The notes beneath the pieces were generated by a model that ran no database searches, was not told the DNA's origin, and saw only the letters and a list, made by a program, of their open reading frames with translations. Below are positions 1 to 59,406 of a stretch of DNA of 59,406 nucleotides, one piece after another. A program made the translations under genes and the position numbers. Origin of the DNA: an uncultured Verrucomicrobiales bacterium. GTDB taxonomy: Bacteria; Verrucomicrobiota; Verrucomicrobiia; Verrucomicrobiales; Akkermansiaceae. The DNA lies in contig CALBVY010000006.1 of assembly GCA_937969495.1 (NCBI GenBank), positions 1 through 59,406 of the forward strand, in the 5' to 3' direction. The stretch's first letter is position 1; each line of letters begins with the position of its first letter.

Positions 1-7
1 TCTCTTC

Positions 8-93
8 AAACACAAGTCCGTCCGCCAATTTTTCAATTCACCGATGGGGTGACATCGCTTTCATCGAAAAATAGGCGCTGAGGACTTGTGTTT
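8..93. repeat. Long imperfect foldback (inverted repeat) downstream of thiC
   Basis: Bases 8-19 (AAACACAAGTCC) are the exact reverse complement of 82-93. Inside, CGCCAATTTTTC pairs with GAAAAATAGGCG with one mismatch, and CGATG with CATCG forms a small inner stem. The whole 86-base stretch can fold as one long interrupted hairpin. It lies past the 3' end of thiC (minus strand) and lacks a clear U-tract, so it could be a bidirectional terminator, a small structured RNA or a MITE-like foldback. The pairing is seen; the role is unknown. Confidence 0.5.
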
Positions 94-116
94 ATTGACC
101 TGACAGCATTTCCTTC

Positions 117-2220
<2,104 letters not shown>

Positions 2221-2243
2221 TTAGATTGTGGTTAGAAATAAAA

Positions 2244-2269
2244 AACCGCTGTGGTGATGCACAACGGTT
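2244..2269 (-). terminator. Riboswitch-coupled intrinsic terminator ahead of thiC
   Basis: Read on the minus strand, AACCGTTGTG pairs with CACAGCGGTT over ten base pairs (one G-U) around a six-base loop and is followed by a T-rich run (TTTTTATTTC). It lies between the TPP aptamer and the thiC start, the normal place for the expression platform of a terminating TPP switch. Confidence 0.85.
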
Positions 2270-2300
2270 GGGGGGGCGGATTTCTTCGAGGTGAAAAATG

Positions 2301-2396
2301 CGACTCCCTTCGTCGGTGCTAACCGTGGCAGGTTCGGAGGATGTTGACCGCGCGCCGGCTGTTCTCAGTCTTGCGATCGTAAGACTCTCCTGTCGT
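2301..2396 (-). promoter_or_regulatory. TPP riboswitch (thi box) controlling thiC
   Basis: On the minus strand the conserved CTGAGA core follows a P3 stem (AGTCTT/AAGACT). Downstream come GAACCTG and the ACGAAGGGAG segment, and a P1 stem CGAC/GTCG closes the element (2392-2395 with 2301-2304). These are the hallmark blocks of the TPP-binding THI element. Thiamine pyrophosphate binding should favour the terminator at 2244-2269 and stop thiC transcription. Confidence 0.93.
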
Positions 2397-2585
2397 TGTT
2401 TCTAAGGTGGCCACTATTACCCTAGAATCAAGGATGAATTTTCTGATCGATTCTTAGAGAGGCGATAATCAGCACTTGGGGATGGCGAGTTCACCCTCTT
2501 TACCTGAAGTGGCGGCGTGTGCTGATCTCGGGTGCATTTCAGGGTAGCGTAGAAGGAAGATCTGTGTAAAATTTTCAGCAGATAA

Positions 2586-4676
2586 ATGGTGATTCAAAAG
2601 AAAAATGACAATGGCAGTGTGCGTGATGCTGTGAGGTTTTCGTATTTGCTCTGCTTGGCGGTGTTTCTTTTGTTGGCACCTAGTGGGCTGTATGGTCAGA
2701 ATGTGCCAGTAGTTGCTGATGTGGCCTCTATTTCCGAGCCTTCTGTTGAGCCTGAAAAAGATGGCTTGGATGGATCCTTGCACGTGCGTCCTGATGCGCG
2801 GACAATGACACTCTCCATTCCGGCGCCACGAGGTCTCATTACAGATCGAGATGGTAAGCCGTTTGCGCAGACCAAGGTGGTTTGGTATCCAGCCTTGAAA
2901 TTTCCTCAGTTTGAAAAAGCTGACCGTGCTTTTGTTATTGCGTGGGCAAGGAAGCGTTTGGCACTCGCTAATAGTCTTTTTAAGATCAACTGGAAGTTGC
3001 AGGATGAGGAAATCTGGCAGCACTATCGTCACCGCCGCTGGATGGTGAAACCTTATATATTTGTCGTGAGTGGAAGGCAGAAGCCGGATTTTGAAAATAA
3101 GCTCATGCCTGGTCTTATTTTACATCCAGTATACATGAGGCATTATCCAGAACGTGAAACTGGAGCGCATATGATAGGCTATGTGGGTAGTGCTGGGAAG
3201 TTAGAAAAAGGTCCGATTAACTATGGAGATCCGATATTTGAGCGAGCTGAAGGCCGTGCTGGACTAGAGAAGATCTTTAACGAAGTGCTTACCGGGCAAG
3301 AAGGTCTAATTCGGCGTGACTTTGAGGCCGACGGCACGGAAGTTTTGAATAAATACGAACGTCGTCCACGTCCAGGCGGCACAGTGGTAACGACACTTGA
3401 TATGGAATGGCAGCAACATGCTGAGAAGGTTCTGAAGAGATATAGCTCGCGCGGTGCCTTTGTGGTGGTGGATATTCATACTGGTGAGGTATTGGCTATG
3501 GCCTCGCGCCCTGGATTTGATCTTAATGATTTTGTGCCTTATATCACCACAGATAAATATGCGGAGCTGCGGAATGATCCAGGAACACCGCTTTTTGCAC
3601 GTGCTTATCAAGGAGCCTATCCTCCTGCGTCTACATTTAAGCCCGTGGTGGCTGTTACTGCATTGAGTAATAGGGAGATTTACAAGAATACCCTCATTGA
3701 TTGCCCAGCAAAGATTAAGATAGGAAATCATTGGTTTAATAACTGGACTAAAGTGCCAGAAGGACCGATTAGTGTGAGAAGAGCTCTCGCGAGATCTTGT
3801 AACCCTTGGTTTTATAAGGTGGGTATGCAGACTGGACCAACTGCTTTTCTTTCCGTGGCGCGGCGTTTGGGCTTTGGTGCGAAGACTGGATTACCGCTAA
3901 CAGGTGAGGCGGAAGGGTTGATTCCTACACACGAGTGGATGAGGAAAACTTATGGGCGCAAACTCATGGATGGTGATACGGCGAACTTATCCATAGGGCA
4001 GGGGGTGATGCTGGCCTCTCCTTTGCAGGTTGCTCAAGCTATGGCGGGGATTGCCAATGGTGGGGTTCTCCTTAAGTTGCGCCTCGTTAAGCAGGTGCAA
4101 GATGTTAGTGGGCGCGTTCTTGTTTCTAATCAACCAGAAAGGAGGAATTATCTTAACCTTGATCCTGATTCTGTTAAGATCGTACAAGAAGGTATGATGC
4201 AGGTGGTGCACTCCAGTTATGGTACTGGAAAACGTGCGAGTCTAAGCTATACAATACTATGCGGAAAAACTGGAACAGCTCAGTGGGGGCCAAAGAGCAA
4301 GCAGCAACGCCTTGCATGGTTCTCTGGTTTTTTCCCTCTTAAGAACCCACGTTATGCTTTTGCCGCTCTCTATGAAGGGAAGCCGCACGAGACCCTCAGT
4401 GGTGGCCGGATGGCGGCTCCAATGGTGCGTTCCTTTTTTGAGAATTTTAAAAAGGATATCAAAAAAGCGATCTCACCGCCACCTAAGGTAATGGTGATTG
4501 AAGAAGAGGAAGAGGAAGATGGTGGTGTGCTGGATTTGGAAAAGGTGCCTCGTGTCGTGCCCGTGGAGGAGCAAGAAGAGCAAGAAGAAGAGGAGGAGGG
4601 GCTTATACCAAATGATGAGCCGCGGCCATTGCGTGCTGTGCCAGTGGAGGAGGATCCATCTGATCCAGAGTCTTAG
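2586..4676 (+). CDS. PBP2-like penicillin-binding protein (second paralogue)
   Basis: This is a class B peptidoglycan DD-transpeptidase of 696 residues. The serine motif STFK is at 349-352, SCN at 404-406 and KTGT at 561-564. A PBP dimerisation region begins around residue 75 (PRGLITDRDG). The N-terminus carries one hydrophobic segment (residues 20-36) ending in YGQN, so it could be an anchor or a cleaved signal. The C-terminus is a long Glu-rich tail with EEEEEE and QEEQEEEEE runs, unusual for the family. It is separate from the mre operon, which encodes its own PBP2 at 39982-42099, so it is probably a specialised rod or septal transpeptidase. It converges on the next gene with three bases between. 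Confidence 0.9.
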   Translation: MVIQKKNDNGSVRDAVRFSYLLCLAVFLLLAPSGLYGQNVPVVADVASISEPSVEPEKDGLDGSLHVRPDARTMTLSIPAPRGLITDRDGKPFAQTKVVWYPALKFPQFEKADRAFVIAWARKRLALANSLFKINWKLQDEEIWQHYRHRRWMVKPYIFVVSGRQKPDFENKLMPGLILHPVYMRHYPERETGAHMIGYVGSAGKLEKGPINYGDPIFERAEGRAGLEKIFNEVLTGQEGLIRRDFEADGTEVLNKYERRPRPGGTVVTTLDMEWQQHAEKVLKRYSSRGAFVVVDIHTGEVLAMASRPGFDLNDFVPYITTDKYAELRNDPGTPLFARAYQGAYPPASTFKPVVAVTALSNREIYKNTLIDCPAKIKIGNHWFNNWTKVPEGPISVRRALARSCNPWFYKVGMQTGPTAFLSVARRLGFGAKTGLPLTGEAEGLIPTHEWMRKTYGRKLMDGDTANLSIGQGVMLASPLQVAQAMAGIANGGVLLKLRLVKQVQDVSGRVLVSNQPERRNYLNLDPDSVKIVQEGMMQVVHSSYGTGKRASLSYTILCGKTGTAQWGPKSKQQRLAWFSGFFPLKNPRYAFAALYEGKPHETLSGGRMAAPMVRSFFENFKKDIKKAISPPPKVMVIEEEEEEDGGVLDLEKVPRVVPVEEQEEQEEEEEGLIPNDEPRPLRAVPVEEDPSDPES

Positions 4677-4679
4677 GAA

Positions 4680-6077
4680 TTAAGGCTTGAGTGTGAACTC
4701 CATACGTAAAAAGGCACGATCTGCATGATCGGGCAGATTTCTTATCGGGAGCTGTGCCTCGTGTGTGCCATTATTAAGGTCTAGCAACCAATTATTAGGA
4801 AGTTCCAGCCAGTTGCTGAGATCGGTGGAGTACTTGATCGATCCATCGGCTAGGCGCAAGGCTTCAGTGTTAGGGGTGTATTTTAATGTTAGGTAGTTGC
4901 TGCCATTGATCGATTTTACTGTAGAGTTGTGTGTGTAATCGATGCTTTGAGGCTCTAAACCGAGAATATATTCACCGAGATTAGGGATGCCGTCGCCATC
5001 TGGATCTGCGGTCATTGAGGTGTTGCTGAGCCCCTTGGTGGATGCCCAGTCCAAATACGGTTGATCGGGATTAAGTTCTAGTAAATCAGTGAGGATTTCT
5101 CTACTTTCAAGTTTTTCAATGGAGCTTCCCGTGGCGGTGTTGAGCGCATCTAATAATATATTCGCCATGATTGCTTGGCCGTTGGTAGAGGGGTGAAGCC
5201 CCTGCCAGCAGAATAGGTATTGTGGCCGGTTATCCTCATTGGGATCGGTTCCTTTGATCATTTGGTGGCCGCCAATGTAGATGGGGTCTGAGGAATAGAG
5301 CATATCCGTTAGGTTGGAAATAGGAGCGAGCGTTAGATTCCGATTAAGCGCTAGTGCTGCAACGGCAATATTGAGATCGTTGATGATGGCTGTGGCGTTG
5401 GCGCGTTTACTAGCATCGGGGTGATCTGCCATAATATCAGGTGTGGTGCCAAGGTCTGGAATGTTGGCGAGGATAATAGGCACGGCGGCATTGAAGTCTT
5501 TGATTTCGTCAATGATCTCGCCAAGGTTACTGATTACTTGAGTGATGAAGGAAGTTGCAAAAGCATCTTCAGGTAAAGCATTATAAAGATCGCCATATTG
5601 GAAGTTCACATCATTGCCGCCCACCATCACGATGACGGCATCCATATCCTCGTAAGTATCTCTCATGGCTGATCTTGTGGGGAAGGCGAGGATATCGAAG
5701 TCGGGATCAAGCGGATTAATACCAGGATTAAGAATAGCCATCCACTTTTCAGTATCATAGCCAGGAATGCCAAAATTATAGGCGTATCCAGCTTGTCGCC
5801 AATCGCTATAGCCAAAAGGCCACGAGTCTTCGTAGTCGCCGAAATCAAGATCTGAGGGGCGTTGTTCTGCGAGGATTTCTACCCAGTTCTTTGTGTTGGC
5901 AGAACCGGGTATTAGTAAGGCAGATGATGGTGCGGAGAAGGTGAATTCGAAGTAGTATTCTTCCGTCAGACTATCGCCGATAGTCATGACTTTTAGCTGC
6001 GCACTGAGAGGTGTGTGTAGCATACTAGTGAACAGAGTAAAAAATACCCCGCTAGTGAACTTCCCCCAGAAATGCAT
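4680..6077 (-). CDS. Secreted SGNH/GDSL-family hydrolase
   Basis: The N-terminus has a signal peptide ending near LSAQ. An SGNH esterase domain follows, with block I GDSLTEEY (nucleophile candidate S36) and block III GGND at 153-156. Block V normally reads DxxH; here it reads QGLHPS, so the catalytic Asp appears replaced by Gln. The C-terminal part has the DPDGDGIPNLGEYILGL motif, a calcium-binding-like repeat common in verrucomicrobial exported proteins, then a beta-rich tail. The protein is likely periplasmic or extracellular and would act on carbohydrate or lipid esters; the substrate is unknown. The Ser-His pair remains, so activity is possible. Confidence 0.75.
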   Translation of the reverse strand: MHFWGKFTSGVFFTLFTSMLHTPLSAQLKVMTIGDSLTEEYYFEFTFSAPSSALLIPGSANTKNWVEILAEQRPSDLDFGDYEDSWPFGYSDWRQAGYAYNFGIPGYDTEKWMAILNPGINPLDPDFDILAFPTRSAMRDTYEDMDAVIVMVGGNDVNFQYGDLYNALPEDAFATSFITQVISNLGEIIDEIKDFNAAVPIILANIPDLGTTPDIMADHPDASKRANATAIINDLNIAVAALALNRNLTLAPISNLTDMLYSSDPIYIGGHQMIKGTDPNEDNRPQYLFCWQGLHPSTNGQAIMANILLDALNTATGSSIEKLESREILTDLLELNPDQPYLDWASTKGLSNTSMTADPDGDGIPNLGEYILGLEPQSIDYTHNSTVKSINGSNYLTLKYTPNTEALRLADGSIKYSTDLSNWLELPNNWLLDLNNGTHEAQLPIRNLPDHADRAFLRMEFTLKP

Positions 6078-6198
6078 AATGGAATGATAAACACAAAATT
6101 CTCTCGAAGCAAGTAGGCTGAATGAGGAGGTTCAAAGAGAAAGCGTTGCTCAAAAAGAGTTTTTACATCATGGTTTGTCTGCAAGTTGATACTTGATC

Positions 6199-6942
6199 AT
6201 GAGCGATGAACATTCAGGAGGTGATGCAGATGCCACCCATTCACAAGATCCCAGAGCTATAGGAGAGACGAGATCTAGCAGGCATCCTTTTATGCGTAAG
6301 ATGATGGGGCTTTTGCTGACGGGGCTTGCCGCTGTGGTGCCTGTTGTGGGCACGGTTTGGCTGCTTATTCTTATTTACAAGATTTTGCTTAAGGTGGGAG
6401 ATTTAATGATTAGGCTTTTGCTTAAGGCTCTTAATCTACTGCGTTCTGGTGAGGAGCTTACATCAGAGAGTTTTGCTTTTTATGGATCAAATATGGTGCG
6501 GTTTCTTATTCCGGTGATGTTGCTTTTTTTGATCGGTTTTGCTGTAGCGAATCGGCCAGGCCGTAAAGTTCTCCACTGGATGAATCAGGCTATGGAGAGG
6601 ATTCCGTATCTTGGTTTTATCTACTCAGCTCTTAAACAATTTGTTGATGCGTTACGTAATCTTGGTGGAGATCGGAAGTTTAAGAGTGTAGCGTATGTAG
6701 AATATCCAAGTCCAGGTTGTCGGATGTTAGGGTTTGTTACTGGGAACTATCATGATGCTCAGACAGGTAAGGACGTGACGACGGTATTTATGCCCACGAG
6801 TCCCAATCCCATGACGGGCTTTGTCATTATTATTGATGACGAGAGGGTTCACGATAGTCAAATGACTCTAGAAGAGGCGAGTAAGATGATTCTATCTGCG
6901 GGGCTGGTGGCGCCTGTATCCTTTCAATCTGGTTCGAGCTAG
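6199..6942 (+). CDS. DUF502 family membrane protein
   Basis: This is an integral membrane protein of about 247 residues with two strong hydrophobic segments (LTGLAAVVPVVGTVWLLILI and the IPVMLLFLIGFAVA region). Typical DUF502 stretches follow: RIPYLGFIYSALKQ, then a soluble tail with VFMPTSPNPMTGF. The role of DUF502 proteins is unknown. An in-frame TTG lies at 6193, but the ATG at 6199 is preferred; there is no strong Shine-Dalgarno for either. It is divergent from the SGNH gene and convergent with dusB. Confidence 0.8.
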   Translation: MSDEHSGGDADATHSQDPRAIGETRSSRHPFMRKMMGLLLTGLAAVVPVVGTVWLLILIYKILLKVGDLMIRLLLKALNLLRSGEELTSESFAFYGSNMVRFLIPVMLLFLIGFAVANRPGRKVLHWMNQAMERIPYLGFIYSALKQFVDALRNLGGDRKFKSVAYVEYPSPGCRMLGFVTGNYHDAQTGKDVTTVFMPTSPNPMTGFVIIIDDERVHDSQMTLEEASKMILSAGLVAPVSFQSGSS

Positions 6943-6947
6943 CGCTT

Positions 6948-7946
6948 TTACTCGGAGGTGTATACACCCTTCAAATAATCTGCAGCGACATCTTCTACCT
7001 CGCTGAGTGAGGAGACATGACATAGCCGCTGACGTAGAGGTTTGGCACCAGGGAAGCCTTTGCAGTAAGTCATTAGGCGTGAACGCATGGCCATGATAGA
7101 CTGCCGTTCATTCCCGTAGCGGTCTGATTTTACCGCCATACGGCAGTGGCGAATAATCATGTGCCATCGTTCGGTAACGGCGACTGGTTCTGGGTGTTTT
7201 CCTGTTTCAAGGTAGTGTTTGGCCTCGCGGAATACCCAAGGGTTCTGCATGGCGGCACGGCCTATCATTACTCCTGATACGGCTGTGTTCTCGCGTCGAT
7301 TTTTAACATCCTCACCACTTTTGATATCACCATTTCCCACGACAGGGATGGAGACTTCACGTGCGCAGGTATCAATGACGTCCCAGTTAGCCTCGCCTCG
7401 GTATGCCTGTGCGCGGGTGCGACCATGGATAGAGATCGCCTGCATACCTTCCTCTTGTAAGATTTTACAAACTTCTGGAGCATTGATGTGGTGATCATCC
7501 CAGCCGATTCTAATTTTTGCGGTTACGGGGACAAGATCCCCTACGGCTTTTGCTACGCCTCTAGCTACAGTGGCTAAAGAATGACAGTCCTTGAGTAATG
7601 AGGAGCCGCCGTTTTTTGCCACCACTTTATTGACAGGGCAGCCGAAGTTGATGTCGATGAAGTCTGGTTGTTTCCAATCGATGATTTTTTTAGCGGCTTC
7701 TCCCATACGTTCCCCATCACCTCCAAAGATCTGAACACCACAAGGGCGCTGCTCATCGGTAAATTCCGTGTATTTTCTTGTCCTGTCATCTTGTCGGATA
7801 ATGCCCTCTGCGGAGACAAACTCAGTGACCATCACGTCCGCGCCTAGCTCTTTACAGATCGTGCGGAATACCACGTCTGTTACGCCTGCCATGGGAGCGA
7901 GGTAGAGTGGGAATGCGTTTTTCGAAAACCAAGGGAGCGTAGACAT
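6948..7946 (-). CDS. dusB: tRNA-dihydrouridine synthase (DusB-like)
   Basis: This FMN enzyme reduces uridine to dihydrouridine in the tRNA D-loop. At 332 residues it has the usual length. Family signatures are APMAGVTD near the N-terminus, the active-site GCPVNKVVAKNGGSSLL with its catalytic Cys, IHGRTRAQAYRGEANW, GNGDIKSGEDV and MIGRAAMQNPWVF. It starts with ATG at 7946, 28 bases from a structured intergenic segment. The subfamily letter is inferred from the motifs and is less certain than the family. Confidence 0.93.
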   Translation of the reverse strand: MSTLPWFSKNAFPLYLAPMAGVTDVVFRTICKELGADVMVTEFVSAEGIIRQDDRTRKYTEFTDEQRPCGVQIFGGDGERMGEAAKKIIDWKQPDFIDINFGCPVNKVVAKNGGSSLLKDCHSLATVARGVAKAVGDLVPVTAKIRIGWDDHHINAPEVCKILQEEGMQAISIHGRTRAQAYRGEANWDVIDTCAREVSIPVVGNGDIKSGEDVKNRRENTAVSGVMIGRAAMQNPWVFREAKHYLETGKHPEPVAVTERWHMIIRHCRMAVKSDRYGNERQSIMAMRSRLMTYCKGFPGAKPLRQRLCHVSSLSEVEDVAADYLKGVYTSE

Positions 7947-7973
7947 GGCACATTGGGGCTAATTTTTGAGGGA

Positions 7974-8031
7974 GAGCTTTAGATAGTGGCTCTTGATGGT
8001 TTGTCAAGATGCCATGTGCTCTGGAAAGCTC
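7974..8031. promoter_or_regulatory. Structured segment between divergent dusB and the nagB operon
   Basis: An outer stem GAGCTTT (7974-7980) pairs with AAAGCTC (8025-8031). Inside, TGGCTCTTGA (7987-7996) pairs with TCAAGA and GCCA (8004-8014) with one bulged base around a seven-base loop. No T-tract follows, so it is not a plain terminator. It could be a leader RNA of either gene or an operator. The pairing is seen; the role is unknown. Confidence 0.4.
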
Positions 8032-8113
8032 ACCTTTAAGGCTATGCGATAAAGAGACTTTTTGACTGTTATTAGGTAAAGAATTTTTGTGGTCTTATGT
8101 GACAATAGACTCT

Positions 8114-9991
8114 ATGAACAATGGAATGAATCCTGACGGCTGCAAAGAATATGTGATTGGTAGTGTTAGGTGTCAGGTCTCTCAGGATGCTGATCAGGCG
8201 GCTGTATTGGTAGCTCAGCGTATTGCGCAAATTATTAGAGAGAAATCTGAAGCGGGGGAACCGGCGGTGCTGGGCCTTGCAACAGGCTCTACACCTGTGC
8301 CAGTTTACCAAGAGCTGATCAGGATGCATCGTGAGGAAGGGTTAAGTTTTCAGAATGTACATAGCTTTAACTTAGATGAGTATTATGGGCTGAAAAAGGA
8401 TCATCCTGAGAGTTATCAGAGCTACATGCAGGCGCAGTTGTTTTCTCATGTCGATATCCCACAGGATCAGGCGCATGTGCCAGATGGTATGATTGCCAGG
8501 GAGAATGTGGAAGAGTCTTGTCGGAAATATGAAGAGGCTATTGAGGCATGTGGAGGCTTAGATTTCCAACTACTGGGGATTGGGCGAACTGGTCACATTG
8601 GCTTTAACGAGCCAGGATCGCAGGCGAATTCGAGAACGCGTTTAATTACTCTAGATCCTGTGACGCGGATTGATGCTGCAAGAGACTTTGTGGGCTTAGA
8701 AAATGTTCCTCGTGCAGCCATTACGATGGGGGTGGGGACTATTTTGAACGCTCGTGAGATTTATCTGCTTGCGTGGGGGAGAGGTAAGGCTTCGGTGATT
8801 CGTAAGGCACTTGAGGAATCTCCTACCGAAGACCTCCCTGCTAGCTTGCTGCAGGGACATCAGAAAATTATTTTCGCTCTGAATGCCATGGCTGCTTCAG
8901 AGCTTACCTGCGTTCGTTCTCCGTGGACCAATGGTCAGGTTACTTGGTCTGAAGCCATGATTAAGAGGGCAGTGCACGGCTTATCTCATAAAGTGGGTAA
9001 GCCGATCCTTAAACTCGTCGATAGAGACTACCAGCTTAATGGTCTCGAGGAGTTATTAAGCCTCTATGGCTCTGCTTATGAGTTGAATATTTTGGTCTTT
9101 AAGAGGACTCAGGCAACGATTACTGGGTGGCCTGGAGGTAAGCCAGCAGCAGATGATCGCTCTAGGCCTGTGCCATCTGATCCTACGGAAAAAAGGATTG
9201 TGATTCTAGCTTCAGAGCCTGGCGTGGAGTGTTCACCGCTGGGTGGGACATTGAACCGTCTGCAGAAACAGGGACATCAGGTAAGTATTGTTTATTTAAC
9301 ATCAGGCGGTCTAACGGTAAGTGGCGATGCGGTGAATCGCCTCCAGAATCTTTTAGCCATGATTGCAGAGAGCGGCGGAGTGCTTCAGTCTTCTGAGAAT
9401 TTAAGTTCTGGTCTTTTAGAATTGGTGAAAAAAATTAGTGATGAAGCCACTACGGAGCAGGCTATACGATCATTAATCCGGAAGCATCATAGTGCTTTGG
9501 CGATGAGTGCTCTGAATCTATCTGAGTCCACACATCACTTAAGTTTACCATTTTATGAATCAGGTGGTTATCGGAACTTTGCTCCCAGTGATCAGGATAG
9601 AGAAGTCTTTTTGACATTATTAAATAAGCTTCAGCCTCATCAGATCTATGTCAGTGGTAAGATGTCAGACCCTAGTTCCCTAGAGGGTGTCTGTTGGCAG
9701 CTTTTTGAAGACACCATGTCCGATTGGGGAGAGTGGAAAAATACCAATCAAATTTGGCTTTTCCGTGAGGGTGGAGATAGATGGGAGAGTCATGAAGTTG
9801 ATATGGCAGTTCCTGTGAGTCCAGATGAGCGGGCGCTTAAGGAAGTGGCTATGGCTAAGTATCCGGTGGAAATCTTTTTAGATAAAATGGATGGTGCATT
9901 ACGTGTGGCCAATGATTATGATGATCTCGGATTACCTGAATATGAGGAAATTGAGGCATTCCAGCTTCATAAACCAAGTATCACGGCATGA
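8114..9991 (+). CDS. nagB: Glucosamine-6-phosphate deaminase fused to a degenerate PIG-L domain
   Basis: Positions are counted from an upstream TTG at 8087; the ATG at 8114 is the likelier start. Residues about 30-300 are a NagB isomerase/deaminase domain with ATGSTP, SFNLDEYYG and GIGRTGHIGFNEPGS, which converts glucosamine-6-phosphate to fructose-6-phosphate and ammonia. Residues about 368-630 align with the PIG-L deacetylase domain of the known NagB-PIG-L fusions (GGTLNRLQKQGH, LPFYESGGY, QIYVSG, EVDMAVPVSPDE). The metal motifs are gone: the usual HPDD reads SEPGVE (376-381) and DPHGTH reads DPSSLE (528-533). The C-terminal half is therefore probably a structural or regulatory pseudoenzyme. 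It overlaps the next gene by ATGA. Confidence 0.9.
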   Translation: MNNGMNPDGCKEYVIGSVRCQVSQDADQAAVLVAQRIAQIIREKSEAGEPAVLGLATGSTPVPVYQELIRMHREEGLSFQNVHSFNLDEYYGLKKDHPESYQSYMQAQLFSHVDIPQDQAHVPDGMIARENVEESCRKYEEAIEACGGLDFQLLGIGRTGHIGFNEPGSQANSRTRLITLDPVTRIDAARDFVGLENVPRAAITMGVGTILNAREIYLLAWGRGKASVIRKALEESPTEDLPASLLQGHQKIIFALNAMAASELTCVRSPWTNGQVTWSEAMIKRAVHGLSHKVGKPILKLVDRDYQLNGLEELLSLYGSAYELNILVFKRTQATITGWPGGKPAADDRSRPVPSDPTEKRIVILASEPGVECSPLGGTLNRLQKQGHQVSIVYLTSGGLTVSGDAVNRLQNLLAMIAESGGVLQSSENLSSGLLELVKKISDEATTEQAIRSLIRKHHSALAMSALNLSESTHHLSLPFYESGGYRNFAPSDQDREVFLTLLNKLQPHQIYVSGKMSDPSSLEGVCWQLFEDTMSDWGEWKNTNQIWLFREGGDRWESHEVDMAVPVSPDERALKEVAMAKYPVEIFLDKMDGALRVANDYDDLGLPEYEEIEAFQLHKPSITA

Positions 9992-11277
9992 GAGCACAGG
10001 TAACAAATGTAGAATCTCTCCATCGGCAGTTAGAACAACGTTCTGAGCTGTCTGAGGTGGAGCTGGAGTTAAATGGAAATAAACATCCAATCTTACTCCC
10101 CAGTAGTGGCCAACTTGATGCGCAAGATGAGATATATCTGCTGCAGCGTGCCTCCACCTTACGATGGATGATGGGGCCTGGAATGATGTCAGTGAGTGGG
10201 CATAGTGGCGCGGAGACATTGCTTAACGAGGCCTGCGAGGAAAAAGGTAAATTAGAGTTTGAGGCAAAGTTATTTGCTGATCTAACTGTTCCTCCGTCGC
10301 CAGAAGATACGCCTGCTGGTGATGGGGAGTGTCATCTGTTTATTGATATTGGTGGCAGCTCTATTAAGGGGGCATTTTTTAGTAACAAACAGCTTTCTAG
10401 GCAGCTTTCTCAAGCTTGGGAGCCATTCCGCTACACTCAGATGGATGAGCTCTTAAGGGAGCTGGAGCTATTTCTTAGCGGGTTACAAGGGGAGCGATCT
10501 GCTGGTTCGGTGAGTCATGTGGCAATTTCCTGCGCTGGATTATGTCGGGGTGGTGCGCTGCTGGCTTCTACCCTTACGCAGGGTATGTCTTTTGATAATG
10601 AGAACTGTTATGATCCATGGTTTCTTAAGAAGCTGATGCGGCGTCAGTTCCCTACTGCATCATTCCGCTTACTTAATGATGGTGAGGTGACAGCTCTGCC
10701 TCACCGTGATCAGGCGCCCTTTGGTAAACGCTGTGTGATTAGTTTGGTCATGGGGTCTAACTTAGGTGGGGGGTATTATTCCATGCCTCGGATGGATGCT
10801 GTGCATGAGCTTGGATTTATGCCGTTTTTATTAGGTTCTGGACTTAGAGATGAGTGGTCAGGGTATGAGGGAATTGCCAGTGAAGTATTTTCTAAAAAGG
10901 GATTACTATGGATAGCTGGGCAAAATGGCTATGTTGTTCCTGAGGGAGGCTCTGAAAGAGCTGTGATTGATCAGTTACATACAGATCTCCGGCATGGGCT
11001 TGTAAAAGCCAGAATTGTGTTCCAGAAGTTAGGGCAGTTTCTAGCACCTTTTGTATCGTACCTTCAGCGTTATTATGATATCGATGAGGTGTTGTTATCA
11101 GGGGGTATTCTTACCTCTGATGTAGTGGATGAAATGCGCGCGCCCTATCACTCTGCGTTTGCTGACCTTGGTGGTGATGAGGCTCCGCCACTACGTATGC
11201 TTGTTGTGCCGGGTGTATTGCCTGAGTATAATCAAGTTTGGAGTTTAGCCTTAAACTACTTTGCTGAAAATTCATGA
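9988..11277 (+). CDS. ROK/ASKHA-type sugar kinase, probably for an amino sugar
   Basis: From about residue 110 the protein is an ASKHA/ROK-like kinase: LFIDIGGSSIKGAFF is the phosphate-1 loop, ISCAGLC lies mid-domain, LNDGEVTAL replaces the common NDANxAAL, and VMGSNLGGGYY and LLSGGIL follow. The ROK zinc motif (CxCGxxGC) is not visible. The first roughly 100 residues are an extension I do not recognise. It overlaps nagB upstream and the PIG-L gene downstream by ATGA, so all three are translationally coupled. Substrate inferred from context: glucosamine, GlcNAc or a related sugar. Confidence 0.75.
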   Translation: MRAQVTNVESLHRQLEQRSELSEVELELNGNKHPILLPSSGQLDAQDEIYLLQRASTLRWMMGPGMMSVSGHSGAETLLNEACEEKGKLEFEAKLFADLTVPPSPEDTPAGDGECHLFIDIGGSSIKGAFFSNKQLSRQLSQAWEPFRYTQMDELLRELELFLSGLQGERSAGSVSHVAISCAGLCRGGALLASTLTQGMSFDNENCYDPWFLKKLMRRQFPTASFRLLNDGEVTALPHRDQAPFGKRCVISLVMGSNLGGGYYSMPRMDAVHELGFMPFLLGSGLRDEWSGYEGIASEVFSKKGLLWIAGQNGYVVPEGGSERAVIDQLHTDLRHGLVKARIVFQKLGQFLAPFVSYLQRYYDIDEVLLSGGILTSDVVDEMRAPYHSAFADLGGDEAPPLRMLVVPGVLPEYNQVWSLALNYFAENS

Positions 11278-12104
11278 ATAATTCGATTAGTTTAAAAAAT
11301 TCTGGAGCCTCTTGTGTATTTCCTCGCGGTGGTGGAGTGAAAGCAACGCATCTAGGTATTGGTGCTCACGCTGATGATTTGGAAATTATGGCCTACCACG
11401 GCATCGCGACGTGTTATGAAGATGAAGAAAATATTTTCTCTGGTATCACTGTGACCAATGGTGTGGGAAGCCCCCAGAGTGAGGCTGAGCGTCTGGATAC
11501 TGAAAAGTTACGCTGCGTGCGGCAGGAGGAACAAATTGCTGCTGCAGAAATGGGGCGTTATGGTTTTATGGCTCAGCTTGATTATGAGAGTGCTGCTGTT
11601 AAAGACCCAGATAACCAGTGTGTTGTGGATGAAATCTATCATCTGCTAGAGATGGCACAACCTAAGGTAGTGTATCTGCATCAACCTGCGGATAAACATC
11701 CTACCCATATTGGGGTGTTACGCGCGAGTGTGGAAGCTCTCCGGAGATTAAGCCCTGATTCTCGACCTGAACGAGTTTATGGCTGTGAGGTTTGGAGAGA
11801 TTTGGATTGGTTACCAGATACGCAAAAAATTTATCTGCCTACGGATGCTTATCCTGATTTAGCATTAGAAATCATTGCTCTTTTTCAGAGTCAGATCCGT
11901 GCTGGTGTGGCTTATGACCGTGGTGCTATTGGGCGGCGAGTAGCTAATGGTACATTTGCGGATCCCCACGTGGTAAAGGATGGAGAGTCATTCACGTTGG
12001 CGATGGATTTGATGCCTGCGGTAAATGGTGATGTTACGCTGAAGGAAATGGCATTACGAGAAATTGAAACATTCTCGCAGAGTGTTGAGGATATCTGGGC
12101 GTAG
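11274..12104 (+). CDS. PIG-L family N-deacetylase
   Basis: This LmbE/PIG-L fold protein (276 residues) has intact zinc motifs. GAHADDLEIM carries the His-x-Asp-Asp ligands and HQPADKHPTHIG supplies the distal His. The family removes acetyl groups from GlcNAc-type sugars. It is the last gene of the three-gene amino-sugar operon, starting inside the stop of the kinase gene, and so may supply the deacetylase activity that the domain fused to NagB has lost. Substrate (free GlcNAc, GlcNAc-6-phosphate or a glycoconjugate) is not visible from sequence. Confidence 0.85.
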   Translation: MNNSISLKNSGASCVFPRGGGVKATHLGIGAHADDLEIMAYHGIATCYEDEENIFSGITVTNGVGSPQSEAERLDTEKLRCVRQEEQIAAAEMGRYGFMAQLDYESAAVKDPDNQCVVDEIYHLLEMAQPKVVYLHQPADKHPTHIGVLRASVEALRRLSPDSRPERVYGCEVWRDLDWLPDTQKIYLPTDAYPDLALEIIALFQSQIRAGVAYDRGAIGRRVANGTFADPHVVKDGESFTLAMDLMPAVNGDVTLKEMALREIETFSQSVEDIWA

Positions 12105-12113
12105 TCTCTAGCT

Positions 12114-12716
12114 CTATTCTTGAGCTTTCGTATCTTCAGATATTACCGTTGCTTCGGAGTCTTCAGGGGGGGATTCTGCTTCTGGGGTTTCAGCTTCTTG
12201 TTTCTTGCCACCGTTTTCGAGTAAGTCGGCAATTTCTTGCTGTACATTTTCTACTTCAGATAGTGGTATATTAGGATCTTTGACAATGAATACATCCCCA
12301 GTTTTCCGGTGTTCATAGATGCGGATAATGCCTGTGGCAGTGGGTTGTGAGTCTGCTTCTACGAGTAACTTTTTTCTCTCTAGCATAACGGCGAGAATGT
12401 AGCGTGCATTCTCTGTGTGCTCTTCATCTTCTTCAACGAGCCTGCGGAGGAGATCTTCAGGGCTTTCATCGGTGACTTCCACTTCCTCCTCTTTGACGGG
12501 CGCTTGGTAAATACTGCCCCAGAAGGAAAAAGGCTGCTCGGCGTCTTCGGCTCGGCTTTCCCAAGCTTCTTCACTGAAGTCCTTCCGTAAGTAGCCACTA
12601 GACTCAGGATCGGGGAAGAGAGCAGTGTAGAAAGATTCACCATCAGTAAATTTTTTTTCGGTCATGCTGCAAGCATGTGCGCGGGATTTGATCGACCACG
12701 GTTCGTTGAGTGCCAT
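12114..12716 (-). CDS. Conserved acidic hypothetical protein
   Basis: A 200-residue soluble protein. The N-terminal part (NEPWSIKSRAHACSMTEKKF, then DGESFYTALFPDPES and FSEEAWESR) has two Cys/His-like positions and looks like a family I associate with Verrucomicrobia and Planctomycetes. The C-terminal half is acidic and low in complexity (Glu-rich, EEDEEH, then a PEAESPPEDSE tail). No catalytic motif is recognised. It ends ten bases from the convergent PIG-L gene. Function unknown. Confidence 0.7.
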   Translation of the reverse strand: MALNEPWSIKSRAHACSMTEKKFTDGESFYTALFPDPESSGYLRKDFSEEAWESRAEDAEQPFSFWGSIYQAPVKEEEVEVTDESPEDLLRRLVEEDEEHTENARYILAVMLERKKLLVEADSQPTATGIIRIYEHRKTGDVFIVKDPNIPLSEVENVQQEIADLLENGGKKQEAETPEAESPPEDSEATVISEDTKAQE

Positions 12717-12815
12717 GAATGGAGTTTCAAGTTACAAGTTTGAAGTTTCAAGTGGAATGAGCAGCTTGAGGGGCTTTTTGTAAGACAAAATGAAAAAGGT
12801 ATGTAAAATAGGGGT

Positions 12816-13493
12816 GTGGATGACATCACAAAAATCCCAGAGAATATGGTGCAAGGGCAAGTAATTATCAAGAAATCCAGAGCTTTATGGCTGGTGGCCT
12901 TGTTTGGCGGGCTGTCGCTGCTTACGGTAGTTGCATTTGCCAGCTTTTACTACTTTGTCTCAAAGCCAGCTGCCGCTCCAGTGCAGAAGTTAGCAGAGGC
13001 CTTATCTGGAGTGCTGGGCACAGAGGTTGTGGTTAGTGGTTCGACAGCGGTGCTAGAGAAATCTGAGATTGGTGAGCTGGCTCTGGTGCAGCGGAAAACT
13101 CAGGCAATTACAAAATTTCAGACCAAGTGGATGGGGAGCAGTAAGCTCTTGATTGTGCGTGGAGATTTTCTTGTGAAGGCAGGCTTTGATCTTAGCGAGG
13201 GTGGCCAGTGGGGGATTTTGGAAGGCGCGGTTAATGGACCGCTACCTGAGGGGAAGGTGTTGAGTGTTGAGCCGATTGGGGATTTTGAAATTTATTACGC
13301 AGAGAGTGGTACGTTAAACCGACTTAGCCCTGGAGATCACGCGAGTGCATTTAATTATCTCAAAAAACAGGCACGCTATGACGCGGAACGCAGTGATATT
13401 GGGCAAGAAGCTGAACGCGCTCTTATGCGCCGGATCAATGACCGGATGCATGGTGCTGGGGAGAGAGTTCAGTGGCAGGAGCAATTACCCTAA
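12816..13493 (+). CDS. Membrane-anchored hypothetical protein, weak DUF4230 resemblance
   Basis: A 225-residue protein with one transmembrane helix (residues 24-47, ending YYFVSKP) and an extracytoplasmic domain. The pattern of a Trp-containing strand, then LLIVRGDFLVKAGFDLS and SVEPIGDFEIYY, resembles DUF4230 proteins, but this is only a weak reading. The GTG at 12816 gives the longest frame; an ATG at 12846 is possible. The stop overlaps the end of the convergent pilT gene by four bases. Function unknown. Confidence 0.6.
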   Translation: MDDITKIPENMVQGQVIIKKSRALWLVALFGGLSLLTVVAFASFYYFVSKPAAAPVQKLAEALSGVLGTEVVVSGSTAVLEKSEIGELALVQRKTQAITKFQTKWMGSSKLLIVRGDFLVKAGFDLSEGGQWGILEGAVNGPLPEGKVLSVEPIGDFEIYYAESGTLNRLSPGDHASAFNYLKKQARYDAERSDIGQEAERALMRRINDRMHGAGERVQWQEQLP

Positions 13494-14599
13494 TGTGATA
13501 AGGGGTTATCTCCAGAGGCATCACCTAAGTGTGAGAGCTCTTGAGGGAGGAATTTTTTGAAACGTGTTTTATCAATCGCTTTCATATAAGCTTCTTGGGG
13601 GGAAACCATATTGGTTTGGAGTTTTTCCCAGATGGCTTCGTCCATGAACTGCATTCCTTCCGCTTTACCACCGATGATGACATCGTAGAGCTTTTGGGTA
13701 GCACCTTCACGAATGATCGCGGACACGGCTGTGTTAGCAAACATGATCTCGTTTACAGCAGTTCGCCCAGGCTTGTCTGAGCGTTTCATGAGCAGCTGGG
13801 CGACAACACCGCGCAGTGATGCTGCAAGCATGGTGCGCACTTGGCTCTGCTGATCGGCTGGGAAAACATCCACGATACGATCAACGGTCTTACGCGCGTT
13901 GTTTGTGTGCAGGGTGCCAAATACTAACAGTCCTGTTTCGGCCGCTGTGAGTGCGAGGGAGATAGTTTCTAAGTCACGCATCTCACCCACGAGTACGATG
14001 TCAGCATCCTCCCGTAGTGTGGCACGTAGTCCATCGGCAAATGATGATGTCTGAATAGGTACCTCTCGCTGAGTGATGATGGATTTTTTATTCCTATGAA
14101 CGAATTCAATAGGCTCCTCAATCGTGATGATATGACGATTAAAGTTGGTGTTAATATAATCGATTAATGCCGCGAGGGTTGTTGATTTTCCAGATCCAGT
14201 GGGACCAGTGACAAGCACGAGGCCAGAGCGCATGTGGCCGAACTCTTTGATCACAGCAGGTATATTGAGATCTTCGAGGGTGGCGATTTCTGTGGGGATG
14301 AGGCGGAATACAGCAGCAAGGCCGTTTTTCTGTTTTAAGTAGTTACAGCGGAAGCGTGACTCCTCATCCATGGAGTAGGCAAAGTCCAAATCACCCGTGT
14401 CCAAGTAGATTTGAAACGCCTTGGGATCACAGATTTCCTCAAGTAGCATGTGGATACGCTCCTTCGTGAGGAGCTCTTGGTCTGGGATGATGGAGACAGC
14501 TCCGTGAACGCGTGTTTTTGGATATTCACCTTCGCTAAGGTGAAGGTCTGATCCGCCAGTGTCGACGAGGTATTTGAATAAGACATCAATTTCGGCCAT
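13490..14599 (-). CDS. pilT: PilT-type retraction ATPase
   Basis: This hexameric ATPase disassembles type IV pili. The N-terminal PAS-like region starts with the GGSDLHLS motif. Walker A is GPTGSGKST (132-140); an Asp box (EDADIVLVGEMRD) and the His box (GTLHTN) follow, as usual for PilT/VirB11 ATPases. At 369 residues it has the normal length. It is downstream of a second PilT-like gene in the same direction, 38 bases away, which recalls pilT/pilU pairs. No pilin or assembly gene is in the window. Confidence 0.92.
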   Translation of the reverse strand: MAEIDVLFKYLVDTGGSDLHLSEGEYPKTRVHGAVSIIPDQELLTKERIHMLLEEICDPKAFQIYLDTGDLDFAYSMDEESRFRCNYLKQKNGLAAVFRLIPTEIATLEDLNIPAVIKEFGHMRSGLVLVTGPTGSGKSTTLAALIDYINTNFNRHIITIEEPIEFVHRNKKSIITQREVPIQTSSFADGLRATLREDADIVLVGEMRDLETISLALTAAETGLLVFGTLHTNNARKTVDRIVDVFPADQQSQVRTMLAASLRGVVAQLLMKRSDKPGRTAVNEIMFANTAVSAIIREGATQKLYDVIIGGKAEGMQFMDEAIWEKLQTNMVSPQEAYMKAIDKTRFKKFLPQELSHLGDASGDNPLSH

Positions 14600-14637
14600 G
14601 ATGATAGAAAATGTTAGGTTGGTGAAGTTTGGTGATC

Positions 14638-15720
14638 TTACAGGCTAAAGAATTCCCGCATCTGTGCTTTCTCTTCACTACGGAAGAGGATCTCTTCTTG
14701 GGTGACTGTGCCTTTGGTATAGAGTTTCTGCAAGGAGTCATCCATGGTGATCATGCCTACGTTTTTACCTGTTTGCATGATTCCAGGGAGCATATAAGTT
14801 TTCCCCTCACGGATACAGTTAGAAACGGCGGGGGTGTTGACTAGGAGTTCAATGGCGAGCTCGCGGCCGGAGCCATCTGCTTTGGGGACAAGCTGCTGGG
14901 AGATGATTCCGCGGAGTGATTCAGAGACCATGATCCGGATTTGGTCACGTTGATCTACTGGGAATACATCGAGAATACGGTCAAGAGTTCGTGGGGCATT
15001 ACCTGTATGGAGGGTGGCGAGAACGAGGTGACCAGTTTCTGCTGCTGTTAGTGCGAGTGAAATGGTTTCCAGATCGCGCATTTCACCGACTACGATGATA
15101 TCAGGATCTTCTCGTAATGCGCCGCGGAGTGCTTTGGGGAAAGATTCTGTATGTGTATGAACCTCACGCTGGTTGACGTGGCAATTTTTTGAATCCAACA
15201 CATATTCGATGGGGTCTTCTAGGGTGAGGATGTGGTCTTCACGATCGGTATTAATAAAATCAGCAATGGCAGCGAGAGTGGTAGATTTCCCTGAGCCAAC
15301 GGAGCCTGTGACGAGAAGGAGGCCGTTTTGGTAGCGAGTGAGTGGAAGTAGAGACTCCATCGGGAGGCCTAATTCTTCCATGGTTCGGACTGTGGTATCG
15401 ATGATACGGAAACAGATGTTATACCCGAGGCGTTGTTTGACAACGGAGGCACGAAAGCGTCCTAATTCGCTTTGGTAGGCGAAGTCAACATCCCCCTTGT
15501 CGCTTAAGCGTTCCCACTGTTTTTCGGTGAGGAATGAGTGGGTTAGCTTTTCAACTTCTTCGGCAGTTAGCGGGGCTGCGTCTTCCCAAATGGGTTGAAG
15601 CTGGCCAAAGCGTCGCCATGCGGGTGGATAGGCTGTGGGGAGGTGGATATCAGAGCATCCATACTCGATTCCTACTTCTAAATATTGATCAACGTGGTCA
15701 TAGACCGGAATATTTGACAT
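14638..15720 (-). CDS. Second PilT/PilU-type ATPase
   Basis: A 360-residue paralogue of its downstream neighbour. The N-terminus has GCSDIHLP, Walker A is GSVGSGKST (139-147), the Asp box is EDPDIIVVGEMRDLETISLA and the His box is ATLHTGN. The Val in the Walker A loop (GSVGSGKS rather than GPTGSGKS) is an easy marker of this copy. It probably serves as an accessory retraction ATPase, as PilU does with PilT. Calling it PilU specifically would need a tree. Confidence 0.88.
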   Translation of the reverse strand: MSNIPVYDHVDQYLEVGIEYGCSDIHLPTAYPPAWRRFGQLQPIWEDAAPLTAEEVEKLTHSFLTEKQWERLSDKGDVDFAYQSELGRFRASVVKQRLGYNICFRIIDTTVRTMEELGLPMESLLPLTRYQNGLLLVTGSVGSGKSTTLAAIADFINTDREDHILTLEDPIEYVLDSKNCHVNQREVHTHTESFPKALRGALREDPDIIVVGEMRDLETISLALTAAETGHLVLATLHTGNAPRTLDRILDVFPVDQRDQIRIMVSESLRGIISQQLVPKADGSGRELAIELLVNTPAVSNCIREGKTYMLPGIMQTGKNVGMITMDDSLQKLYTKGTVTQEEILFRSEEKAQMREFFSL

Positions 15721-15845
15721 GATTGTGATGAAATAACTAAGTTCATTTCAATCTGACAGAATCCCTTATCTTGGAAAGAGGGAATTTCAGGAAAATGGAC
15801 TTATTATCTAGTGCCGTAAATAGACCAAGGCACCAGGGGCGTGAA

Positions 15846-16328
15846 CTATAGCCCAATCATGGTGACTACTTCATCTCGCGTGAAGATACTGGGATCCTCT
15901 GCCACGGCAGAAAGGGTCTCTAGCATGACAAGCTCAGAGAGTTCTGTTTCCTCCGTGAAGTTGTCCACAGGAGTGATTGTATCAGGGGAAGTGGTGATAT
16001 CTTGAGTGGCTTTCTCAGCTGTTTGCGGTGTGCTAGGAGAGGGGATAAGCTGCCATGCTGTGAAGGTTACGGCACAAGCTATGGCGCCAAAAGTCAGTCT
16101 AGGTGCTGTGCATGCAGATAGGAAACGTGCCAGTAGGCTAGGGGGTTCTTTTTCCAGCTGCCGTGCCGTGCGCACTACATTACGTGCGAAAAAAACATTC
16201 TCCTGTGGGCTGCTGGCTTCATTGAGTAGCTTCCAGAGTGGGTCTGAAGCAGTCCATTCCTCCTCAGTTGCGTTAGCGGTATCTGAGTGGGCTGAAGTAG
16301 ATGTTGATTGTGATTGATCTGCTTTCAT
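15846..16328 (-). CDS. Hypothetical single-pass membrane protein
   Basis: A 160-residue protein: a soluble N-terminal part (LWKLLNEASSPQENVFFARNVVRTARQ is its core, about residues 32-58), one membrane helix around residues 95-111 (TFGAIACAVTFTAWQL) and an acidic exported tail. The layout resembles small anti-sigma-like or stress membrane proteins, but no family motif is certain. It lies between queE and the pilT pair on the same strand. Confidence 0.6.
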   Translation of the reverse strand: MKADQSQSTSTSAHSDTANATEEEWTASDPLWKLLNEASSPQENVFFARNVVRTARQLEKEPPSLLARFLSACTAPRLTFGAIACAVTFTAWQLIPSPSTPQTAEKATQDITTSPDTITPVDNFTEETELSELVMLETLSAVAEDPSIFTRDEVVTMIGL

Positions 16329-16381
16329 GGCGCTTATTAAACTACAATTTTATCAGATAGTTGCATGTTTTTGAGAAAAAA

Positions 16382-17149
16382 TTACACGCCTCGTTTGCTG
16401 CCCCAAAGTTGAATGTGGAGGCGATCACTGAAGCGGTAGTTTTTATCACGGCATAGCTCAGCGAGCCAAAGCCGACGCTTTTGCAGGGCGGCATCGTCGC
16501 GCCCTTCTGGCATGAGTAGAATGCGATGCTGTGGTAAATTATACTCTGTTCTGATGGCTTCCACCTCTGTGAGGTCATGTTCACTGGCGATGACGAATTT
16601 GAACCATGACTTGGGGGATTTGGCAAAAAAGGCTAGGGCTTCGCTGCGGAGTCGGTTTTTAGCACGATTACCAGAGTTCTCAAGTTTGGGTGAGATGTTA
16701 TATTGATGAATCCATTGATCGAATTCTGCACTTGGAGCGATGGTGCCATTGGTTTCGATCTCGAAGTGGTAGTCTGAGCGTTTTTCGAGTAGGGCGCGCA
16801 TCAGCTCTTGCCATGCTGAGTCTTGCAAGAGCGGTTCGCCACCGGTGAGAATAACACGTGGACATTGGTATGAAGCGACTTTTTCTGCCACATCTTTGAT
16901 TGCTACTTCGGTGAGGTAGTCTTTTTTCTGAAATTTTTGGTAGCTGGGATCGGCGTCATTTTCGTGTGGCCATGGTGTGCCGGCCCAGTTCCAAGTGTAG
17001 TCTGTATCACACCAACGGCAGTGGAGGTTACATAAGGAGGCTCTGATAAACACAGATGGATATCCACTGCTGACGCCCTCGCCTTGAATGCTGTGGAAGA
17101 TCTCTGCTGCACCATTTAGGCGTGCAAGCTTCAGTGTAGTGGCGGCCAT
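16382..17149 (-). CDS. queE: 7-carboxy-7-deazaguanine synthase QueE
   Basis: A radical-SAM enzyme of the queuosine/preQ0 pathway that contracts the ring of carboxy-tetrahydropterin. The substrate-binding FHSIQGEGVSSGYPSVFIR is present, followed by the cluster motif C40xxxC44xxC47 (CNLHCRWCDTDYTWNW). GGEPLLQ is the SAM-binding GGE motif, and the chain ends LQLWGSKRGV. At 255 residues it is full length. No other queuosine gene is in the window. Confidence 0.93.
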   Translation of the reverse strand: MAATTLKLARLNGAAEIFHSIQGEGVSSGYPSVFIRASLCNLHCRWCDTDYTWNWAGTPWPHENDADPSYQKFQKKDYLTEVAIKDVAEKVASYQCPRVILTGGEPLLQDSAWQELMRALLEKRSDYHFEIETNGTIAPSAEFDQWIHQYNISPKLENSGNRAKNRLRSEALAFFAKSPKSWFKFVIASEHDLTEVEAIRTEYNLPQHRILLMPEGRDDAALQKRRLWLAELCRDKNYRFSDRLHIQLWGSKRGV

Positions 17150-17172
17150 GCTGGGAATAGATGATCGGGAGG

Positions 17173-18090
17173 CTAAACTTTGAGTTGGGGGATGACGCGT
17201 TCGAGGAGTTTTTTGGTAGCGATGATGCCATCGTGCTCAGAGTGTTTTTCACCAGCGTATTCAATGCCGATGTAGCCCTTGTAGCCAGCGGTGGCTACCA
17301 GCTGCATGGCCTTGAGGTAGTCGGTTTGCACTTCGTCTCCAGCGTTGTTAAACTCATTACTTTTTGCACTAACGCCTTTAGCATAGGGCATGAGCTCTTG
17401 GATGCCCTTGTATCGATCATAGCTATGGAAATTTCCGAAGTCAGGGAGAGCTCCGCAGTTTTCCATGTTTACTCTTTGGAGAACGTCAGCTAGCCAAGCT
17501 CCGTTAGAAGAGAGTCCGCCGTGATTTTCTACGATGATATTGATCTCAAAGTCTTTGGCAAATGTGCTCAGGCTTATGAGCCCATCGATAACATTTTTGG
17601 CGAGTTCTTCTTTGTTTTTCTGCGGGCCTCCTGCATTGACTCGGATCGAGTGACAGCCGAGAAATTTGGCTGCCTCTACCCATTTTTTGTGGTTTTCCAC
17701 AGTTTGGACGCGTGTTGCGGGATTCTTAGCTCCTAGTTGCCCCTCGCCGTCACACATGATGAGTATGTTCTTAACGCCTTCTCCGTCGGAGCGGCTCTTG
17801 AGATCTTTGAGGTAAGTCATGTTTTTTGCCTGCTTTTTGAAGAAGCTATTGACGTATTCCACTCCGAGGATGCCGAACTTATCTTTGGCATATTTTGGGA
17901 AATCGATATTTTTTAGTTCACCCTTTTTGATTGTGCGGTGGAGTGACCACTGTGCGAGAGAAAGTTGAAATCTAGGTTCGGTATCATCTTTCTCTGCATG
18001 GTGATCGGCAAAGCAGGGGAGGCGGCTTCCTGTAACGGCGGCAGTGGCTGTTATGGCAGTTTTGATAAATCCTCTGCGCGTATGATTCAT
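17173..18090 (-). CDS. Tat-exported sugar phosphate isomerase/epimerase-like TIM barrel
   Basis: The N-terminus has a twin-arginine signal (TRRGFIKTAITATAA), so a folded, probably metal-containing protein is exported. The rest is an AP-endonuclease-2/xylose-isomerase-like barrel with the metal-ligand style motifs VENHGG, PDFGNF and IGIEYAGE. Such proteins are plentiful in Verrucomicrobia and Planctomycetes and act on sugars, but substrates are rarely known. It precedes queE by 23 bases on the same strand. Confidence 0.82.
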   Translation of the reverse strand: MNHTRRGFIKTAITATAAVTGSRLPCFADHHAEKDDTEPRFQLSLAQWSLHRTIKKGELKNIDFPKYAKDKFGILGVEYVNSFFKKQAKNMTYLKDLKSRSDGEGVKNILIMCDGEGQLGAKNPATRVQTVENHKKWVEAAKFLGCHSIRVNAGGPQKNKEELAKNVIDGLISLSTFAKDFEINIIVENHGGLSSNGAWLADVLQRVNMENCGALPDFGNFHSYDRYKGIQELMPYAKGVSAKSNEFNNAGDEVQTDYLKAMQLVATAGYKGYIGIEYAGEKHSEHDGIIATKKLLERVIPQLKV

Positions 18091-18161
18091 GGAGATATGC
18101 TAAAGCTTGGTGGATTCCGTGCAAGCTATTTGGTGGTTATTGATCTGAGAATATTTCGTGT

Positions 18162-18188
18162 AAAATCCAATGCATAATCTGGCTTAAC
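18162..18188. repeat. Dispersed repeat, copy 2 (CCAATGCATAATCTGG family)
   Basis: This segment shares 21 exact bases with 117-137 near thiC and ends 18 bases before the adenosyltransferase gene, in the space between two divergent genes. It could be a regulatory motif or a short interspersed repeat. Confidence 0.5.
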
Positions 18189-18205
18189 GTGCTAGAGCAT
18201 AGTGC

Positions 18206-18721
18206 ATGAGTATTATTACTAAGCGGGGTGACGATGGCGATACGGATGCCATGTATGGTGGACGTCTTTCTAAGAATGCGCCAGAAGTCGTCGCCTGTGG
18301 CGATGTGGATGAGCTGAATGCGGCTCTGGGGTTACTCCGTGTTTGTGATTTACCAGGTGAGATTGTTGAGCAGATCGATAGTATTCAAGGTCACCTCGTG
18401 GCGTTGATGGGGCTTCTTTCCGTGCCTGCGCACAAACGCGAAAAGTATCTGGCGGATGGATTTCCCTCCCTTGGTGTCACTGATGTTGATTGGTTAGAGG
18501 AGATTGCGGTGGAGATGCCAGCCAAGCTAAATGGATGGGCCCGGCCAGGTGCTAGTGGGGGAGAACCGGCGGCGAGGATGGATATGGCACGTACGGTTTG
18601 CCGTCGGGCCGAGCGCAGTGCTTGGGCTGTGGAGGGTGTTTCCTCTGAAGCGTGCCGTTTTCTCAATAGGCTTTCAGATGTGCTATGGCTCTGGGCGCGG
18701 AAGCTGGAGACTGAGGCTTAA
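18206..18721 (+). CDS. PduO-type cob(I)alamin adenosyltransferase
   Basis: This enzyme transfers the adenosyl group of ATP to cob(I)alamin. The ATP-binding N-terminal block is recognisable though divergent: TKRGDDGDTDAMYGG, then CGDVDELNAALGLLRV. The four-helix bundle ends with the family motif ARTVCRRAERSAW and FLNRLSDVLWLWAR. At 171 residues it is slightly short. ATG start at 18206. It suggests B12-dependent metabolism; no cobalamin riboswitch is seen upstream. Confidence 0.88.
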   Translation: MSIITKRGDDGDTDAMYGGRLSKNAPEVVACGDVDELNAALGLLRVCDLPGEIVEQIDSIQGHLVALMGLLSVPAHKREKYLADGFPSLGVTDVDWLEEIAVEMPAKLNGWARPGASGGEPAARMDMARTVCRRAERSAWAVEGVSSEACRFLNRLSDVLWLWARKLETEA

Positions 18722-18738
18722 TCTCGTATGTGAACAAG

Positions 18739-19545
18739 CTAGCCGTGGATAAGTAAGAAAAAACGCATCGGCCAGACAGCTACGGCGGCAGCAATCACAA
18801 GCATAGCAATAGCAGCGAGGAGCCATTTCCAGCCACGTCTTGTACCCCAGCATGCCCAGAGGCCAACCAATAGACCAAAGGCCATACCCGAGATATGAGC
18901 TGTGTTTCCGATCGGGAGCATACCGCTTCCAGAGAGGATAAAACAGATACCCTGCCAGATTAGAAACCACCGCAGTGTGGAGCCGTTAAAACCTTCCAGA
19001 AACCCGGTGAAGCGTGGCCAGGCACCCCACATAAAGCCCCCCATGGCGTAGACAACTCCAGAAAAACCTATCCCTCCAGAGGGTGCCATTATTATCTGCC
19101 ACCCTGAGCTTACGAAGGCTGCCAGCACAAAGAAACCCAGTGTTTTGGCACTCCCTAGTCCTCGCTCCATCAGCGTGCCAAAGCGCACTAGCCAATACAT
19201 GTTAAAAAATACGTGCCACAGATCTAAGTGCACACATGCAGAGCTTACCAGCCCCCACCAGCGACCATCGATCAGGTCTTTTAGATTAGCAGCCCCCAAC
19301 GTCCGAATCAGTGTCTGAAGGTCTATCCTATCCGCATCTCCACGGTTGAGTATCAGAAAGACTGCGGCGCACCAAAGTAGGATGCCATAGCTTACCACTG
19401 GTAGTAAATCGGGGAATCTCTCATAGAGCCGCGAACGGTAGGTAGGGCCAGCGTCTGCAGGATTATCTGGAGGAAATTGAAATTTCATAGAAAAGCTCAT
19501 CGGTCCATCAGTGTGGGCTAGGGTAGGTTGATTTTGAGATGACAA
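18739..19545 (-). CDS. Rhomboid-family intramembrane serine protease
   Basis: A polytopic membrane protein (268 residues, about six helices) with the rhomboid landmarks HLDLWHVFFNMYWLVRFG in loop 1/TM2, the serine motif GFSGVVYAMGG and the catalytic His in NTAHISGMAFGLLVG. Rhomboids cleave single-pass membrane proteins; the substrate here is unknown. It converges on the adenosyltransferase gene. Confidence 0.9.
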   Translation of the reverse strand: MSSQNQPTLAHTDGPMSFSMKFQFPPDNPADAGPTYRSRLYERFPDLLPVVSYGILLWCAAVFLILNRGDADRIDLQTLIRTLGAANLKDLIDGRWWGLVSSACVHLDLWHVFFNMYWLVRFGTLMERGLGSAKTLGFFVLAAFVSSGWQIIMAPSGGIGFSGVVYAMGGFMWGAWPRFTGFLEGFNGSTLRWFLIWQGICFILSGSGMLPIGNTAHISGMAFGLLVGLWACWGTRRGWKWLLAAIAMLVIAAAVAVWPMRFFLLIHG

Positions 19546-19579
19546 ATTACGTTTGCTATAGCGCTACGTTATATCCAGA

Positions 19580-19597
19580 ACGAAGTTCTAACTTCGT
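19580..19597. promoter_or_regulatory. 18-bp palindrome upstream of two divergent genes
   Basis: ACGAAGTT and AACTTCGT form an exact inverted repeat around a two-base centre, in the space between the rhomboid gene (minus) and the SHD1-zincin gene (plus). Its size and symmetry fit a repressor operator; no regulator is identified. Confidence 0.3.
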
Positions 19598-19705
19598 GTC
19601 ATATATTGTCGAGTAACTTTCGTGAGCTGTATTTTACTGAAAGTGTTTTTGTTTTGAAAACTATAGCGTTGACGGATCTATATGTTAGTTATAACAGTCA
19701 ATTTT

Positions 19706-20992
19706 ATGCAAACTTGGATACGTCTTCTGCAAGCGAGTGTTGTTCTTGCAGGCCTAGTGTTCTCTGCCGGATCTCTTTCAGCGCGTGTATTTACAGATAA
19801 GAAAGGAAATACCTATGATGGCTCAGTCGCCAATATGACCGATGACCAAATTACCCTCATGGTGCCCAGTAAAGGAAAGTTTTATAAAATAGCGATCACT
19901 GACCTTTCCCCCGATGATCAAGCATACATCAAATCACTCAGAAATAAGTCTAAGCCAGATATTCAGAGAATTTCCAAGAAATCGAAGAGTGTTAGAAAAC
20001 CTCAGCAGCCAACACAATTGCCGCAGAAGAAAAGGTCTGCTCATCCCGAGCTTCACCAAACATCTGAGCTTAAGGCGAAATACCGACTGACAGATAATTA
20101 TCTGACGAAATGGCCCACCTTGGTATCCATCCCTAAGACTGTCCATGTCAGAGTGGTATCTCAGGATAAAGCCAAGAAACGCTACGTATATCATAGTCCC
20201 AGTTATGAATTTATTTGTGATGTAGCTCTTTCTACAACGATTATTGGTGAGTTTGGGCTTATGTTTGAAACAACCAGAGAATATTGTCGGCTACTACCCA
20301 TTTCGAGTATGAAGGCACATGTGCCAAAAGGTCAAAAACGGCACCGTATTTTGCTATTTGAAAATGAAGGCGACTATGTCAAAAATGGAGGCCACCCAAG
20401 AGCCGCTGGAGTTTATATACCCAGTAAAGATATTATACTCGTTCCTCTCATATCAGTAGGCGTCAAGAAATTAAGCGGTGAGTACAACTATGATTACAAT
20501 AGTTCTAACAAAGTATTAGTTCATGAGATCGTGCATCAGCTTACTGATGGAGAGTATTTTTCTGCTGGTGCTCGTGGCTGGTTTTCCGAAGGTCTAGCAG
20601 AGTATTGTGCGCAGACGCCTTACAGACGCGGAGATTTTTCTGTGCGAGGTGTTGAACGGGAGGTCAAGAACTACGTGGTGGGAACATCTACCCGTGCTGG
20701 TCTTGGTGCCAAAATAAATGCCCCGGATCTAGAGAGATTTATGCTTCAGTCGTATAGCAGTTTCACAGCCAATGGAGCTTATAATTACCGTTTGGGAACT
20801 TTATTGACGTATTACTTCTTTCATATGGAAAAAGATCGGAGAAATATCATCGCATTTCTGAAAGCTTTGAAAAAAGGTGAGACATCACAACGAGCACTCC
20901 AATATTTATTAAACGGTAGAAGTTTTGATCAACTAGAGCGAGATATAACCAATGCATGGAGTGCTTCAGGCATAGAGGTGCATTTTCAATAA
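19706..20992 (+). CDS. Exported SHD1 domain plus zincin-like protease (DUF1570-like)
   Basis: Counted from an upstream ATG at 19682, the likely start is Met9 (19706), which begins a signal peptide ending near SLSARVF. An SHD1-type domain follows (VFTDKKGNTYDGSV to DLSPDDQAYIKSL), common in Planctomycetes and Verrucomicrobia. The C-terminal half has the gluzincin motif HEIVH (281-285) and a downstream GWFSEGLAEY in which E303 or E307 may be the third zinc ligand. It probably acts as a periplasmic or surface metallopeptidase. Base usage is AT-rich relative to its neighbours. Confidence 0.8.
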   Translation: MQTWIRLLQASVVLAGLVFSAGSLSARVFTDKKGNTYDGSVANMTDDQITLMVPSKGKFYKIAITDLSPDDQAYIKSLRNKSKPDIQRISKKSKSVRKPQQPTQLPQKKRSAHPELHQTSELKAKYRLTDNYLTKWPTLVSIPKTVHVRVVSQDKAKKRYVYHSPSYEFICDVALSTTIIGEFGLMFETTREYCRLLPISSMKAHVPKGQKRHRILLFENEGDYVKNGGHPRAAGVYIPSKDIILVPLISVGVKKLSGEYNYDYNSSNKVLVHEIVHQLTDGEYFSAGARGWFSEGLAEYCAQTPYRRGDFSVRGVEREVKNYVVGTSTRAGLGAKINAPDLERFMLQSYSSFTANGAYNYRLGTLLTYYFFHMEKDRRNIIAFLKALKKGETSQRALQYLLNGRSFDQLERDITNAWSASGIEVHFQ

Positions 20993-21283
20993 TGCCTATT
21001 GAAGCGATCAAAGATGATCGCAACGAGAAGAGAAAAGACAAGGGGTTTAACCTTGTTAGGTTGATCTTTCTAACTAAAAAAATACCATTCTTACGAATAG
21101 AGTATCAAAAAGCTAGCCAGTTGAACGTAAAGGTTTACTACAGAGGGCTGCATCTTTAAATCAAGCTCGTGGGGTGAATCTATAGCGACGCTACGTCATA
21201 TTTACGCGTGCTTTTGATGTCGTTGATTTTCGTCAATAGAAACAGATAAAACGTTGACTTAGTATAATAAATGCATGTAGAAA
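20993..21283. other. Intergenic stretch without a convincing gene
   Basis: This AT-rich 291-base gap holds a weak 6-bp hairpin (21038-21056), a CTATAGCGACGCTACGTCAT sequence at 21180 resembling 19556-19574, and a TTGACT plus TATAAT-like pair of words just before the PEP-CTERM gene whose spacing is wrong for a standard promoter. A 67-codon frame overlapping the previous gene looks spurious. Confidence 0.4.
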
Positions 21284-21289
21284 TTGTTT

Positions 21290-21937
21290 ATGACAACACG
21301 CACAAATACTCAGTCTGTAAACTCGTTAGTAAAGTCTGTAGCTTGCATTGCAGCTGGAGCAGCGATTGCTCCTAAGTCCAATGCTGCTATCGTCTTAGCG
21401 AGCTCTGGTGGCGAATCGGCTACTGGTAGCGATTATTTAAATTTTTCACTTACTTTCGATTCTGGTAGCCCAGTCTTGAATATTACCACATCAGCGCCCA
21501 CGAGCTGCACGGGTTTTTCTGTATTTTTCGATCCAGGATGCGGTGGACTATTGTATGCTTTTGGTTTTGATTGTGTGTCACAAATTTACAGAATGGGATG
21601 TGATTCATTTTTTACGGATCCTACAGTAGAAAACACAATCTTAGATGATACATCAGACTGGACCAATAACGCAGCGCTTTATGGGGCTTCGGCTGGTGAG
21701 ACTTACACCTTCGGCTGGAGGCTTTCCGCTGATGGTACTTCAGACAATTATCATTATGGCTGGTCAACTGTGACGACTGGAAGCATCACAAATGATAGCA
21801 CCGCATTTAACACTACCGTCAATGGGTCTATTACTCTAGGCGCTACTACAGTGCCTGAACCTAGCGGAGTGGCACTTTTAGCACTTGGCGGCATGGGGAT
21901 TATAATGCAGCGTAAACGTCGCAACCAATGTGCCTAA
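21290..21937 (+). CDS. PEP-CTERM sorting-domain protein
   Basis: A secreted protein of about 215 residues. A signal peptide ends near PKSNA, the middle is a Ser/Thr/Gly-rich beta-type domain with four or so Cys, and the end is a PEP-CTERM tag (VPEPSGVALLALGGMGIIMQ, then the basic RKRR). Exosortase cleaves such tags and the proteins go to the surface, often glycosylated. The ATG at 21290 is preferred over TTG at 21284. A strong terminator follows, so it is monocistronic. The next gene is an O-GlcNAc-transferase-like protein. Confidence 0.88.
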   Translation: MTTRTNTQSVNSLVKSVACIAAGAAIAPKSNAAIVLASSGGESATGSDYLNFSLTFDSGSPVLNITTSAPTSCTGFSVFFDPGCGGLLYAFGFDCVSQIYRMGCDSFFTDPTVENTILDDTSDWTNNAALYGASAGETYTFGWRLSADGTSDNYHYGWSTVTTGSITNDSTAFNTTVNGSITLGATTVPEPSGVALLALGGMGIIMQRKRRNQCA

Positions 21938-21967
21938 AGGACTGCTAATCAATTAAGCATTTATTTT

Positions 21968-22007
21968 AAGAGGATATCAGATAATAATGATATCCTCTTC
22001 TTTTTTT
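21968..22007 (+). terminator. Intrinsic terminator after the PEP-CTERM gene
   Basis: AAGAGGATATCA (21968-21979) and TGATATCCTCTT (21988-21999) form a perfect 12-bp stem around an eight-base loop, followed by C and seven T residues. It ends transcription of the PEP-CTERM gene only eight bases before the next ATG, so the downstream pair depends on readthrough or a promoter within this region. Confidence 0.92.
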
Positions 22008-22014
22008 AGCGATT

Positions 22015-23676
22015 ATGTTTTCTTTTTCAGACTGGCCGCTAGTCTACCAAAGTTTGGCTCGTGAGCATAAGTGGTCAGAGATTCAGACGGCCTTGAGTGA
22101 AACTGATCAGAATACCTCAGATCCGCCTATTGAAGCGTATGTTTGCTATTTTCTCAAGGATTTCAAAAAGTCAGCTCTTCTAATAGGAGCATCTGAAAAA
22201 ATAAAGCCCTTGATGGGAGAGGAGATACTTTTAAAAGCAAAAGTAGCTGAAGCCCTTAATGCTATCACCACTTCCTTAGAATGTTATGAGGCATATTTTG
22301 AGGAGGTAACTACGAATGTAGAAGCGCTCAAATCCTATGCTCAGCTTTGCCTGAACTCAAATGAATTAGATAAAATGGCACAAGCAGGTGATCTAGCCAT
22401 AGGCTTAGCACCTGATGATGCTCAGCTTTATGCAGCTCTTTTATTCAATCGCCAATATCTAGATCTCTCACCCAAAGAAGAAAGTCTTTCAATTAACAAA
22501 TTTGAGAGATATCTCGATAAAATAGAGCCTTTAAATCCAGCTGCAAGCTTAAGCTCAGAAGGAAAAATAAGAATTGGATACCTTTCATCTGATTTACGCT
22601 TTCACTCTACTTATTATTTCATCCAAGGGGTGTTAGCATCTCATGATAAGGAGTTATTTGAAATCTATTGTTTCTACACATGCGCTCACTCAGATGTAAA
22701 ATCGAGAGAGCTGATGGAGCTCGCAGACAAATGGCACGATATTTCAAAAAATAATGACTTAGAAGCAGCTCAGCTTATTCGCTCTGAGAGTATTGATGTT
22801 ATGATCGATCTTACTGGTCATATGAATGGTTCTAGGTCTGGCATCTTTGCTTATCGCCCAGCTGTATTCCAAGGCATCTGGATAGGATGGCTCTGTGCAA
22901 TGGGATTCCCCCAGTGTAACTTTAGGATAAGCGACCAATATGCAGACCCATGCCCAGAAATGGATGAGCTTTATGCAGGCGAGGTAGTAAGATTGGAACA
23001 CGGAATATTTACCTTTATGCTACCAGAGGGAATTGGTCCTGTTTCTGAACTTCCAGCCTTGCGGAATAACTATGTAACTTTCGGGAGCTTCAATAATAGC
23101 TATAAACAGAATGATCAAGTTCTGCGGCTATGGGCACGGATATTAAAATCAATCCCCAATTCTAAGCTAATCTTGAAACACCGTAATTACGAAAACTCTC
23201 GCGCCTTACAGAAGACGGCGGATGTGTTCTTAGATGAAGGTATTTCAATAGACCGAGTTCATTTTGTAAAAGGTCAGCTAAACAACAGTGAACATTTAAC
23301 AACCTATCATCATATCGATATCTGCCTGGATCCTTTTCCCTACAATGGTGTAACTAGTACTTGTGAAGCACTAGTCATGGGGATACCTGTTATCTGTCTG
23401 ATAGGCCGTCACCATCGGGCAAGAATAGGCTCAAGCCTTCTGCACCATCTCAATAAAACTGAATGGCTTGCTGCTGATGAGGATGATTATTTATCTATCG
23501 CTATAAAGCTAGCAGGGAACCTAGAAGAGCTAAAAACTACGCGTCAGAACTTGAGAGAGGAGTTCCTACAAACCCCATTAGGAAACCCTCGCTTCGTCAC
23601 AAAATCACTCGAAGAAAATATTATCTCAATGGTGCAAAAACACCAATCAAAGAATAAATCCATTCCAGTAATATGA
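22015..23676 (+). CDS. GT41 (O-GlcNAc transferase-like) glycosyltransferase with helical N-terminus
   Basis: A 553-residue protein. Residues 1-175 are TPR-like helices. The rest matches the GT41/SPINDLY catalytic region: GYLSSDLRFHSTYYF in the first Rossmann half, IDLTGHMNGSRSGIFAYRP, ISDQYADP, FGSFNNSYKQNDQVLRLW (the Lys of YK corresponds to the UDP-binding Lys of OGT), then LDPFPYNGVTSTCEALVMG and GIPVI. The usual GYPGTTG loop is replaced by GWLCAMGFP. It would glycosylate Ser/Thr residues of proteins. Its stop overlaps the next start by ATGA. By eye the + strand here has more C than G, unlike neighbouring plus-strand genes, consistent with transfer. Confidence 0.87.
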   Translation: MFSFSDWPLVYQSLAREHKWSEIQTALSETDQNTSDPPIEAYVCYFLKDFKKSALLIGASEKIKPLMGEEILLKAKVAEALNAITTSLECYEAYFEEVTTNVEALKSYAQLCLNSNELDKMAQAGDLAIGLAPDDAQLYAALLFNRQYLDLSPKEESLSINKFERYLDKIEPLNPAASLSSEGKIRIGYLSSDLRFHSTYYFIQGVLASHDKELFEIYCFYTCAHSDVKSRELMELADKWHDISKNNDLEAAQLIRSESIDVMIDLTGHMNGSRSGIFAYRPAVFQGIWIGWLCAMGFPQCNFRISDQYADPCPEMDELYAGEVVRLEHGIFTFMLPEGIGPVSELPALRNNYVTFGSFNNSYKQNDQVLRLWARILKSIPNSKLILKHRNYENSRALQKTADVFLDEGISIDRVHFVKGQLNNSEHLTTYHHIDICLDPFPYNGVTSTCEALVMGIPVICLIGRHHRARIGSSLLHHLNKTEWLAADEDDYLSIAIKLAGNLEELKTTRQNLREEFLQTPLGNPRFVTKSLEENIISMVQKHQSKNKSIPVI

Positions 23677-25556
23677 GCCGATTATTATTCCTAGCTATTG
23701 ATGATCTAGACGGAGAGCTACTTGAGAGTTTCTCTAGTGAAGGCAAATTGCCCAATTTCACGAAACTCATGGAGTCTGGCATCCACGGAGGTATTTCCAG
23801 CACTTTTCCTAAAGTCTCAGCGATGATGTGGAATACAGCTCTTACAGGGAAAAGAGCAAAGCTACATGGAGTGTTATCTGACCATCACTTTGAAAATGAT
23901 CGCCCTTCTCAGGAGGTTAGCTCTCACAGTCTAAGGACCAAAACCATATGGAATATTTTATCTGATGCAGGAATCCATACCTCAGCCATCAATTTTCCCG
24001 CAAGCCATCCAGCTTGTGACCTCTCTGGCACTCACCTCTCAAATAGATTCTCCGAATCCCCAGAGAATAACCCTGCCGAAGAACCACTTTTAGAAGGATC
24101 TGTAAAATCCTCGATCAACACAGAACGCTTCAAGGAACTCCGGGTGGTCGCTGATGATCTGGATGAAGGTATCGCAAAAACTTTTATTTACGATTTCGAC
24201 CCTAACTCTGAGAAGCAGGCTAATCTGATCAATCTTCTCAGTAGAGGTCTTGTAAAAATTTTTTCAGTCCAAGCAGCCACCTTAGAGATCCTCCAGAATG
24301 ATCCATGGCAATGTGTTGGCTCTTATTACAATCTGCTCTCAGAATTAAAGGTATTTTCCAGATGCTACAAGCAAGACCACGAAGAAGCTCAATGCTACAG
24401 AGAAACCTATGAAAACTGCTACCGTCTTATCGATTTACAGATTGGGGAACTTTTAAAACAGGTCAGCCCTGAAGACACGGTCATCCTCATGTCATGCAAC
24501 GGGCTCACATTACCAGCGAACATACAATCTCCACCTCAAGCGAGTGAGCGCGGCTACCTCATTGTCTCGGGGCCAAATATCACAACCCAACAATTTTTAT
24601 TTGGAGGAATAGAGGATATCACCCCTACCATACTAGCGCACTTCAACCAACCAATAGCAAATGACATGAGCGGAGTTATTCTCTCCTCTATTACTAAAGA
24701 AACAGGCGTTTTTATAGAGAGCTATGAAGCGCACCCCACTCCTGAAAACCCTCTACATACTCTAGAGCAACTTAACCGAGCAATCGATAGCGCTGACCAC
24801 AGCGATTGGGAATCTGCATTACATGACCTTGAAGCAGTTTATACGTATTTTCCTCAGCATGTAGGAGTGCATTCATTACTTTCCACAGCGTATATAGAAG
24901 TAGGCGATCCTCAAAATGCTGAACGTGTATTATTAGATCTTATTCGTAGAACAGAAGATACGGCAGAAGTTCATTTCTCATTAGCAAAACTGCACTTAGA
25001 CCTTAAAGCTCCTGAGAAAGCTTATCATCATGCATCAGTGGCTATGGATATGCTGGATCATCCTTCACCTTTTGACTTTTTAAGATTTGGTCAAATATCT
25101 AATAACCTTGGAAAGGTGCCGCAAGCGATCACTTTGTTCGAGAAAGCCATAGACAAAGATCCATACTTAGCCATCGCCTATCAAGAGCTAGCGCGCTGTT
25201 ATGTGACTCTTAAACAATATCAAGAAGCGACGACATCAGCATCGAAAGCGATCGAGCTAGAAGTTAGATCATTAAATGCATATCTTTACCTAGCTTACAG
25301 CCTCTCACAACTAGGAGCTATTAAGAACGCAGAGCGCGTTTATTTGATTGCCCTGAATATCGGTTCTAATGATCCAGAGGCACTAATGCAGATATCAAAA
25401 TTCTATAGCAATATTAAAAAAGATGCTAAAACAGCTGAAGAAATACTTAGAAAGCGAGATCATGTCCTCCTAAAGAAAACCAGCAAACCTTCTGAGTTAG
25501 TATTAACAAAACTACCAGTCTATGAACCCATGGATGAAAGCAAAATCTTTGATTAA
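23673..25556 (+). CDS. Alkaline-phosphatase-superfamily (phosphodiesterase-like) domain fused to TPR repeats, probably degenerate
   Basis: Residues 1-340 show the type I phosphodiesterase outline: an acidic AIDDLDGE start, then the SAMMWNTALTGKRAKLHGV block, in which S49 aligns with the nucleophile position, and GYLIVSGPNI plus EDITPTILAHFN near the end. The SDHG metal motif reads SCNG (274-277), and the usual D...H pair before it is not visible, so catalysis is doubtful. Residues about 360-590 are TPR repeats. It is translationally coupled to the GT41 gene (ATGA), so the two products probably work together, for instance in modifying exported glycoproteins. That last point is inference. Confidence 0.72.
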   Translation: MSRLLFLAIDDLDGELLESFSSEGKLPNFTKLMESGIHGGISSTFPKVSAMMWNTALTGKRAKLHGVLSDHHFENDRPSQEVSSHSLRTKTIWNILSDAGIHTSAINFPASHPACDLSGTHLSNRFSESPENNPAEEPLLEGSVKSSINTERFKELRVVADDLDEGIAKTFIYDFDPNSEKQANLINLLSRGLVKIFSVQAATLEILQNDPWQCVGSYYNLLSELKVFSRCYKQDHEEAQCYRETYENCYRLIDLQIGELLKQVSPEDTVILMSCNGLTLPANIQSPPQASERGYLIVSGPNITTQQFLFGGIEDITPTILAHFNQPIANDMSGVILSSITKETGVFIESYEAHPTPENPLHTLEQLNRAIDSADHSDWESALHDLEAVYTYFPQHVGVHSLLSTAYIEVGDPQNAERVLLDLIRRTEDTAEVHFSLAKLHLDLKAPEKAYHHASVAMDMLDHPSPFDFLRFGQISNNLGKVPQAITLFEKAIDKDPYLAIAYQELARCYVTLKQYQEATTSASKAIELEVRSLNAYLYLAYSLSQLGAIKNAERVYLIALNIGSNDPEALMQISKFYSNIKKDAKTAEEILRKRDHVLLKKTSKPSELVLTKLPVYEPMDESKIFD

Positions 25557-25558
25557 GC

Positions 25559-25577
25559 AGTAAAAAATTTTAGTTTC
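25559..25577 (+). repeat. 19-bp direct repeat, left copy, island boundary
   Basis: AGTAAAAAATTTTAGTTTC occurs here just after the TPR gene stop and again, identical, at 28325-28343. The two copies bracket a 2.77-kb stretch of accessory sequence and could be attachment sites or a duplicated target. Confidence 0.55.
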
Positions 25578-25580
25578 GGT

Positions 25581-25726
25581 GGATTCAAAATGTTAAAGAA
25601 TAATTGTTAGTGCGGAGGTGGAAAATATGCCGTAAGCGTTGTTTTTCACCAAAAAAGACAATGCGAAAGAAATACCGACACCTCCGCGAGGCAGATCGTG
25701 GAGTAATATACCGAATGAATAAAGCA
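25581..25726 (+). repeat. 146-bp direct repeat, copy 1, with IS30 transposase start
   Basis: This segment matches 26223-26368 with about two differences. It includes the probable left end of an IS30-family element (from GGATTCAAAATGTTAAAG) and the first codons of its transposase. Confidence 0.85.
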
Positions 25727-25753
25727 CGTTCTTATAAAAGGTCTGTTCCTTAA
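25661..25753 (+). pseudogene. IS30-family transposase N-terminal fragment, copy 1
   Basis: Thirty codons beginning MRKKYRHLREADRGVIYRMN, the helix-turn-helix start of IS30 transposases. After the Lys-Ala of NKA it jumps to unrelated sequence (RSYKRSVP) and stops. Compared with copy 2, about 50 bases are missing at this point. It is inactive and has no DDE domain. Confidence 0.75.
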
Positions 25754-25797
25754 TACGTTGAATCCGCCAATATTTTATGTCCCTTAATACCATCCTA

Positions 25798-25816
25798 CCT
25801 TTTAGCCACCGATCAC
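25798..25816 (-). repeat. Inverted repeat of the CTTTTAGCCACCGATCACG family
   Basis: This 19-mer is the reverse complement, with one mismatch, of 26557-26575 (CGTGATTGGTGGCTAAAAG). A third partial copy (CTTTTAGCCACCAATCAC) begins near 27625. The first two enclose the lipoprotein gene and IS30 fragment 2. Confidence 0.6.
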
Positions 25817-26211
25817 GGATTCTTTTTGATTTTTTCAGAATAAATATGTTTAGGGTGAATATTAAAATTTCTATCAACACGAATCCTTATATCCCCCCCA
25901 TCATAAAAATATTTTTTATTTGAAGTAAGAATATATTTCTCATTGGGACGCCATAACCAAAGCCTACCGGATTCATCTTCAAAAAAATTACCCGGAACAT
26001 ACCATTCTCCAGTTTTTTGGTATAAAGAAATCAGATCATCATAATCTCTAGGAAGAATAGCCCCTCTTTCTGTTTCTTCCCTTAAAATAAGGGCCAATTG
26101 AAAAGCATATCTGTGATGCTCTCTAATTTCACTAACTTTATGGTTACTTTTTTTAGTACAAGAGCTAACCATAAATAATACAGTGCCGATAAATATAATT
26201 TTATATTTCAT
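25813..26211 (-). CDS. Small putative lipoprotein
   Basis: A 132-residue protein with a lipoprotein signal (IIFIGTVLFMVSSC, lipobox VSSC). The mature part has a Trp-rich centre (WYVPGNFFEDESGRLWLW) and a C-terminal beta pattern. No family is recognised. It lies between the two IS30 fragments and inside inverted repeats, so it may have arrived as a cassette. It is AT-rich compared with the core genes. Confidence 0.6.
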   Translation of the reverse strand: MKYKIIFIGTVLFMVSSCTKKSNHKVSEIREHHRYAFQLALILREETERGAILPRDYDDLISLYQKTGEWYVPGNFFEDESGRLWLWRPNEKYILTSNKKYFYDGGDIRIRVDRNFNIHPKHIYSEKIKKNP

Positions 26212-26222
26212 AATAAAAAGGC

Positions 26223-26368
26223 GGATTCAAACTGTTAAAGAATAATTGTTAGTGCGGAGGTGGTAAATATGCCGTAAGCGTTGTTTTTCACCAAAAAAGA
26301 CAATGCGAAAGAAATACCGACACCTCCGCGAGGCAGATCGTGGAGTAATATACCGAATGAATAAAGCA
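26223..26368 (+). repeat. 146-bp direct repeat, copy 2
   Basis: Near-identical partner of 25581-25726, 642 bases away. Recombination between the copies would delete the lipoprotein gene. Confidence 0.85.
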
Positions 26369-26491
26369 GGAAAAAAGCAGAGTGAGATAGCCGAAGCAAT
26401 AGGCTTCAGCTTACGTTCTTCTAAATACCCCGCTGCTTGCGGGGGGGTGTTTATTTTATGGAAGCATAGAGTAAAGAACAATTCAACCTAA
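26303..26491 (+). pseudogene. IS30-family transposase N-terminal fragment, copy 2
   Basis: Sixty-two codons. The first 36 or so are the IS30 helix-turn-helix region (MRKKYRHLREADRG, then GKKQSEIAEAIGFS). The sequence then runs into a hairpin-bearing stretch (KYPAACGGVF in this frame) instead of the rest of the transposase. It is a truncated remnant without a catalytic domain. Confidence 0.8.
26428..26444. terminator. GC-rich hairpin in the IS30 remnant
   Basis: CCCCGC and GCGGGG pair around TGCTT, followed by GGGTGTTTATTTT. It is terminator-like and sits where the transposase similarity ends. IS30 elements are known to favour hairpin targets, so it may be the target rather than part of the element. 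Confidence 0.45.
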
Positions 26492-26539
26492 TGAAAGGAG
26501 AGGAATTCATATTAAGGACCGCATATTAACACGTATTAC

Positions 26540-26575
26540 GTATTAAGGGACATAAGCGTGATTGGTGGCTAAAAG
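26540..26575 (+). repeat. TATTAAGGGACA repeat next to CGTGATTGGTGGCTAAAAG
   Basis: The word GTATTAAGGGACATA (26540-26554) belongs to a family with members at 25779-25790 (inverted), 57974, 58514, 59068, 59135 and 59266. It is directly followed by the inverted partner of 25798-25816. Confidence 0.6.
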
Positions 26576-26653
26576 AGTTCAGCTTTTGCTTGATGCACTA
26601 TTTCTATGCCTGCCTCCTTTTATAAGTGCGTTGAGTCTACCTACTTATTCGGC

Positions 26654-27325
26654 TCAATGTGTTCGATTTCGCCTAATTGAAAAACTAAATAGTCCAAAAC
26701 CCAAAAGAAAAGCACAAGATGGCTCAGGAACAATCATAACTTGTATTGGTGCAAATCCAGATTCTGATTCGAATGATGGAAAGTTTGATAAAGTCAAAAA
26801 CGATTCAAAAATCTCCTCATTTACACCTTCAAGACTGTAAGTAATCTCTTCACCTCTACCAATAATTGTCGCTTCTAAATCAGAACTTTCCGACACTAAA
26901 AAAATGGTCAAAACACATTGGTCAATTTGATGCGTAATATTAACATCATCAATGCGTGCCGTACTGATACGGAAAACAAGATCATGCTCAGGGCTCAATA
27001 AGCTGTTGGTATGAATATCAAAAATAGACTCAAGCATATGATTTGATGAATCCATATTGATTAATGCAGTTGTGCCATTTGATAAAATGTCAGAATTTCT
27101 TAGTGCGCCCCACCTAGAGGCATATCCTGTTAGGGGGATTATTCCACTACCAAACACCCGGCTATCACGAGAGAAAGAACCCGTGTAGGAACCGTCGAAT
27201 GATATTGTGTTCCTATTGGGATTAATATTCATAGTAAGTGCTGCATCTACTTCAAAACAAGCGAGTTTCATAATGCAAAAAAGCAGCGATAAGAATTTGA
27301 AAGTGTTCATCTTTGTTGCCGTCAA
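26654..27325 (-). CDS. PEP-CTERM sorting-domain protein
   Basis: A 223-residue exported protein. The hydrophobic signal (FLSLLFCIMKLACF) follows a short basic start; an internal Met at residue 5 is an alternative start. The middle is a beta-rich domain I do not recognise. It ends VPEPSCAFLLGFGLFSFSI plus RRNRTH, a clear PEP-CTERM tag with an unusual Cys in place of the common Ser/Ala. It lies inside the direct-repeat-bounded island. Confidence 0.85.
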   Translation of the reverse strand: MTATKMNTFKFLSLLFCIMKLACFEVDAALTMNINPNRNTISFDGSYTGSFSRDSRVFGSGIIPLTGYASRWGALRNSDILSNGTTALINMDSSNHMLESIFDIHTNSLLSPEHDLVFRISTARIDDVNITHQIDQCVLTIFLVSESSDLEATIIGRGEEITYSLEGVNEEIFESFLTLSNFPSFESESGFAPIQVMIVPEPSCAFLLGFGLFSFSIRRNRTH

Positions 27326-27849
27326 AGCTCTGTCATCCGCTACCGAGAGCGGGCTTCGACGAAGGTGTTAGAAGTTGAAATTATCATGGTGCTAGACTAC
27401 TCAACGGGTAGCGGATTACCAGCAGAATCTCCTGCTGCATCAATCAGAGCCATCAAGCTAGGGAGAGTGATAAAAAGTAAGTCCCTTAATCTTGATCACG
27501 CAGACTCACTTAGTTAGGCGTGAAGTTCATCCGTTGGGTCAGAGGTCTATTCCTGAGACTAAACACGTGGCAGCAATCCTTGGAGCTTTTACGCTATGAA
27601 TACGATCAAAAATAATCTTAACTTTTAGCCACCAATCACTTGTGGTTTGAGCTGATCCAGATCTTCGTATCTGAATAGGTGGTCAATTTTAGGACGCTTA
27701 CAAACGACCTCACCCATCTTACAATGACCCCAATTGTTCCACAGCCAAAACTACGTCAACAAATCAGACAACCTCTACGACATCAATTCGGCCAATAACA
27801 GAAACGGTCGATTGCAGGACAGCTTTGGGTGACACGTTGTTTCGCGATA
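27326..27849. other. Decayed intergenic region with repeat and possible Rhs-like scraps
   Basis: No intact gene is seen. The region contains a CTTTTAGCCACCAATCAC copy from about 27625. Two short open stretches are faintly Rhs-like in the + frames: LELLRYEYDQK near 27580-27620 and YVNKSDNLYDINSANNRNGR near 27750-27815, both soon closed by stops. A CGCTACC/GGTAGCG inverted pair lies near 27340-27415. The Rhs reading is weak. Confidence 0.3.
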
Positions 27850-28348
27850 CTACTCTTCCTCAACCTTCAACTTCCTGAGATACAACAAGAGAGAATTTCG
27901 TGATTCTTTTTTAAATTTCAGTTTGAACGACTTCTCAAAAGCACCAAGGAGGTAAGTGTTAACTGGGGTATCTCCAACTTCTTCGAGACCAACTGTGATA
28001 ACTTTTCCCCCATCCTTTCCGCAAAAAAAGGAACGCTGTGATGGGTCCTCGCCATCATCTGCAGTCCGATAGCTTAGCACTAAAAAATCGTCACCATCCT
28101 CTGTACTTAGCTTCACGAAACTTTGGTTAGAATAGACCGCCGAAACGGCGCTTTCCTTGACTATTTTCGCTTCAGTTAAATCATTTCTTGAGCAAATAAC
28201 AGCAAAGAGATTAGTCTCACTTGGAATTTTTTCACATACATAAACAGCAATAACGGGTTGATTATTAATCTTTAATACCTTTGTCCAAGATTCTGCAAAA
28301 AGAGCGCCATTCAAAAATAAATATAGTAAAAAATTTTAGTTTCCTAGA
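27850..28348 (-). pseudogene. 5'-truncated secreted hypothetical protein at the island edge
   Basis: A frame of 154 codons counted from TTG at 28314 (NGALFAESWTKVLK). The same frame stays open for seven more codons upstream (NFLLYLFL), which reads like the hydrophobic core of a signal peptide without its Met and basic start; a stop then appears within the 19-bp repeat. The gene therefore looks cut at its 5' end where the repeat begins. The product has no recognised family. If the TTG is really used, it would be a short cytosolic protein. Confidence 0.5.
28325..28343 (+). repeat. 19-bp direct repeat, right copy, island boundary
   Basis: Identical to 25559-25577 and in the same orientation. 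It overlaps the apparent lost start of the neighbouring secreted-protein gene. Confidence 0.55.
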
Positions 28349-28411
28349 CTAGATATAACAGAGAAGCTTATAAAAACTAATCCCTGTTTTCATCAAAAGA
28401 TAGATACATCC

Positions 28412-28432
28412 CCAATGGATAATCTGAGTTAA
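28412..28432. repeat. Dispersed repeat, copy 3 (divergent)
   Basis: CCAATGGATAATCTGAGTTA differs at a few positions from the copies at 117 and 18162. It lies in the 200-base gap between the truncated gene and a PEP-CTERM gene. Confidence 0.4.
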
Positions 28433-28515
28433 AGCTAATCCGTGATTACACGGATTGCTCTAATGCCCATACTCAGTATTTTGGACTTATTCCTCAGAAT
28501 CTTATCGCTGGAATT

Positions 28516-29235
28516 TTATGCTCTACGCCTTCTGAAAAAGAAAATAGAAGTGCTAGCTATCAGTAGCAGCGAGGAGGGCTCTGGAACTGCTGTAACAACA
28601 ATATCATCGAGCTGAATCACAGGATTTGGCCAGGCAACGTTGTTGGCTCCAAGATAAATGACAATAGCGTCGTCCGTTCCATTATATTCAAAATCTAAAT
28701 TAAATTGCCCTGTGTTAGTAGAATCGAAGAAATTAATAGTTTGAGTAGCTAGTTGTGTGGAGACGGCGTTAGTGTTATTAGATGTTGCAACCAAGTCACC
28801 TGTCTGTGCATTCATAACGAGACCATCATCCGAGTTTTGGACGAATCCATCTGCAGAAAAAACAGAAACCTCTAAGCTAGCAGCATTCGGCTGTCCGTTG
28901 GTAGATGAAAAGTCAAAGCTGAGCACGTTGAAACCCACACTATATGTTCCTGCTCCTGCTAGCATCGCAGAATCAAGGGCTATACCAATTCCACGATAGT
29001 TACTATTTGAAAATAGTTGTAGAACATTATTACCTCCTGTTGTCTCGATTGTTGCATTAGCAGAAACAGAAATTTCTCCAAAAGTTGCAAAAGGTGAATA
29101 ATGACCTAAAGTCGCCTGCGTTGCGGTTGGTAACGTTACTGACGAAAAATCCTCTTCATAAACGATAACACTACCCAATAAAGGTGTATTCAAACCAATA
29201 ACAGCAGCTACCATTAAATAATTTGTTATTTTCAT
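28516..29235 (-). CDS. PEP-CTERM sorting-domain protein
   Basis: A 239-residue exported protein with a signal peptide (NYLMVAAVIGLNTPLLGS) and a jelly-roll-like beta domain (EEDFSSVTLPTA at the start, IQLDDIVVTA at the end). The tag is VPEPSSLLLIASTSIFFF followed by RRRRA. The domain order suggests a lectin-like or carbohydrate-binding module, but this is only an impression. It is the third PEP-CTERM gene within 8 kb; no exosortase gene is visible in the window. Confidence 0.87.
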   Translation of the reverse strand: MKITNYLMVAAVIGLNTPLLGSVIVYEEDFSSVTLPTATQATLGHYSPFATFGEISVSANATIETTGGNNVLQLFSNSNYRGIGIALDSAMLAGAGTYSVGFNVLSFDFSSTNGQPNAASLEVSVFSADGFVQNSDDGLVMNAQTGDLVATSNNTNAVSTQLATQTINFFDSTNTGQFNLDFEYNGTDDAIVIYLGANNVAWPNPVIQLDDIVVTAVPEPSSLLLIASTSIFFFRRRRA

Positions 29236-29385
29236 ATATAGTTAGAACACGCAAAGTGTCTTTATTGTCACATTCATCTTTAGATAATTTAAAAAAAGCA
29301 ACTTTTTTACCCAATCCTCTATAGAGGATGCTCTTTCATGGACTTTAAGCTTTTCTGAGGGGGGAAGGTGGTTTTTCCTCATTTC

Positions 29386-30261
29386 ATGCACAAGATAATT
29401 GATGGTAAAGTAGTGGCGGAGAAAGTTCTGGCTGAATGTGGGCAGGAAATAGAGAGTCTTAAAAAAGCGGGTGTAGTTCCTGGGCTTGCTGTGGTGCTAG
29501 TGGGTAACGATCCTGCATCAAAAGTTTACGTAGGTTCAAAAGTACGTAAGTGTTCTGAGCTAGGGTTGTACTCACGTAAGATTGAACTCCCCGAAGATGC
29601 TACTCAGCAAGAGGTTTTGGATGTTGTGTTAGATCTAAATGCTGACCCCCAAATTCATGGCATATTAGTGCAGTCGCCACCGCCACCCCAGATTGATGAA
29701 GATGCTATTGTTAGGGCGATTAATCCCGCGAAAGACGTCGATGGATTTCACCCTGAAAATGTTGCTAAGTTAGCATTGGAGGATGCTTCTGGGTTTGTTC
29801 CCTGTACGCCCGCTGGCTGTATGAGGTTACTGAAAGAAGCAGGGGTGGAAACCTCCGGTGCTGAGGCAGTGGTGATTGGCCGGAGTATGATTGTGGGTAA
29901 GCCGATGGCTCTACTACTGATGAGCAAAGATGGCAATGCTACTGTGACGGTGGCTCATTCGCGCACTAAAGATCTGGCAGCAGTATGCCAGCGTGCGGAT
30001 ATTATTGTTGCCGCTATTGGTATGCCGGAATTTGTCACCGCAGATATGGTGAAAGAAGGAGCGGTGGTGATTGATGTGGGTATTAACCGTGTGGAAGACA
30101 GCTCGGCTAAGCGTGGTTATCGCCTTGTAGGTGATGTGGCTTACGACGAAGTAGTTTCTAAGTGCTCTGCCATTACGCCAGTGCCAGGCGGGGTGGGGCC
30201 TATGACAATTGCGATGTTGATTTCCAACACAATTAAGGCAGCTAGGCAGAGCTTGGCTTAG
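29386..30261 (+). CDS. folD: Methylenetetrahydrofolate dehydrogenase/cyclohydrolase FolD
   Basis: Bifunctional one-carbon enzyme. Signatures: [11 protein letters not shown] with the catalytic Lys of Yxxx[54 protein letters not shown] in the NADP domain and [16 protein letters not shown]. Length about 291 residues. The ATG at 29386 (HKIIDGK) matches the family start; a GTG at 29368 lies closer to a purine-rich GAGGGGGGAAGG, so the start is not settled. Confidence 0.95.
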
Positions 30262-30263
30262 TC

Positions 30264-31550
30264 TTACTTTTTGATTTCCCAGACCTCGCAGATTTGATTG
30301 GCTTTATTATTTGTGGGTGAAAATCGTTTGGTTTCTCCGAGGTAGACGGCTTTGACTTGTTGGCCGCTGTCTTTGAGGAGGTTGACCATGGATGCTACGG
30401 TGGTAGCGCGCTTGGAAGATAGCTCCCGGTTGCTTGTTTTATCGCCAGTTTTGGATGCGTAGCCGACGACGAGATAGAAGCTTTTGCTGCCTTTGCTTTG
30501 GCTTACCGCTTCTCGGATAAGTGTTTCACGGTCAAAGGGAACTTGTGAGGAGCCTTCAGCGAATTCTTGGCGGTGGACGATGCGGGCGTTAAGTGTGCTG
30601 CCGATGGTTTGGTAGGCGGCTGCCAGCTGCTGGGGATTAATTTCTTCTAGGGTGCGTAAGCGGTTAAACAAAGTGAGGGCTTCAGCAGGGAGGTCTTGAT
30701 CGGAGTCAGTAAATAGGCTGGAGCGAGCTAGTTGTGCACGGAGGCTCTGGAGCTCGAACCCTTGTGTATTGAGTAGTGGGCGTAGCTTTTCTAATTCGGT
30801 GACAACCTCGTTATATTTGCTTTGTGAAACGCTATTTTTGTTTGCGGCCAATAAGCTATCAATCTGAAGTTCCATTTTTTTCGCTTTGGCGATACTATCA
30901 TCGAGTTGTTGATTGAGTAATTTAAGCTGCTCATTGGTTGGGCGTGATTGGTAAGCAGTGAGTTGTTTGCTTAGCATATCGGCTTGGTTCCTGGCGATTT
31001 TGAGATCGTTTTCTAGGCTCGCTAGCTGAGTGCTAGCATTTCCAGCATTGATTAGGCGTTTTTCGAGGTCGGCGATCTGGCCGTAGAGGCGTTGAGAGTT
31101 CTGTGCGTGGGCGGAGAGCTCATTCTCTAGCTTGCGCATTTCAGCGTCTTTGCGTGCGAGTTCTTTTTCCCATTCAGTGGTGAGGGCTGCGAGGGAGGTG
31201 GCATCACGCTGGAGGCGGTCTGCCGTGGTGCGTGCACTATTTGCTCCCTCTGGATAAGGTGGGAGGCCTTGTGCTTGACGGGCAGCATTGGCATCTGCGC
31301 GGAGCTGGCTGTTACGAGCTTGGAGATTAGTTAGATCTTCTTGTCCATTCTTGGTGAACAGTCCGTTGCCATTGAGTGAAAGAATCAAGAGGATAAATAG
31401 GAGTGCTACAATGAGGACAATAAGTCCCGTGGTTAGAGCTGAATTCCCACCTGTACGGCTGGCTGGTGCAGGCTGTTGGATGGGGAGTGGCTCGGTGGTA
31501 GGTGAATGATGAGCCGGCGTGTTTGATGATGGTTGATCGTTATTTTCCAT
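30264..31550 (-). CDS. OmpA-like domain protein with membrane anchor and long coiled coil
   Basis: A 428-residue envelope protein: a Pro-rich cytoplasmic N-terminus, one membrane helix (residues about 42-61), a long coiled coil (about 75-270) and a C-terminal OmpA/MotB-type peptidoglycan-binding domain with VVGYASKTGD, then NRELSSKRATTVASMV. The layout resembles flagellar motor-type or tethering proteins that bridge membrane and cell wall. Its start is 84 bases from the end of tsaD on the same strand; it converges with folD. Confidence 0.78.
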   Translation of the reverse strand: MENNDQPSSNTPAHHSPTTEPLPIQQPAPASRTGGNSALTTGLIVLIVALLFILLILSLNGNGLFTKNGQEDLTNLQARNSQLRADANAARQAQGLPPYPEGANSARTTADRLQRDATSLAALTTEWEKELARKDAEMRKLENELSAHAQNSQRLYGQIADLEKRLINAGNASTQLASLENDLKIARNQADMLSKQLTAYQSRPTNEQLKLLNQQLDDSIAKAKKMELQIDSLLAANKNSVSQSKYNEVVTELEKLRPLLNTQGFELQSLRAQLARSSLFTDSDQDLPAEALTLFNRLRTLEEINPQQLAAAYQTIGSTLNARIVHRQEFAEGSSQVPFDRETLIREAVSQSKGSKSFYLVVGYASKTGDKTSNRELSSKRATTVASMVNLLKDSGQQVKAVYLGETKRFSPTNNKANQICEVWEIKK

Positions 31551-31633
31551 GATGGGAATATGTAGGTTTGTGAGGTGTAGGCAGAGGGTCTAGCGTTTTT
31601 GGCATAGGAGTGCAAGAGCGCTGTTTGTAACCT

Positions 31634-32662
31634 TTAATGCTGCACTAAACGGAGATTGGGGTTGATATCTTGGTGTAAACTGGAGTGGTGTCCACGGAGA
31701 TGGCTGTGGATGGCTACAAAGCCGATCATAGCAGCATTATCGGTAGAAAGTGAGGGGCGTGCGATGAGGAGTTCGAGGTTATTTTGTAGACATGCTTGCT
31801 GCATGCTAGTGCGGAGCGCTTGGTTACAAGAGACGCCACCGGAGAGGGAGATGAGTGTTTCCCCGCAGTGTTCGGTAGCGCGGAGTGTTTTGGCTACTAA
31901 GATATCGATGACGGCTTGCTGGAAGGAAGCGCAGAGATCGGGGATAGCTTCCTGTGGGGCCGAGCCATCAGTGGGGTTAATTTTTTCCAGCTGATAGAGT
32001 ACGGCGGTCTTGAGTCCCGAAAATGAAAAATCTAGACCATCTTTGATCATGGAGCGAGGGAAGTCATAGGCGGTGGGGGAGCCGTTGTGTGCCTGTTTCT
32101 CAATTTCTGGCCCGCCGGGATAAGGGAGCCCGAGCATTTTCCCTACTTTATCGTAAGCCTCACCAGCGGCATCATCACGGGTGCTTCCTAGTAATTCGTA
32201 GTCGCCGAAATTTTTCATATGGATGAGTAGCGTGTGGCCGCCGGAGACGATGAGTGCTAGGTTAGATCTTAAATCTGGCTGGTCAATAAAGGGTGAGAGT
32301 AGGTGTCCTTCCATATGATTGACGGAAATAAAAGGTTTCCCTGTGGCTACGGCAAGAGACTTGGCGGTGGTGTTACCGACGAGGAGAGAGGAGGCTAGCC
32401 CAGGGCCAGCGGTGGCGGCGAAGGCATCAATGGCATCGATTTTTAACTCCGCATTAGCCAATGCCATTTCGATGAGTGGGCGTAGGTGTAGAGAGTGGTT
32501 TCTACTTGCTAGCTCTGGCACGACACCACCAAACTCACGGTGAATATCGATCTGCGAGGAAATTTCAGATGCGAGTACGGTGACGTTGTTTTGGTGATGA
32601 TGCAGTATAGCCACAGCAGTTTCATCACAGCTGGACTCGATAGCGAGAATGATCGTGGACAC
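31634..32662 (-). CDS. tsaD: tRNA N6-threonylcarbamoyladenosine transferase TsaD
   Basis: An ASKHA-fold enzyme that attaches threonylcarbamoyl to A37 of ANN-decoding tRNAs. Motifs: ESSCDETAVAIL, HREFGGVVPELASRNH with the first metal His, SVNHMEGHLLS with the second, and LIVSGGHT. Full length at 342 residues. It diverges from valS. Confidence 0.96.
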   Translation of the reverse strand: MSTIILAIESSCDETAVAILHHHQNNVTVLASEISSQIDIHREFGGVVPELASRNHSLHLRPLIEMALANAELKIDAIDAFAATAGPGLASSLLVGNTTAKSLAVATGKPFISVNHMEGHLLSPFIDQPDLRSNLALIVSGGHTLLIHMKNFGDYELLGSTRDDAAGEAYDKVGKMLGLPYPGGPEIEKQAHNGSPTAYDFPRSMIKDGLDFSFSGLKTAVLYQLEKINPTDGSAPQEAIPDLCASFQQAVIDILVAKTLRATEHCGETLISLSGGVSCNQALRTSMQQACLQNNLELLIARPSLSTDNAAMIGFVAIHSHLRGHHSSLHQDINPNLRLVQH

Positions 32663-32762
32663 GCAATATTCTCTACTGCTAATGCCTGTGATGAACAGCC
32701 ATTTTTACTAGCGGGGGGGAGTTTCCTTTACAATTAGAGGTGGCTTTGGCAGAAACCGCGCC

Positions 32763-35426
32763 ATGTCTGAACTGCCCAAGGCTTATGAACCCCAAGAGGT
32801 TGAAAAAAAGTGGTATTCCTCGTGGTTGGAGAACCAGTGCTTCCATGCCGATGAGTCTTCTGAAAAAGAGGGCTATTCCATTGTGATCCCACCACCTAAT
32901 GTAACGGGGATTTTGCATCTTGGGCATGTTCTGAATAATACCATTCAAGACATTCTAGCTCGCCGAGCACGTCAGCAGGGGAAGGAGGTTCTCTGGCTCC
33001 CCGGTACGGACCACGCCGGTATTGCGACGCAGACAAAGGTGGAAAAGCAGCTGCGTGAGGAAGAGGGTAAGACCCGCCGTGATCTTGGGCGTGAAGAATT
33101 TCTTAACCGTGTGTGGGACTGGAAGGATAAGCATGGTGGTATTATTATCAAACAGTTGAAGCGTCTGGGGTGTTCCTGTGACTGGGAGCGTGAGCGTTTT
33201 ACCATGGATGCTGATTACTCAGCGCAGGTCTCGGACGTATTTGCTAAGCTCTTTAATGATGGGCTAATATACCGGGGGAAGCGGATGGTGAACTGGTGCC
33301 CTGTTTCTCTAACGGCTCTGTCTGATGAAGAGGTTATTTCCAAGCCTCGTCAGTCTAAACTCTACTTCATGAAGTATGAGCTGGTAGATACTCCTGGTGA
33401 GTATTTGGAAATTTCCACCACGCGGCCAGAGACTCTCATGGGGGATGTGGCTGTGGCTGTGAACCCAAAAGATGAGCGTTACCAGAAACTGGTTGGGCGT
33501 AGGGTGCGGAGGCCTTTTCCTGCTGCTGAGATTCCAATTATTGCGGATGATCACGTGGATGTGGAATTTGGCACTGGTGCGCTGAAGATTACGCCAGCGC
33601 ATGATAAAGCTGATTTTGAGATTGGGGTGCGGCATGACTTGGAGATCATTGATGTGCTGCATGCTGATGGGACGGTGAACTGCCCGGACTGCCCTGATCT
33701 CGATGGCTTGGATCGCTTTGTGGCTCGTAAAAAAGCCGCTGCTAAACTTGAGGAACTGGGTCTTTTGATCAAAGTGGAAGAGTATGAAAACAATGTGGGC
33801 TACTCGGAACGTGCGGATGTGCCTATCGAGCCTCGTATTTCCATGCAATGGTTCCTTAAGTATCCATCGACAGAAAAAACGGCAGTAGCTGTAGCCGATG
33901 GGGGTATTCAATATCGCCCTGCGCGCTGGGCGAAGACGCATGCTAATTGGATGGAGAATATCCAAGACTGGTGTATTAGCCGCCAGCTTTGGTGGGGGCA
34001 TCAGATCCCTGTCTGGTATCGGAAAGAAAAAGCAGCGGAGCTTCTTGCTGCTGAGTCCCTTGATGTGGCAGATATGCAGGCTGGTGACATTTACGTGGGA
34101 GCTGAGCCGCCATCGGATCTAGCAAACTGGGTGCGTGATGAAGATGTCATGGACACGTGGTTTAGCTCATGGCTCTGGCCGTTTGCCACGATGAGTGAAG
34201 CGGAGCAGAAGAAATTCTATCCCACCACTGATCTTGTTACAGGGCCGGATATTATCTTTTTCTGGGTTGCGCGCATGATTATGGCGGGCTTCTCCTTCAA
34301 GAGTGAGATACCATTTAAAAATGTATTTTTCACCTCCATCATCCGCGATATTCAGGGACGGAAAATGAGTAAGTCCCTTGGGAATTCACCAGACCCCATC
34401 GATCTCATGGATGAGTATGGTGCTGATGGTCTACGCTTCGGGCTTCTCCGTACCGCACCTGTGGGTGCAGATGTTAGGTTTGATGAAGCCCTTGTTGCGG
34501 AGGGGCGAAACTTTGCTAATAAGCTCTACAATGCGTGCCGTTTTAGGCAGATGGCAGGGAGTCCAGCGCTAGATGGGCAGGTGCCTCTACTAGAGGTGGA
34601 GAGGCTACGTCCTTACCACGCAGACATCGTGCATAAGATAGGCAGCCTAGCTGTGAATCTGGAGAAATCCTATGCCGATTATCGTTTTAATGATGTAGGG
34701 CAGCAGCTCTACGATTTTCTTTGGAGTGAGTTTTGTGATAAGTTTTTAGAAGCCGTAAAAGGTGATTTGCGAGACTCCGCTACAGCTGAAGCGCGTGATG
34801 TTACTCTGGCTGTATTTGATGCGGTAATGAGCCGCTACCTTCAGCTTCTGCATCCCTATATGCCACACATTACAGAGGAGCTATCCTCCCGCATGGGCTA
34901 TGTGAAAAGTGGTGAATTTCTGATGGAGAAGCCACTGCCTAGTGAGGTGCTCATCGAGATAGATAGCCATCTAACTAATCAGGCTGATTCCATCTACGCT
35001 ACGGCTGGCCGGATGCGTAACCTTAAGGCAGAATACAATGTGGCAGCTCGTAAAGATGTAAAATTTATTATGATTAAATCGCCAGTGTGGTTAGCTCAAG
35101 AGAGCGATGTCTTAGGGTTGCTAGCTGGTGGTGAGATTCTTATTCAAGATAGCTATGAGGCACCTAAAGGGACACCTGCAGCGGTTACCGATGTGGGTGA
35201 GGTTTATTTACCGCTTGAAGGCTTAGTTGATATTGAGGCGGAGAAATCGAGGCTTGATAAAGAGATTACTAAAGTTGAAATCGAAGTTAGAAAATGTGAT
35301 GGGAAACTTGGAAATTCAGCCTTTGTCGATAAAGCTCCCGTAGAGCTGGTAGAACGTGAGAAAGCTCGCCGTGAGGAGTGGAGCCAGAAGTTAGTGCAGT
35401 TACAAGAGATGAGAGAGGCACTCTAG
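32763..35426 (+). CDS. valS: Valyl-tRNA synthetase
   Basis: Class I synthetase of 887 residues with HIGH as HLGH in GILHLGHVLNN, the CP1 editing region (TTRPETLMGDVAVAV), WCISRQLWWGHQIPVW and KMSKS in GRKMSKSLGNSPDP. The C-terminus is the family coiled-coil arm (EAEKSRLDKEITKVE). No T-box leader is evident in the 100-base gap upstream. Confidence 0.98.
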   Translation: MSELPKAYEPQEVEKKWYSSWLENQCFHADESSEKEGYSIVIPPPNVTGILHLGHVLNNTIQDILARRARQQGKEVLWLPGTDHAGIATQTKVEKQLREEEGKTRRDLGREEFLNRVWDWKDKHGGIIIKQLKRLGCSCDWERERFTMDADYSAQVSDVFAKLFNDGLIYRGKRMVNWCPVSLTALSDEEVISKPRQSKLYFMKYELVDTPGEYLEISTTRPETLMGDVAVAVNPKDERYQKLVGRRVRRPFPAAEIPIIADDHVDVEFGTGALKITPAHDKADFEIGVRHDLEIIDVLHADGTVNCPDCPDLDGLDRFVARKKAAAKLEELGLLIKVEEYENNVGYSERADVPIEPRISMQWFLKYPSTEKTAVAVADGGIQYRPARWAKTHANWMENIQDWCISRQLWWGHQIPVWYRKEKAAELLAAESLDVADMQAGDIYVGAEPPSDLANWVRDEDVMDTWFSSWLWPFATMSEAEQKKFYPTTDLVTGPDIIFFWVARMIMAGFSFKSEIPFKNVFFTSIIRDIQGRKMSKSLGNSPDPIDLMDEYGADGLRFGLLRTAPVGADVRFDEALVAEGRNFANKLYNACRFRQMAGSPALDGQVPLLEVERLRPYHADIVHKIGSLAVNLEKSYADYRFNDVGQQLYDFLWSEFCDKFLEAVKGDLRDSATAEARDVTLAVFDAVMSRYLQLLHPYMPHITEELSSRMGYVKSGEFLMEKPLPSEVLIEIDSHLTNQADSIYATAGRMRNLKAEYNVAARKDVKFIMIKSPVWLAQESDVLGLLAGGEILIQDSYEAPKGTPAAVTDVGEVYLPLEGLVDIEAEKSRLDKEITKVEIEVRKCDGKLGNSAFVDKAPVELVEREKARREEWSQKLVQLQEMREAL

Positions 35427-35465
35427 ATATTTTCTAATCATAAATTCAGATCGTGCTTGTAACAC

Positions 35466-35479
35466 AATGTCATGACATT
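35466..35479. promoter_or_regulatory. 14-bp palindrome before the HhH/zinc-ribbon gene
   Basis: AATGTCATGACATT is a perfect palindrome 24 bases upstream of the next ATG. It could be an operator; chance is also possible for a single site. Confidence 0.25.
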
Positions 35480-35502
35480 AGGCTGGGTGATATTTAATTT
35501 TT

Positions 35503-36507
35503 ATGCCTAAGATTCAAGATACACCAGAAATCGCCAGTGATGCCGCTGAATTGCTTGAAGCCGTTGGTTATTTCGATATCGAAGACCTTGTTCAGGCAGA
35601 TGTTTCTGAGCTTCACGCGGAGCTGCTCAAGGCGAATGAAAAGCTAGCTATCCTCTCGCACTCTCCCACAGAAGAAGAGGTGGGAAACTGGCGGCAGCCT
35701 TTCCTAACTGACGACATTACGCCAGAGGAAATCGTTGAAGAAGAGGCTGATAGGAGTAACTTTGAGGATGATCCTGAGATTATTGATTTGTTAGGTTCGG
35801 CTCCCGAGGCTGAGTGGTTACCAGGGTCTTTAATCAAAGAGAATGAGCTCGCAGTGAAAGATATTTCAGAGGGGATTCTCCTGACTGATTGTGAGAGTGA
35901 TTTAGAGATTAATGTGCTAGCGACAGCTCAGGATTCCAAGAGTCAACGCAGAACTTCTGATGCCGAGCGCACAGGTCTTGAAACTTCACGCATTCGTAAC
36001 TTTAACCAGTTAGACAAAAATGAACATAACGTTAAGCCTCTTGAACGGGGGGCGCCACGTGAGGTGGTGTCGCTGAGTGAGGGGTTGAATGAAGGAGTTG
36101 CACCAGAGGCTCGGAGGTTTATACGCGGTGTGCTGCATCCAGATCCTGTACGTGTTCGTTTATCTTCATTTGCCACAGTCTTTGTTACCTTAGCTCTACT
36201 TGCTGCTGGCATCGGACTTTCATTGCTGTTTGTGTATGATTTTCAGAGCAGAAATAGCATGCTGTCCTATTTAGGGGGGATTACTATCACAGTAGTCATT
36301 GGCGTTTTATTTTATTTGTGCTTTGGTCTCAGTGCTCGTTGCCGTGTGTGCGGGCAGCGCCAGTTTGTGCCTAAAAAGTGTCTGAAGCATAAGAAAGCAC
36401 ATCATATTCCTGTGATAGGTTATATTCTGCCTACGGCTTTACAGGTTTTGTTTTTCAAGTGGTTCTACTGTATTTACTGTGGCACTGCGGTGAGGCTTAA
36501 GAAATAG
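35503..36507 (+). CDS. Membrane protein with helix-hairpin-helix-like N-terminus and zinc ribbon
   Basis: A 334-residue protein. The first 60 residues (DAAELLEAVGYFDIEDLVQADVSEL and onward) read like a DUF4332-type helix-hairpin-helix domain. A long acidic linker follows, then two membrane helices around residues 226-270. After them come CRVCGQRQFVPKKC and, near the end, YCIYCG, which together look like a split zinc ribbon. Function unknown; the family is probably specific to Verrucomicrobia. It converges with dtd. Confidence 0.65.
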   Translation: MPKIQDTPEIASDAAELLEAVGYFDIEDLVQADVSELHAELLKANEKLAILSHSPTEEEVGNWRQPFLTDDITPEEIVEEEADRSNFEDDPEIIDLLGSAPEAEWLPGSLIKENELAVKDISEGILLTDCESDLEINVLATAQDSKSQRRTSDAERTGLETSRIRNFNQLDKNEHNVKPLERGAPREVVSLSEGLNEGVAPEARRFIRGVLHPDPVRVRLSSFATVFVTLALLAAGIGLSLLFVYDFQSRNSMLSYLGGITITVVIGVLFYLCFGLSARCRVCGQRQFVPKKCLKHKKAHHIPVIGYILPTALQVLFFKWFYCIYCGTAVRLKK

Positions 36508-36510
36508 AAT

Positions 36511-36963
36511 CTACTCTCGTGCGTGTGAATCCATGGAGATGGTAACTGGGCCATCATTGATGAGGGTGACCTGCATATCGGCACCGAATTTGCCACTGGC
36601 GCAAGGTTTCCCAAGTTCAAGTTCTGCGGTTTTGAGGAATTGCTCGTAGAGAGGGATGGCGAGATCAGGGTGGGCAGATCTTATAAAGGACGGCCGGTTT
36701 CCTTTTTTTGTGTTAGCGTGAAGTGTGAATTGACTCACAATAAGAAGTTCGCCTGCTACATCGGTGAGGCTGAGGTTCATCTTGCCAGCTGTATCTGAGA
36801 AAATACGCATTTTGATAATCTTACCTACTAGCCAATCGATATCTTCTTGCCCGTCACCCTCGGTGATTCCTAGTAGAACAAGTAACCCCTGATCGATTTT
36901 TCCATATACCTCACCGTTGATTTGAACGCAGGCTTCAGATACTCGTTGGATGATAACGCGCAT
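36511..36963 (-). CDS. dtd: D-aminoacyl-tRNA deacylase
   Basis: This proofreading enzyme removes D-amino acids from tRNA. The start MRVIIQRVSEACVQ, the catalytic SQFTLHA and the Gly-cisPro NDGPVTISMD are all typical. At 150 residues it is full length. It is the last gene of the long mreB-to-dtd minus-strand operon, four bases after tilS. Confidence 0.96.
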   Translation of the reverse strand: MRVIIQRVSEACVQINGEVYGKIDQGLLVLLGITEGDGQEDIDWLVGKIIKMRIFSDTAGKMNLSLTDVAGELLIVSQFTLHANTKKGNRPSFIRSAHPDLAIPLYEQFLKTAELELGKPCASGKFGADMQVTLINDGPVTISMDSHARE

Positions 36964-36967
36964 TTTC

Positions 36968-37927
36968 TTAACTCTTGGAGGTTTCTATAAACAGGCGCTT
37001 TTCTTTTCTGCGGAAAAAGCTGCCACCTGGAAGATTAATTTTGGTGGTGGAGGGATCATTTAACAGGTTGAGGCATTCTGTTAGTAGGCGATTGCTGATG
37101 TCTGCGATGGAGTGCTCATTCAAATAATCATGGATAGCCATGCGCTGGAGTGCAGGGTGGAGTTCCTTGAGCTTGGGGGTGAACAATCTGCCCTGTGGGT
37201 CTTTGAGCCGATGCGTTGCTAGTATGTCTCTTACTGCCATTTCATTGAGGTTACAGGTTTCCTCTGCACGGAGTATTGCGCTGCTGATGTCTCTGCCCAT
37301 GATGCTGGTTAACAAGGGTATGGCTTCATTGCGGAGTCGGTTTCGTGTGGCTACTGGCTGGGTGTTCGTGGCATCGTCACGATAATAGATGTTCTTATCC
37401 TCTAGATAATTGTTTATGCTAGATCGGTTTGTGTTCAGTAATGGCCGGTAAAAAGTAAGCGTCTTGTTATTGATTTTGTGTTCGGTTTGAAAGCTCATGC
37501 CGCGTAGGCCTCTTGAGCCACGGAGCAAGTTAAATAAAATAGTCTCCGCTTGATCATCGGCGTGGTGGGCGAGAAGTAGTCTTGGGCAGCTATATGTTAC
37601 CGCGCAGTGATGGAAAAAACGATGCCGTGCATTACGCGCAGCTAGCTCCATAGACTCACCGTATTCCTTCATGAGTTCGGATGTGTCACAGTATTGGATT
37701 TCTGAGGGGAGTTGGTGGGTATCGGCTAGGTCGATGACGAGCTGAGCATCCTTGGTAGATTCCTCACCGCGCATGCCGTGGTTCAGATGGCAGAGAACCA
37801 AGTGATGGTATCCCTTTTCTAGTAACAGGTGAAGTAATGCTACTGAATCTCTGCCTCCAGAAATGCCAAGCAGATAGCGCTCGGTATTTGGGAGTTTTAG
37901 AAAGTCAGAATGCAGAGACAGACTCAT
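36968..37927 (-). CDS. tilS: tRNA(Ile)-lysidine synthase
   Basis: This enzyme adds lysine to C34 of tRNA-Ile (CAU). The ATP pyrophosphatase P-loop SGGRDS is at residues 23-28; HADDQAETILFNLLRGSRGLRGM and RPLLNT follow. Length 319, in the shorter range for TilS, with a reduced C-terminal domain. It lies between a small membrane-protein gene and dtd in the mre operon. Confidence 0.94.
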   Translation of the reverse strand: MSLSLHSDFLKLPNTERYLLGISGGRDSVALLHLLLEKGYHHLVLCHLNHGMRGEESTKDAQLVIDLADTHQLPSEIQYCDTSELMKEYGESMELAARNARHRFFHHCAVTYSCPRLLLAHHADDQAETILFNLLRGSRGLRGMSFQTEHKINNKTLTFYRPLLNTNRSSINNYLEDKNIYYRDDATNTQPVATRNRLRNEAIPLLTSIMGRDISSAILRAEETCNLNEMAVRDILATHRLKDPQGRLFTPKLKELHPALQRMAIHDYLNEHSIADISNRLLTECLNLLNDPSTTKINLPGGSFFRRKEKRLFIETSKS

Positions 37928-37937
37928 TGTTTCAAAC

Positions 37938-38273
37938 CTAACGTGAAAACGAGCGTAGAAAAGAGCGGATGATCAGGAGGGTCATTAAAATGATGCCGAG
38001 GGGGATAGCGATGATGATGGCGAGGAGTGATAGGGGGACGATCACCCACTTTCCCCAGGCCTTACTCCGGAGGTAGAGAAACTTCTGAGTAGTCCAGAGG
38101 GTGGCGCGGGTTTTCCAGCCCAGAGATTTTCTGAGGCTGGCAAATGGATCATCCGGTGTGGTAGCTGTGCTGTCAGCTTTATTGCTGTTAGGGTTGGTGC
38201 TATCCGCCTTGGCTGATGAGGGAGTGCTCGGTGTGACTATCTCATCAATTTGAATGGTTTTTGATTCTGGCAA
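37938..38273 (-). CDS. Small hypothetical membrane protein
   Basis: A 111-residue protein with a Ser/Thr/Asp-rich N-terminal half, then a basic stretch and one strong C-terminal hydrophobic segment (WVIVPLSLLAIIIAIPLGII). No family recognised. It is placed between rng and tilS with short gaps on both sides, so it is co-transcribed with cell-shape genes. Confidence 0.6.
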   Translation of the reverse strand: MPESKTIQIDEIVTPSTPSSAKADSTNPNSNKADSTATTPDDPFASLRKSLGWKTRATLWTTQKFLYLRSKAWGKWVIVPLSLLAIIIAIPLGIILMTLLIIRSFLRSFSR

Positions 38274-38312
38274 GTTGGTGTTTAAGGTTTGGAAATTGGA
38301 ATATAATCCAAG

Positions 38313-39905
38313 TTATGCTTGATGCAGGTTTTTTTCTGTTTCCGCTTCAATAATGGCAAAGCGTTCACGGTGGAGTGTGGGATCAGTGCGGAATGTGAGG
38401 CGGCCGCTGTGTGCGCGTTCAAGCTCAATAAAGAGGTTGGAGTCCTCATTTTTAAAGCGATTGAGCACTTCTGTGTTCACGACAATGATGAGATCACCAA
38501 GATTTCCTTCGCCGCGCTGAATGACGGTATTGAGTGCGCGCTGAACTTCCACACTCATGGTCATGGGGGTTTTTACGCGGCCACGTCCTTGGCAATAAGG
38601 GCAGGGCTCTAGCAGGCTATCGCGGAGTGATTCGTTGAGGCGCTGGCGCGTCATTTCCATCAGGCCAATGGATGAAATTTGGAGAACCTGAGTCTTTGCT
38701 TTGTCGCGTTTGAGGCGTTCGCGCATAGCGCGGTAAACAGCCTGTTGATCACGGCGGTGGCGCATATCGATGAAGTCGACTACCACGAGGCCGCCGATAT
38801 TTCTCAAGCGGAGCTGACGCGCGACTTCCTCTGCTGCTTCAACGTTGGTTTCCAAGAGCATTTTATCGACATCTTTGGAGCCCTTGTTTCTACCGGTGTT
38901 AACGTCTACGGTAATCATGGCCTCTGTCTCATCAATGACGAGATAGCCGCCGCACTTGAGCCAGACTTGGCGTGAGAACGCCTCATCAATTTGTTTTTGA
39001 ATACCAATTTTCCCAAAAATAGACTGTCGGCTAGGGTAGTGATAGATGCGGCGTTTGGCGCGGCGTGAGATACGGCCAGCAAGCTCGCGCATCTGCTGCG
39101 TGGTATCTTCATCATCACAGATAACTTGGCCGAGGTTGTCTGTGAGGAAGCTGCGCACACTACGTTCAATGAGATCAGGCTCGCGGAAGACGCAGATGGG
39201 AGCGGGGTTATTATCGCGCTTATCCTCCACGGCATACCATTGTTCTAACAGCATGGCGAGGTCGCGCACAAAATGGCGTGCGCGCTGGCCTGTGGCTACT
39301 GTGCGCATGATGATGCCCATGCCTTCAGGGACTTGCAGTTTCTGCATGATGCGGCGGAGACGTTGGCGTTCCTTGGGATCGTCGACTTTACGAGAAATAC
39401 CAAACTGATCTGAGTAGGGCATCAGGACAAGGTAGCGGCCAGCGAGAGAGATATTGGTTGTTACGCGGGGGCCTTTGTTACCGATAGGTCCTTTGGAGAC
39501 TTGGATCATAATCTCAGACCCCTGTGGATAAATGCTGGGGATGTCCTTTGAGGTGATACGTTTTTGTTTTTGCTTTTTCTTCTTTTGGCCATCGCGCTGG
39601 ATTTCCTCCAGGCCGCTATCAAGTGCAGCTGGGATGGCATCCCAGAAGTGAAGAAATGCATTTTTATCAAGTCCGATATCTACAAACATGGCTTTTAGAC
39701 CTGGTTCGATATTTTTTACGGTGCCTTTGAAAATACCGCCGACGATGTTGAGATCGCCCTCACGTTCGATGTTATATTCTTCTAGTGAGCCGTCTTCGAT
39801 GAGGGCGACTCGGCGTTCGAGTCTTTCTGAGTTGATAACGAGTGAGGTTCCTTCGAGAGGTGTTGGTGTTCCGAGCCCAAGGGCGCGTTTGATTTTTGTA
39901 ATCAT
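38313..39905 (-). CDS. rng: Ribonuclease E/G family endoribonuclease
   Basis: A 530-residue RNase G-like protein without the long scaffold tail of RNase E. An S1 region opens it (FVDIGLDKNAFLHFWD), the catalytic part includes MITVDVNTGRNKG with the metal-binding Asp, VVVDFIDMRHRRDQQAVYRA follows, and the Zn-link CPYCQGRG supports tetramerisation. A Lys-rich insert (KKKKQKQKR) interrupts the S1 domain. Its position after mrdA is a common arrangement for rng/cafA. Confidence 0.94.
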   Translation of the reverse strand: MITKIKRALGLGTPTPLEGTSLVINSERLERRVALIEDGSLEEYNIEREGDLNIVGGIFKGTVKNIEPGLKAMFVDIGLDKNAFLHFWDAIPAALDSGLEEIQRDGQKKKKQKQKRITSKDIPSIYPQGSEIMIQVSKGPIGNKGPRVTTNISLAGRYLVLMPYSDQFGISRKVDDPKERQRLRRIMQKLQVPEGMGIIMRTVATGQRARHFVRDLAMLLEQWYAVEDKRDNNPAPICVFREPDLIERSVRSFLTDNLGQVICDDEDTTQQMRELAGRISRRAKRRIYHYPSRQSIFGKIGIQKQIDEAFSRQVWLKCGGYLVIDETEAMITVDVNTGRNKGSKDVDKMLLETNVEAAEEVARQLRLRNIGGLVVVDFIDMRHRRDQQAVYRAMRERLKRDKAKTQVLQISSIGLMEMTRQRLNESLRDSLLEPCPYCQGRGRVKTPMTMSVEVQRALNTVIQRGEGNLGDLIIVVNTEVLNRFKNEDSNLFIELERAHSGRLTFRTDPTLHRERFAIIEAETEKNLHQA

Positions 39906-39981
39906 GATGAGTAAGTTTTTTTAATAAGTTGGGTGAAAAATGATTGCGCCTTATGTGACGCAGTTGATTGTTAAGAGAGAA

Positions 39982-42099
39982 TTATTCGTTGATGATGATA
40001 GCCTGAGGGGGCTTAGAGCCCTCGGCATCCGCTTCTTGTTTGATCGTTGGTTTGGGAATGATGAGTGTCTGGGGGTCTTCGATGAGGGGTGCCATGGGGA
40101 TATCTGATGCTTCGTTACCTCGTTCACCGCCGTCTTCGTAGGCGAGATCAATGAGGCCTCCTTCATCGGGGAGCTCTATTGTTTCATGGATTACAAAGTC
40201 ACCTTGGTATTCTTTCATTTTGACGAGTGGTAACTTGAGACCTTCTTCACGTGCAAAGAGGCCACGGAAAATGAGGTGGGCTAGGGGGCCAGCGACAGCG
40301 CCACCACTTGTGCCTCGTTTGACGGCGACTACCACGACGTAGCGCGGTTTGTCATAGGGGGCAAATGCCACGGTCCAAGCATCGTTGGACTCGATCCCCA
40401 TGTCTGAAGTTTGCGATGTGCCTGTTTTGGCTGCAATATCTCTTCCTTCCACGGAGGCGCGGCGGGCGGTACCGCCATTTTCATTGGCTGCTAGCCACAT
40501 GCCCTTGCGGATACGTTCTAAGTGTTCGAGTTTTAGTCCCTCTTGGAGAAGGTTGACTTTGAGGTGAGGCCGGTTTTGCACCAGAATGCCAGTGTGGGGA
40601 TCGATGACGCGTTTGACGATTCTTGGTTTGTAGTAACGTCCGCGATTGGCAATGGCGGAGACGAGTGCGGCGAGTTGTAAGGGGCTAGCGGCGGTATCAC
40701 CTTGGCCGAGAGACATCATCCCTGTTTGGGAAGGTGTTACAAATTCGCCAGGGCGTAGCTTGGTCTTCCATAAGCGATTGCCTGGGATGAAACCTGTTGA
40801 TTCTGAGGGGAGCTCGATGCCTGTTTTCTTACCTAGTCCTAAAAGCTCGAAAGAGTTTAGCATTTTCTTGCTGCCAATTTCGTTGGCTATTTTCATGAAA
40901 TAGCAATTACAGGAACGTTGAATAGACTCTTCAAGGCCCAAGGTGCCGTGACCGGTGGTTTTCCAACAATGAATCTTTGTTTTGCCGTAGCTTATGAAGC
41001 CTGGGCAGGACTCGGTATCATATGCATGGCCGTGCATGGCAGCGGCGATGGCAGTGGGGAGCTTGAAGGTTGAACCTGGGGCGAAATTGCGAATTGCCTT
41101 GTTATTGAATGGGTTTGCTTTGTTCGATGTGTAGTTGCGCCATGTTTTAGAATCAATGCTAGGGACAAAAAAGTTAGGAGTGAAGTCTGGAACAGAGGCC
41201 ATGGCGAGTATTTCCCCTGTGTTAGGATCCATAACCACGGCGGCAGCACGGCCAACGCGGCGTAGGGTGTTTTCCACGAGGCACTGAATTCGGGCATCAA
41301 TGGAGAGCTCTACGCGAGCTCCGGCATCAGGCTTGATGTAATCCACCATTTGTAGCACCTCACCCTTTTCATTTTTGAGGAGTGTTTTAATGCCCTCGGC
41401 ACCAGTTAGGTATTTGTTCATCGTTGCCTCCACTCCAGCGATTCCTTTGCTGTCTCCTGTGTAGTGTCTAAACTTCCGTTTTTCCTCTGGAGAGATGGCT
41501 CCTTTTTCCCATTGTTTAACATAACCTAGTAGATGGGAGGCTAGTGAACCGTAGAGATATTGTCTACGTGGGCGAACGCGTAAATCTACTCCAGGAAGCT
41601 CCAGATTATGTTCTGCGAAGTAAGCAAATTGATCGTAGGTAAGGTCATTGCGGAAGGTAAAGGGGACGAGCCCTCCGTGCGTGATATAGTGGGTGTCTAG
41701 TGCGTGGGTGCTGTAGTTTTTGTCCAGCTTATGGCGCGCGAGCTTGGGGCGTACCCAGTCGTTCACGATCTTGGAAGTTTTAATACTTCTGAAGTCTTTG
41801 ACTGCTTCTTTACCTCCGCTTTCGATGAGGTAGCGTTTATAATCAGCGCGGATGTCATCGAGGTTAAAGACCACTTCGTAATTGCGGCGATTGTTAGCGA
41901 GGATGACACCATTGCGATCAGTGATGACACCACGTATCCCTGGTTCACGGATGGTGACGGTGTAATTGGATGGAATCTGCTTGATGAAACGTGAGCGTTC
42001 TTCGATCTGATAACTGTACAGCCTCGACAATAACGCTCCGAATCCAACGAGGATGAGGGCGGTAAGTAGATAAAGTCTGAGGCGGTAGCGTGGCTCCAT
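39982..42099 (-). CDS. mrdA: Penicillin-binding protein 2 of the rod complex
   Basis: Peptidoglycan DD-transpeptidase for cell elongation. An N-terminal anchor helix covers residues 9-27, the dimerisation domain begins near PGIRGVITDRNG, and catalytic motifs are STFK (343-346), SCN (396-398) and KTGT in AAKTGTSQ. The 705-residue protein has an Asp/Glu/Pro-rich tail beyond the usual end. It lies in the classical mre operon 27 bases after mreD. The paralogue at 2586-4676 lacks that context. Confidence 0.95.
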   Translation of the reverse strand: MEPRYRLRLYLLTALILVGFGALLSRLYSYQIEERSRFIKQIPSNYTVTIREPGIRGVITDRNGVILANNRRNYEVVFNLDDIRADYKRYLIESGGKEAVKDFRSIKTSKIVNDWVRPKLARHKLDKNYSTHALDTHYITHGGLVPFTFRNDLTYDQFAYFAEHNLELPGVDLRVRPRRQYLYGSLASHLLGYVKQWEKGAISPEEKRKFRHYTGDSKGIAGVEATMNKYLTGAEGIKTLLKNEKGEVLQMVDYIKPDAGARVELSIDARIQCLVENTLRRVGRAAAVVMDPNTGEILAMASVPDFTPNFFVPSIDSKTWRNYTSNKANPFNNKAIRNFAPGSTFKLPTAIAAAMHGHAYDTESCPGFISYGKTKIHCWKTTGHGTLGLEESIQRSCNCYFMKIANEIGSKKMLNSFELLGLGKKTGIELPSESTGFIPGNRLWKTKLRPGEFVTPSQTGMMSLGQGDTAASPLQLAALVSAIANRGRYYKPRIVKRVIDPHTGILVQNRPHLKVNLLQEGLKLEHLERIRKGMWLAANENGGTARRASVEGRDIAAKTGTSQTSDMGIESNDAWTVAFAPYDKPRYVVVVAVKRGTSGGAVAGPLAHLIFRGLFAREEGLKLPLVKMKEYQGDFVIHETIELPDEGGLIDLAYEDGGERGNEASDIPMAPLIEDPQTLIIPKPTIKQEADAEGSKPPQAIIINE

Positions 42100-42126
42100 G
42101 GGAGAAGTTGTGAAAGGGGCTGAAAG

Positions 42127-42714
42127 TTAATCGATGTAGCGAGAGCGGCGTGTTAGTCCATCATAGCGGATGGTGTGCTGACAAAGAGATGCGAGCTGAA
42201 ACATAATCCAGAAGACGATAGGGGAGAAAAGCATGGTTAAGGCACTTGTTAGGTAGATGCGGTAAAAGGCAGTAGCTGGGAAGGTGAAGTCTCCTCGGAC
42301 AAAGTTGATGAGAAGATACTCTGAGAATAGATAAAGGAAAATGGCAATGCCTGAAAGTAGTGAAGAAAGGTGCCATTTACCCTTACGGAACAAGGGCTGA
42401 ATCCCTTGCATAAGAAGTCCCATCATGGCGTAGAGGATGATGCTGTAGCCGAAGCTGAGAGATTCTATCTGTTCTTTGTAGATCTCTGGATCACCGCCAT
42501 GAGAGCCTAAAGTGTGTTGGCTATCCCAGAGGAATCCACAGAGATAAGCGAGGACGAGCATGGTGGCAAAGTCCACTGTCACCGCAGCGCACAGGAACAC
42601 CAGTGGTAGGATTAGCACCCTAGCACCATGGAGCCCACCTATGGCTGGCAGGAACTGCTGTAATAAGCAGGCGGCCAGGGTGAGTAGGATGACACTGATG
42701 ATATACTTGATCAC
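42127..42714 (-). CDS. mreD: Rod shape-determining protein MreD
   Basis: A small polytopic membrane protein of 195 residues with about five hydrophobic segments (IISVILLTLAACLL, VLILPLVFLCAAV, YSIILYAMMGLLM and others). Similarity in the family is low, so the call depends largely on its place between mreC and mrdA with short gaps. Confidence 0.85.
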   Translation of the reverse strand: MIKYIISVILLTLAACLLQQFLPAIGGLHGARVLILPLVFLCAAVTVDFATMLVLAYLCGFLWDSQHTLGSHGGDPEIYKEQIESLSFGYSIILYAMMGLLMQGIQPLFRKGKWHLSSLLSGIAIFLYLFSEYLLINFVRGDFTFPATAFYRIYLTSALTMLFSPIVFWIMFQLASLCQHTIRYDGLTRRSRYID

Positions 42715-42726
42715 GTTTCGTTGAGG

Positions 42727-43551
42727 CTAGCGGTATTCCTCCTCTAGGGAGTGTGGTAATAATTTTACAAACACTGTTTGTAGTGCTGCAAAGTCCACCG
42801 CTGGCTTGACGAGTGCTTCTCCATACAGAGGTCCGGATTCAAAGGATGTAACTGTACCGAGAAGAATATCAGGCGGAAAGAGCTTACCTTTGCCGGTGGT
42901 AAATACCCTCATACCAGCTGAGATTTTGGCGTCTTTCGATAAGAAGCTGAGCTTTAGGACGGGGTCTTGTCCAGTGAGGCCTCTTTGTCCGCTTAGGATG
43001 CCAAGTTCAGGAGTGCCGTCAACTTTCGCTGAGACCTTACACTTTTCATCTGTGAGCAGAATAACGGTGGATGTATCTTCGGATGGGGCATCAACTTTGC
43101 CAACCAAGCCCTCTGGGGAGAGCACGGGTAGCTGAACGCCGATACCTTGTTTTTCGCCACGATTGATCGTGACGGTGTGCCACCAGGTAGAGGGCTGGCG
43201 GCGGATGATTTTAGCAGCAATGACGTCGAAAGGGGCCTCTTTCTGGAACTTGAGAGCCTGGCTTAGCCTGGCATTTTCCTCCTCAAGTTTCCGTAGATGG
43301 GCGACTTCCATTCGCTTTTTGTCGAGTTCCTCTTTGGCCAGATTGTATCTGGCTTTCCATTCCTCGGAGTGTTCTACTTCTTTGACGAACTCGGAAGCAG
43401 TTGTTTCAAAGGTGGAGCCGCTTTTGACGACGTAGCTGATGCTATTGTAGTATGTCTTTTGAATACTGCGAACCGTCTGCTCACTGCGCGTGAGTGCCCA
43501 TGCGGCACCCGCGATAAACAGGAGAAGAGCAATGAGATTCTGCGGCTTCAT
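42727..43551 (-). CDS. mreC: Rod shape-determining protein MreC
   Basis: A 274-residue bitopic protein: N-terminal helix (LIALLLFIAGAAWAL), a coiled coil (residues about 60-100, EELDKKRMEVAHLRKLEEEN), then the two beta domains with GLVGKVDAPSEDTSTVILLTD and GILSGQ. It links MreB inside to PBP2 and RodA outside. Confidence 0.93.
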   Translation of the reverse strand: MKPQNLIALLLFIAGAAWALTRSEQTVRSIQKTYYNSISYVVKSGSTFETTASEFVKEVEHSEEWKARYNLAKEELDKKRMEVAHLRKLEEENARLSQALKFQKEAPFDVIAAKIIRRQPSTWWHTVTINRGEKQGIGVQLPVLSPEGLVGKVDAPSEDTSTVILLTDEKCKVSAKVDGTPELGILSGQRGLTGQDPVLKLSFLSKDAKISAGMRVFTTGKGKLFPPDILLGTVTSFESGPLYGEALVKPAVDFAALQTVFVKLLPHSLEEEYR

Positions 43552-43590
43552 GGAGACGTCCGGTTGGAGTTTTTTTAAAAACCGGAAAAG

Positions 43591-44895
<1,305 letters not shown>

Positions 44896-45396
44896 TTATG
44901 CTAACTTGAGGCGCTCATCTGAGTTGAGCGCATTACTAAGCTCCTCCCAGCCTTTTGGGGTCTGGATGTTAAAGGTGTGGAGGTAAAGGGTGACGAGTGC
45001 TGGATCAAACTGCTCTAGTAGGGAGTCAATGGAGGTTTTGAGTTTTTCTGTATCGAGTGTTTCAGGGAGATCTCCGTCTACTTGGCCATTGCCATTGTGT
45101 GGGATTTCTAGGCCATCACAGAAGGTGGCGAGCATTTTTTCCTGCCCGTTCATGAAGTAAACTTGGAGTAAGTGCTCGCCGATCATGTCGCTGGTTTTTA
45201 GCGCGAGATTCTTGTGTAGCCACGTAATTTGATCGACCACGGGTTTCTTTTGAATGAAAGCAGGGCGTAGCTTCCGATTACCCGCGAGGCTTCCGAGGGC
45301 TGTTTTGTAGAGGTTGCGATCTGTTTCTCGCATCCACATGAACATGTCGTGGACGATGGAGGGCTTAACGGCTGTGAAGAGTTCGTAGGCGTGCAT
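44896..45396 (-). CDS. Conserved hypothetical protein
   Basis: A 166-residue, mostly helical soluble protein (FTAVKPSIVHDMFMWMRETD; KPVVDQITWLHKNLAL; a C-terminal TYLHTFNIQTPKGWEEL region). I believe similar proteins occur in other Verrucomicrobia, but no function is known to me. It follows tyrS by 28 bases on the same strand. Confidence 0.65.
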   Translation of the reverse strand: MHAYELFTAVKPSIVHDMFMWMRETDRNLYKTALGSLAGNRKLRPAFIQKKPVVDQITWLHKNLALKTSDMIGEHLLQVYFMNGQEKMLATFCDGLEIPHNGNGQVDGDLPETLDTEKLKTSIDSLLEQFDPALVTLYLHTFNIQTPKGWEELSNALNSDERLKLA

Positions 45397-45424
45397 TTGA
45401 TTGGTTATTTAAGGTTGGAAAGTT

Positions 45425-46609
45425 TTAGCTGAATTTGACGGAATGTTTTTTGCTGAGGCGGAGGATGTCTCCGGCGGCTAAGGTGACTGGTGCCATGGGA
45501 TCGGTGAGCTTCTCACCATTGAGCTGCACGGCTCCTGTGGTGATGAACTGCTTACGTAGTTCACCATTGGATTTTTCTAAGTGAAAGGCGGTTTGAAATG
45601 CGTATGCCGCGAGGGTGATGACGTTGCTGTCTTCAGGTACGTCAGACAATGGTAGCTCAGTGGCTCCGGCGGCGGTGTCACGCTGTGAGAAACGGGCTTC
45701 CCATGTGGAGCGGGCATCTGCGGCATTTTGAGGGTTGTGATAACGGGCTGTGATGCTGGTGGCGAGTTGTTTTTTGGCCTCCATAGGGTGGAGGGTGGTG
45801 TCACGGTTTGACCCTAACAAAAGCGTGTAGTATCTATCCATGAGTTCATCAGAAATACTCATTATTTTACCAAACATTTCGGTGGGTGCCTCGTTTACTC
45901 CCACGTAATTATGTGAAGACTTGGACATTTTTTTCACCCCATCAAGACCTTCTAAAAGCGGCATGAGTATCACTACTTGCTGGGCCATACCTTCTTCCTT
46001 TTGCAGGTCTCTGCCTACGAGAATATTGAAGAGCTGATCGGTGCCGCCTATTTCTACATCTGATTGAATCTCTACAGAGTCCCAGCCTTGCATGATGGGG
46101 TACTGGATTTCATGGAGGCGGACTTCCTGACCTTTCTCGATGCGGGTTTTAAAGTCCTCACGCTGAAGCATCTGCTGCATGGTGACGCGGGCGTTAAGTT
46201 TTAGAACTTGTTCATAGGTCATGCTTCGGAACCACTCGCCATTGTAAACGACTTCGGTTTTTTCTGGATCAAGAATTTTAAATGCTTGAGAGGTGTAAGT
46301 TTCGGCATTGGCTAACACTTCATCACGTGTGAGTGGCGGGCGTGCTGCAGAGCGGCCTGTAGGGTCTCCAACAGTGGCGGTGAAATCACCAATGAGGAGG
46401 ACAGCTTGATGGCCAAATTCTTGGAATTGACGGAGCTTTTCAATGGCAACCGTGTGACCGAGGTGGATATCTGGTGCTGTGGGGTCGACTCCTAGTTTGA
46501 TGCGTAAGGGTCTGTTAAGCTTAAGCTTCTCCAGCAGCTCTTTTTCGCTGAGGACTTTAGCAGTTCCTGCGGTTAGGATGGCGAGGGCTTCTTCTGCAGT
46601 GTGGCTCAT
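45425..46609 (-). CDS. tyrS: Tyrosyl-tRNA synthetase
   Basis: Class I synthetase (394 residues) with GVDPTAPDIHLGHTVAIEK as its HIGH-type motif, LIGDFTATVGDPTGRS and KKMSKSSHNYVG as KMSKS. A C-terminal S4-like RNA-binding domain ends the protein (FITTGAVQLNGEKL). ATG at 46609. Confidence 0.97.
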   Translation of the reverse strand: MSHTAEEALAILTAGTAKVLSEKELLEKLKLNRPLRIKLGVDPTAPDIHLGHTVAIEKLRQFQEFGHQAVLLIGDFTATVGDPTGRSAARPPLTRDEVLANAETYTSQAFKILDPEKTEVVYNGEWFRSMTYEQVLKLNARVTMQQMLQREDFKTRIEKGQEVRLHEIQYPIMQGWDSVEIQSDVEIGGTDQLFNILVGRDLQKEEGMAQQVVILMPLLEGLDGVKKMSKSSHNYVGVNEAPTEMFGKIMSISDELMDRYYTLLLGSNRDTTLHPMEAKKQLATSITARYHNPQNAADARSTWEARFSQRDTAAGATELPLSDVPEDSNVITLAAYAFQTAFHLEKSNGELRKQFITTGAVQLNGEKLTDPMAPVTLAAGDILRLSKKHSVKFS

Positions 46610-46699
46610 GGCGCGTGGAGGTTGTCTGGAACGGGCGTGGGTGTCGAGCCGGAAGATGGGGCTTTACGAGAATCGTCATTGGTGAGTAAAACTGACATC

Positions 46700-47305
46700 A
46701 TGAATGATACATCTTCTCCTTATTTAGCTCCACAGAGTGGTATGAGTGCTCCTCCAGTGGAGACTCCTTCTGCTGTTACTACCTCTATTCCTAAAGTCTT
46801 TGGTATTATTCATATTGTGTATGCGTGTATCGGTATGGTGGGTGCGATCTTTGGGGTGGGAGTTTTTTTACTGATGGAGACAGTGCTTACCAAAACGGGG
46901 GGCGAGATACAGGAGATGGATGCTTTTCTTGAAGCTTACAGCACGATGGCGATTTATACCTATATCGATGCTGGAATCAAAATCATGCTAGGTGTGTGTC
47001 TATTGGTAGCGGGGATAGGGCTTTTAAAAAGAAGACTCTGGGCGCAGAAAGTCAGCATCTTGTGGGCGGTAGTGAGGGTAGTGGTTGCCATTGTGATGAC
47101 GGTGGTCACCTACGGCGCCAGTATAGAATTCCAAGAGCGCATGGCGGAGGTTACGCAGAGTCAACAAGGACAAATTGAGCAGAGCCAGTTTCAGGCTAAT
47201 ATTCAGAATCTGAGTAGTGTGTTTAGTGTGATTATGGTGTGTATCTATCCGGTATTAACGATTATTTTTCTGAGTAAGAAGGTGGTGAAAGACTCTCTAC
47301 AGTAG
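46700..47305 (+). CDS. Hypothetical four-helix membrane protein
   Basis: About 201 residues. The frame stays open to 46601 but would overlap the tyrS start; the ATG at 46700 (NDTSSPYLAPQSG) is the better start. A Pro/Ser-rich cytoplasmic tail precedes four hydrophobic segments (IIHIVYACIGMVGAIFGVGV, the IKIMLGVCLLVAGIGLL region, VSILWAVVRVVVAIVM, VFSVIMVCIYPVLTIIFL). It recalls generic small integral membrane proteins of Verrucomicrobia and Planctomycetes. Function unknown. Confidence 0.7.
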   Translation: MNDTSSPYLAPQSGMSAPPVETPSAVTTSIPKVFGIIHIVYACIGMVGAIFGVGVFLLMETVLTKTGGEIQEMDAFLEAYSTMAIYTYIDAGIKIMLGVCLLVAGIGLLKRRLWAQKVSILWAVVRVVVAIVMTVVTYGASIEFQERMAEVTQSQQGQIEQSQFQANIQNLSSVFSVIMVCIYPVLTIIFLSKKVVKDSLQ

Positions 47306-47413
47306 TTTTTTTCCTCCTGTCGGAAATTTTTGACTTTGCAAGGTGGGGGGATTGCCTTATCTCCTGCCGCGCCCTTAGGAGGATTTTGTCTTACTTTGGG
47401 GGTTATAAATGAT

Positions 47414-47489
47414 GGTGACTGTAGCTCAGTGGTAGAGCCCCGGATTGTGATTCCGGTTGTCGCGGGTTCGATCCCCGTCAGTCACCCCA
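47414..47489 (+). tRNA. tRNA-His (anticodon GTG)
   Basis: The cloverleaf is complete. The anticodon loop carries GTG within CCGGATTGTGATTCCGG, the D arm reads GCTCAGTGGTAGAGC, and the T arm has GGTTCGATCC. The encoded extra G at 47414 (position -1) pairs with C73, the identity mark of histidine tRNA. CCA is encoded (47487-47489). Confidence 0.96.
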
Positions 47490-47527
47490 TTTTTTGATTT
47501 TATCTGCGCTATCTTCGTCGGAGGGAA

Positions 47528-48328
47528 ATGGACGGAAATTTCAGTAGTTCATTCTTTTCGCCAGTGAAACCTTTTGCTAAAGTAACCCAATGTAAGGTTA
47601 ATTACCCTACAGTTGAATCAGAGTTACTTATGCGGTCATTGGAAGAGGTTACTGGATACAAGTTTAGAAATTCGCTGTTACTAGCGGAGGCTCTAACGCA
47701 TCCGAGTCTAGCCTATGAAACACAGAAACCCCGCTTTGATAACCAGCGCTTGGAGTTTTTAGGTGATGCAGTGATTCAATTAATCCTAACAGATGAGCTT
47801 TATCGTCTCTTTCCTGGTTTCTCGGAAGGCCGCCTTACCAAGCTTAGAGCTCGGCTCGTGTCACGTGATGCCTTACATGCTTTTGCCAATGAGATGAATT
47901 TGGGGGCCTACATCATGATGGGGAAGGGGGAGGAAGCATCTGGTGGCCGGGATAGAGCATCGACACTCGCAGATGCTTTTGAATCTGTTATGGGAGCGAT
48001 TTATCTGGATGGAGGTTTGGAGGCTGCTCAGCAGGCGATAGAAAAAATTTGTTCGCCAGCTATTGAACTTGTTGCTGAATCTCCTGATGAAAAAAATCCA
48101 AAGGGTGAACTGCAGGAAGCACTCCAAGCCATTTCTACGGAAGGGCCTGAATACTGTATCAAAAGTACGGATGGGCCAGATCACCATAAGATGTTTACCG
48201 TTGTTGTACAGTGGCGGGGGCAGCATCTTGGCGAAGGGGTAGGTAGCTCTAAGAAAGATGCTGAGGCCAAAGCTGCGCGTGATGCGATTGTAAAACGTTC
48301 TTGGGAAAAGTTTTCAGATAACCCATAA
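47528..48328 (+). CDS. rnc: Ribonuclease III
   Basis: Double-strand-specific endoribonuclease for rRNA and mRNA maturation. Signature NQRLEFLGDAVIQ and the distal DAFESVMGAIYLDGG carry the Mg ligands; a dsRBD closes the protein (PKGELQEALQAIS to KKDAEAKAARDAI). A GGAGGG Shine-Dalgarno at 47520-47525 supports the ATG at 47528 despite a longer N-terminus than usual (an internal Met at 47630 would give the common length). Confidence 0.95.
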   Translation: MDGNFSSSFFSPVKPFAKVTQCKVNYPTVESELLMRSLEEVTGYKFRNSLLLAEALTHPSLAYETQKPRFDNQRLEFLGDAVIQLILTDELYRLFPGFSEGRLTKLRARLVSRDALHAFANEMNLGAYIMMGKGEEASGGRDRASTLADAFESVMGAIYLDGGLEAAQQAIEKICSPAIELVAESPDEKNPKGELQEALQAISTEGPEYCIKSTDGPDHHKMFTVVVQWRGQHLGEGVGSSKKDAEAKAARDAIVKRSWEKFSDNP

Positions 48329-48339
48329 TCTGGGTTTAA
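48320..48339. repeat. Dispersed repeat, copy 4, containing the rnc stop codon
   Basis: AACCCATAATCTGGGTTTAA contains a 6-bp inverted pair (AACCCA/TGGGTT) and shares ATAATCTGGGTT with copy 1. The rnc stop codon TAA lies inside it. Confidence 0.4.
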
Positions 48340-48354
48340 TTGCCGCGGATGGTG

Positions 48355-49080
48355 TTATCCGCGTAGGGCTGTGAGGATGGCGACTTTTTCCGCGCCATTT
48401 TGAACGAGCACCTTGGCGCACTCGTTGGCGGTGGAGCCGGTGGTAAAAACATCATCGATCAAGATCACGGGTTTACCTTGGATACGCTTGTGTAGTCGCT
48501 TACTGACGGCAAATGCAGCATGCAGATTCTCCAGTCTTTTTACCCGGCTGAAGCGTGTTTGGGTATGGGTGTTACGCGTTCTTTTTAATGCTTTGAGAGA
48601 TGGGATATGGGTGTGTTGCGAAAGTTTTTTGCAGATTTCCTCCGCTTGATTGAATCGTCTCTTTCTTTGCCGCATCCAGTGGAGTGGTACGGGGACTAAC
48701 AGTCCGTCTTTAAGGTATGGCTGGAAGCGAGAATCGGTGAGCGTGGTCTGCATCATACGTGCTAGTTCATCAGCGAGCTGAATTTGGCGCATGTATTTCA
48801 AATCATGAACAAGTTCTCTACCACCGCCACTGCTGTGGAGAGAGGCAATGGCAAATTGAAACGCAAACTCTAGCTGGTGGCAGTTTGGGCAGGTGAACTG
48901 TTCACTGATCTGTCCATCATAGCATTCCCCGCAATGGGAGCAGAAGGGCGGCTCTACGGGCTTGAGCTCATCGCGACAGGTGGTGCAGAGGTGACGTCCT
49001 TCTGTTAGTGCGCATTCGCAAAGGTGACAGGAGGCTGGGTAAATGAGGTCGAGTATCCTGTTGGTCGTCCGCTTGAGCAT
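48355..49080 (-). CDS. comF: ComF-family phosphoribosyltransferase-like protein
   Basis: A 241-residue ComFC/GntX-type protein. Two zinc-finger Cys clusters open it (CHLCECALTEGRHLCTTC; then CSHCGECYDG and CPNCHQ), and the PRPP-binding loop VILIDDVFTTGSTANECA ends it. In competent bacteria ComF supports DNA uptake. The pilT genes elsewhere in the window would fit, but no other competence gene is seen. Confidence 0.9.
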   Translation of the reverse strand: MLKRTTNRILDLIYPASCHLCECALTEGRHLCTTCRDELKPVEPPFCSHCGECYDGQISEQFTCPNCHQLEFAFQFAIASLHSSGGGRELVHDLKYMRQIQLADELARMMQTTLTDSRFQPYLKDGLLVPVPLHWMRQRKRRFNQAEEICKKLSQHTHIPSLKALKRTRNTHTQTRFSRVKRLENLHAAFAVSKRLHKRIQGKPVILIDDVFTTGSTANECAKVLVQNGAEKVAILTALRG

Positions 49081-49253
49081 GGAGATGGTTTTTGGTGAGG
49101 GCTTTTTCTCCTCTAATAAGCCTCATGGCTAGGGCATAATTAGGTAATTTCTGAGATGATAGAAAATTTCTCATTCAAATACTCCTCAGATTCGCTATAG
49201 AATGCGACATGCAGAAGCACCAGTGGAGAGAGGAGAATGAGGAGGGTAAAAAA

Positions 49254-49451
49254 ATGTTCCGTGCCACGTATCATGCTGGAGAGTGGAATCTCTACTCCCA
49301 GATGAAAGGTGATGAGGAGTGGGATCACCATGATCCTATCCCTGTGGATCTACTGGAGAAACTGCGTGAAGTCATGTGGAATAAATACCAGAGAGGTCGC
49401 TGCCCTCATAAGCTGGTTACAAAAATAGATAAAATGTTAGGTAAGGATTGA
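49254..49451 (+). CDS. Small conserved hypothetical protein
   Basis: About 65 residues from an ATG at 49254. A GGAGGG site at 49241-49246 with seven bases of spacing supports this start over an upstream ATG at 49209. Content: FRATYHAGEWNLYSQMKGDE, then DPIPVDLLEKLREVMWNKYQ, charged and Trp-rich with one Cys. I recognise no domain. Confidence 0.7.
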   Translation: MFRATYHAGEWNLYSQMKGDEEWDHHDPIPVDLLEKLREVMWNKYQRGRCPHKLVTKIDKMLGKD

Positions 49452-49475
49452 ATTGCGCCCATTGAGATCATGGGG

Positions 49476-50147
49476 TTATCCTAACAAATCGGGTCTGTTT
49501 TCTTGGGTTCTTCTCAGGGCTTGTTCTTTTTTCCACGTTGCTATTTTTTGGTGATCTCCGCTGAGTAAGACACTAGGGACTTTCATTCCTTGGAATTCGT
49601 TAGGTTTGGTGTAAGCGGGGGCTTCGAGCATGGTGGGGTCAGTAAAAGACTCTTCTTCTGGTGATCTCGCATCACCCAGAGCGCCGGGGAGAAGTCTTAC
49701 GATGGCATCTGTTACAACAGCAGCGGCGATGGCTCCGTTGGTTAACACGTAGTCGCCAATGGATATTTCCTCATCCACAAGGGCCTCAATGACGCGGTGA
49801 TCCACACCCTCGTAGTGTCCGCAGAGGATGATAAGGTGCTCAGCGGTGGCGAGGTGCTGCGCGTGGGATTGTCGAAAAGGGATACCTTGGGGAGTCATCA
49901 GAATCACCTTGGTAGTGGGTTGTTTTAACTCATCCACCGCAGCGAAGATAGGCTCAGGCTTGAGCAACATACCTTGCCCTCCACCGCAGAGATACTCATC
50001 AGTTTTTCGATGTTTATCGGTTGCCCAGTCGCGTAATTGGTGCGCGTGGATATCTACCAGTTTTTTTTCCCGAGCTCTACGGATGATACTCTCACTCAGT
50101 GGTGCGAGGGCGATCTCTGGAAAAAGGGTGATGATATCGATGCGCAT
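49476..50147 (-). CDS. trmD: tRNA (guanine37-N1)-methyltransferase
   Basis: A SPOUT-fold enzyme methylating G37. It begins MRIDIITLFPEI and has GGGQGMLLKPEPIFAAVDEL, the knot loop ILCGHYEGVDHRV and EEISIGDYVLTNG, with SGDHQKIATWKKEQALRRT near the end. 223 residues. It diverges from lpxB. Confidence 0.97.
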   Translation of the reverse strand: MRIDIITLFPEIALAPLSESIIRRAREKKLVDIHAHQLRDWATDKHRKTDEYLCGGGQGMLLKPEPIFAAVDELKQPTTKVILMTPQGIPFRQSHAQHLATAEHLIILCGHYEGVDHRVIEALVDEEISIGDYVLTNGAIAAAVVTDAIVRLLPGALGDARSPEEESFTDPTMLEAPAYTKPNEFQGMKVPSVLLSGDHQKIATWKKEQALRRTQENRPDLLG

Positions 50148-50212
50148 GGATAAAGTGTGAGGTTTGTAGATTGAAGTTTGAAGTTTTTTCGTAACACGCT
50201 AGTAACATACGC

Positions 50213-51340
50213 GTGAGTCAGTCCATCTATATCGTGGCCGGTGAAGTAAGTGGGGATACCCATGGTGCGTGCCTGATGGATGCGCTGCAAGAGCAGGTGG
50301 AAGGAGTCGAGTTTCATGGTGCTGGTGGTGAAATGATGCGGCAAGTGGGAGGTGAAGGTGTCTGCAACTGGGTGGAGAATGCTGCTGTCATGGGCATTGT
50401 AGAGGTGTTGAAGCACTATAAGTGGTTTAAACAACGCTTTGCTGAGATGCTTGCTGAGATTGTTTCTATCCGCCCATCGGTATTGGTATTAATTGATTAC
50501 CCAGGGTTTAATCTGAGGTTTGCTAAAGCTGTGCGAGAGCATTTACCGAATACAAAAATTGTTTATTACATCAGCCCTCAAGTGTGGGCGTGGAATAAAG
50601 GCCGTATTCCTAAGATGGCTCAGACACTTGACCTCATGCTGTGTATATTTCCCTTCGAGCAGGAAATATTTGAATCCGCAGGTTTGAAAACGGTTTTTAC
50701 AGGCCACCCCCTTGTGGATGAACTGGAGGAAAAAAAGATCGATGTAGAGCGGGCTGATGATTTGGTAGGTCTGTTCCCTGGTAGTCGCGAGCGTGAAGTA
50801 AGCCGGCTATTTCCTTTGATGATAGAGACGGTGAGACGTATGCATTCCAATCAAGGACAATGGAAATATGAGGCCGCCGCCGCCTCTGAGAAACTGGCAG
50901 AAAAAATGCGTGAGATGATCACGGCTGCGAAGTTGCTAGATCAAGACCTTATTCAAGTGACGGTGGGAAATAGCCATGCATTAATGCAGCGTGCCACCTG
51001 TGGCGTAGTTGCTAGTGGTACCGCTACACTGGAAGCTGCTGCGTTGGGGATGCCATATTGCCTCGTTTACAAAGTAGCTTGGCCTACGTGGGCGATGGCG
51101 AAAATGCTGGTAAAAGTAGACTTCATTGGCCTCGTTAATATCCTTGCTGGAGAAAAAATCGTGGAAGAGCTCATCCAGAGTGAAGCAGACCCTAACCAAC
51201 TTGAAAACATTCTCAATGAACTTCTGCACAATGAACCCAAGAGAGAAGAACTCCGCACTCGGCTGCTAGAAACGGCATCCAAACTTGGAGATCCAGGAGC
51301 TCACCACAGAGCAGCTGCCGAAATAACTCAATTACTCTAA
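50213..51340 (+). CDS. lpxB: Lipid-A-disaccharide synthase
   Basis: This GT19 enzyme joins UDP-diacylglucosamine and lipid X in lipid A synthesis at the inner membrane. Motifs: VAGEVSGDTHGACLM, ISPQVWAWNKGRIPKM, FTGHPLVDEL, LFPGSREREVSRLFP and the GTATLEAAALGMPYCLVYK region. GTG start at 50213. 375 residues. It implies a lipid-A-containing outer membrane. The next gene begins 15 bases later. Confidence 0.96.
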   Translation: MSQSIYIVAGEVSGDTHGACLMDALQEQVEGVEFHGAGGEMMRQVGGEGVCNWVENAAVMGIVEVLKHYKWFKQRFAEMLAEIVSIRPSVLVLIDYPGFNLRFAKAVREHLPNTKIVYYISPQVWAWNKGRIPKMAQTLDLMLCIFPFEQEIFESAGLKTVFTGHPLVDELEEKKIDVERADDLVGLFPGSREREVSRLFPLMIETVRRMHSNQGQWKYEAAAASEKLAEKMREMITAAKLLDQDLIQVTVGNSHALMQRATCGVVASGTATLEAAALGMPYCLVYKVAWPTWAMAKMLVKVDFIGLVNILAGEKIVEELIQSEADPNQLENILNELLHNEPKREELRTRLLETASKLGDPGAHHRAAAEITQLL

Positions 51341-51355
51341 CATAATTATTAAGCC

Positions 51356-52216
51356 GTGTCCTCACCATCACCTAAACGCTACAAAATAATCCTCATGATT
51401 CTCCCAGTGGGAGTCGTCATCGGAACCATTATTTTTATGTACATGTATTTTTACAATGAGCGCCGTGATGAACAAGAGCATGCCGTCATAGCCTCTCATG
51501 GACTCCGGGTTAATGATCTCGATGACATGGTTATGAAGTTTACTGATCGAATAGGAGTGCGTGATATAGAAATCGAGCAGGGGAGAACTGGGTTAAAATC
51601 AGCGGCCTCCATGATCGAAGGAAGCCTAGGACCACAAAACGTAGGATTCCCTGTGAAAAAAGACGACGGCGAGGCGCGGCATGGCCTGCTTTGGAAAAGT
51701 CTCTGGGTAGATATACGAGGTAAAAAAATGCCTGAGCGAGTGGTGATTGCCGCGGTATCCTTCGCCGGAGCTGGTGAGACAGCAGATGCAAATACAGCAT
51801 CCACGCTCATGATGCTCGCTTCATCAATGGCCAGAGATGAGCCAGCTCGCACCATACGCTTTGTTTTTCTCCCTATCGATCAAAGCCCCGCCCAGCAGAA
51901 TGCCTGGCTCATTCAGCGTTGCCTTCAGGAAAATGAAATCTGTGATGGTATCATCGGGATTCGAACTATGAAAAAGAAACCTGAGCTTACCGGCGAAGAT
52001 TGGCAGGTAGTGGCACCATCAAGCGCGGATCAAGCCTGGTGGCAGTTCTTAAAACAGGGAGCCAATAGACCTGCGGGCGCTGTACCGTCTGTATGGATTA
52101 CCCACCCAGTTTTTTCATCGCATGCCTGGGAGGGGCAGCGGTCACGGCGATTAGAAAAAACCATCCAAGTCGCAGGAACAATCACCTCTTGGTTGCGTCG
52201 TGCCGCTGAGGAGTAA
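51356..52216 (+). CDS. Membrane-anchored M28 peptidase-like protein lacking metal ligands
   Basis: A 286-residue protein from a GTG start. One helix spans residues about 10-33. The rest follows the M28 aminopeptidase pattern: GVRDIEIEQGRTGLKSAASM, then PERVVIAAVSFAG, ADANTASTLMMLASSMA and ARTIRFVFLPID. Where active M28 enzymes have GAHYDS and DDNASG, it reads AAVSFAG (132-138) and ADANTAST, and NEE reads IDQ. The zinc ligands therefore appear lost and the protein is probably a pseudoenzyme. Placed 15 bases after lpxB, it may share its transcript and be linked to envelope biogenesis. Confidence 0.6.
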   Translation: MSSPSPKRYKIILMILPVGVVIGTIIFMYMYFYNERRDEQEHAVIASHGLRVNDLDDMVMKFTDRIGVRDIEIEQGRTGLKSAASMIEGSLGPQNVGFPVKKDDGEARHGLLWKSLWVDIRGKKMPERVVIAAVSFAGAGETADANTASTLMMLASSMARDEPARTIRFVFLPIDQSPAQQNAWLIQRCLQENEICDGIIGIRTMKKKPELTGEDWQVVAPSSADQAWWQFLKQGANRPAGAVPSVWITHPVFSSHAWEGQRSRRLEKTIQVAGTITSWLRRAAEE

Positions 52217-52332
52217 AGATTCTTTTTCAAAAAACATCTTGTCACAGACTCTGGCGTGGGATAACTCCCGTCCGCGCTTTACGTTTTTTCTAAATTTACG
52301 AAAGAAAGAAAATGAGGCGTGGAAATCATAAG

Positions 52333-52405
52333 GGGGCATTAGCTCAGTTGGTAGAGCACCTGCATGGCATGCAGGGGGTCAGCGGTTCGAATCCGCTATG
52401 CTCCA
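52333..52405 (+). tRNA. tRNA-Ala (anticodon GGC)
   Basis: Acceptor GGGGCAT pairs with ATGCTCC, the D arm is GCTCAGTTGGTAGAGC, the anticodon stem CCTGC/GCAGG holds loop ATGGCAT (anticodon GGC), and the T arm is AGCGGTTCGAATCCGCT. The discriminator is A and CCA is not encoded, unlike the tRNA-His in this window. Confidence 0.95.
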
Positions 52406-52485
52406 TTTCTTCTCCTCTTCGTTCTCAAACTCTCTTCATAGATCCAGCACTTGAGTCTGGCGCTCTGGCTGATCGCTATTGAGGA

Positions 52486-52884
52486 ATGAGCATTTCAGAA
52501 CCTACATCATTTTACCCCATGGCTACCGAAGGAATAGAACTCGCCATTGCTTGTGCACGTGCTGCAGAGGCAATACAGGCAGAAGATATCTGCATACTCG
52601 ATCTTACAGGCATCTCTTCTCTGACCGACTTTATGGTGGTTTGCTCTGGCACCTCCTTACCTCACCTGAAGGCGGTGATGCGTGATGTGGATAAGGAAGT
52701 GAGGGAAAAGTACCAGGTAGATCCTGTGCAGTCCGAAGGTGGGGCTGACTCCCGCTGGATGGTGCTAGACTACATTGATGTTATGGTCCACGTGATGCAT
52801 CAGGAAATGAGAGACCTCTATGGACTCGAAGACCTTTGGGCTGAGGGTAAACGCGTTGAGTGGCAGGAAGATTCAGAAGAATAA
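52486..52884 (+). CDS. rsfS: Ribosomal silencing factor RsfS
   Basis: This protein binds uL14 and blocks subunit joining in starvation. At 132 residues it is the normal size. It has DICILDLTGISSLTDFMVVC and SRWMVLDYIDVMVHVM, then the DLYGLEDLWAEG end. It stands apart from its usual nadD partner, which is not visible here. Confidence 0.95.
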   Translation: MSISEPTSFYPMATEGIELAIACARAAEAIQAEDICILDLTGISSLTDFMVVCSGTSLPHLKAVMRDVDKEVREKYQVDPVQSEGGADSRWMVLDYIDVMVHVMHQEMRDLYGLEDLWAEGKRVEWQEDSEE

Positions 52885-53005
52885 TCGCGTCCTCTCACGT
52901 GTTTATTCCACATTGTGTATCAAATAATCGCGAGCTCTAAAATTTACGGGTGCGCGCTTTCGTGTCGTATTAGGAGACCGACCTTTTGTGCAGAGAATCT
53001 GTTTC

Positions 53006-53452
53006 TTAGGGGAGTAAATGCTCTTGGAATTTGGCATTGGGTAGAGAGCAAGTATCTTTGCCTAATTGAAGTCGATGCCTATTACGTGCTATCAATTGAT
53101 AAAGACCAGATTTGAACCACCTTGGAAGCAAGTGGAGCGGCCAGAAAATAACGAAAACACCGCCTGCTAGGTAGAGGGCACGTAAGATAGCGTCGGCACC
53201 ACGCCAGTGAACTTGTTGATCTGTTTGCCAAGCCTCGGTGAGAACTGCTGCACCTGTAGCTTGGTTGTTGTCACCTTTGAGTTCACGCCATGATGATGGA
53301 AGAACGCTCGCTGTTTCTCCCTGGAGTGGCGCATAGTATAGGCGGCCACGTCGATCTATCTGATGTAGCAAGGTGGCAGATTTTTGGCAAAATACGCAGT
53401 CGCCATCAAGAAAGAGGACGTGTCGTGATTTGCTGGATACTTTGGCACTCAT
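53006..53452 (-). CDS. DCC-family thiol-disulfide oxidoreductase (DUF393)
   Basis: A 148-residue protein beginning VLFLDGDCVFCQKSA; the DGxCxxC motif has Cys at 19 and 22. It has a membrane-associating hydrophobic stretch (LAGGVFVIFWPLHLLP) and ends in the family's LYQLIARNRHRL. DCC proteins are often encoded beside HTTM or DoxX-type membrane proteins, and here the upstream gene on the same strand is an HTTM fusion 50 bases away. Possible role: redox partner of the cluster. That role is inferred. Confidence 0.85.
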   Translation of the reverse strand: MSAKVSSKSRHVLFLDGDCVFCQKSATLLHQIDRRGRLYYAPLQGETASVLPSSWRELKGDNNQATGAAVLTEAWQTDQQVHWRGADAILRALYLAGGVFVIFWPLHLLPRWFKSGLYQLIARNRHRLQLGKDTCSLPNAKFQEHLLP

Positions 53453-53502
53453 TGAGGGGATCTTTAAGTTAATGGATAGTCAGATACTTGTCATCCATGA
53501 TA

Positions 53503-55155
53503 TTACTTTGGCTTTATGATACCCCATGCGTCAGTGACTTGTCTTGGCGTCATAATATCGAGGTAGCCATTCCGCTTCGCAGCGTAGAGATCAAAACCAC
53601 TGTAGCTCAATGCAGCAACGATCAAAGTCGTGCATGTGTAACTTTTACTAACATCTTCTTCTGTGAGGGGAAAAAGATTGCCGTTTCCTAACCCCAATGT
53701 GGCTTTGAAATCGTATGAGTCATCTGGCGAAGAACATTTTTTAGTGCTGTATTGAGTAAATTGATGCAGTCGAGATACATCGATAGATCCGGCTGGTGGA
53801 CGGTAGGCGATCCATGATTTGTCTTGGAGGTAGTCCCAGGATGCATCAGTGTTGACAGCCTGTTTCATAGCTACTTGCAAAAGTCTGTGATCAGCGTGGC
53901 CTTGCCCTTCGAGCTCTCTATGAGGATCGGGAACGATAATGCTAACATGCCCATAGCGGAACAATTCATAGGGGATTTTTTGTAACTTTCTGTGTTTGAG
54001 GTGACCTCTGGCCTCGCTATGGCTCATGTAAAAAGCAATGACATCGCCAGTACGGAGCAAGGCGGTTTTCTTTGCGAAGTCTTCGCGATCTTTTGCTGCA
54101 TGGTAGTCCACGATGACTGCCATTTGTTGTGGCTCTCTGTGAGTGTGCTGTGTTTTACGTATTACTGATCTTTTGCTGAAGGGCTTCTCCATAGAAGAGA
54201 AAGGAAAGATACCATTATGGGGGGACTTGCTAGAGCAGGCATTGATCAGAGCAATCGTGAATAGAACAAGGAATAGGAGGTGTATGATACGAGAACGAAA
54301 AAATCGACCAGTTAGGTTTTTGGTATATCGTAAGCAGATCTCTGATTTTTTCTTCCATGCGGTTAGCCAAGATCCTTGCACTGTAAAGAGATGAACCATG
54401 ATCATACCAAGGCTAAGGTCAGTGAAGTCGATAGTGAGCACGATACCTATGTGCATTAGTAACATCGCGAACCATGCGAACTGGCGTGTGGATCGCAAGA
54501 TAGCAAGGGGGATAAAGCATACTTCGAGAAAAAGAACTGCCCACGTCATCGCCATCATAGAGCCATCTGGTAAATGGAGCATTAGATGTCTAACAAATCC
54601 AGGCCTAGCCAATGGGTTGTGCATTAAATGCATCAGGGCTGAGCCATCGATCCAACTAGGGCTACTGAGCTTCAAGATACCTGAAAAAGTATAGCCAGTT
54701 GCCAGCAAGACCCAAGCCGTCAAGGGTATCAACCTAGGTAGCTTTTTAAAATCTTTGGGTACAGCGGCGCAGAGCAATAGCAGCATACCAACGTAGCCAA
54801 GGCTTGGATTCGCAGTGAGTGGATTTGCCGTATACAAACACGAATGCAAAAACCACAAGATAAGAGCACAGGTGCGACTCAACCTTCCCAAAGCAAATAG
54901 AACCGAAGTGAAGACACCAATCGCTATAAAAATTTCGACAAATGTAGGCGTGCCCCAGTAGAAAATAGGATTTGGCCACGTTCCATTGAATGGATTGATA
55001 CCCTCCATCCCCATGATGCCATGGAGACTGAATATTTCACCCGCATAGGGAATGAGCGCTGCAAAATGGAAGCATAAATAAATTCCAAAGACTGCACGAA
55101 ACAATTGGAATTGTTTAGCGCTTACATCTGATTGCCTATCTAATATTTTCTTCAT
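53503..55155 (-). CDS. HTTM membrane domain fused to a permuted-papain (YiiX-like) domain
   Basis: A 550-residue protein. Residues 1-290 are an HTTM/gamma-carboxylase-like membrane domain: FRAVFGIYLCFHFAALIPYA at the start, INPFNGTWPNPIFYWGTPTF, GYTFSGILKLSSPSWIDGSA, and FLEVCFIPLAIL near the middle, with several helices. Residues about 340-550 read as a YiiX/YebB-like permuted NlpC/P60 peptidase: TGDVIAFYMS, YGHVSIIVPD (H403), SWDYLQDKS, YDFKA, and SYTCTTLIVAAL (C508). The Cys and His order suits the permuted papain fold, which often cleaves amides of lipids or peptides. The gene is four bases after a secreted-protein gene. Confidence 0.7.
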   Translation of the reverse strand: MKKILDRQSDVSAKQFQLFRAVFGIYLCFHFAALIPYAGEIFSLHGIMGMEGINPFNGTWPNPIFYWGTPTFVEIFIAIGVFTSVLFALGRLSRTCALILWFLHSCLYTANPLTANPSLGYVGMLLLLCAAVPKDFKKLPRLIPLTAWVLLATGYTFSGILKLSSPSWIDGSALMHLMHNPLARPGFVRHLMLHLPDGSMMAMTWAVLFLEVCFIPLAILRSTRQFAWFAMLLMHIGIVLTIDFTDLSLGMIMVHLFTVQGSWLTAWKKKSEICLRYTKNLTGRFFRSRIIHLLFLVLFTIALINACSSKSPHNGIFPFSSMEKPFSKRSVIRKTQHTHREPQQMAVIVDYHAAKDREDFAKKTALLRTGDVIAFYMSHSEARGHLKHRKLQKIPYELFRYGHVSIIVPDPHRELEGQGHADHRLLQVAMKQAVNTDASWDYLQDKSWIAYRPPAGSIDVSRLHQFTQYSTKKCSSPDDSYDFKATLGLGNGNLFPLTEEDVSKSYTCTTLIVAALSYSGFDLYAAKRNGYLDIMTPRQVTDAWGIIKPK

Positions 55156-55159
55156 GTTG

Positions 55160-55666
55160 CTATTGTATTGAAGGCTGAAGTGTCCACTGGTTCGTAGAAC
55201 CTGCTGTGCGACTTGTTATTCGGATACGGAAATGGGTGGCGTTTTTAGGTAAGCCCAATTCAGAGGGAACCTTGCCAGGGGCTATGAGTGAGTAATAAAG
55301 GGTTTCTTGGCTGAGCTTACTTGGCATCGCAGGCCCGTAGGCAAGGACGGCACCATAGACATTGCGGCGCTGGTAGGGGCCTTTCATTTTTTGATAGATT
55401 TCAGGTGTGATGGTTAGGATTTGATCACGTTTGTTTCCGATGTCGTAGATCAATTCAAAGTCCATGGCAAAAGTCTCGAATGCTCTGCCGTCCGACTTAT
55501 CGTACGCTTGGCAAAAAACTTTGGTGTATGGGGCTGCTCCGGATGCGAGGCCGAGCCCTTTGATCTTAGGAATATCAAAAATGTGTCCTAACATTGCCGT
55601 GCTTCCCCAGCCTAGGATACACAGCGCGAGTAGATTGCTTTTTTGTAAAATGGTTAGCTTCATCAC
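55160..55666 (-). CDS. Small secreted hypothetical protein of the HTTM cluster
   Basis: A 168-residue protein with a hydrophobic N-terminus (LLALCILGWGSTAMLGHIF) that looks like a signal or anchor. The rest is beta-rich with one Cys and no recognised motif. It overlaps the hydroxylase gene by ATGA and is followed by the HTTM fusion after four bases, so the three are surely co-transcribed. Confidence 0.7.
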   Translation of the reverse strand: MMKLTILQKSNLLALCILGWGSTAMLGHIFDIPKIKGLGLASGAAPYTKVFCQAYDKSDGRAFETFAMDFELIYDIGNKRDQILTITPEIYQKMKGPYQRRNVYGAVLAYGPAMPSKLSQETLYYSLIAPGKVPSELGLPKNATHFRIRITSRTAGSTNQWTLQPSIQ

Positions 55667-56499
55667 ATTGTGTCTATTTTTTCAGTTCGAGATTGATGAC
55701 AGGCCCAGCGCTTCGAGCAGCCGATACATGTTGGGAGGAGATGGAGCAGAGGTTGTTGAGTATCTGCAGTCTGATGCACATCATCGAAGGATAGCATGTC
55801 CTTGAATTGCGACTCCTTTGCAGCATCGAAGCCACATTTCCTTACTAATTTCTTGGGATTCTGGTAGGTTCCAAAAAGCATGTCCCAGAGAGGGATGTCC
55901 GAGTAATTGTGTGTGTGGTGATTACGCTGGTGGTGGACTCGGTGAGATTCTGGTCGCTGGAAAAAGGGCCCAATCCACCTAGGCGTTTTGATGTTCCAGT
56001 GGTAGAAAAGCTCAGCTACTCCAGTAGCCAGAGTTACTAGTGCAGCTGCTTCTGTACTGCAGCCTAGAATGACGAAGGTGATGATAGAGCTCAGCAGCCC
56101 ATTGATTAAGATTTCTACAGGGTGCTTATAAAAAGACATCAGCACTTCCATCCGGCGTGGAGAGTGATGGAGCTGGTGACATAGTCTCCAGAAAAATGGT
56201 GAGTTATGCCGAATGCGATGCCACCAGTAGTAGATGAATGTTATACTTATATAGCCAATGCCTATCTGGGGAATGATCCCCACGTGTTTGCGTAATGACC
56301 ATGGTTGGATACTTGCAGTATGATCCATGAGGATATCCCATGATCCTCCTAACAGTATTACAATTCCAGCCTGTGCGAAATTGGTCAGTAGCACGCGAGG
56401 CCACCATTTTTTAACTTTGGGGAGCTGGTTAGCTGGCCACCATTTCTCTACGAGGAACATGGCGGATACCACGCACAACATGATCAATACCGTTGTCAT
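55663..56499 (-). CDS. Fatty-acid hydroxylase / sterol desaturase-family membrane protein
   Basis: A di-iron membrane enzyme of 278 residues. The His boxes are WWHRIRHNSPFFWRLCHQLH followed by HHSPRR, and ESHRVHHQRNHHTHNYSDIP. It has four or so hydrophobic segments. The family hydroxylates or desaturates lipids (fatty acids, sterols, carotenoids). It is first in the cluster, just downstream of a 14-bp inverted repeat. The lipid substrate is unknown. Confidence 0.9.
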   Translation of the reverse strand: MTTVLIMLCVVSAMFLVEKWWPANQLPKVKKWWPRVLLTNFAQAGIVILLGGSWDILMDHTASIQPWSLRKHVGIIPQIGIGYISITFIYYWWHRIRHNSPFFWRLCHQLHHSPRRMEVLMSFYKHPVEILINGLLSSIITFVILGCSTEAAALVTLATGVAELFYHWNIKTPRWIGPFFQRPESHRVHHQRNHHTHNYSDIPLWDMLFGTYQNPKKLVRKCGFDAAKESQFKDMLSFDDVHQTADTQQPLLHLLPTCIGCSKRWACHQSRTEKIDTM

Positions 56500-56523
56500 G
56501 CTGAAAAGATGACATAGTATTAA

Positions 56524-56572
56524 TTATTGTTTTAATCGAATATAATGAGTTTGATATTGATTAAAACAATAA
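56524..56572 (-). promoter_or_regulatory. 14-bp inverted repeat in the promoter of the desaturase-HTTM cluster
   Basis: TTATTGTTTTAATC (56524-56537) and GATTAAAACAATAA (56559-56572) are exact reverse complements with 21 bases between. The site starts 25 bases before the hydroxylase start, and AT-rich -10-like words lie inside it. It fits a dimeric repressor operator, though a foldback element is possible. Confidence 0.45.
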
Positions 56573-56644
56573 ATTGGATCTGAACTTTATTAAGCTACCA
56601 AACCTTTTGATCATCTTGGCCATAAGGCAGCCAAGACCGTTCCT

Positions 56645-57605
56645 TTGCATACGATGGCATCGGCAACCGCAAAAAAAGCGCCAAATAGCCTCTCCCTCCC
56701 AATCGATCAAAACGGCAACGCCACCCTAGTATGGGATGCAGAGAACCGCCTCAGTGCAGTCACCCGTGCCGATGCCACCGCATCAGCAAACAAATCGGCA
56801 ACACAGCAGCCACCTACTACATATACGATGGCTGGAATCCGATTGCAGAATACACTGGCACCACGCTCAATACGAGCTACACTGGGGTATGGATCTCAGT
56901 GGCAGCATGCAAGGAACAGGAGGCGTAGGAGGCCTCCTCGCCGTCACCGAGCACGGCACATCCAGCGCGGAGCACTTTTACCCGACCTACGATGGCAACG
57001 GCAACATCAGTGAATACCTAGATGCCACCAGCACAACCGTAGCCCACTACGAGTATGACACCTTTGGCAACACAACCGTAAGCACCGGCAGCAAAGTCGC
57101 AGACTTCGTCCACAGATTCAGCACGAAGCCCCTAGATGCCGAAACCGGCCTCTACTACTACGGATACAGATACTACGATCCGGTGACAGGCAGATGGCCA
57201 AGCAGAGATCCTCTCTTAGAAAAAGGGGGGATGAATATTTACGGGTTTGTCGGAAATCAGCCTATAAGTAGGTTTGATATGGATGGTCGAGTATGGATAG
57301 CGTGGCAAGATGCAGATTGTATGGCGAAATGTGGAGAGCAGTATTTAATTGATATGGCTGTGGTTGGAGCAACTTTAGTTGGAGGTATTATAGCAGGGGC
57401 AATTTTTCCTGCTGCCGCACCATTGATTGCAGCACTTACTGTTCGTGTTGTAGCAGCCTCCCTAAAATATATGATCTGTATGGGGCGTTGTATTATTAGG
57501 GAGTGGATTGGACCTGGCCCTCCTCAAGATGAACTTGCTTGTTGTGACTGTTATGACGGAACTGTGGCGTATTATAACGAACAAGAGCAATGTCCATGTA
57601 TTTAA
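56645..57605 (+). pseudogene. Truncated, frameshifted Rhs repeat protein with Cys-rich C-terminal tip
   Basis: The Rhs core is recognisable in three frames in turn: NGNATLVWDAENRLSAVTRA, then ATYYIYDGWNPIAEYTGTTL, then GLLAVTEHGTSSAEHFYP, YDGNGNISEYLD and the RHS core motif AETGLYYYGYRYYDPVTGRW with PSRDPL. Single-base shifts near 56775-56790 and 56880 split it, and the large N-terminal part is absent. After the core (FDMDGRVW) comes a tip of about 100 residues with hydrophobic helices and many Cys, ending CCDCYDG and CPCI. The core-tip join is intact in one frame from about 56736. It resembles orphan Rhs tips of polymorphic toxins; this tip is not a family I know. Confidence 0.82.
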
Positions 57606-57949
57606 ATATTATTTTTTCATTATGTGCTTTAGCAATTGCTTTAGCCTCATGTTTAGTGCGAAAACGATTTTTTGTTTCTTTAGATAAAGCGGATCGAAAA
57701 GTTCGACTTGTTTTGTTGTTTGGTTCTATATGGGTAATTTTGCTTTTTGTTTACATAATTAATTCTAGTGATCTCAGGTTTCTTCTTGTGGTAATTCCTC
57801 TGATTAATTTGATTCAGGTTGTTTTGGCTTTTGCTATTTTCCACAAAAAATTTATATTGTCTATTGATTCTAATTCTACTTTCTTATGTTGGATTTTATT
57901 ACCTATAATTGGTATACCTTTGCTAGTCTTAGGAGAGAAAAAATGTTAA
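57590..57949 (+). CDS. Small membrane protein, candidate Rhs-tip immunity protein
   Basis: A 119-residue protein with three or four hydrophobic segments (FSLCALAIALASCLV, VLLFGSIWVILLFVYII, FLLVVIPLINLIQVVLAFAI, WILLPIIGIPLLVL). Its start overlaps the end of the Rhs reading frame by 16 bases. Immunity genes usually sit exactly there, and a membrane immunity protein would suit a membrane-active hydrophobic tip. Function is inferred from position. Confidence 0.6.
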   Translation: MSMYLNIIFSLCALAIALASCLVRKRFFVSLDKADRKVRLVLLFGSIWVILLFVYIINSSDLRFLLVVIPLINLIQVVLAFAIFHKKFILSIDSNSTFLCWILLPIIGIPLLVLGEKKC

Positions 57950-58055
57950 CGGCTGATTTGTCATCGTACTGTAGTATTAAGGGACAGACTTTTTAGACTA
58001 TGGAGAAAAACCGATACTGTTGTTGTAAAAAAGACTAATTTTTCAAACTAATAAT

Positions 58056-58457
58056 ATGAAAATAATTCTAGCTATAATATTGATTCAAATACTAATTAGT
58101 ATGCAGTCTTTTGCTGATAATATAAATTCCCACTTATACCAAGTATGGCGTTTGAAAATGGATAAACTTGTTGAATCGAGAACTATTTCTAAAGATTTAG
58201 CTATAGGATTCACTAGTTGGGATTTGAAAGCTGTAGAGCGTTGGCCTGAATATCAAAAACTCTGTAATTCGAAAGATAATGAGTTGTCGGCTTTCTTATT
58301 TAAGAAAATCGAAGAGGGTGAATTGGGGGATCATTTCTTGGCTCATATTTATTGTTTTCGTGAAAATATAGATATTGAAAAGTTATTAGAAAAAGATTTT
58401 GATGGAAATATATATCATTTATCTGAAGCGTTATTGAAATTTAAAGGTGGCGAATGA
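58056..58457 (+). CDS. Small secreted hypothetical protein
   Basis: A 133-residue protein with a signal peptide (IILAIILIQILISMQSFA). The mature part is helical and charged (WRLKMDKLVESRTISKD; KIEEGELGDHFLAHIYCF). No known family. AT-rich, between two members of the TATTAAGGGAC repeat family, like a cassette. Confidence 0.6.
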   Translation: MKIILAIILIQILISMQSFADNINSHLYQVWRLKMDKLVESRTISKDLAIGFTSWDLKAVERWPEYQKLCNSKDNELSAFLFKKIEEGELGDHFLAHIYCFRENIDIEKLLEKDFDGNIYHLSEALLKFKGGE

Positions 58458-58605
58458 AGTGGTCTCGATATTAAATCGTATTAAAGAACATGCGTATTAA
58501 AAGCGTATTACACGTATTAAGGGGAAGACCTTTTTGCACGTATGGACGTAGCGAAAAGGCTTAATCCTGGGAAGAACTACATTGTCGGAGATGAAGGAAT
58601 AACTC

Positions 58606-59058
58606 ATGAATACTAAATTTAATTTTAGGATGAAGCTATTAAGTGTTGTTGTTTTTAGCGTTTGTGTTGTTGGTGATTGCTTTGCGACTCAAACTGTTCC
58701 ACCTCGTATTAGTTTAGGTGGTGACGTGCGAAACAAGATAGTTGGTTTTCATTCTTTTAAGAAAAATGAATCTTTGTTTAATTTTGTCAAACGGATCGGG
58801 GGCTTTAAAGTAAGGGTTTATACAGCTAGGGGTTTTTCACCTCGGGAGCGTTTAACATTATATTTATTCAGATCAACCGAAGCGGGGCAGAGGGTTAAAG
58901 TATTTCATATTGAATGTGATGCCCAAAGCGCTTCTAAGTTTATCTTAAAACCAGGGGATACGATTGAAGTGACTAAATTTAAAAGCCCAAGATATGAAGA
59001 ATGGGAGGAGTTCAAAAAACAACCTATAAATAACAGGATCGTTTTTTTTGAAAAATAA
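58606..59058 (+). CDS. Secreted protein with SLBB-like domain
   Basis: A 150-residue protein with a signal peptide (LLSVVVFSVCVVGDCFA). The body has the rhythm of a soluble-ligand-binding beta-grasp domain: GGDVRNKIVGFHSF, SLFNFVKRIGGF and then FILKPGDTIEVTKF, as in polysaccharide export proteins. It ends before the repeat-rich stretch. The domain call is by eye only. Confidence 0.5.
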   Translation: MNTKFNFRMKLLSVVVFSVCVVGDCFATQTVPPRISLGGDVRNKIVGFHSFKKNESLFNFVKRIGGFKVRVYTARGFSPRERLTLYLFRSTEAGQRVKVFHIECDAQSASKFILKPGDTIEVTKFKSPRYEEWEEFKKQPINNRIVFFEK

Positions 59059-59315
59059 CTTAACACGTATTAAGGGACTAACAGTATATTAAGGAATGTA
59101 TTAAGGGGCAGGCCTCGAGTATTAAGCAGTATTAGTATTAAGGGACAGCAACTGTCTTTTATGTATTATGTATTAAGGTATTATGTCAACGGTGTCCAAA
59201 AGTTCGGTTTAAAACTTGGCGTAGAGTGTGGCTAGGCGTTGCTGTGCGATGTGCCACGGAGCCGTGTATTAAGGGACAGCAACTGTCTTTTGAATAAAGT
59301 TTCATTTTTTATAGG
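59059..59315. repeat. Repeat-rich noncoding stretch beside the IS110 gene
   Basis: Four or five TATTAAGGG words lie in 260 bases. Two longer copies are identical: GTATTAAGGGACAGCAACTG, continuing TCTTTT, at 59135-59160 and 59266-59291. GACAG and CTGTC in each can form a small hairpin. No gene is seen. It directly follows the 3' end of the minus-strand transposase. Confidence 0.7.
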
Positions 59316-59406
59316 TTAGGCAGTTTTTGAATCTTGTAGGTGTCTCTTTATCAATGAGTTAAGGTGGCACAGGAGCTTCCTCATGACGGCGATGAGTGCT
59401 AGCTTC
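59316..59406 (-). CDS. IS110-family transposase, C-terminal end (cut by window)
   Basis: About 30 codons on the minus strand: KLALIAVMRKLLCHLNSLIK, then RHLQDSKTA and a stop. The VMRKLL..LN motif is the usual end of IS110 (Transposase_20/DEDD-Tnp) recombinases. The rest lies beyond the window. IS110 elements encode a bridge RNA in a flanking noncoding end, so the adjacent 59059-59315 segment deserves attention. Confidence 0.75.
   Translation of the reverse strand, partial: KLALIAVMRKLLCHLNSLIKRHLQDSKTA

Follow-up and report, generated by a model that had tools for sequence, protein, structure and literature searches.

Comparison of loci from about ten phyla shows that a membrane di-iron hydroxylase (FAH), a small protein (SML) and an HTTM membrane protein, the last with or without a DCC domain, form a conserved, co-inherited module. 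Judged by its distribution, a permuted papain-like domain (PAP) is a Verrucomicrobiota-specific addition to this core, and positions in the tree point to three separate origins of HTTM/PAP fusion. One such fusion is encoded in the window, by which we mean the whole 59,406-nucleotide stretch of DNA analysed. Our best explanation, mechanism included, is that its four genes are one operon for membrane-bound oxidative modification, and that PAP acylates or de-acylates the product on the outer side of the inner membrane. We put this forward tentatively.

Organisation of the locus

All four genes are on the minus strand. FAH, of the membrane fatty-acid hydroxylase/sterol-desaturase family (positions 55663 to 56499, 278 amino acids), is followed by SML (55160 to 55666, 168 amino acids, GTG start), the HTTM-PAP fusion (53503 to 55155, 550 amino acids) and DCC, a separate gene for a thioredoxin-like DCC1 (DUF393) thiol-disulfide oxidoreductase (53006 to 53452, 148 amino acids). 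Successive genes are spaced by -4, 4 and 50 bases. Both strand and spacing agree with an earlier, sequence-only reading of the window. The fusion protein comprises a vitamin K-dependent carboxylase-like HTTM membrane domain (residues 1-270, positions 54346 to 55155), a signal-peptide-like internal helix predicted from hydropathy (residues 286-308, 54232 to 54300) and PAP (residues 360-550, 53506 to 54078). A perfect 14-bp inverted repeat with a 21-nt spacer (56524 to 56572, no strand assigned) precedes the FAH start by 25 bp and is a candidate operator. It occurs once in the genome, and its end, at 56572, is also where the sequence-only reading set the end of its region.

Note that the window comes from a 98-contig assembly, as might favour chance neighbours or an assembly artefact. 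We regard this as exceedingly improbable, since the 550-residue frame is intact, and separate assemblies again contain the remaining module genes as well as a direct fusion.

Conservation of the module and distribution of PAP

Using SML, we collected 79 loci from about ten phyla. HTTM is encoded at every one and FAH at 76, on the same strand in 74; FAH and SML are fused in seven. DCC is found in 62 of the 79, in each case fused to HTTM. Within the order, SML and the module HTTM subfamily occur in an identical set of 11 genomes out of 190, and the distribution is patchy even within one genus. Among cultured strains, Haloferula rosea KCTC 22201 and Persicirhabdus sediminis KCTC 22039 have the module, and Rubritalea marina DSM 17716 has the operon together with PAP. 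The literature searched yielded no published description of the module, including any pairing of HTTM with a fatty-acid hydroxylase or with DCC.

Module-linked PAP is confined to Verrucomicrobiota, where it adjoins HTTM or is fused to it. Of the 190 genomes, 7 have the close PAP subfamily, each of them together with the module. PAP is adjacent to the module in loci L051, L052 and L055, divergent from it in L061 and fused in nine further loci. In one of the nine, L075, HTTM is joined directly to PAP; in the other eight the order is HTTM-DCC-PAP. In the tree, the direct fusions of the window and L075 do not group together, and neither falls with the one clade that holds the triple fusions. The sequence-only reading had called the fusion unfamiliar; it is real, but has these nine counterparts. 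Of the four-gene cluster reported there, the hydroxylase, small protein and HTTM(-DCC) are the core retained by homologues, and the papain is not.

The PAP domain

The C-terminal half of the 550-residue protein has no convincing match in Pfam. This includes Peptidase_C92 (PF05708), which is detected only by profile-profile comparison (hhalign score 32.1, with shuffled controls reaching no more than 20.0; P=2.7e-4). An AlphaFold2 model of residues 286-550 has a pLDDT of 92.3 and matches poxvirus OPG091/G6 with a probability of 0.97 (Foldseek, BFVD). Although the model is confident, a Foldseek search of the PDB returned only low-probability noise. Since the BFVD search was informative, we do not count this null result against a papain fold. 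A PDB sequence search with PAP gave no match, and viral contigs searched with the full-length HTTM-PAP protein contained no relatives.

The motif residues of the domain are His403 (53947-53949), Gln427 (53875-53877), Tyr481 (53713-53715) and Cys508 (53632-53634), with a GD motif at 370-371. His403, Cys508, Tyr481 and G370-D371 are invariant in 21 aligned relatives, and the His is N-terminal to the Cys. Spacings of 78 from His to Tyr and 27 from Tyr to Cys are those of BcPPNE, which has His49, Tyr127 and Cys154 (PMC3142127). The Glu of the C92 triad aligns near Gln427, and Gln is found in 93% of module-linked PAPs. The third catalytic residue may be dispensable in LRAT (PMC3142127). Hence, from the predicted fold and conserved residues, PAP is a divergent circularly permuted papain, resembling YiiX and poxvirus G6. 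The permuted-papain assignment, and the H403/C508 pair named with it, had been made from the window alone and are borne out here.

PAP shares the GD motif, the His-before-Cys order, the signature Tyr and a Y-x-C-x-T/L helix with YiiX, G6/OPG091, LRAT/HRASLS and LnsA. It differs in being below Pfam detection, in having Gln at or close to the position of the triad Glu, and in its fusion behind a membrane redox enzyme, of which we found no description in the literature searched. The linker helix ends in a lipobox-like Cys307 (LFTIALINAC), between HTTM and PAP. This Cys is kept in the window protein, L075 and seven of the eight HTTM-DCC-PAP fusions. Most PAPs that stand alone have a lipoprotein signal or another kind of export signal. 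One lies about 4 kb from LpxB/P286 (genome G133); others adjoin a different, unrelated gene set, so that an original location of PAP next to LpxB does not follow.

NlpC/P60 enzymes are classically peptidases or amidases (PMC3142127), and a second PAP subfamily is found in genomes without the module. PAP might then be an envelope enzyme that cleaves peptidoglycan or lipoproteins, loosely linked to the redox module, with the fusions serving co-localisation. We think this very doubtful. The module-linked subfamily is confined to genomes that have the module, and fusion to HTTM occurs at three tree positions. Furthermore, the literature connects permuted members with lipid substrates: one has a bound fatty acid (PMC3142127) and another is required for lipoprotein N-acylation (PMC7387801). 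We count this literature in favour of an acyl-handling PAP.

The HTTM domain

The HTTM domain of the window matches PF05090 with E=6e-4 and 19.9 bits, under the cut-off of 27.7. Among 36 HTTM relatives, 27 match at E<=1e-3, the best at 2e-9, and comparison with a bona fide VKGC relative gave P=5.1e-9 (hhalign). A PDB sequence search with the HTTM profile gave no match. Lys162 (codon 54670-54672) aligns with Lys218, the catalytic base of GGCX, in a register set through the GGCX chain alignment. Similarly, Trp168 aligns with Trp223. Each is 98% conserved, and Lys162 is invariant in the 36-row HTTM alignment. In GGCX, Lys218 is the base that acts on the quinone and Trp223 is in the quinone pocket, while His160, in the Glu pocket, helps Glu binding (PMC12589487). 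No conserved His is present near HTTM residues 105-125 in the 36 rows. Nor is there a propeptide-binding domain in the HTTM frames, which carry PAP or DCC after the core, or stop.

The two enzymes share a homologous membrane core, and in the fusion, as in GGCX, this core is followed by a further membrane helix and then an external domain. Unlike GGCX, however, the fusion HTTM has a core of only about 270 residues, FAH, SML and DCC as companions, and a papain where GGCX has its lumenal domain. With the base kept, and the His160 counterpart and propeptide-binding domain absent, the HTTM step looks like vitamin-K-type quinol oxygenation used on a substrate other than peptide Glu. Quinol use is suggested by one Lys, one Trp and overall homology.

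The gene menD scores above cut-off in each of the 11 module genomes, and several control genomes have it too. It is common in bacteria and probably indicates just that menaquinone is available. Together with the redox-type DCC and a core like that of a quinol-epoxidising enzyme, its presence would also suit a pathway in which FAH and HTTM hydroxylate or epoxidise a quinone or polyprenyl lipid, DCC serves as its reductant and PAP forms or cleaves an ester on the product. Such a pathway seems unlikely, given that menD extends to control genomes while the module is patchy within one genus, and that nothing marks quinone as product rather than cofactor.

The partner proteins FAH, DCC and SML

FAH matches FA_hydroxylase (PF04116, E=8.3e-29) and DCC matches PF04134 (E=2.6e-13, 51.6 bits against a cut-off of 27.8), as the sequence-only reading had identified them. 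All eight His of metal-ligand type are present in FAH (H94xxxH98, H108xxH111H112 and H186xxH189H190) and are kept in 97-99% of 79 aligned rows. The protein ends in a Cys tail, TCIGCSKRWAC, of a kind found mainly in Verrucomicrobiota-type loci. Its top NCBIfam match is OlsE (NF052566). At 63 bits, far under the curated cut-off of 475, FAH is not an OlsE equivalog. It shares the di-iron His framework of OlsE-type ornithine lipid hydroxylases and the FA_hydroxylase superfamily, but belongs to a different subfamily, with SML as a near-obligate partner.

The CxxC motif of DCC (C19xxC22 in the window) is 100% conserved. The nearest relatives, at 38-45% identity, are the fused DCC domains of L052, L051, L092 and L055. 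In these, DCC is fused behind HTTM; in the window it is its own gene. The locus resembles other HTTM-DCC pairs and fusions, but is tied to FAH and SML, with PAP in the place of DCC. A VKOR-family gene occurs elsewhere in the window genome, and in 5 of the 11 module genomes, so DCC need not reduce quinone.

SML has a single N-terminal membrane helix followed by an alpha/beta domain. It had been described as a small secreted protein; small it is, but it is better regarded as anchored by this helix. Among 48 sequences there are 14 invariant columns, including Glu64 and a GPYxRRNV(Y)GA block. No Pfam or NCBIfam family matched. The AF2 model is confident (pLDDT 91.5), though Foldseek found only low-probability noise in the PDB, which we do not take as proof of a new fold.

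In the Sdp system, for maturation of the Bacillus subtilis sporulation-delaying protein, the small protein SdpA pairs with an HTTM protein, SdpB. SML and HTTM are similarly paired. However, the SdpA model (TIGR04034) matched none of 11 SML members and nothing in the window genome, while the B. subtilis control matched. No toxin precursor was seen, and FAH and DCC are present instead. We conclude that SML-HTTM is not SdpA-SdpB.

SML, or another exported protein, might still be the HTTM substrate, as in SdpA-SdpB by analogy or in a dedicated substrate-carboxylase pair, with FAH and DCC supplying or recycling a cofactor and PAP trimming or transferring. SML is exported or anchored, always adjoins HTTM and contains the invariant Glu64 and GPYxRRNVYGA; GGCX, moreover, targets Glu residues of lumenal proteins (PMC12589487). 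We consider protein modification rather unlikely in view of the missing Glu-pocket His and propeptide-binding domain, and of the SdpA result. The surroundings of the 79 loci also contain no recurrent precursor-like small ORF, by which a RiPP-like precursor peptide was rejected.

A proposed mechanism

Returning to oxidative modification of a substrate other than peptide Glu, we suggest the following sequence. FAH would oxidise a lipid-phase substrate at the membrane. HTTM would bind reduced menaquinone, and Lys162 would deprotonate it to activate O2, as in vitamin K-dependent carboxylase; given what HTTM lacks, the base or oxidant would act on a target other than peptide Glu. DCC, on the cytoplasmic side, would give thiol electrons to re-reduce the quinone, and SML may hold the substrate or complex on the periplasmic side. 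The extra helix, assigned like the rest of the membrane topology from crude hydropathy, would place PAP outside the inner membrane, topologically where GGCX has its lumenal domain. There, an acyl-thioester at Cys508 could allow PAP to transfer or remove an acyl group on the product. By analogy with LnsA/LRAT-type permuted papains, which handle acyl groups, PAP may carry out a finishing step and be coupled in this way to the redox core.

Lipids are our inferred substrate for the module. The sequence-only reading, that the cluster produces a modified lipid and joins it to an exported substrate, or takes such a lipid off, fits the protein families but finds no echo in the neighbours of the 79 loci, which include no recurring substrate or lipid-biosynthesis gene. 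In its most specific form, the proposal is that FAH-SML-HTTM-DCC applies vitamin-K-type quinol chemistry to a non-peptide, probably lipid, substrate, and that in Verrucomicrobiota an LRAT/LnsA-like thiol acyltransferase, PAP, completes it; PAP would sit where the carboxylase has its substrate-binding domain, and may be set free as a lipoprotein via the internal lipobox. So detailed a version is improbable as a whole.

Implications

Bacterial HTTM proteins are numerous and, to our knowledge, nearly all lack an assigned function. The conserved partner set, with a di-iron hydroxylase and a new protein family, and the Rosetta-stone fusions provide a handle on bacterial quinol-dependent chemistry beyond Glu carboxylation. 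The papain fusion points to what follows the redox reaction, and offers a catalytic residue that can be tested. The thiol enzyme fused onto the module belongs to a family that handles lipids, and makes the function of the whole set testable. Confirmation of the chemistry would establish a new pathway for modifying lipids or the envelope, present in many phyla.

Organisation of the module

As the sequence-only reading stated, four minus-strand genes are tightly clustered in the window (gaps of -4, 4, and 50 bases). In order of transcription, these encode a di-iron fatty-acid hydroxylase (FAH, 55663-56499; PF04116, E=8e-29), a small protein (SML, 55160-55666), a 550-residue HTTM-PAP fusion (53503-55155), and a DCC1-like thiol oxidoreductase (DCC, 53006-53452; PF04134). 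Neither SML nor 10 relatives had a convincing family in Pfam or NCBIfam. Upstream of FAH is a perfect 14-bp inverted repeat (TTATTGTTTTAATC/GATTAAAACAATAA, 56524-56572), single copy in the genome and a candidate operator. Immediately upstream of the operon, overlapping frames (56645-57605) carry an Rhs-core fragment (TIGR03696) that looks like a truncated Rhs end. Elsewhere in the window we noted, by eye, three secreted proteins whose tails are of PEP-CTERM-like type (VPEPS...RRR; 21284-21937, 26654-27325, and 28516-29235), and a glucosamine-6-phosphate deaminase-like protein (8087-9991) whose long C-terminal extension appears LmbE/PIG-L-like.

We refer to FAH, SML, and HTTM, the last with or without DCC, as the module. 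Scanning one genome per species with an SML profile yielded 79 loci. These are from Verrucomicrobiota, Planctomycetota, Acidobacteriota, Myxococcota, Bdellovibrionota, Pseudomonadota (Lysobacter, Luteimonas), Bacteroidota, Chlamydiota, Elusimicrobiota, Melainabacteria, and SAR324; note that many derive from metagenome bins, and individual taxon placements may be wrong. The module HTTM is encoded at all 79 loci, FAH at 76 (on the same strand in 74), and DCC at 62, each time fused to HTTM. Seven loci have a FAH-SML fusion. Within the order, SML and the module HTTM subfamily occur in an identical set of 11 genomes from 190. Besides a LysR-type gene, no neighbour recurs widely across the 79 loci, and no precursor-like small ORF recurs near the module. 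Hence, the module is self-contained. The LysR-type gene, called from N-terminal sequence, is a candidate regulator; it lies 39-153 bp from FAH, divergently, at eight loci (L058, L060, L062, L067, L068, L091, L098, and L119). The sole changes in FAH order seen are at L056 and L059, where FAH is convergent, on the opposite strand, behind SML-HTTM-DCC. Verrucomicrobiota-type FAHs share a conserved C-terminal TCxGCxKRWAC tail (e.g., window 55663-55760), a possible metal or redox site; in most other phyla the FAHs lack it.

Neither SML nor PAP occurs in two other genomes sampled from the window's genus, and a third has a distant PAP only. Hence, the module is patchy. A 72-aa frame in genome G066 (L049:8831-9049), 52% like HTTM residues 201-260, is possibly a decayed HTTM copy; the rest of the module is absent there.

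A permuted papain in the C-terminal half

Pfam gave no convincing match to the C-terminal half of the 550-residue protein. Even so, the permuted papain (PAP) proposed earlier, with H403 and C508, is borne out by structural modelling, profile comparison, and conserved residues. Residues 403 and 508 are indeed His and Cys, and both are invariant among 21 aligned relatives, as are a GD motif (370-371) and Tyr481. BcPPNE, a permuted NlpC/P60 protein of known structure, has His49, Tyr127, and Cys154 as its catalytic residues (PMC3142127); the spacing in PAP is identical (His-Tyr 78, Tyr-Cys 27). Compared with the usual triad, Gln427 appears to stand in for Glu. An AlphaFold2 model from 21 input sequences had a pLDDT of 92.3. 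Among predicted viral structures, the top Foldseek hit was an unnamed protein (prob 1.00), followed by OPG091 (prob 0.97), a poxvirus G6-type permuted papain that the model resembles; the PDB search was uninformative. The PAP profile scored 32.1 against 25 Peptidase_C92 sequences (P=2.7e-4), compared with at most 20.0 for 40 column shuffles and 17.8 for four unrelated families. The Pfam PF05708 model itself does not reach the domain and so PAP is a divergent branch.

In fused proteins, a signal-peptide-like helix sits ahead of PAP, and most stand-alone PAPs have an N-terminal lipoprotein or other export signal. We therefore infer that PAP is periplasmic. Since DCC precedes this helix in the HTTM-DCC-PAP triple fusions, DCC is probably cytoplasmic. 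A lipobox-type Cys is retained in nine of 10 distinct PAP fusions, including the window's. Comparable to the helix ahead of PAP, TM9 of GGCX, the vitamin K-dependent gamma-carboxylase, leads into a lumenal domain (PMC12589487).

The N-terminal half resembles gamma-carboxylase

The N-terminal half has a weak Pfam match to HTTM; across the subfamily, 27 of 36 members match at E<=1e-3. As a bridge to GGCX we used L163, a bacterial protein matching the human enzyme at E=5e-44. The subfamily profile matched L163 over 243 columns (P=5e-9). Through this alignment, Lys162, invariant in all 36 rows, corresponds to GGCX Lys218, the base deprotonating vitamin K hydroquinone, and Trp168 to Trp223, part of the quinone pocket (PMC12589487). 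GGCX His160, which helps bind Glu, has no counterpart: the register there borders a gap, but, independent of register, no His is conserved across that stretch in the 36 rows. Unlike GGCX, the protein also lacks a propeptide-binding domain. Judged by these residues, the N-terminal half is VKGC-like, yet apparently no Glu carboxylase.

PAP was probably recruited to the module several times

Seven of 190 genomes of the order carry the close PAP subfamily, all with the module (random-placement chance ~2e-10, uncorrected for relatedness). The distant subfamily also occurs in seven, with the module present in only one of them. In Rubritalea relatives L051, L052, and L055, PAP is a separate gene adjoining the module; at L061 it is divergent. 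Stand-alone PAPs with lipoprotein-like signals at L042 and L044, away from the module, both adjoin one common unrelated gene set, including an Ffh-like gene (by eye).

The window and L075 have the direct HTTM-PAP fusion, whereas the triple fusion is confined to a single clade with eight members. In the HTTM phylogeny, the window groups with L051/L052 (100/90), distant from both L075 and the triple-fusion clade. Hence, three separate origins of fusion are the simplest reading. The window DCC is nearest to HTTM-fused DCC domains of L051, L052, L055, and L092 (38-45% identity), and so an ancestral HTTM-DCC plus PAP became HTTM-PAP plus DCC.

A possible mechanism

The association of the genes, and their catalytic residues, are shown by sequence comparison. 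The chemistry might proceed as follows. FAH would hydroxylate or desaturate a membrane substrate, HTTM would perform oxygen chemistry driven by quinol, and DCC would supply thiol electrons. SML could be a partner on the outer face. PAP would form an acyl-thioester, the acyl group then being transferred or removed. Permuted papains have known ties to lipids: YiiX was crystallised with a fatty acid (PMC3142127), and LnsA is required for lipoprotein N-acylation (PMC7387801). By analogy, PAP may have a lipid role. All 11 module genomes have menD above cut-off. A VKOR-family gene lies away from the module in five of these, including the window genome, and hence DCC need not reduce quinone.

The catalytic domains of the module are all from known families. 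In the literature searched, covering few subscription-journal papers, we found neither SML nor the module combination. The proposed chemistry, being VKGC-like, is of a known kind; the undescribed module is the more interesting part.
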